Part shown: positions 1-21,787 of the stretch, piece by piece | How positions within the stretch are numbered: the first letter of the stretch is position 1 | How the letters are laid out: each line of letters begins with the position of its first letter | IMG/VR virus record: IMGVR_UViG_3300030117_006560 | Location: 1 to 21,787 of that record | DNA: 21,787 bases | DNA from: a virus | Reading direction: 5' to 3' (one strand) | Position numbers and translations under genes: made by a program | The notes under the pieces: model-generated | Told to the model about the DNA's origin: nothing | The model's database searches: none | What the model saw: the letters and a program-made list of their open reading frames with translations, nothing else

Positions 1-1
1 C

Positions 2-2341
2 GCTGGACAGACTCCCGATAGAGCCCTTGTCGCTGCTTGTGTGGATGGGCTTAGAGGGCTTGGCCTAGCAAACAATTCAGAATACATTGATCGATTGAAA
101 GAAGAGATGAATGTAATCAGCGAGCGAGGTTTCAGTAAGTATTTCCTTACTATGAAGTCCATTGCTGATAAGGCAACAGAAGTTCAGTTAACTGGTGCTG
201 GCCGCGGCTCTGCCGCTGGCTCTTTAGTTGCATATGCTCTTGGTATCACACAGGTCGATCCTATCAAATATAATCTTCTATTTTCTCGTTTTATGACGAA
301 AGATTCAAAAGATTATCCTGATATCGATTATGATGTGTCTAGTCCCATGGAACTAAAAGAAATGCTGATTGATGAGTGGGGTGGCAACACCGTTGTCCCT
401 ATCTCCAACTTCAATAAACTTCAGCTGCGCTCTTTGATTAAAGACATTGCAAAGTTCTATGAGGTACCCTTTACAGAATCTAACGCTGTGACTTCTAAGA
501 TGTTAGCTGAAGCAACACCGATTGCAAAAAAGAAACACGGCATCAAGGCTGGTGTATATGCACCTACGTTTGAAGAGGTAATGGAATATTCCGATTCGCT
601 TAAAGCGTTTCTCCGAAAGTATCCAAAGATTAAAACACACGTCGAGGCTTTAGTTGGTGAGGTCCGTTCAGTATCTCGTCACGCTGGTGGTGTTGTTATT
701 GGCGAAGAGTTAGATAAATATATGCCGCTCATTAACTCTGGTGGTGTGACTCAGACGCCTTGGTCCGAAGGTCAGCATGTTCGACAGTTAGAGCCCATGG
801 GTTTTATTAAGTTTGATATCCTTGGTCTTTCTACTTTGAAAATGATTGAAGGTGCTGTTTATCATATTCTGAAGAAACAAGGAAACCTGAATCCTACTTT
901 TGATGACATTAAAAAGTTTTATGATAAACACTTGCACCCTAATAGTATAAATCTAAAAGACAAGAAAGTCTATGAGAATATTTTTTGGAAGGGTAAATGG
1001 GCCGGGATATTTCAGTTCGCTGAGAAGGGCGCCCAGAACTTTTGTAAAAGAACAAAACCAAAAAATATTATTGATATTGCTTCCATCACTTCTATCTATC
1101 GCCCTGGTCCCCTATCAGCGAATGTACACGAAGATTTTGTAGAGGCAAAAGAAAATCCAAGGAGTATTCGTTACGGTCATGATATTGTAAAAGAAGTTAC
1201 AAAAGAAACTTATGGCTTTCTTATTTTCCAAGAGCAGATTGCTTTGCTGGCTCACAGATTGGGCAAAGACTTGTCCTTGGATGAAGGTAACAAACTTCGT
1301 AAACTGCTTACTAAAAAAGGCACTGGCGCCGCAGCGGAACAAAAAAATAAAATAAAGCTTAAGTTTATTCAAGGATGTATCGATAAAGGTTTAAAGGAAC
1401 AATGGGCAGAAAAAATGTGGGCGAAGTTTGAGTACTTCTCCGGCTATGGTTTCAATAAATCCCATGCTGTTTCATATTCTATTATATCTTTTCAATGCGC
1501 TTGGCTATTTAATTATTATCCTGATTGTTGGATGGCAGCTTTCTTGGACAAAGAACCAGAGAGTAGAAAAGAAAAAGCAATCAATATAGCAAAGAAGTTT
1601 GGGTTCAAGTTAGAGCCTGTCAATATTAATAAGTCCAGTTCTGTCTGGGATATCGGTGAGGATGAAAGAACACTCATTCAGCCCTTGACTTCGATAAAAG
1701 GATTAGGAGACAAAGCAATTGAACAAATCATCGAACATAGACCATTTAACTCTGTTGAAGAACTTCTCTTTAGCAAAGAGATTGTCTATTCTAAACTCAA
1801 TAAGAAAGCATTGGATGTCCTCATTAAAGCAGAAGCAGTAGATGAGTTGATGGATGACAGATTTAGAAACCAAAAGCACTTCTGGTTGTCTGTTGCAGAT
1901 AGCAGGCCGAAGACTAAAAAGAAGTTGGCTGAGAATATAGAAGAGTTTAAAAGCACTGAAGACTTCACTAGAGATGAATATATCGAAACAAAAACTAATA
2001 TTACCGGTATGTTCCCCTTGACATTAGTTGTTTCAGATGATATAGTACAAAGGTTAAGTTATTACAAAGTCCCAACCATTTCTGAGTGGGACCACGATCT
2101 TGGCGTTGCTTGGTTTATTCCAAGAGAAGTAATCAAAAAGAAAACAGTAAAAGGTCGTCCTTATTATATTGTCAAAACAATAGATAAGAATAGTGTGATG
2201 ACTGACATCCGTTGCTGGGGTGTAAACCCAGAAAAAGATACATTGTTCGTTAATCGCCCCTACATGGCGAAACTTAACTTTGATGAGCAATGGGGCTTCT
2301 CCTCTAGAGGTGCTCTACAAAATTGGAAACTATTAGGATAA
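2..2341 (+). CDS. dnaE: DNA polymerase III alpha subunit (DnaE-type), 5' partial
   Basis: Replicative DNA polymerase of the bacterial C family. The frame is open to the left window edge (reading AGQTPDRALVAAC before the GTG at 41), so the N-terminal PHP domain and true start lie outside. Counting from the GTG at 41, the palm has GRGSAAGS at about 54-61, the catalytic pair in PDIDYD (94-98) and a third Asp in KFDILGL (D259). The family blocks YRPGP, FQEQ and GFNKSHAVSYS follow, then a helix-hairpin-helix segment (SIKGLGDKAIEQII) and a C-terminal region resembling the OB fold. Stop is TAA at 2339. dUTPase follows after 10 nt. Phages more often carry family A or B polymerases, so a C-family enzyme suggests a large phage with its own replisome. 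Family assignment is very secure; the processivity partner is not in the window. Confidence 0.95.
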   Translation, partial: AGQTPDRALVAACVDGLRGLGLANNSEYIDRLKEEMNVISERGFSKYFLTMKSIADKATEVQLTGAGRGSAAGSLVAYALGITQVDPIKYNLLFSRFMTKDSKDYPDIDYDVSSPMELKEMLIDEWGGNTVVPISNFNKLQLRSLIKDIAKFYEVPFTESNAVTSKMLAEATPIAKKKHGIKAGVYAPTFEEVMEYSDSLKAFLRKYPKIKTHVEALVGEVRSVSRHAGGVVIGEELDKYMPLINSGGVTQTPWSEGQHVRQLEPMGFIKFDILGLSTLKMIEGAVYHILKKQGNLNPTFDDIKKFYDKHLHPNSINLKDKKVYENIFWKGKWAGIFQFAEKGAQNFCKRTKPKNIIDIASITSIYRPGPLSANVHEDFVEAKENPRSIRYGHDIVKEVTKETYGFLIFQEQIALLAHRLGKDLSLDEGNKLRKLLTKKGTGAAAEQKNKIKLKFIQGCIDKGLKEQWAEKMWAKFEYFSGYGFNKSHAVSYSIISFQCAWLFNYYPDCWMAAFLDKEPESRKEKAINIAKKFGFKLEPVNINKSSSVWDIGEDERTLIQPLTSIKGLGDKAIEQIIEHRPFNSVEELLFSKEIVYSKLNKKALDVLIKAEAVDELMDDRFRNQKHFWLSVADSRPKTKKKLAENIEEFKSTEDFTRDEYIETKTNITGMFPLTLVVSDDIVQRLSYYKVPTISEWDHDLGVAWFIPREVIKKKTVKGRPYYIVKTIDKNSVMTDIRCWGVNPEKDTLFVNRPYMAKLNFDEQWGFSSRGALQNWKLLG
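2018..2046 (+). promoter_or_regulatory. possible internal sigma-70 promoter in dnaE
   Basis: TTGACA (2018-2023), a 17-nt spacer and TATAGT (2041-2046) match the host consensus at 11 of 12 positions. It lies inside the polymerase coding sequence and could supply extra transcript for dUTPase and the genes after it. A chance match is possible because the codons are ordinary here. Confidence 0.25.
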
Positions 2342-2351
2342 GGAGAAAATA

Positions 2352-2807
2352 ATGGAACTTAAAGTATTTAAAATACGACCGAGCGCAAAGTTACCCACTC
2401 GTGCTCATGATGGTGATGCTGGCATGGATCTATACTATTGTGCGCCGGAGGGGAGAATAAACAAAATACCCATACACCCAGGAGAAACGGTTCTTCTTTC
2501 CACTGGGATTAAAGCACAGGTGCCAAGAGATTACATGTTGGAAATAAAAAACAAATCTAGTATCGCAGCTAGAAAACAACTCCTCGTGGGTGCATGTGTT
2601 GTCGACTCCGGTTATGATGGGGAAATATTTGTAAACTTACACAACGTAGGCAAACAAACACATTGGTTTTCTCATGGGGATAAAATGGCGCAAGGTGTTT
2701 TAATTCCCGTAAATCTTTGCAAAGTTGTCGAAGTTTCTGACCCTAGCGAACTAAACAAAGATAGCACAAGAGGTGTTGGCGCCTTGGGCAGCACAGGGAG
2801 TAGATAG
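2352..2807 (+). CDS. dut: dUTPase (trimeric dUTP diphosphatase)
   Basis: Hydrolyses dUTP to dUMP and pyrophosphate, keeping uracil out of phage DNA and feeding dTMP synthesis. The protein has 151 residues, the usual length of the homotrimeric family. All five motifs are visible in order: DAGMDL, KNKSSIA, VVDSGYDGEIFVNLHN, GDKMAQ and the C-terminal RGVGALGSTG arm. In the last motif Leu replaces the common Phe that stacks on the base. The strong site AAGGAG at 2340 decides the ATG at 2352. The stop overlaps the next start by one base (TAGTG), so it is probably co-translated with the zinc-ribbon gene. Function is secure; the F-to-L change in motif 5 may affect affinity. Confidence 0.95.
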   Translation: MELKVFKIRPSAKLPTRAHDGDAGMDLYYCAPEGRINKIPIHPGETVLLSTGIKAQVPRDYMLEIKNKSSIAARKQLLVGACVVDSGYDGEIFVNLHNVGKQTHWFSHGDKMAQGVLIPVNLCKVVEVSDPSELNKDSTRGVGALGSTGSR

Positions 2808-3094
2808 TGGGCATTGCTAGAAAGATAAGAAGACAAAGAACAAACAAAAAAAAGAAAAAGGCAGAAAAAGAACTTGCAACAAAAGTTGCACTTTTTGATC
2901 AATTACCAGAAAAGTGCTTGACATGTGACAAACCTTTTGATAAACTAAATCGAGAGCAGGTAATGAGTTGGAACGTTGTTGTGAGACAACAAGAACAGAA
3001 AGTTCATCTTTACTGCCCCCAGTGCTGGGACAATGCACAAAAAGTAATAAAACAATATATGGAGGATAAAGATGCAAATTCGCCTGACGCGTAA
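2807..3094 (+). CDS. small basic zinc-ribbon protein
   Basis: Unrecognised 95-residue protein starting with GTG, which overlaps the dUTPase stop by one base; GGGAG at 2796 is the ribosome site. The N-terminus is strongly basic (KIRRQRTNKKKKKAEK). Two pairs of cysteines, C37xxC40 and C70xxC73, are about 30 residues apart and would form one zinc ribbon. The conserved-looking stretch between them reads MSWNVVVRQQ. A basic tail joined to a zinc ribbon suggests nucleic-acid binding, and the neighbours (polymerase, dUTPase) fit a replication or transcription role; both are inference. The next gene starts inside its last 23 bases in another frame. Confidence 0.8.
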   Translation: MGIARKIRRQRTNKKKKKAEKELATKVALFDQLPEKCLTCDKPFDKLNREQVMSWNVVVRQQEQKVHLYCPQCWDNAQKVIKQYMEDKDANSPDA

Positions 3095-3410
3095 AAAGGG
3101 TTTCATCTTTAACGAAGATGTTGCTGAAGATCTAGAAATACTAAACGAATATAAAACGTGGGAAGAGGAATATGATTACACCCCACTAGTAGAAATATTT
3201 AATGAGAAGTTTGGTGTCGAGCCTGAGTTTCCAAAATATTTTGATCGCGATTATATTCGTGACCTTCAGGGTTTTGATTGGAACGTAACTTATTTACTTT
3301 TTGATTCTTATATTGAAAAGGCATACCCTGATGAGTGGGATAAGTTTACAAACAGTTTAGAAGACATGGATATTGATCTTATTGAAGGTAGCTGGTTGGA
3401 GCTAGGATGA
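3072..3410 (+). CDS. hypothetical acidic protein
   Basis: 112 residues, rich in Asp, Glu, Tyr and Trp, with no recognised domain. It starts at ATG 3072 behind GGAGG at 3061, inside the end of the preceding gene, which indicates translational coupling. It is predicted soluble, with no signal peptide or membrane segment. The next gene overlaps its stop (GATGAG at 3406). Small acidic phage proteins sometimes mimic DNA or bind host enzymes, but nothing here proves that. Confidence 0.75.
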   Translation: MQIRLTRKKGFIFNEDVAEDLEILNEYKTWEEEYDYTPLVEIFNEKFGVEPEFPKYFDRDYIRDLQGFDWNVTYLLFDSYIEKAYPDEWDKFTNSLEDMDIDLIEGSWLELG

Positions 3411-3640
3411 GTGAAGATAAAGTCAATCGCCCAAACCACTATAACATAAACTGGAAAGGCGAACAAGCAATAGAAACCTATCATTATATTCGCTCTTGGA
3501 AAATGGATTACCCAGAGTCTAACATTATAAAATATGTAACTCGTCATCCATACAAGGGTAAGTCTTTAGAAGATTTGAAGAAAGCCCGTTGGTATTTAGA
3601 TAAACTTATTGAAGAAGTTGAAATAAAGGAAGGCAAATGA
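3407..3640 (+). CDS. DUF3310 family protein
   Basis: 77 residues. The pattern VNRPNHY near the N-terminus, then a helical half with NIIKYVTRHPYKGKSLEDLKKARWYLDKLIE, matches the phage family DUF3310. That family is often loosely annotated 'nucleotide kinase' although no kinase motif is present. Here it sits in a nucleotide-metabolism run, directly upstream of the purine enzyme and overlapping it by 4 nt (ATGA), which agrees with a nucleotide-related role without proving one. The start ATG at 3407 overlaps the previous stop. Confidence 0.85.
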   Translation: MSEDKVNRPNHYNINWKGEQAIETYHYIRSWKMDYPESNIIKYVTRHPYKGKSLEDLKKARWYLDKLIEEVEIKEGK

Positions 3641-4650
3641 AAGAGGCACTAACTTATGATGACGTACTTTTAACACCACAATACTCAGATATTAAAAGCA
3701 GAAAAGAAGTTTATTTAACTTCTGCATTAGATGAAAGTTTAGTATTTAAACTTCCTATTATATCTTCGCCAATGGATACAGTTACAGAATCAGAAATGGC
3801 TTACACCATGGATAAACTTGGTGGTTTGGGCATACTCCATAGATACAATTCTATCGAGGAACAAGCTGGTTTAGCTGCAGAAGTTATTAGCGCAGGCGCC
3901 ACAAACGTTGGTGCTGCAGTTGGTGTAAGTGGTGATTACTTTGAAAGAGCACAGACACTTGTAGAAAACGGTGTTAACGTTATCTGTATTGATGTAGCTC
4001 ATGGTCATCATGTATTAATGAAAGACGCGCTAGGTGTTCTTAAAAAATCATTTGGTGAATCAGTTCACATTATGGCTGGAAATGTCGCGACTCTAGAAGG
4101 AATAAATGATCTAGCTAAATGGGGTGCTAATTCTGTGCGTTGTAACATTGGCGGTGGATCCATTTGCTCTACAAGAATACAAACAGGTCACGGCCTACCC
4201 GGACTACAAACTATTTTTGATTGTGCTCAAACTGATCGGGATGTCGCCATTATTGCAGACGGTGGCATTAGAACCGCTGGTGACATTGTAAAAGCTCTTG
4301 CTGCTGGTGCAGACTTTGTTATGTTGGGTTCGCTTCTGGCAGGAACAGATGAAACACCTGGAGATTTTATTCAGTTACCAACTGGTCAAAAGAAAGCTTA
4401 TCGAGGAATGGCTTCTAAAGATGCGCAAATGGAATGGCGTGGACGCTATAGCTCTAACGAAGGTGTAAGCACTTTCATTGATTACAAAGGCTCAGTTGTG
4501 GAAATATTAGAAGATCTTCGCGGTGGCATGTTATCTGGCTTATCTTACTCAGGGTGTAGGACCATAACAGGGCTGCAAACAAAGGCTCAATGGACAAGAC
4601 AAACAAATGCCGGTCTGTCTGAAAGCAAAACTCATATTTTAGGTAAATGA
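3637..4650 (+). CDS. IMP dehydrogenase / GMP reductase family enzyme without CBS domain
   Basis: (beta/alpha)8 enzyme acting on IMP or GMP in purine salvage. Of 337 residues, the N-terminal [12 protein letters not shown], the SSPMDTVTE segment and the catalytic loop GGGSICSTR (Cys177, Thr179) are clear, followed by [13 protein letters not shown]. The usual loop reads GPGS(I/V)CTTR, so the Pro is replaced by Gly. The CBS pair that bacterial IMPDH carries near residue 85 is absent. IMPDH-like traits are the Arg-Tyr pair (270-271) and the C-terminal [19 protein letters not shown]-reductase-like traits are the length, the missing CBS and the very short flap from Tyr271 to the DYKG strand, including Glu275. 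Direction of catalysis is therefore uncertain: NAD-dependent IMP to XMP (towards GTP) or NADPH-dependent GMP to IMP. It overlaps both neighbours by 4 nt. Confidence 0.9.
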
Positions 4651-4976
4651 AAAAAAGAAAAGCAAAACCTGAAGAGGCGAAAACTATTACTATCGACAGT
4701 TTAGAAACTTTGGATGCCAATCTAAGAATAAAATTAAAGTTTGATGACATTACAAAGTTCTGGTTTTTCAATGAGTATATTAAAGGTTATCTTTTAGATG
4801 ACCCACTTCTTCAGCCTTTTATAGCTAAAGTAAAAGAGAGTAGTATTATGGCAAGAAAACACAAACTAAAAAAGAATAAACAACTTCGTGAAAAAGAAAA
4901 AGATATCATTAATAAATTTGGTTTAGATCCTGATGATATAGAAAACATATTTGATTTAATTGAAAGTGAGGAATAA
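4647..4976 (+). CDS. hypothetical charged helical protein
   Basis: 109 residues, not recognised. The start ATG overlaps the upstream stop (ATGA), with no strong ribosome site of its own, so translation is probably coupled. The sequence is mostly charged helix. A Lys/Arg-rich centre (RKHKLKKNKQLREKEK) is followed by an acidic tail ending LIESEE. No cysteine pair, membrane segment or signal peptide is visible. Position between the purine enzyme and the sigma-like HTH protein gives no firm clue. Confidence 0.7.
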   Translation: MKKRKAKPEEAKTITIDSLETLDANLRIKLKFDDITKFWFFNEYIKGYLLDDPLLQPFIAKVKESSIMARKHKLKKNKQLREKEKDIINKFGLDPDDIENIFDLIESEE

Positions 4977-4977
4977 C

Positions 4978-5208
4978 ATGAGAAAATGCGCACAAGATAA
5001 TATGGAGAATGATAATCCATGTCAAAGAAAAGACTGTAGGCTTTGGTTAGAGTACGGCAAAGACTTGAATTGCACACTAGTTTCAGTCAAAAAAAACGGC
5101 AAACTAACCCTAAATGAAGCCGGAGAACGTCTAGGTATTTCTTATGTGCGTGTTTCTCAAATAGAAAAAGAAGCGGTAAAAAAATTAAAAACAGTTTTTA
5201 AAATATAA
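4978..5208 (+). CDS. small Cys-containing sigma-70 region 4-like HTH protein
   Basis: 76 residues; the ATG at 4978 behind GTGAGGAA is preferred over the in-frame TTG at 4960. The N-terminal half has four cysteines (C4, C15, C20, C32) in a pattern that could hold zinc or an Fe-S cluster. The C-terminal half (about 44-74) reads LTLNEAGERLGISYVRVSQIEKEAVKKL. This is the helix-turn-helix signature of sigma-70 region 4, the part that reads the -35 element and touches the RNA polymerase beta flap. Regions 1-3 are absent, so it cannot act as a complete sigma. It could bind DNA or the flap to redirect host RNA polymerase. It sits at the end of the replication block, just before a change of gene content. 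HTH family is likely; role is inferred. Confidence 0.8.
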   Translation: MRKCAQDNMENDNPCQRKDCRLWLEYGKDLNCTLVSVKKNGKLTLNEAGERLGISYVRVSQIEKEAVKKLKTVFKI

Positions 5209-5216
5209 ATGACTAA

Positions 5217-5258
5217 TTATTACATTAACACGCTTATTACATTTTGGCTCGAAGCCAA
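5217..5258 (+). promoter_or_regulatory. direct repeat and hairpin before the repeat-protein gene
   Basis: The 10-mer TTATTACATT occurs at 5217-5226 and again at 5234-5243, 17 nt apart start to start. Immediately after it comes a perfect inverted repeat TTGGCT-CGA-AGCCAA (5244-5258). The ribosome site AAAAGGAG at 5265 and the ATG at 5283 follow. No TTGACA/TATAAT pair is seen. The arrangement could be a phage-specific promoter or operator with a leader stem, but this is inference. Confidence 0.4.
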
Positions 5259-5282
5259 TGGATTAAAAGGAGAAACCAAAGA

Positions 5283-5993
5283 ATGAGCAACAAGAATTTA
5301 CTAAATGAAAATACGGTTCGCCGTTTTATGAAATTGGCTGAGATTGAGCCATTGACGGATCAATTTGTTGGAAAAATCAACGAAGGTCAACATATGCGCA
5401 AAGATGATGAAGATCGAAAAGATGATGACTTAGAAGAAGGCATGCGTAAAGATGACGATCTAGAAGAAGGCCAGCATATGCGTAAAGACGATGACTTAGA
5501 AGAAGGCATGCGTAAAGACGATGACCTTGAAGAAGGCATGGGCATGCGTAAAGATGATGACCTAGATGAGAATTTTGACTTCTTGGATGAAGAACTGGAC
5601 AGTTTTCTAGATGAAGTAGGCGACATGTCGATGCAAGATGATGACGACGACGAGCCATTGGGTGACGAACTAGAAGACGAACCGGTGGGTGACGAACTAG
5701 AAGACGAACCGATGGGTCCCGCTCCAGAAATGGGTGGCTTAGACATGGATGCTTTAGGTGAAATGATCGAAGATGCTGTTATGAACGCTTTGGAAAGCTT
5801 GGTTGATTCTGGAAAGTTATCCGTTGATGTTGATAAAGAGGAAGATGAAGTTGACTTATCTGAAATGGATCATGATCGCGTTGAAGACGACGATAAAATG
5901 ATGAATCCTCCTCCTATGATGGAAGAAGAGGAAGACATGGTTAATGAAGTCGCACGCCGAGTAATGAAGCGTATTATCAATTCTCGTCGGTAA
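5283..5993 (+). CDS. acidic tandem-repeat protein, possible prohead core or virion component
   Basis: 236 residues, extremely acidic. The ATG at 5283 is chosen because AAAAGGAG precedes it; an in-frame TTG at 5244 lies in the upstream hairpin. The protein has three parts. A short N-terminal module is MSNKNLLNENTVRRFMKLAEI. A low-complexity centre holds five MRKDDDLEEG-like units (38-96) and a second repeat GDELEDEP (127-143). A C-terminal helical part ends in a basic patch (VARRVMKRIINSRR). An acidic core with a basic C-terminal helix recalls phage prohead scaffolding or core proteins, and a ClpP-like protease lies 0.5 kb downstream, which would fit head maturation. No homology is recognised with certainty, so the structural role is a guess. 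Confidence 0.75.
   Translation: MSNKNLLNENTVRRFMKLAEIEPLTDQFVGKINEGQHMRKDDEDRKDDDLEEGMRKDDDLEEGQHMRKDDDLEEGMRKDDDLEEGMGMRKDDDLDENFDFLDEELDSFLDEVGDMSMQDDDDDEPLGDELEDEPVGDELEDEPMGPAPEMGGLDMDALGEMIEDAVMNALESLVDSGKLSVDVDKEEDEVDLSEMDHDRVEDDDKMMNPPPMMEEEEDMVNEVARRVMKRIINSRR
5394..5570 (+). repeat. in-gene tandem repeat coding MRKDDDLEEG units
   Basis: About 30-bp units (ATGCGTAAAGAYGATGAC followed by TTAGAAGAAGGC or close variants) are repeated roughly five times. Spacers such as CAGCAT and GGC keep frame. Synonymous third-base differences between units show they are not a very recent expansion. A shorter repeat coding GDELEDEP lies at about 5652-5717. Confidence 0.85.
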
Positions 5994-6020
5994 AAAGTTA
6001 AACAAAGCGAGGTTATATAA

Positions 6021-6455
6021 ATGCAGGAGCTTATCTGGTTTCTCCTTGGTGTAGTGGTGTGTTCAATTTTGGTTAGATTGACTTTATTAATGCACAAAAT
6101 TTATCTTTTATCGCAATTTAAGCATTATGCATTTCAGTTGATTTATTATTCTTATCAACAATTAATTTTTTCAACAGTTTCAAAATATATATTACTAGAA
6201 AATAGTGAAGATGTTAGCAAAGAACATATAAAAGTAATGAAAAATGAAGACAGTATTTTTATCAACGAATGGAAAAAAAGCGTATCTGAAGGTTTAAAAA
6301 CACAACTACCAATAACTTTAAGACCGGCCCTAAAATATGATAGCTGGGATGAAATATTAAATCAAATGTCTAATAAATTCATTAAATGTATTGAAAAAGA
6401 CTTTGAAAAGGAGCTTGAAAAAGTTGAAGAGACGTATAAACAAAAACGAGGATGA
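6021..6455 (+). CDS. hypothetical membrane-anchored protein
   Basis: 144 residues, not recognised. Residues about 3-24 (QELIWFLLGVVVCSILVRLT) form one hydrophobic transmembrane helix or uncleaved signal anchor. The rest is a soluble, mostly helical domain ending in a Lys/Glu-rich coiled-coil-like tail (EKDFEKELEKVEETYKQKRG). AGCGAGG at 6006-6012 precedes the ATG. Its stop is part of ATGA at 6452, which begins the mini-ORF leading into the ClpP gene. Confidence 0.75.
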   Translation: MQELIWFLLGVVVCSILVRLTLLMHKIYLLSQFKHYAFQLIYYSYQQLIFSTVSKYILLENSEDVSKEHIKVMKNEDSIFINEWKKSVSEGLKTQLPITLRPALKYDSWDEILNQMSNKFIKCIEKDFEKELEKVEETYKQKRG

Positions 6456-6481
6456 GCAAAAAAAAGACTCCATTAATTTGA
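6452..6481 (+). other. mini-ORF with A8 run coupling into the ClpP gene
   Basis: ATG at 6452 overlaps the previous stop. It reads MSKKKTPLI and ends in TGA at 6479-6481, which overlaps the ATG at 6481 as TGATG. It contains eight consecutive A (6458-6465). A -1 ribosomal shift or one extra A in the mRNA would instead give MSKKKDSINLMDLQ and fuse directly to ClpP. Either stop-restart coupling or slippage is possible; a base error in the A run would also explain it. Confidence 0.45.
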
Positions 6482-7059
6482 TGGATCTGCAGGCGCCTCC
6501 AGGTCCTCCACCTTTGAGAACAATTGGTCTTTTCGGTGATTTAGATGAGGAAAAAGTTGAGGACGTTTGTTCTGGTCTTCTTTATCTTCGTCACACATCA
6601 TGTTTACTAATGCCCGGTGACAATTCAGAAGAAGAAATAAAGCCTAAACCTGTTACATTTTATGTTTCAACCTGGGGTGGTGATGCCCTTGGCATGTTTG
6701 GTATATATGATTTAATGCGAATGGTTAGAGAAGACTGTCCTATTCATACACACGGCATAGGAAAAGTAATGTCTGCTGGCGTCCTTCTCTTAGCGGCGGG
6801 AACAAAGGGTCAACGTAAAATTGGCAAACATTGTCGCATCATGATGCATGCTGTCCGCGGAGGCCATATGGGTTCTATTCATTCTTTAGAAAATGAAATG
6901 GAAGAGACACGTTGGATTCAAAAACAACATATCAAAGCCCTATGTGAAGAAACTGACCTTACAGAAAGACAACTTAAAAACATGTTAAATAAAAATATGG
7001 ACGTTTATTTGAGTGCAGAAGACGCGGTTAATTATGGAATTGCGGATATCATAGTATAA
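6481..7059 (+). CDS. ClpP-like serine protease
   Basis: 192 residues from ATG 6481, the size of a mature ClpP subunit. The ClpP/crotonase-fold protease has an intact triad: Ser in KVMSAGVLLLAAG, His in RIMMHAVRGG and Asp in NKNMDVYLSAEDAV. The GDLDE and STWGGDALGM segments match the ClpP core. It could form a barrel working with a host Clp ATPase. Alternatively it could serve as a prohead protease, as ClpP-fold enzymes do in several phages; the acidic core-like protein upstream makes this plausible. The ATG has no ribosome site, and the open frame continues upstream to 6391 without a good start. Translation therefore probably depends on the coupled mini-ORF or on slippage at the A8 run. Confidence 0.88.
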   Translation: MDLQAPPGPPPLRTIGLFGDLDEEKVEDVCSGLLYLRHTSCLLMPGDNSEEEIKPKPVTFYVSTWGGDALGMFGIYDLMRMVREDCPIHTHGIGKVMSAGVLLLAAGTKGQRKIGKHCRIMMHAVRGGHMGSIHSLENEMEETRWIQKQHIKALCEETDLTERQLKNMLNKNMDVYLSAEDAVNYGIADIIV

Positions 7060-7074
7060 GGAACTACTTAATAT

Positions 7075-8784
7075 ATGGTTGATATAAATAAAATCGTTTT
7101 GAAGCATGCACCAAAACAATCTGTGCAAAAAATAGATGACATACAAAATCTTTTTGAAGTAATAAATAGCTTATTAGAAGAGACAAAATTATTTGAACGC
7201 GAAATGCTGCCACAAAGAGGTGAAGGTAGAGAGGAAACTCTTACGGCTTCTTCTTTACCCGAAATTGCTGTGTCGGAGCTGGGCTGGGCAGCGCTATCAA
7301 CAGACCAGGGAGAAGGCATCCCATCAGAGCAAAGAGCAGAGCTTGCAAATTTTTTAGATAACATTGCTCAAGGTCAAGATCTACAAGATAAAATTAAGAA
7401 ATTATCAGACTTTTATGACATGGATAAACAAGTAATTGAGAATCTTACCTCTGGTGGCGAGGCGCAAAAAATTAAAAAAACTCTAGCTTACCTCACTTTT
7501 TATAAAACATTAACCAAAATCATCACAAACTTTAACGCGTCTGCCGCAGGTTTTGCCTTTGAGTCTTTTCTTGGTGTGCTTTTAGGCGGTAATCAAATCG
7601 CAACAGGCAATAAAACAATTGCAGACTTAACCTCTGGTGACGGCACGCCAATATCTTTAAAATTGTATGCAGAAAAAACAGTTCATGTTGGTGGCAGTTA
7701 TACTGACTTAGTTAATGACTTGGTAAAAGAGCCTAATTTAATGCAATATGTGGTTACAATGAAAGACCTTGAAGGCGAAGGTTTAAACTTGGAGGGCGCT
7801 CTAAAATTTTATAGATTTAATTTTACATTAGATAATATATTTGACATCCTTGGAACAAGTAGAGAACCATATGTAGTAGCGCTTCCCACTGCATTTGTGG
7901 AAGATCCAGAATCTTTTACAATTGATTTGCCTGAATTAATGACAGCCCAATCAGCGGAAACACAATTCATGGAAAACTTCAAAAATTATATCACTTCCAT
8001 AACAGGTGAAGAAGATTGGGATCAAAGTGTCGTTAAATTCGCACAAGATTCAGGCAATTTAGAAAAATTATTTCAAACTATAAATTATTCAAAAAACAAA
8101 CAAATATTTTCTGCACCTAAAAGACCAGGGTTTTCAAAAATAAGTGTTGGCCAAGGTGGTAGATGGTGGCGTCCAAACCGCAGGGCGCCTCTTATACAAC
8201 TACTCTCACAATTTTCTGAACAAAATGGATATCAAATCCAAAACAATCAAGATGAAAATTATTTAGACGTGGCAGATTTGTTCGCCGTTGTATACAAAGC
8301 AAACCAACAGGTTCAAGAAAAAAACCAAGAGGCTTTCAACGAGCGCCGAGCGTTGGCAAGACGCGCCACAGCCCAGGGTTTCGAGTCGGTTTATGAATCA
8401 GCTGATTTTTATAATACTTTGACACCAGAGCAGAAAAAGATGGCATTGCGAGTTAGTAGAGGATACATCTATACAGATCAATTTAGCATGAACAAAAGAG
8501 ATGTTTTAACAGTTCCAGATAGTGCGTTACCAGAGGGTCAAGAATCTGTAAAGATTGGTGAAATTGAGATAGGAGCTTCTAGAATACAATTTATGCTAAA
8601 CAATGTGCGTGACATAATAAATAATTCTATATTTGAAATCTTCGATAGTCTTAAAGTGTTGACTACAAATATACAAGGCTACTTTGCTGGTGGTCTTGAA
8701 GATGACTCTCTTGCTGATAACGCGATTAAAGCCAGCGCAGAAATTGGCGAAAAAACAGAAAAAATTAAAGCAGCTGGTGATTAA
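7075..8784 (+). CDS. large hypothetical protein with weak PD-(D/E)XK-like pattern
   Basis: 569 residues, not recognised. AAGGAAC at 7058 precedes the ATG. There is no signal peptide or membrane helix. The first ~150 residues are helical. A compact segment follows: GFAFESFLGVLLGG (Glu163), TIADL (Asp184), ISLKLY (Lys196) and GGSYTDLVNDL. Its order E...D...S-L-K resembles the active site of PD-(D/E)XK nucleases. The C-terminal half has a Gly/Arg/Trp stretch (GQGGRWWRPNRRAP) and long helices. It lies between the ClpP-like protease and the groEL promoter, so a virion, packaging or injected protein are all possible. The nuclease idea rests on motif spacing only. No terminator is seen after it. Confidence 0.75.
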   Translation: MVDINKIVLKHAPKQSVQKIDDIQNLFEVINSLLEETKLFEREMLPQRGEGREETLTASSLPEIAVSELGWAALSTDQGEGIPSEQRAELANFLDNIAQGQDLQDKIKKLSDFYDMDKQVIENLTSGGEAQKIKKTLAYLTFYKTLTKIITNFNASAAGFAFESFLGVLLGGNQIATGNKTIADLTSGDGTPISLKLYAEKTVHVGGSYTDLVNDLVKEPNLMQYVVTMKDLEGEGLNLEGALKFYRFNFTLDNIFDILGTSREPYVVALPTAFVEDPESFTIDLPELMTAQSAETQFMENFKNYITSITGEEDWDQSVVKFAQDSGNLEKLFQTINYSKNKQIFSAPKRPGFSKISVGQGGRWWRPNRRAPLIQLLSQFSEQNGYQIQNNQDENYLDVADLFAVVYKANQQVQEKNQEAFNERRALARRATAQGFESVYESADFYNTLTPEQKKMALRVSRGYIYTDQFSMNKRDVLTVPDSALPEGQESVKIGEIEIGASRIQFMLNNVRDIINNSIFEIFDSLKVLTTNIQGYFAGGLEDDSLADNAIKASAEIGEKTEKIKAAGD

Positions 8785-8788
8785 CCAC

Positions 8789-8817
8789 TTGACATTTAGT
8801 TAATACTCCCCTATAAT
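8789..8817 (+). promoter_or_regulatory. consensus sigma-70 promoter for groEL
   Basis: TTGACA (8789-8794), 17-nt spacer and TATAAT (8812-8817) are a perfect match. Expected +1 is near 8824, leaving a leader of about 13 nt that consists almost only of the ribosome site AGAGGTG. Strong transcription by unmodified host RNA polymerase is expected. Confidence 0.9.
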
Positions 8818-8836
8818 ATATCCCAGAGGTGTTCTT

Positions 8837-10414
8837 ATGAAAAAATTTAGTAACTCGGAGGCTCTTCGTAGTCAGCTTGAGCGAGGTATAGAAACCATTG
8901 CTACTAACGTCGCTTCCACCCTTGGACCAAAAGGTCGCACGGTAATATTACATCAAAAAGATCGCATGCCCATCGCAACAAAAGATGGAGTGACAGTCGC
9001 TAAGTTTATTGATTTACAAAATCCGTTTGAAAATGCTGGTGCCCAAATAGTAAAACAGGCAGCGGAGAAAACAAATCAAGAGGCTGGAGATGGAACTACA
9101 ACCACAACTGTTTTAACTTATGCAATGTATCGGGAAGCACAAAAATATCTAGCTTCAGGCGCCGCACCGGTGGAACTTAAGAAAGGAATGGACTTGGCCG
9201 TTGATTATTTGGTAAAGCAAATAAAAGAAGAGGCAACTCCGATAAAATCTATTGATGATATCGAATCCATCGCAACAATATCAGCGAATGGTGATAATGT
9301 TATCGGCAAACTTATATCAAAGGCAGTTGACTTAGCTGGTAAAGATGGCACGGTGACTATCGAAGAGGCTCGCTCCGTGGAGACTAGTCTAGATCTCGTG
9401 GAAGGTTTTCGCTTTGACTCGGGTTATCTGGCCACTGCTTTTATAAACGATGAGAAGCGTGGTGTGGTAAGCTATGATGAACCTATTATATTAGTGACAG
9501 ATGAAAAGATTGAATCTGTTGAATCGATTCTACCAGCATTAGAGATCGCATCAAGAGAAGGAAGGCCGTTTGTGATTGTAGCAGAGGACATCGAAGGCCA
9601 AGCTTTGGCTGCTCTTATCATGAATGCAATGCGTGGCACAATGAGAGTGTGTGGTGTAAAAGCTCCACGCTATGGCGAGGAAAGAAGAAATATTCTTAAA
9701 GACCTTGCACTCTCAGTTGGTGCAACTTTTATTTCCAGACAGCTAGGTAAAAAACTAAAAGAAGTTAAGTTGACTGATTTTGGAAAGTCAAAGCGGTTAG
9801 AGATAGGAAAAAACTGGACCACTATTCTTGGAGGCAAAGGCTCACTAGATTCTGTTGAGGAACAGATAGAAAAACTAAAAGCCATAATGCAGGACACAGA
9901 GAGTTTACACGAGTGTGATAAAATACAAGAGAGGATTACTCGGTTGGCTTCAGGTATATCAGTCATTCGCGTTGGAGCAGCTACTGAAATCGAGATGATA
10001 GAAAAAACGCACAGGATTGAAGATGCACTGGAGGCTGTCAAGTCAGCACAAGCAGAGGGCGTCTTACCCGGTGGAGGCTCGTTCTTGGTTCAAAACTCTT
10101 CAAAAATGGTAGAGTTTTTAGAAGATAAAGTAGAGAACGAAACACAATCGCTTGGGGTAAAAATAGTTCAAGGTGCATGTAGAGAACCTTTGCGTCAGAT
10201 GTGTCTTAATGCTGGAGAGTCACCAGACATTATAGTTTGTGATGTTGAAAAACAAGAAAAAAACTTTGGCTATGATTTTAGTAGGCACAAAATGGTTGAC
10301 CTTTTAGATCGAGGAGTTATAGATCCAGCTAGAGTAACACGCTGCGCTTTACAAAATTCTGTATCAGTTGCTGGCACACTTATTACATCAAATTTTGCGA
10401 TTGTTGAAGCCTAG
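8837..10414 (+). CDS. groEL: GroEL chaperonin (60 kDa), tail-less
   Basis: ATP-driven group I chaperonin that folds proteins in the cytoplasm. All three domains are present over 525 residues. The equatorial ATP site shows TLGPKGR (29-34), TKDG (D50) and GDGTTTT (D85). The apical domain has FDSGYLATAF and AEDIEGQALAAL. The intermediate Asp appears in EDALEAVKSA before EGVLPGGG. Inter-ring residues in PLRQMCLNAGES are kept. The usual C-terminal GGM repeat tail is missing; the protein ends NFAIVEA. No GroES is seen nearby, so it may use host GroES, a distant phage co-chaperonin, or none, as reported for some large-phage GroELs. Probable clients are abundant phage proteins. Expression is from the consensus promoter directly upstream. 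Confidence 0.97.
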   Translation: MKKFSNSEALRSQLERGIETIATNVASTLGPKGRTVILHQKDRMPIATKDGVTVAKFIDLQNPFENAGAQIVKQAAEKTNQEAGDGTTTTTVLTYAMYREAQKYLASGAAPVELKKGMDLAVDYLVKQIKEEATPIKSIDDIESIATISANGDNVIGKLISKAVDLAGKDGTVTIEEARSVETSLDLVEGFRFDSGYLATAFINDEKRGVVSYDEPIILVTDEKIESVESILPALEIASREGRPFVIVAEDIEGQALAALIMNAMRGTMRVCGVKAPRYGEERRNILKDLALSVGATFISRQLGKKLKEVKLTDFGKSKRLEIGKNWTTILGGKGSLDSVEEQIEKLKAIMQDTESLHECDKIQERITRLASGISVIRVGAATEIEMIEKTHRIEDALEAVKSAQAEGVLPGGGSFLVQNSSKMVEFLEDKVENETQSLGVKIVQGACREPLRQMCLNAGESPDIIVCDVEKQEKNFGYDFSRHKMVDLLDRGVIDPARVTRCALQNSVSVAGTLITSNFAIVEA

Positions 10415-10450
10415 CACTACTTATAAAGTAAGCACGGGAGATCTTATTAT

Positions 10451-10735
10451 ATGGGAGACGAGACGGCTAGCGTAAGCCAAGCAGTAGCTTGGGCAGAGAT
10501 GAACGGGAAGTTTGACCAAATGATTCAATCAATTGATACAGTTAAAGATAAACAAGAGGAAATGGCTGATGATATCGCTAAAATTAAAGAAGCCGTTTAT
10601 AATCCCGACTCTGGACTTTACGCTCGCTTACGTGAATTAGAAAGCTGGAAGGAAACAAGCACTAGGATTATTTGGATGGTTGTTGCAGCTGTTGTCTCCC
10701 TCTCTGTTGCTACAATATATAAAAGTCTTCTTTAA
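10451..10735 (+). CDS. small tail-anchored coiled-coil membrane protein
   Basis: 94 residues. Residues about 15-50 are an amphipathic helix suited to a coiled coil (MIQSIDTVKDKQEEMADDIAK...). A short YNPDSGLYARLRELESWK segment follows, then one C-terminal transmembrane helix (about 72-90, IIWMVVAAVVSLSVATIY). This plan resembles the XhlA/haemolysin-like proteins found beside phage holins, so a lysis or membrane role is possible, but no holin or endolysin is visible here. GGGAG at 10436 precedes the ATG. It lies 36 nt after groEL and is probably on the same transcript. Confidence 0.75.
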   Translation: MGDETASVSQAVAWAEMNGKFDQMIQSIDTVKDKQEEMADDIAKIKEAVYNPDSGLYARLRELESWKETSTRIIWMVVAAVVSLSVATIYKSLL

Positions 10736-10738
10736 TAC

Positions 10739-10767
10739 TTGACAAAAAATATAATTTAGTTTACTAT
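10739..10767 (+). promoter_or_regulatory. sigma-70 promoter
   Basis: TTGACA (10739-10744), 17-nt spacer, TACTAT (10762-10767). The predicted +1 near 10774 leaves a leader of about 12 nt made up of the ribosome site AGGGGG. It probably drives 10786-11576. Confidence 0.8.
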
Positions 10768-10785
10768 TACTCTTAGGGGGTTTGA

Positions 10786-11091
10786 ATGAAAGTAAACATT
10801 AGATATACCGTTGAATTAGACGAAGTTCTAAAAGAAATGTCTGGTCTTTATTATAAGTCTTTAGATAAATTAGATGAAAAGCTAGATGTTCACAGTCATT
10901 TGCTTGAAAATAATTTTGAAGAAAGTAATTTAGATAATATAATTCAAGCACTAACACAAAATGTTCAATTTTATCATGACCACCAAACTAAAATATCAGA
11001 AATATTAAATATTTTAGTTGGGTACAAAAATATAAAAGAGGGCAATATACCAGAGGAAGAAACAAATGATTCAACTAATAGAGGTGATTAA
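10786..11091 (+). CDS. hypothetical helical protein
   Basis: 101 residues, not recognised, acidic and mostly helical, with no cysteines or membrane segment. AGGGGG lies 5 nt before the ATG. It is the first gene after the 10739 promoter. The next gene starts within its last 26 bases, so the two are probably co-translated. Nothing in the sequence points to a function. Confidence 0.75.
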   Translation: MKVNIRYTVELDEVLKEMSGLYYKSLDKLDEKLDVHSHLLENNFEESNLDNIIQALTQNVQFYHDHQTKISEILNILVGYKNIKEGNIPEEETNDSTNRGD

Positions 11092-11338
11092 AAATACAAA
11101 GAGTTACGAGTTACGAGAAGTTTTCGTAAACCCTACGCATGTTGTAATGCTAAGAGAAGACCATGCAACACGGTCAGCTATAAATGAAGGAAAAGTAATA
11201 GAGGGCGTGGATCCACGTCAAAAGTATACTAGAGTTACAGTTCACAATGGCACGGTTGGTTCACAGTTTGTGGTCGTAGGCGCGCCAGGATTAATTGAAA
11301 CAAAATTAAAATCGGGGAAACAATTACTAAATGGATAA
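11066..11338 (+). CDS. hypothetical small beta-rich protein (weakly FlbD-like)
   Basis: 90 residues. The order of strands and the segments VNPTHVVMLRED ... YTRVTVHNGTVGSQFVVVGAPGLIETKLK recall the FlbD/YlzI pattern: an 'NP.HI' strand, then a threonine-valine strand, then a C-terminal helix. This likeness is weak and implies no flagellar role. AGAGGAAG precedes the ATG at 11066 inside the previous gene. It overlaps the glutaredoxin start by 8 nt, so the three genes form one translation unit. Confidence 0.7.
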   Translation: MIQLIEVIKNTKSYELREVFVNPTHVVMLREDHATRSAINEGKVIEGVDPRQKYTRVTVHNGTVGSQFVVVGAPGLIETKLKSGKQLLNG

Positions 11339-11576
11339 ACATTATACAATTTATATTACAAAAGACTGTCCTTTTTGTGCTCAAGCAAGAGACGAACTAT
11401 TTCGTCAAGGAGTAAACCACACTATTTTTGCTATGGATGAATACCCAGAGGAACTTCAGGCTATAAAAGATTTCCACGGTCACTCGACTGTACCGGTTGT
11501 CTTTCTAAACGTAGCCGGAATGCAAAAATTAGTTGGTGGTTATACCGAGCTTAAAGAACACTTCGATAAAAAATAA
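11331..11576 (+). CDS. glutaredoxin
   Basis: 81 residues, a typical single-domain glutaredoxin. The active site CPFC (13-16) follows the first strand YTIYITKD. TVPVVFL carries the cis-proline, and GGYTEL is the usual glutathione-site Gly-Gly segment. It would reduce protein or glutathione mixed disulfides in the cytoplasm. In phages glutaredoxins commonly feed electrons to ribonucleotide reductase; no reductase is in the window, so its client is unknown. It starts inside the previous gene and is followed by a new promoter. Confidence 0.93.
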   Translation: MDKHYTIYITKDCPFCAQARDELFRQGVNHTIFAMDEYPEELQAIKDFHGHSTVPVVFLNVAGMQKLVGGYTELKEHFDKK

Positions 11577-11584
11577 TAAAAAAT

Positions 11585-11613
11585 TTGACAAAACCTTCTT
11601 TTTGTTTTATTAT
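11585..11613 (+). promoter_or_regulatory. sigma-70 promoter for the hydroxylase gene
   Basis: TTGACA (11585-11590), 17-nt spacer, TATTAT (11608-11613). +1 is expected near 11620. The roughly 37-nt leader carries TGGAGG at 11646 before the ATG at 11657. Confidence 0.8.
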
Positions 11614-11656
11614 TAAGTAGTTATTTATAGAACACTTTTACAATCTGGAGGTTATC

Positions 11657-12124
11657 ATGTTTGTTTACCCATTGCTGTTTGGTTTAGCATTTGTCTATTC
11701 CAATTTGCTTGAATGGGTGATACACAAATATGTATTTCACGGATTGGGTAAAAAAAAGAAAAGTCCTTTTTCATCACATTGGCATCACCATCACAGAATG
11801 GTGAGAAAAAATGACTATGTGGACAGCAGTTACCTTGGCTTCCCGCCACATCCCTCAGTAACACAAGAGGTAGGTTCGTTAACATTACTTGCTTTAATTC
11901 ATCTACCTCTTTTGTTCGTCAGTTATTTCTTTTATTGTAGTCTTCTTTTCTTCACTTGCCGATATTTTTACATACACAGAAGGTCACACGTAAATCCTGA
12001 GTGGGGTAAAAAGAATTATCCATGGCACTACGATCATCACATGGGTCGAAACCAAAATGCAAACTGGGGTGTGACTTCTCCATTCTGGGATTGGATATTT
12101 AAAACGCGCATTAAGTATCACTAA
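11657..12124 (+). CDS. fatty acid hydroxylase / sterol desaturase superfamily membrane protein
   Basis: 155 residues. The histidine set of the di-iron FA-hydroxylase superfamily is complete: HKYVFH (23-28), HWHHHH (41-46), HRRSH (107-111) and HYDHHMG (124-130). Hydrophobic stretches at about 4-22 and 75-103 would be membrane helices, with the histidine clusters on the cytoplasmic face. The family uses O2 and electrons to hydroxylate or desaturate lipids, sterols or carotenoids. At 155 residues it is a compact member, near the carotene-hydroxylase size. The substrate cannot be read from sequence. It is the only gene between its own promoter (11585) and the 849-residue gene, and is probably an auxiliary gene altering host membrane lipid or pigment. 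Confidence 0.88.
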   Translation: MFVYPLLFGLAFVYSNLLEWVIHKYVFHGLGKKKKSPFSSHWHHHHRMVRKNDYVDSSYLGFPPHPSVTQEVGSLTLLALIHLPLLFVSYFFYCSLLFFTCRYFYIHRRSHVNPEWGKKNYPWHYDHHMGRNQNANWGVTSPFWDWIFKTRIKYH

Positions 12125-12158
12125 ATACTAATTAATATTAAAGTCGAGGAACCTATCT

Positions 12159-14708
12159 ATGACACAATGGATGAATCGTTGGAATCAATATCTCACTGAA
12201 GCCAAAGAACCAATTGAAGAAGTAACCGAAGAAGAACTAGACCACATTGAAAAGATGCATGGCATCGATGCTACAGACCTTTCTTTTAATAATCTGTTTG
12301 GTGATAAGTTTAGATTAGTTATTCCACTAGTTTATTCCATGAGCGTGGAACAAAAAGACCTTGTTAAGTTTCTACGTAAAGCAGGATACACTGTTGATCT
12401 AACGACTGGTATTGCAAATGGATTCGCAGTTCGTGATCCTAATGGCGAGACTAGAATGTTAAGTTTCGATATGTCAAATAAACTTATTGACTCAGAAGGC
12501 AAAATAAAAGTAAAAAATTTGGTAAGAAAAGATCCAGAATACATAGAGGAAATGCAAAGGCAAATACGCAAACGTCGATTGAAGATAGGCAAGTTGCTTA
12601 AAAAAGGAATTAGTTTTCTAGAAAAAGATGATATCGATAGATACGGTGAGTTCTTCTATGGTGCAACCGATGAGAAAACTTTAGAGCAATCACTTGAAAA
12701 ACTAAAAAAGCTATCCAGCACTTGGGACAAAAGAGGCGCAGGCAAGTCTGGACACTCAGTTATTATATCCCGCCATCCAATTGATGTTCTTAGAATGTCA
12801 GACTTTGACCGCATTCAATCTTGCCACTCACCAACATCCAGGGGAGGCGGTGGAGAATACTACAAGTGTGCTGTAGCAGAGGCGCATGGTCACGGATTGG
12901 TAACTTACCTTGTAAGAAACGAGGAACTGGACAAACTATTTGAACCCGACGCGGCCAACGTAGACACTTCTGAGTTGAGGAAAGGAGACTATCAATCACT
13001 AATCGATTTATATCAAAAAGAAGACGAAGAGTTTTTCCGTGATGATGAAAGAAACGAAGGTGACATAACTCCGATTAATCGAAACAGATTAAGAAAGTTT
13101 TCTGTACCAAAGGCAGAGGTATCTATTGCAGTACCAGAGATTAGAATCTACGGTGATGACACAGGCTACAATGGTCCATTCCAACAGACTATAGACGATT
13201 GGAGTAAAAAATCACAAGAGGCTGAGATACAAACAATAGAAGACCATCCAGATACAAACGTAGATGGCAATCTAAATTTAAGTAACTTCGTTCGACATGG
13301 AGGCTCATACAAAGATACAGTTGGTAGAAAACTATTAACTAGATTTCTTAATTATGGAGAACTTAGAACCACAGGCACTCCAAAGTTTGATGACACAACA
13401 GAATCAGAGTTAGAAATTGATACTGGCTATCAGGCTTTCTTTGACGAAGTAGAAAGATATGAAGATCTATTCAACACACGGAACAGTGGCGTGTTAGATA
13501 TGAGCGCGAATGTAGAAGACTTTGGTGATGGTGTTTATGCCTCGGCAAATGTGCATTATCATATCAATGTTCCAGACGCAGATTTTAAACACTCAAGTCA
13601 CAGCGATGCAGTGCTAAATGCTGGCGAAGCAATATTAGAATTCTTTGAAGATACTGGTTTTGATAGGTTCGATGGCGAGGGAAGTGGCCACCGAGTTTAC
13701 GTTAGAACAAAAGGCGACTCGTTCGCCAGCCGCAATCACTATACTGTGTTCCAAATACCCGTTAACCTTAATGCTTTTAATAGATACGGTGATGGTGGTG
13801 TGTTTTATACTTTCGAAGAGTTTGAAGAAGCTCTTAATGAAATAGAAGATTACTTTAATCGTAGCGATGTACAAAGAGAATTACTAGAAGAAGCTGAGAG
13901 AGTTTTACAAAGAGAAGGCATTATCCCTGGACCACCAATAAAAGAGTTGGTAAGAAACATTGAAGAAGGCTCAGGTTATGTGGAATGGGATGTAGATATA
14001 GATGATGAATACGAGCCAGAGTTGGTAATGGCTAACACCAACACTTATGTAAACTTCGAAGATTTAATTCAAAAGATACCTTTAGAATTTACAGAGAGAA
14101 CACTAGATGACAAAATCAAAGACCGAAGATTAGTAATCGATGTTAGCTTCGGTGGCCCACGAATGGGAGGTGTACAACGTGTAGCACAGATTGGCGCCAT
14201 AAAAGATGAAAGAGGAAACATTGAAACTATCAACGTCGGGAGTCAAGTCTTTGAAATGAAGATGATAAGAAATCTTAAGGACATGAAAGAAGCGGAAGAA
14301 TATGTTCGCGATCAAATTGCTAGACTCATCCTGAAAGGTCCAAAGTCAGCTGACGCTGGTGGAACGGGAAAAGCCAATGAGAACTACAATCGATACGTTG
14401 CAAACGAGATGAGAATAGCAGTCGGAGGTAGCAAGGGAGAATTTATAAATCCTCGATCAGAGACAAATGTTTCTGGTCCAGACGCAGATGATGAATACAA
14501 GATGTCGCACCTTATGAGTGTGTATGACTCAGACACGGGAGCAGCCGAAAGAAAAAAAACAGATGCCTTCTTTGAAATCATTGAAGGAACTGATGACGAA
14601 GACATACTAAAAACAGTCTTTAGAAATGCTTTTAAGCATGTGACTGAAATACGAGACACAGAGCTAAAAGAAACCAAAAAATATTTCAACAAATTTGATT
14701 TATATTAG
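12159..14708 (+). CDS. large hypothetical protein, possible virion protein
   Basis: 849 residues, not recognised. GTCGAGG at 12143 precedes the ATG. The N-terminus MTQWMNRWNQYLTEA is a short amphipathic helix. The most striking part, about 199-251, reads HSVIISRHPIDVLRMSDFDR..SCHS, a Gly-rich loop, then YKCAVAEAHGHGLVTYLV. It contains C222, H223, C237, H243 and H245, which look like metal or catalytic residues. A middle acidic part and a beta-rich part (about 425-560) follow; the C-terminal third is mixed. No transmembrane helix or signal is seen. The gene is the longest complete one here and follows the hydroxylase with no promoter of sigma-70 type. A structural or injected protein is plausible by size only. 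Confidence 0.8.
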   Translation: MTQWMNRWNQYLTEAKEPIEEVTEEELDHIEKMHGIDATDLSFNNLFGDKFRLVIPLVYSMSVEQKDLVKFLRKAGYTVDLTTGIANGFAVRDPNGETRMLSFDMSNKLIDSEGKIKVKNLVRKDPEYIEEMQRQIRKRRLKIGKLLKKGISFLEKDDIDRYGEFFYGATDEKTLEQSLEKLKKLSSTWDKRGAGKSGHSVIISRHPIDVLRMSDFDRIQSCHSPTSRGGGGEYYKCAVAEAHGHGLVTYLVRNEELDKLFEPDAANVDTSELRKGDYQSLIDLYQKEDEEFFRDDERNEGDITPINRNRLRKFSVPKAEVSIAVPEIRIYGDDTGYNGPFQQTIDDWSKKSQEAEIQTIEDHPDTNVDGNLNLSNFVRHGGSYKDTVGRKLLTRFLNYGELRTTGTPKFDDTTESELEIDTGYQAFFDEVERYEDLFNTRNSGVLDMSANVEDFGDGVYASANVHYHINVPDADFKHSSHSDAVLNAGEAILEFFEDTGFDRFDGEGSGHRVYVRTKGDSFASRNHYTVFQIPVNLNAFNRYGDGGVFYTFEEFEEALNEIEDYFNRSDVQRELLEEAERVLQREGIIPGPPIKELVRNIEEGSGYVEWDVDIDDEYEPELVMANTNTYVNFEDLIQKIPLEFTERTLDDKIKDRRLVIDVSFGGPRMGGVQRVAQIGAIKDERGNIETINVGSQVFEMKMIRNLKDMKEAEEYVRDQIARLILKGPKSADAGGTGKANENYNRYVANEMRIAVGGSKGEFINPRSETNVSGPDADDEYKMSHLMSVYDSDTGAAERKKTDAFFEIIEGTDDEDILKTVFRNAFKHVTEIRDTELKETKKYFNKFDLY

Positions 14709-14737
14709 TTGACAAATTTTATCTAATAAGTTATCTT
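14709..14737 (+). promoter_or_regulatory. sigma-70 promoter placing +1 on an ATG
   Basis: TTGACA (14709-14714), 17-nt spacer, TATCTT (14732-14737). The seventh base after the -10 is the A of the ATG at 14744, so the first ORF would be leaderless. The -35 begins right after the preceding stop codon. GAPDH at 14905 is probably on the same transcript. Confidence 0.75.
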
Positions 14738-14743
14738 ATACAC

Positions 14744-14875
14744 ATGGCATTGATAAAACTAATATTACTGATACCAATATTATATTATACTATTAGGTGT
14801 CTTTTATATTTTATTTTAAACCTTGCGGGGTTTTTATTCTTCTTAACAATGCTATCAGTTATTTTGTTGCTTTAG
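14744..14875 (+). CDS. small hydrophobic membrane peptide, possibly leaderless
   Basis: 43 residues beginning MALIKLILLIPILYYTIR, almost entirely hydrophobic, enough for two membrane helices. There is no ribosome site, but the ATG coincides with the predicted transcript start of the 14709 promoter. A 5-bp stem with a T run (AAACC 14818 / GGTTT 14829) lies inside it and could instead be a weak terminator in a leader. The ORF is plausible but unproven; it may be a leader of the GAPDH mRNA. Confidence 0.45.
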   Translation: MALIKLILLIPILYYTIRCLLYFILNLAGFLFFLTMLSVILLL

Positions 14876-14904
14876 AAAATTTTATAATACACAAGCGAGG
14901 TACA

Positions 14905-15993
14905 ATGTTAAAAAATATATTAATCGTCGGTACCGGAACAATTGGTGAACCACTCATTGGTTTGCTTTCCGACTTTAGAGATGAATTGGGCATTCGTGTG
15001 TTCTTTCATAAACGTACGCCACTGTTAGATGAGAGGGCAAAAGTTAACAGTCTTGTTAAACGTGGGGCAAAACTAGTTGTCGATAAGGACAAGCTAGAAG
15101 CATTCGAAAGTTGCGGTCACAAAGCAGGAACCACTTCTGGTCTGGCATTTGATTTAGCAGATGTCATTATTGATTGTACTCCGGCCGGAAATGACAATAA
15201 AGAAAACATTTACGAAGCACTAAACAACCAAGATTATTGTGCTACAAAGAACAAAAAGAAAACCTTTATTGCTCAAGGAAGCGAGAAGGGCTTTGGCTTA
15301 CCTTATGCTTTTGGTATTAACGACACAGCTTTAATGAAGAACGATAGTAGTTATGTTCAAGTCGTTAGCTGCAACACGCACAACATATGCTCTTTGGTTA
15401 AAACTTTGAGCGGCGGAAATGTGGATAAGAATTTTGTAAGCGGAGATTTTACTTGTATCCGTAGAGCGAATGATATAAGCCAGAACGGTAGCTTTATTGC
15501 TTCACCACAAGTTGGAAAGCACAGAGATAACATGTTCGGCACACACCACGCGAAAGATGCCCATGATTTATTTGGTACACTAGGTTCTACCCCTAGACTT
15601 TTTTCAAGCGCATTAAAAATAAATAGCCAATACATGCATCTGATAAGATTTAGTATTACTTTGAAAGGCTATGCGATAGAGGAAGATATCCTGAACTTGT
15701 TAAAAGAAAACAAGCACATAGCTCTAACACACAAGACGTTAACTAACAAAGTGTTTTCATTTGGCAGAGATCATGGTTATTATGGCAGGATATTTAATCA
15801 TACAGTTATAGCACAAGATAGTTTAAACGTATCGCGGAATTATGGAAATACAGTTGTAACAGGTTTTTGTTTTACTCCACAAGACGGCAACTCTCTTCTT
15901 AGTAGTGTGGCCGCTACACTTCATAGTATACACGGCGAAGAGTATCTAACTAAAATGAAAGTGTTCGATCAGTTTCTTTTTGATGAAATATGA
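14905..15993 (+). CDS. glyceraldehyde-3-phosphate dehydrogenase, archaeal-type (class II)
   Basis: 362 residues. The ATG at 14905 with GCGAGG before it starts exactly at the Rossmann strand ILIVGTGTIGEP; the longer upstream frame is not needed. VIIDCTPAG and FIAQGSEK precede the catalytic loop VVSCNTHNICSLVKTL (Cys156). Then come CIRRANDISQNGSF and GTHHAKDAHDL, with His214/215 at the position of the catalytic His. The DCTP, SCNT, RRA and HH blocks are those of the class II GAPDH of archaea, not of the bacterial GapA type. The enzyme would oxidise glyceraldehyde-3-phosphate with NAD(P) and phosphate, in central carbon metabolism. It is slightly longer than archaeal homologues. It is flanked by a promoter on each side. 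Family is likely; activity is unproven. Confidence 0.8.
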   Translation: MLKNILIVGTGTIGEPLIGLLSDFRDELGIRVFFHKRTPLLDERAKVNSLVKRGAKLVVDKDKLEAFESCGHKAGTTSGLAFDLADVIIDCTPAGNDNKENIYEALNNQDYCATKNKKKTFIAQGSEKGFGLPYAFGINDTALMKNDSSYVQVVSCNTHNICSLVKTLSGGNVDKNFVSGDFTCIRRANDISQNGSFIASPQVGKHRDNMFGTHHAKDAHDLFGTLGSTPRLFSSALKINSQYMHLIRFSITLKGYAIEEDILNLLKENKHIALTHKTLTNKVFSFGRDHGYYGRIFNHTVIAQDSLNVSRNYGNTVVTGFCFTPQDGNSLLSSVAATLHSIHGEEYLTKMKVFDQFLFDEI

Positions 15994-15994
15994 C

Positions 15995-16023
15995 TTGACA
16001 TTTACTACAAAATAAATTAATAT
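15995..16023 (+). promoter_or_regulatory. sigma-70 promoter placing +1 on the UVDE start
   Basis: TTGACA (15995-16000), 17-nt spacer, TAATAT (16018-16023). The seventh base after the -10 is the A of ATG 16030. The -35 begins 2 nt after the GAPDH stop. Confidence 0.82.
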
Positions 16024-16029
16024 GTATCT

Positions 16030-16947
16030 ATGATGAATTTAGGATACGCTTGTTTAAATATGTCCCTGTCCAACCGTAAGAAGTCGGAGAGGATTACCAC
16101 TAACCGCTCGATGATTAGACGCACGTTTGATCAGAAAGGAGTTGACTACGCTTCAGAGTTAGCACTACAAAACTGCAAAGACCTTTACTCTATCTTACAA
16201 TGGAACGAGGAACACAATATTAAGTTCTTTCGTTTGTCTTCAGAGTTCTTTCCTTGGGCATCCGAGTATGATATCGAAAGCCTAAAAGACTATGAAAAGA
16301 TTATGTATTGGTGCAAGAAAGCAGGTGACTATGCTCGTGAAATGGGGCACAGGTTGACTAGCCACCCCGGACCATTTAACAAACTTACAAGTCCAAAAGA
16401 ACACGTAATAAAGAATACTATTACAGACTTAGAGATACACGCTAAGTTTTTTGATATGTTGGGTCTACCTCGCACACCGTATGCTAAGATGAACATCCAT
16501 GTCGGCGCTCACTACAACAACAAGACAATGGCTCTCGAAAATTTTTGTAAGAACTTCGAGCGTTTATCGCCTGCTGTTCAATCGCGTCTTACCGTCGAGA
16601 ACGACGACAAGGCATCGCTATACAGCACAAAAGAATTATATGATGAAGTTTATAAACGAATCGGCATACCTATCGTTCACGACGTGCACCATCATAAATT
16701 TTGTACTGGTGGTATAGATGATGAAGAAGCTATGCTGACAGCCGCAGTGACTTGGGGTGACGTAACGCCAGTTATCCACTATTCACAGTCGCGTGCTATC
16801 GAGCACAATGATGTACGCATCCGACCCAACGCGCATTCAGATTCTTATTGGGAGCCTGTTGATACTCATGGTCTTGACGTTGATGTAATGTTAGAATGCA
16901 AACACAAAGAAATAGGTTTGTTTAAAATGCGGGAGTTGTTGGGATGA
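16030..16947 (+). CDS. uvsE: UV-damage endonuclease (UVDE / UvsE family)
   Basis: TIM-barrel, metal-dependent nuclease that nicks DNA 5' of UV photoproducts and starts an alternative excision repair. 305 residues. The N-terminus MNLGYACLNMSLS is the conserved first strand, so the start must be ATG 16030 or 16033. Metal ligands are visible: H112 (SHPGPF), H157 (NIHVGAH), E190 (TVEND), D218 and the His cluster after it (VHDVHHHK), H250 (VIHYSQS) and E289 (MLECKHKE). The HNIKFFRLSSEFFPW block is typical. No ribosome site precedes the ATG, which coincides with the predicted +1. UVDE suits a phage exposed to sunlight. It overlaps the next small gene by 4 nt. Confidence 0.95.
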   Translation: MMNLGYACLNMSLSNRKKSERITTNRSMIRRTFDQKGVDYASELALQNCKDLYSILQWNEEHNIKFFRLSSEFFPWASEYDIESLKDYEKIMYWCKKAGDYAREMGHRLTSHPGPFNKLTSPKEHVIKNTITDLEIHAKFFDMLGLPRTPYAKMNIHVGAHYNNKTMALENFCKNFERLSPAVQSRLTVENDDKASLYSTKELYDEVYKRIGIPIVHDVHHHKFCTGGIDDEEAMLTAAVTWGDVTPVIHYSQSRAIEHNDVRIRPNAHSDSYWEPVDTHGLDVDVMLECKHKEIGLFKMRELLG

Positions 16948-17147
16948 TACTTAATAAAGGCGATTTAGTTTGCTATACAGGCCCTCCTTTAATACGTGCC
17001 GAAAATGGATTTGGTCTATCTAAATCTGCTTTAGGTGTGGTGCTTGATCCGTATTTTGGAAAAGATGGTAAATTTGCAGAGGTTCTTTGGTCGCACATGG
17101 AAAACCCGTGGGTGGGTCCGCAATACTGGTTAAAAAAGGAGAAGTAA
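16944..17147 (+). CDS. small 'GDLV' family protein 1 (SH3-like barrel predicted)
   Basis: 67 residues. The N-terminal NKGDLVCYTG strand, a central GVVLDPYF strand, then AEVLWSHMENPWVGPQYWLKK give the pattern shared by seven small proteins in this window: KxGDLV ... G(V/L/M)(V/L) ... V.W ... W ... L. The strands suggest a compact SH3-like or KOW-like barrel. Function is unknown. The ATG overlaps the UVDE stop (ATGA), so it is co-translated with UVDE, with GGGAG at 16931 helping. Confidence 0.78.
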   Translation: MILNKGDLVCYTGPPLIRAENGFGLSKSALGVVLDPYFGKDGKFAEVLWSHMENPWVGPQYWLKKEK

Positions 17148-17148
17148 T

Positions 17149-17247
17149 ATGACCGGAGAGGGGATAGGAGTTCAACTACTCCTTATTATTTTATTTGGAT
17201 TCTTTATCTTGTGGCTCGTAGACAAGGGTGATAAAGATGATGAATGA
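17149..17247 (+). CDS. 32-residue single-pass membrane protein
   Basis: A short ORF with a very strong ribosome site (AAGGAG at 17136) before the ATG. It has a short polar start (MTGEGIG), one hydrophobic helix (VQLLLIILFGFFILWLV), then a charged tail DKGDKDDE. It overlaps the next gene. The codon structure and the ribosome site make it real; function is unknown. It resembles other very small membrane proteins of large phages. Confidence 0.7.
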   Translation: MTGEGIGVQLLLIILFGFFILWLVDKGDKDDE

Positions 17248-17698
17248 TGATTATTTCAAAAAGTGGAACCCTGATATAAACTACCGACAAAACCCGCACC
17301 TTTATAAAGTGGGTCGAGGTCAACAAGGTGTTCTTTTATGTGAACCATATAAGTCAGAGATATGTGCCCATTGGCGTTTTAAAACTCCACCCGAAGCAGA
17401 GGTTAGCAGTCAAAAAATACTAGAAATGTTTTATAACTTTCTGGATATAAATGATTTTGTCGGTGCGGACATGGCAAAAAAGTATTTGCACATGGGCTTT
17501 ACACGCGCCAGACGTTATGCTAATCATAGAGACGGTAGAAAATATAATGATGACGGCACAATAATACCACAAGAGCCTGATGCGCTCACATGCGACAAAG
17601 CCACATCTGCCCGTATTTTTTATGCTTGTTGGAAAGAAGCGAGAGAAGATAAAAAATACTTGACACTTAAAAAAAATCATAAGAAGATGCATGAATGA
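17237..17698 (+). CDS. DUF4385 family protein
   Basis: 153 residues from ATG 17237; a GTG at 17228 and an ATG at 17240 are alternatives, and AAGG at 17224 favours 17237. The blocks NYRQNPHLYKVGRGQQGVL, EPYKSEICAHWRFKTP and NDFVGADMAKKYLHMGFTRARRYANH match DUF4385, a family of unknown function seen in bacteria and phages. It is soluble and basic, with conserved Trp/Tyr/Arg residues. It starts inside the 3' end of the small membrane gene and overlaps the next gene by ATGA, so these genes form one operon with UVDE. Confidence 0.88.
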   Translation: MMNDDYFKKWNPDINYRQNPHLYKVGRGQQGVLLCEPYKSEICAHWRFKTPPEAEVSSQKILEMFYNFLDINDFVGADMAKKYLHMGFTRARRYANHRDGRKYNDDGTIIPQEPDALTCDKATSARIFYACWKEAREDKKYLTLKKNHKKMHE

Positions 17699-17913
17699 AG
17701 GTTGGAGATTTAGTTAAGTACACGAGAGATAATCCGGCCTCGTACGCAGAGTTCCAAACCGGCTTAAAAACTAATGATTTAGGATTAGTTCTTGATGCTC
17801 TCAGCAATGGAACCACCGTATATGTCCACTGGATACGGACAGACCAGGAAGTTTGGATGGGTAAAAAACATTTAGAGGTAATAAGTGGAAGACAAGAAAC
17901 AGAAAGTAATTGA
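17695..17913 (+). CDS. small 'GDLV' family protein 2
   Basis: 72 residues starting MKVGDLVKYTRDN, with DLGLVLDAL, YVHWIRTDQEVWMGKKHLEV in the family positions (central G-L-V strand, V-x-W, W, L). Of the seven family members it resembles that at 16944 most closely. The start overlaps the DUF4385 stop. The C-terminal tail is polar. Function is unknown. Confidence 0.78.
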   Translation: MKVGDLVKYTRDNPASYAEFQTGLKTNDLGLVLDALSNGTTVYVHWIRTDQEVWMGKKHLEVISGRQETESN

Positions 17914-18388
17914 TTATATCAATGAAGTTATCAGTCAGCCCAGGCCAGAGTTTGGTGGTATGCCTGTGTGCCCATTCGCAAAACCAGAACTAGACAATGA
18001 TAAATTGATGATTGAAGTCATCACAGAGGAACAAAATTTAGATTTTCTTATTGACAAATTTATTGATTCAAAATATAGTAGTGCACTGTTGATTTTGGAA
18101 TTACCAGATGGTGAGTCACTTACGATGGAAGAAACAAAACAGTTTCAAACATTCGTTAACAGAATAATAAAAGCAAAAGGAATTAAAGATATCAAGAACA
18201 TATGTTTCAATCCTAACGATTCTGTGTCAATAAATGGCTTTAATCCAAGGGGAAAAGCTCCCTATTTTCTAATTAATATAGCAGGAAGAAAAGAACTGCA
18301 TAAAGCACATAAGTCCTTGACAAAGACAAATTACTATGATAATATGGATGTCAAGTATAAAAGTTTTTTGAAAATTGGAGGTAAATAA
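17885..18388 (+). CDS. hypothetical protein with CPFAK motif, weakly DUF1415-like
   Basis: 167 residues starting with GTG 17885 inside the end of the previous gene. The N-terminal helix is followed by PRPEFGGMPVCPFAKPEL. A strand-rich part comes next, with SSALLILELPDGESLTMEE and ICFNPNDSVSINGFNPRGKAPYFLINIAGRKEL. The CPFA motif and the later 'F.P....NGFN..APYF' order recall DUF1415 proteins, whose function is unknown. The likeness is by motif only. It is soluble, with no signal. GGAGG near its end serves the next gene, which its stop overlaps by one base. Confidence 0.72.
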   Translation: MEDKKQKVIDYINEVISQPRPEFGGMPVCPFAKPELDNDKLMIEVITEEQNLDFLIDKFIDSKYSSALLILELPDGESLTMEETKQFQTFVNRIIKAKGIKDIKNICFNPNDSVSINGFNPRGKAPYFLINIAGRKELHKAHKSLTKTNYYDNMDVKYKSFLKIGGK

Positions 18389-18585
18389 TGGCTGAATGTG
18401 TTTCTTGTGGAGATAATTTTAATCCAAAGAGATATCGTCTTGGTTATAGAACCTGTCTGGAGTGTGGTCAAACCCTGGCACTTCAAGAAAAAGTAAGTAA
18501 GTCTCGTCGCACTGCCCCAGCATTTAACAAGGGTGCTTATCAATACATTACCAATATGGAAATGACAAAGAGCATTGGACGATGA
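18388..18585 (+). CDS. small zinc-finger protein
   Basis: 65 residues. C4xxC7 and C23xxC26 (ECVSCGDN ... RTCLECGQ) form a four-cysteine zinc site. A basic linker SKSRRTAP and the conserved-looking AFNKGAYQYIT follow. The RTCLECG part resembles the zinc finger of DksA/TraR-type proteins, but the coiled coil of those regulators is missing. GGAGG at 18377 gives a strong ribosome site. Nucleic-acid or RNA-polymerase binding is possible. Confidence 0.78.
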   Translation: MAECVSCGDNFNPKRYRLGYRTCLECGQTLALQEKVSKSRRTAPAFNKGAYQYITNMEMTKSIGR

Positions 18586-18782
18586 AAAAAGGCGATTTAG
18601 TACAGCTTTCCAGTTATGGGAACAAACTAAAATGTTTAAAAATGTACAAAGGTTGCGTGGGTATGGTTTCAATTTGTATGCCAGAACGCCAACGAATGAA
18701 ATTTAATGTTGATTGGTTTATCAACGGGAAAGTGAAACGAGAAAGACACACAAGAAAAGATTTAAAAAAAGTAAAAAAATAA
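18582..18782 (+). CDS. small 'GDLV' family protein 3
   Basis: 66 residues: MKKGDLVQLSSYG, GCVGMVSICM, FNVDWFINGKVKRERHTRKDL keep the family pattern, with a much more basic C-terminus (KDLKKVKK) than the others. The start overlaps the zinc-finger stop by ATGA. It is the last gene before a 165-nt interval. Function is unknown. Confidence 0.75.
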   Translation: MKKGDLVQLSSYGNKLKCLKMYKGCVGMVSICMPERQRMKFNVDWFINGKVKRERHTRKDLKKVKK

Positions 18783-18800
18783 ATATGTATATTTCGTAGA

Positions 18801-18938
18801 ATGGTCACAACACACATAACTATGGGTTTGACCTTCAATGGTTCTAGTGAAGGGTGCGTGGATCGCATAGTTGAAATGAACCTAGCCTTCTCTCTGGGTG
18901 AAGAACAAATAGAGGGGATCATTCTTTTTTTTATTTGA
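18801..18938 (+). other. structured interval or small ORF between genes
   Basis: Two readings compete. As RNA, a 7-bp stem AACTATG (18818) / CATAGTT (18866) encloses a 6-bp hairpin CCTTCA (18832) / TGAAGG (18848). The loop of that hairpin has GGTTC (18840), which can pair with GAACC (18878) outside the stem, forming a pseudoknot. An 8-bp G-U-containing stem (18888-18895 with 18911-18918) and a run of eight T follow, like a weak terminator. As protein, ATG 18801 to TGA 18938 is open for 45 residues, but it has no ribosome site. I cannot choose between them; no known riboswitch class is recognised. Confidence 0.4.
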
Positions 18939-18947
18939 CTTTTTAAT

Positions 18948-19160
18948 ATGAATAAAATAGATTATAAATACGAACTTGGTGATTTAGTTGTTGTATCCCG
19001 GTATTATAAAAGCTCGCCAAAGCACTATGGTGTCATAGTTGAACGAGTAGATAAAATGGGTATGCTACATAGACTTTACAAAGTTCACTGGATAGATGGC
19101 GGACACGACAGTCGTTGGATATTTGAAGATGATTTGCTGAAGGTAAACGATGGAGTTTAA
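18948..19160 (+). CDS. small 'GDLV' family protein 4
   Basis: 70 residues with a short N-terminal extension: MNKIDYKYELGDLVVVSRYY, HYGVIVERVD, YKVHWIDGG and SRWIFEDDLLKV. It is the clearest family member together with the one at 21528. No good ribosome site precedes the ATG; the upstream T run may end a separate transcript. The next gene begins 11 nt before its stop. Function is unknown. Confidence 0.75.
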   Translation: MNKIDYKYELGDLVVVSRYYKSSPKHYGVIVERVDKMGMLHRLYKVHWIDGGHDSRWIFEDDLLKVNDGV

Positions 19161-19383
19161 GCTAGGCCAACTTGTAACTGTTTGGGTTGAAGACTTAGAT
19201 CCTATTCATCGTAAAAGATGGAAGGGTAATTATGGCTTCATTGAAGAGTTAATATTCACAGAGCAAAGCAATAGAGATGGAAAACCTAGCTTTATCAAAG
19301 TTTGCTTTCCAGGTTTAGATACTTATAATCATGTAGAGTTTATTCCAGAAAGAATAAAATTAGTGGAGGATAACAATGCCTAA
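19150..19383 (+). CDS. small 'GDLV' family protein 5 (diverged)
   Basis: 77 residues: MEFKLGQLVTVWVEDL, then NYGFIEEL, IKVCFPG and a C-terminal PERIKLVED. It keeps the strand order but has GQLV for GDLV and Cys-Phe at the V-x-W position, so membership is weaker. GAAGG before the ATG lies in the preceding gene. It overlaps the next gene by 8 nt. Confidence 0.68.
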   Translation: MEFKLGQLVTVWVEDLDPIHRKRWKGNYGFIEELIFTEQSNRDGKPSFIKVCFPGLDTYNHVEFIPERIKLVEDNNA

Positions 19384-19723
19384 ATATTATCAAGCTAGCT
19401 TTATCGGTCCTGATAATAAACCATATCAGATATGTGACACTTCTCAAACGACAATCGAGAAAAAAGCAAAAGAGAGGGTTATAAAAGAAAGGGCACCGGT
19501 TTATGTTGAAGCAGTAGAGATACCTCCATTGTCCCTAAAAGGTTTCGTAAATACACTAAATTTAAAGGAGAAACCAACGAGTCGAGAGGTTATCGCTGTC
19601 TTTATACCTAAGAAAACTGACAAAGGTTTTAGAGCAAAAAGATTAAAGATTTCAAAACAAAGGAAAAGAACTAAGAATATATCTTTTCATCCAAACTTTA
19701 AATATTTAACACAGATAGCTTAA
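19376..19723 (+). CDS. hypothetical basic protein
   Basis: 115 residues, strongly basic, not recognised. An N-terminal strand pair (YYQASFIGPDNKPYQIC) is followed by a helix EKKAKERVIKERAPVYVEAV, and the C-terminus is rich in Lys/Arg (RAKRLKISKQRKRTKN). GTGGAGG at 19364 gives a good start. The basic tail suggests nucleic-acid binding. The tRNA begins 6 nt after its stop, so the tRNA is probably processed from this transcript. Confidence 0.72.
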   Translation: MPKYYQASFIGPDNKPYQICDTSQTTIEKKAKERVIKERAPVYVEAVEIPPLSLKGFVNTLNLKEKPTSREVIAVFIPKKTDKGFRAKRLKISKQRKRTKNISFHPNFKYLTQIA

Positions 19724-19729
19724 TCATTT

Positions 19730-19806
19730 GCTCCCGTAGCTCAGTTGGTTAGAGCAGGCGGCTCATAACCGCTCGGTCGTAGGTTCAAGTCCTACCGGGA
19801 GTACCA
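19730..19806 (+). tRNA. tRNA with CAU anticodon, probably tRNA-Ile2 (AUA-decoding)
   Basis: A complete cloverleaf of 77 nt with CCA encoded. The 7-bp acceptor stem GCTCCCG/CGGGAGT starts with a G-U pair. The D arm is GCTC/GAGC, the anticodon stem GGCGG/CCGCT with loop CTCATAA, and the T arm GTAGG/CCTAC with TTCAAGT. It is not an initiator. The body (AGAGCAGGCG...CTCATAA...CGCTCGGTCG, TTCAAGTCC) resembles bacterial tRNA-Ile2. C4-G69 and C5-G68, known TilS determinants, are present, while elongator tRNA-Met of E. coli has U4 and A5. Lysidine modification by host TilS would make it read AUA, a common codon here. Elongator tRNA-Met remains the alternative. Confidence 0.95.
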
Positions 19807-19818
19807 AAGGAGATTATT

Positions 19819-19953
19819 ATGTTTTTTGAAACACCAATATCAGAGTGGTCACACATTGCAGCATTTCTATTGTGTGCCACCATTTCTATACCCATCGCTA
19901 CAATCGGAGCGATTAAACTTTTTATAGCAGTCCAGAGAAGACTGAATAAGTGA
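19819..19953 (+). CDS. 44-residue membrane protein
   Basis: AAAGGAG at 19805, partly built on the 3' end of the tRNA, precedes the ATG. The protein starts MFFETPISEWSHIAAF and has one long hydrophobic helix from about residue 13 to 35, ending in a basic tail (VQRRLNK). Its stop overlaps the next GTG start (GTGA). Function is unknown; it is the first of four small membrane proteins in a row. Confidence 0.65.
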   Translation: MFFETPISEWSHIAAFLLCATISIPIATIGAIKLFIAVQRRLNK

Positions 19954-20105
19954 AGAATTATTATTTTATAGAGGATTATATAAATCCTGATAAGTCACCA
20001 ATGGAGATGTCTTTAGTTTGGATTTTATGTGTCCTGCTTATAGTTGGACTACCTTATTTTTCACATAAGATAGAAAAATATCTTGACAAAGAAAAAAAAG
20101 ATTAA
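19950..20105 (+). CDS. 51-residue single-pass membrane protein
   Basis: Starts with GTG overlapping the previous stop. A polar N-terminus (MKNYYFIEDYINPDKSP) is followed by one membrane helix (MSLVWILCVLLIVGLPYF) and a charged tail (HKIEKYLDKEKKD). The bases coding Leu-Asp-Lys near its end are also the -35 element of the next promoter. There is no strong ribosome site, so it depends on coupling. Function is unknown. Confidence 0.58.
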   Translation: MKNYYFIEDYINPDKSPMEMSLVWILCVLLIVGLPYFSHKIEKYLDKEKKD

Positions 20106-20111
20106 TATAAT
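20083..20111 (+). promoter_or_regulatory. consensus sigma-70 promoter
   Basis: TTGACA (20083-20088), 17-nt spacer, TATAAT (20106-20111): a perfect match. The -35 lies within the end of the upstream small gene. +1 is expected near 20118, with AAAAGGAG in the leader before ATG 20145. Confidence 0.9.
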
Positions 20112-20144
20112 ACCTATATCAATGTTTTTCCAAAAGGAGAGGAT

Positions 20145-20327
20145 ATGAATAAAGCAATGATTTCACGGACGTGTTTTATCGCGTCTCTAGTATCTGTAGC
20201 ATTTTCTATTGCTACGTGGACGATGGTTGGCGACAGCGATCCTGCTCACGCCGAAAGATTCGGTATCTTCGTTGGGCTTTGGGCACCAACATTAATGGCA
20301 ATGGCTAACCATTTCAAAGGAGATTAA
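20145..20327 (+). CDS. 60-residue membrane protein
   Basis: Two hydrophobic segments (about 8-28 and 40-55) separated by a short polar loop VGDSDPAHAERFG. A strong ribosome site AAAAGGAGAGG lies directly upstream, and it is the first gene after a perfect promoter, so it is probably well expressed. Its end carries AAAGGAG for the next gene. It is not recognised; holin-like topology is possible but holins cannot be identified by topology alone. Confidence 0.75.
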   Translation: MNKAMISRTCFIASLVSVAFSIATWTMVGDSDPAHAERFGIFVGLWAPTLMAMANHFKGD

Positions 20328-20330
20328 AAA

Positions 20331-20498
20331 GTGAACCTTTATGAATTTGTCATGATGGTTTTCTACGTTGGTTTTTGTACTGGTATTTTATCTCTTGGTG
20401 TTCATTTTACTGAAAAAGCGAGAGCTAGAGAATATGATGCAAAGGCAAGAAAATTAGAAGTTGTTATGACTAATTTAGAAAACCCCCTTGACAAGTAA
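20331..20498 (+). CDS. 55-residue single-pass membrane protein
   Basis: GTG start 9 nt after AAAGGAG. One helix (FVMMVFYVGFCTGILSLGV) is followed by a charged helical tail (TEKARAREYDAKARKLEVV). The last codons (CCC CTT GAC AAG TAA) overlap the -35 of the hsp20 promoter, just as in the gene at 19950. It is probably co-transcribed with the gene at 20145. Function is unknown. Confidence 0.65.
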   Translation: MNLYEFVMMVFYVGFCTGILSLGVHFTEKARAREYDAKARKLEVVMTNLENPLDK

Positions 20499-20517
20499 AA
20501 TAAGTTTATTATATTAT
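20488..20517 (+). promoter_or_regulatory. sigma-70 promoter for hsp20
   Basis: TTGACA (20488-20493), 18-nt spacer, TATTAT (20512-20517); TATATT at 20510 with a 16-nt spacer is an alternative. The inverted repeat at 20517-20555 covers the expected start near 20524. Confidence 0.8.
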
Positions 20518-20555
20518 AACCATGTTGCCACCCAGTGTAGGGAGTAACATGGTTA
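20517..20555 (+). promoter_or_regulatory. perfect 10-bp inverted repeat at the hsp20 transcription start
   Basis: TAACCATGTT (20517-20526) and AACATGGTTA (20546-20555) are perfect complements around a 19-nt centre, which holds a small CCC/GGG stem. The left arm directly follows the -10, and the predicted +1 falls within it. As DNA it looks like an operator; as RNA only part of the left arm would be transcribed unless initiation is earlier than expected. It is not the CIRCE sequence. Confidence 0.65.
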
Positions 20556-20582
20556 GTCTCGCTTACAAAAGGAGAAAATTTT

Positions 20583-21017
20583 ATGACTAATATTACAAAT
20601 TATAAACACCCAAGCCTATTGGGTATGAACGTGGTTGACGGATTGTTCGACAGTTTCTTTGTGGATTTTCCGCGACATCTAAAACAAACCACGCAAGGTT
20701 ATCCAGTTGCAGATATTTACAGTGATGACGATGGAAATACTGTAATGGAGTTTGCTCTAGCTGGTTTCAGTCGAGAGGAATTAAATATAGATATTAAGCC
20801 AGATAAACGCAGTATCACGGTTTCAGCCGAGACTAATACTGGTGATGATGGTCCTGCTCAACGTAGGATTGCACGTCGTTCATTTACGAAGACGTATACA
20901 AACTACGATAATAATCTTGACCTTTCAAACACTTCCGCTCATTATGAGAATGGCTTACTTACAGTAACCGTTCCTCAACGTGCAGAAATGCAACCTCTTT
21001 CTATTTCAATCTCCTAA
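20583..21017 (+). CDS. Hsp20 / alpha-crystallin small heat-shock protein
   Basis: 144 residues. ATP-independent holdase that keeps unfolding proteins soluble. The alpha-crystallin domain runs from about residue 40 to 135: PVADIYSDDDGNTVMEFALAGFSREELNI, DIKPDKRSITVSAE and AHYENGLLTVTVPQ, the last being the usual 'A.y.nGlL.v.iP' block. The C-terminus has an I-x-I element (LSISIS) used in oligomer assembly. AAAAGGAGAAAA precedes the ATG. It forms a single-gene unit between its own promoter with dyad and a strong terminator. Hsp20 genes recur in T4-like marine phages, where they are thought to help capsid assembly or host survival. Confidence 0.95.
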   Translation: MTNITNYKHPSLLGMNVVDGLFDSFFVDFPRHLKQTTQGYPVADIYSDDDGNTVMEFALAGFSREELNIDIKPDKRSITVSAETNTGDDGPAQRRIARRSFTKTYTNYDNNLDLSNTSAHYENGLLTVTVPQRAEMQPLSISIS

Positions 21018-21032
21018 TATTGTTTGACTTTT

Positions 21033-21063
21033 AATCGGGGTAGTTTTTCTGCCCCGATTTTTC
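21033..21063 (+). terminator. rho-independent terminator after hsp20
   Basis: An 11-bp stem AATCGGGGTAG / CTGCCCCGATT (one G-U pair) with a TTTTT loop, followed by TTTTC. It ends the hsp20 transcript immediately before the next -35 element. It is the clearest terminator in the window. Confidence 0.93.
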
Positions 21064-21092
21064 TTGACACCTAATAAAAACTAAAATATAAT
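21064..21092 (+). promoter_or_regulatory. consensus sigma-70 promoter
   Basis: TTGACA (21064-21069), 17-nt spacer, TATAAT (21087-21092): a perfect match abutting the hsp20 terminator. +1 near 21099 gives a leader of about 20 nt. It probably drives 21119 onwards, including the tRNA-Leu. Confidence 0.9.
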
Positions 21093-21118
21093 TAGTATAT
21101 AAAGTGATGGAGAAAGAT

Positions 21119-21298
21119 ATGAGAACTTACAAAATGCAGTGGCGTCACACAGATCAACGCTGGATTGATGACTACTCAAATGGAAATGAGCAGCAAGTAA
21201 TCCAGAAAGCGATATGGAGAAAAGATAGAAACCCTAACCAATATATCCGCGTCGTATTGGAGGAAAATGGTAGGCAGATGCCTGTCTTTTTTGCCTAA
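21119..21298 (+). CDS. hypothetical small protein
   Basis: 59 residues; ATG 21119 is chosen because GGAG at 21109 has the right spacing, while the in-frame GTG 21104 and ATG 21107 lie on top of that site. MRTYKMQWRHTDQRW, a helix NEQQVIQKAIWRKD and a closing strand IRVVLEENGRQMPVFF suggest a small alpha/beta fold. It is not recognised. Its stop overlaps the next ATG (TAATG). Confidence 0.72.
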   Translation: MRTYKMQWRHTDQRWIDDYSNGNEQQVIQKAIWRKDRNPNQYIRVVLEENGRQMPVFFA

Positions 21299-21531
21299 TG
21301 AAGATTGGAGAGCTAGTAGTCTGGAAAGAGTGCATTCGAGGCGAGCAGACCGACTCGTTCAGAGAGACTGTCGGAATGCTCACTCGTATCTTGAATGTTG
21401 ATGTGGATGGCTACAACATATTAGAGATAAAAACTTTTCAAGGTGAGACTATTTTAGCGCCAGGATACGAGTGTTATTCATGGTCTTGCCCTACTAACCC
21501 TGGATGTCATTGCGGAGCCTGCCACCCATGA
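21298..21531 (+). CDS. small 'GDLV' family protein 6 with Cys-rich tail
   Basis: 77 residues: MKIGELVVWKEC, TVGMLTRIL and YNILEIKTFQGE keep the first strands of the family. The C-terminus is unusual: CYSWSCPTNPGCHCGACHP, with five cysteines plus His in about 20 residues, suited to bind a metal. The start overlaps the previous stop by one base and the end overlaps the next gene by ATGA. The added tail sets it apart from the other members; function is unknown. Confidence 0.75.
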   Translation: MKIGELVVWKECIRGEQTDSFRETVGMLTRILNVDVDGYNILEIKTFQGETILAPGYECYSWSCPTNPGCHCGACHP

Positions 21532-21752
21532 AAGTCGGTGATTTAGTTAGATTAACTGATAGCGAATGTTATCATCCAGATGATGATTTTACACATTATG
21601 GTGTGTTATTGAAAATAGAAAGAGATTATTTTGGTATCGGAGGAGGATATATTAATCGAGACGAAGGTTGTCATATTAGATGGTCAAACAACACATGGTC
21701 TGTTGAGCCAATACAGTTTATAGAAAAAGTATATGCCGATGTGGTGGAATAG
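21528..21752 (+). CDS. small 'GDLV' family protein 7, overlapping a tRNA
   Basis: 74 residues; the ATG at 21528 overlaps the upstream stop and begins MKVGDLVRLTDS as in protein 2, so the longer frame from 21504 is rejected. HYGVLLKIE, CHIRWSNNTWSVEPIQFIEK fit the family. Its last six codons and stop lie inside the tRNA-Leu gene (from 21735). The tRNA and the protein therefore share bases, and RNase P cleavage would cut the message within the coding region. Confidence 0.75.
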   Translation: MKVGDLVRLTDSECYHPDDDFTHYGVLLKIERDYFGIGGGYINRDEGCHIRWSNNTWSVEPIQFIEKVYADVVE

Positions 21753-21787
21753 GTAGACACAACAGACTTAAAATCTGTTGAGCTTTT
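21735..21787 (+). tRNA. tRNA-Leu (UAA), 3' part beyond window
   Basis: GCCGATG acceptor strand, then TGGTGGAATAGGTAGACAC (typical leucine D arm), anticodon stem ACAGA/TCTGT and loop CTTAAAA give anticodon UAA. The start of the long variable arm follows (TGAGCTTTT). The T arm and acceptor 3' strand are outside the window. It overlaps the upstream coding sequence by 18 nt. Confidence 0.9.

Follow-up and report, generated by a model that had tools for sequence, protein, structure and literature searches.

In integrons, interchangeable cassettes of one gene each lie in arrays and share a boundary; integrons also have the attC recombination site and the IntI integrase. The boundary sequences of lambdoid phages and the PeaT loops of T-even phages are short conserved gene-border sequences permitting modular exchange, and we know of no dual coding in them nor of a tie to one protein fold. 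In mycobacteriophages, a conserved 13 bp element (SAS/ESAS) is found upstream of many unrelated small genes, at translation starts (PMC3203893). At the protein level, Nip of phage Phi3T, a protein of 279 aa with two SH3-like domains and an HU-like dimerisation domain, is a counter-defence factor that blocks a host defence system (PMC11984713).

The arrays of small phage genes described here resemble integrons in that apparently exchangeable one-gene cassettes have a common boundary, but unlike in integrons, this boundary is protein-coding on both sides. Like SAS/ESAS, the boundary element, here called the joint, is short, conserved and repeated at phage gene starts; whereas SAS precedes the starts of genes from different families, the joint is coding in two frames and the array genes belong to one fold family. 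As a conserved gene-border element for modular exchange, it is also similar to lambdoid boundary sequences and PeaT loops. The open-access papers searched contained no description of a joint that codes in two frames or of barrel genes arrayed in this way, and looking there for the motif and for phage paralogues in tandem brought up nothing. With a probability of roughly 0.6, these genes are read here as a family of small barrels, carried in shuffling arrays of joint-linked cassettes, that would form a repertoire of single-domain binding proteins.

The window, the whole stretch of DNA analysed, covers one virus record completely (21,787 bases) and encodes DNA polymerase III alpha, a dUTPase, an IMPDH-type protein, ClpP, UvdE and HSP20. 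It also codes for a protein built with repeated MRKDDDLEEG units (5244-5993), a phage GroEL with at most about 42% identity to its best phage-collection matches (8837-10411), a phage protein with a fatty acid hydroxylase domain (11657-12124) and an 849-aa protein without a relative among 50,697 phage records (12159-14708). Three close relatives were found, namely G001 (107 kb), G002 (26 kb) and G003 (85 kb). Since a tail sheath, a T4-type major head protein and a large terminase are encoded in G001, this relative is a contractile-tailed phage.

Seven short genes had been proposed in the initial annotation as one repeatedly duplicated family, and all seven open reading frames are present on the + strand, at 16944-17147 (67 aa), 17695-17913 (72 aa), 18582-18782 (66 aa, pI 10.2), 18948-19160 (70 aa), 19150-19383 (77 aa), 21298-21531 (77 aa, with a Cys-rich tail) and 21528-21752 (74 aa). 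The further proposal that each is coupled to a different neighbour was right for 16944 (4-nt overlap with the UvdE gene), 17695, 18582 and 21298, which overlap or abut unrelated upstream genes, but not for the pairs 18948/19150 and 21298/21528, coupled to each other by overlaps of 11 and 4 nt, respectively. The start of 21528 is an internal ATG of a reading frame that opens at 21504. A tRNA-Leu gene starts within 21735-21787, its 5' end being formed by the last codons of 21528 (ADVVE-stop); this 18-nt overlap is present in G001 and G002 and absent in G003.

The other members are 16-35% identical to the first protein, so the seven are, to judge by sequence, old paralogues without recent duplication. 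The order of most of them is kept in the three relatives: orthologues of 17695 and, in synteny, of 19150 were found in all three, whereas that of 16944 was found in G002 and was not recovered in G003 in this comparison. Past the tRNA-Leu gene, where the window record stops, the relatives have more family members in a tighter cluster, and the array in all three starts just beyond this end. The window carries a stable, dispersed branch of the array family, of which 17695 is, by its sequence, the clearest member.

Arrays were searched for in a viral collection with the exact DNA pattern for MKVGDLV, then with an HMM and then with a joint scan. The pattern gave at least 120 loci, in which the HMM found at least 728 members, and the joint scan raised this to at least 1,721 members in at least 184 loci; none of the reported matches was a decoy. 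In IMG/VR, there were at least 1,652 members in at least 160 loci with at least three each, some of these loci being neighbouring pieces of one contig. Nearly all genes of the first set of loci (694 of 697) are on the majority strand of their own locus. Among the matches listed, the densest array packs 39 members into 14.8 kb, and array members clustered at 50% identity into 298 groups and 677 singletons. Repeated duplication and diversification, suspected earlier from the seven genes, is therefore strongly supported, at a scale larger than could be seen in the window.

The arrays occur in mostly uncultured phages. In phage isolates, neither tblastn, run with two members and also with a consensus made by hand, nor blastn with the joint found a convincing relative; Salmonella matches of 19 bases at E 0.5 were rejected. 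Half-joints were also found in 36 bacterial or archaeal genome stretches, with several members in three only (L267 at 6659-7862, L248 and L241), on contigs assigned to WOR-3, Acidiferrobacteraceae and Flavobacteriales MAGs. These may be prophage or misbinned phage, and the remaining stretches were taken as chance or unrelated. A 254-aa reading frame in G001 that resembled a domain fusion was discarded, since an N-filled assembly gap (XXXX) precedes its GDLV.

Neighbouring array genes are connected through a joint of about 35 bp, TTGGAGGTGATCAGTGAAAGTCGGTGATTTGGT, which reads LEVISESR-stop in the upstream frame and provides the ribosome-binding site, the start and MKVGDLV in the downstream frame. 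In its consensus, TTGGAGGTgATcAGTGAAAGTCGGTGATTTgGTaAaa, the upstream residues L-E-V-I-S-E-S-R-stop are superimposed on GGAGG, a GTG start and K-V-G-D-L-V. Exactly 14 nt of overlap (register -14) were found in 712 of 1,245 neighbouring pairs among the matches listed, and a strict 25-base joint pattern is present in 92 IMG/VR stretches. The [SN]E[SGN]R tail ends 516 of the 712 genes followed by a family gene at -14, compared with 3 of 295 where the next family gene lies in a different close register and 47 of 645 with none following. Being nearly confined to -14-coupled genes, the tail is a by-product of the joint and is dispensable for the fold.

The window genes contain no 14-nt joint and one half-joint, TTAGAGGTAATAAGTG (17872-17887, + strand), in the same register as the array joint TTGGAGGTGATCAGTG. 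It lies near the end of 17695 (HLEVISGR...), where the LEVIS codons also contain the Shine-Dalgarno sequence and the GTG from which a gene outside the family (17885-18388) starts. True -14 joints are present in G001 and G002. In G001 and G003, a single base change (GGC for GGT) abolishes the shared stop, so the upstream protein is three residues longer.

In the proposed mechanism, the LEV codons of the last strand of the upstream protein would act as the ribosome-binding site of the downstream gene, while the downstream start region would supply the upstream protein with its stop codon (TGA) and SESR tail. Because the joint is dual-coding, cassettes could be placed in any order without losing termination or translational coupling. 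Whole cassettes would then be added, removed or swapped when joints recombine with one another.

Comparison of arrays shows the gain and loss of whole cassettes, with chimeric joints. Some related arrays differ by single cassettes (L055/L062, L157/L173 and L188/L193) and others hold common cassettes in changed order (L105, L203, L164 and L195). Between arrays, 57-79% of homology-block ends fall at joints, against 18-24% at random. In the control with non-family genes of the same contigs, 14.5% of breaks were at gene starts against 5-6% at random, a lower absolute frequency with a similar enrichment (2.4-2.7-fold). Since non-family starts are also enriched, breakpoint clustering by itself was not accepted as proof of recombination at joints. 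Clean indels weigh more: of 44, 26 begin as well as end within a joint and contain 1-9 family starts. In the printed examples, the short form's joint consists of the left half of one long-form joint and the right half of the other. The repeats at the breakpoints are mostly 19-51 bp in family regions and of mixed length in 11 non-family indels. One chimeric case, L062/L055, has a 176-bp insert with 100% identity on both flanks and could in principle be an assembly effect, as the sample numbers of the two records are adjacent; identity in the remaining printed cases is 81-98%.

These data strongly suggest that recombination takes place at joints, and we infer that it is the main engine of cassette turnover. 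It could alternatively be thought that the arrays are a by-product of tandem duplication of a compact coupled gene and of ordinary phage mosaicism at gene boundaries, the joint being retained solely because overlapping start, stop and Shine-Dalgarno sequences have to work. The enrichment at non-family gene starts fits this explanation, as does the SESR tail, which arises mechanically from the KVGD codons in the other frame. However, the chimeric joints with long shared stretches, the whole-cassette inserts, the same cassettes in reordered arrays and the single register (-14) that outnumbers all others argue against it, and it is considered unlikely.

Regarding the fold, the initial annotation had suggested a small SH3/KOW-like barrel from a sequence pattern. 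The AlphaFold models of two members, 18948 (pLDDT 79.8) and the divergent, Cys-tailed 21298 (pLDDT 84.1), bear this out, both predicting a five-stranded barrel of SH3 topology. Structural neighbours of the models include Tudor, chromo-barrel, PWWP, KOW, NusG, eS4, R67 dihydrofolate reductase and HspQ, and since their Z-scores are about 7-9, only the fold class is secure. HspQ, a Lon specificity factor (5ycq, Z 7.8, rmsd 2.6 over 58 residues), is level with many other barrels. Among the fold matches in BFVD is a series of accessions with similar numbers (A0A516...). With a profile of 80 array members, the best solved-structure match was the KOW region of Spt5 (E 3.9e-5), followed by uL24c (E 0.024) and, weakly, NusG (E 0.25).

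The fold itself is already known. A G-D-x-V first strand, a G-x-V second strand and a five-stranded barrel are common to the phage family and to KOW/SH3-like small barrels (Spt5, NusG and uL24; KOW, DUF1918, MSSS and Chromo in Pfam), but the phage proteins are unlike these in being encoded by stand-alone genes of 50-80 aa in arrays. No Pfam model matched the window members at its curated cut-off, with sub-threshold matches only; other family members gave weak, scattered matches. For DUF1918 (PF08940), the best score was 17.6 bits against a curated cut-off of 24 bits, and KOW (PF00467) matched no window member and one of 43 members tested, at E 0.094. PHROGs likewise gave sub-threshold matches for single window proteins and isolated weak ones elsewhere.

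The family is under purifying selection. With one pair per cluster and the joint codons left out, the median dN/dS over 136 clusters was 0.25, with 134 of them not above 1, and pN/pS of the window genes against their orthologues was 0.08-0.52 (0.08-0.21 for 18582). These low values indicate that the proteins are maintained. Isoelectric points are widely spread (deciles 4.5-9.8), which leaves roughly half of the family without a basic pI and disfavours one common nucleic-acid role; the spread speaks for different binding partners for different members.

This bears on a second alternative, in which the proteins would be KOW-like regulators that bind nucleic acid, RNA polymerase or the ribosome and redirect host transcription or translation. 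The profile matches to Spt5, uL24c and NusG and the structural matches to KOW domains, NusG and eS4 are consistent with such a role. However, SH3-like barrels broadly match one another, about half of the family lacks a basic charge and no common surface motif was recognised outside the fold core. A regulatory role of this kind is considered unlikely.

The seven window proteins also had to be distinguished from several families of short SH3-like proteins that had converged on K-x-G-D-L-V. The pattern [KELIV]x?G[DEQ]LV was scanned over the first 20 residues of the 74 window reading frames of at least 50 aa. It matched exactly the seven, whereas 2,000 rounds of residue shuffling gave 0.03 matches on average and never more than 2; within the window, the N-terminal K-x-G-[DEQ]-L-V motif reported earlier is thus confined to these genes. 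Aligned, they share G6, L8, V9 and G42, counted along the first protein. In addition, all 130 window reading frames were scored with an outside profile, trained on 400 members from phages not in the window's own group, and the top seven were the same genes. Four are significant, namely 17695 (E 1.6e-11), 21528 (2e-8), 18582 (8.5e-7) and 18948 (9e-7). The other three, 21298 (0.002), 16944 (0.005) and 19150 (0.54, seventh of the 130), score below the best decoy (9e-4), and their own E-values being insufficient, they were assigned by rank and synteny jointly, with the fold in addition for 21298. The weakest by sequence, 19150, is included in the A1 profile. These three weak scores are what convergence would predict, but the ranking of all seven, the significance of four against distant phages and the barrel predicted for 21298 make it very unlikely, and we take the seven to form a single family of very small beta-barrels.

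Finally, oligomeric small-molecule binders or sponges, like the ligand-binding tetramer pore of R67 dihydrofolate reductase, are highly improbable: although this enzyme ranks with the best matches by structure (Z 8.5-8.8, rmsd 2.1-2.3), its lead over unrelated barrels is below 1, small barrels commonly reach Z near 8, and members vary widely in length and charge.

Returning to the reading of the family as a shuffling repertoire, neither a catalytic motif nor an accessory domain was recognised in its members, and we infer a set of small binding modules. Each protein may have its own target in the host or in a rival element, as part of a changing repertoire; the members are probably factors of host takeover or counter-defence. 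The adaptor or host-takeover role suggested earlier for the seven window genes is plausible. Nip has the SH3-like domain and phage origin in common with the array proteins, and is larger and multi-domain where they are single-domain; its SH3-like domains make a counter-defence function a reasonable idea but are no evidence of relationship. It is proposed more tentatively, as a possibility short of even odds, that the 35-bp joint is a universal connector in which last strand, ribosome-binding site, start and stop coincide, so that phages could put together, by recombination, arbitrary rows of translationally coupled cassettes against host defences.

Large phages are rich in short genes whose function is unknown, and in 14 records of 62-293 kb a single fold accounts for 12-36 detected copies per record, with a simple rule for how these small genes are joined. 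If joints drive the exchange, phages would own a standardised way of swapping small effectors, as integrons provide for bacterial genes, and the arrays would offer a catalogue in which proteins for counter-defence and host takeover could be sought. If the joint is indeed a universal connector, this would give phages a fast-evolving repertoire against host defences.
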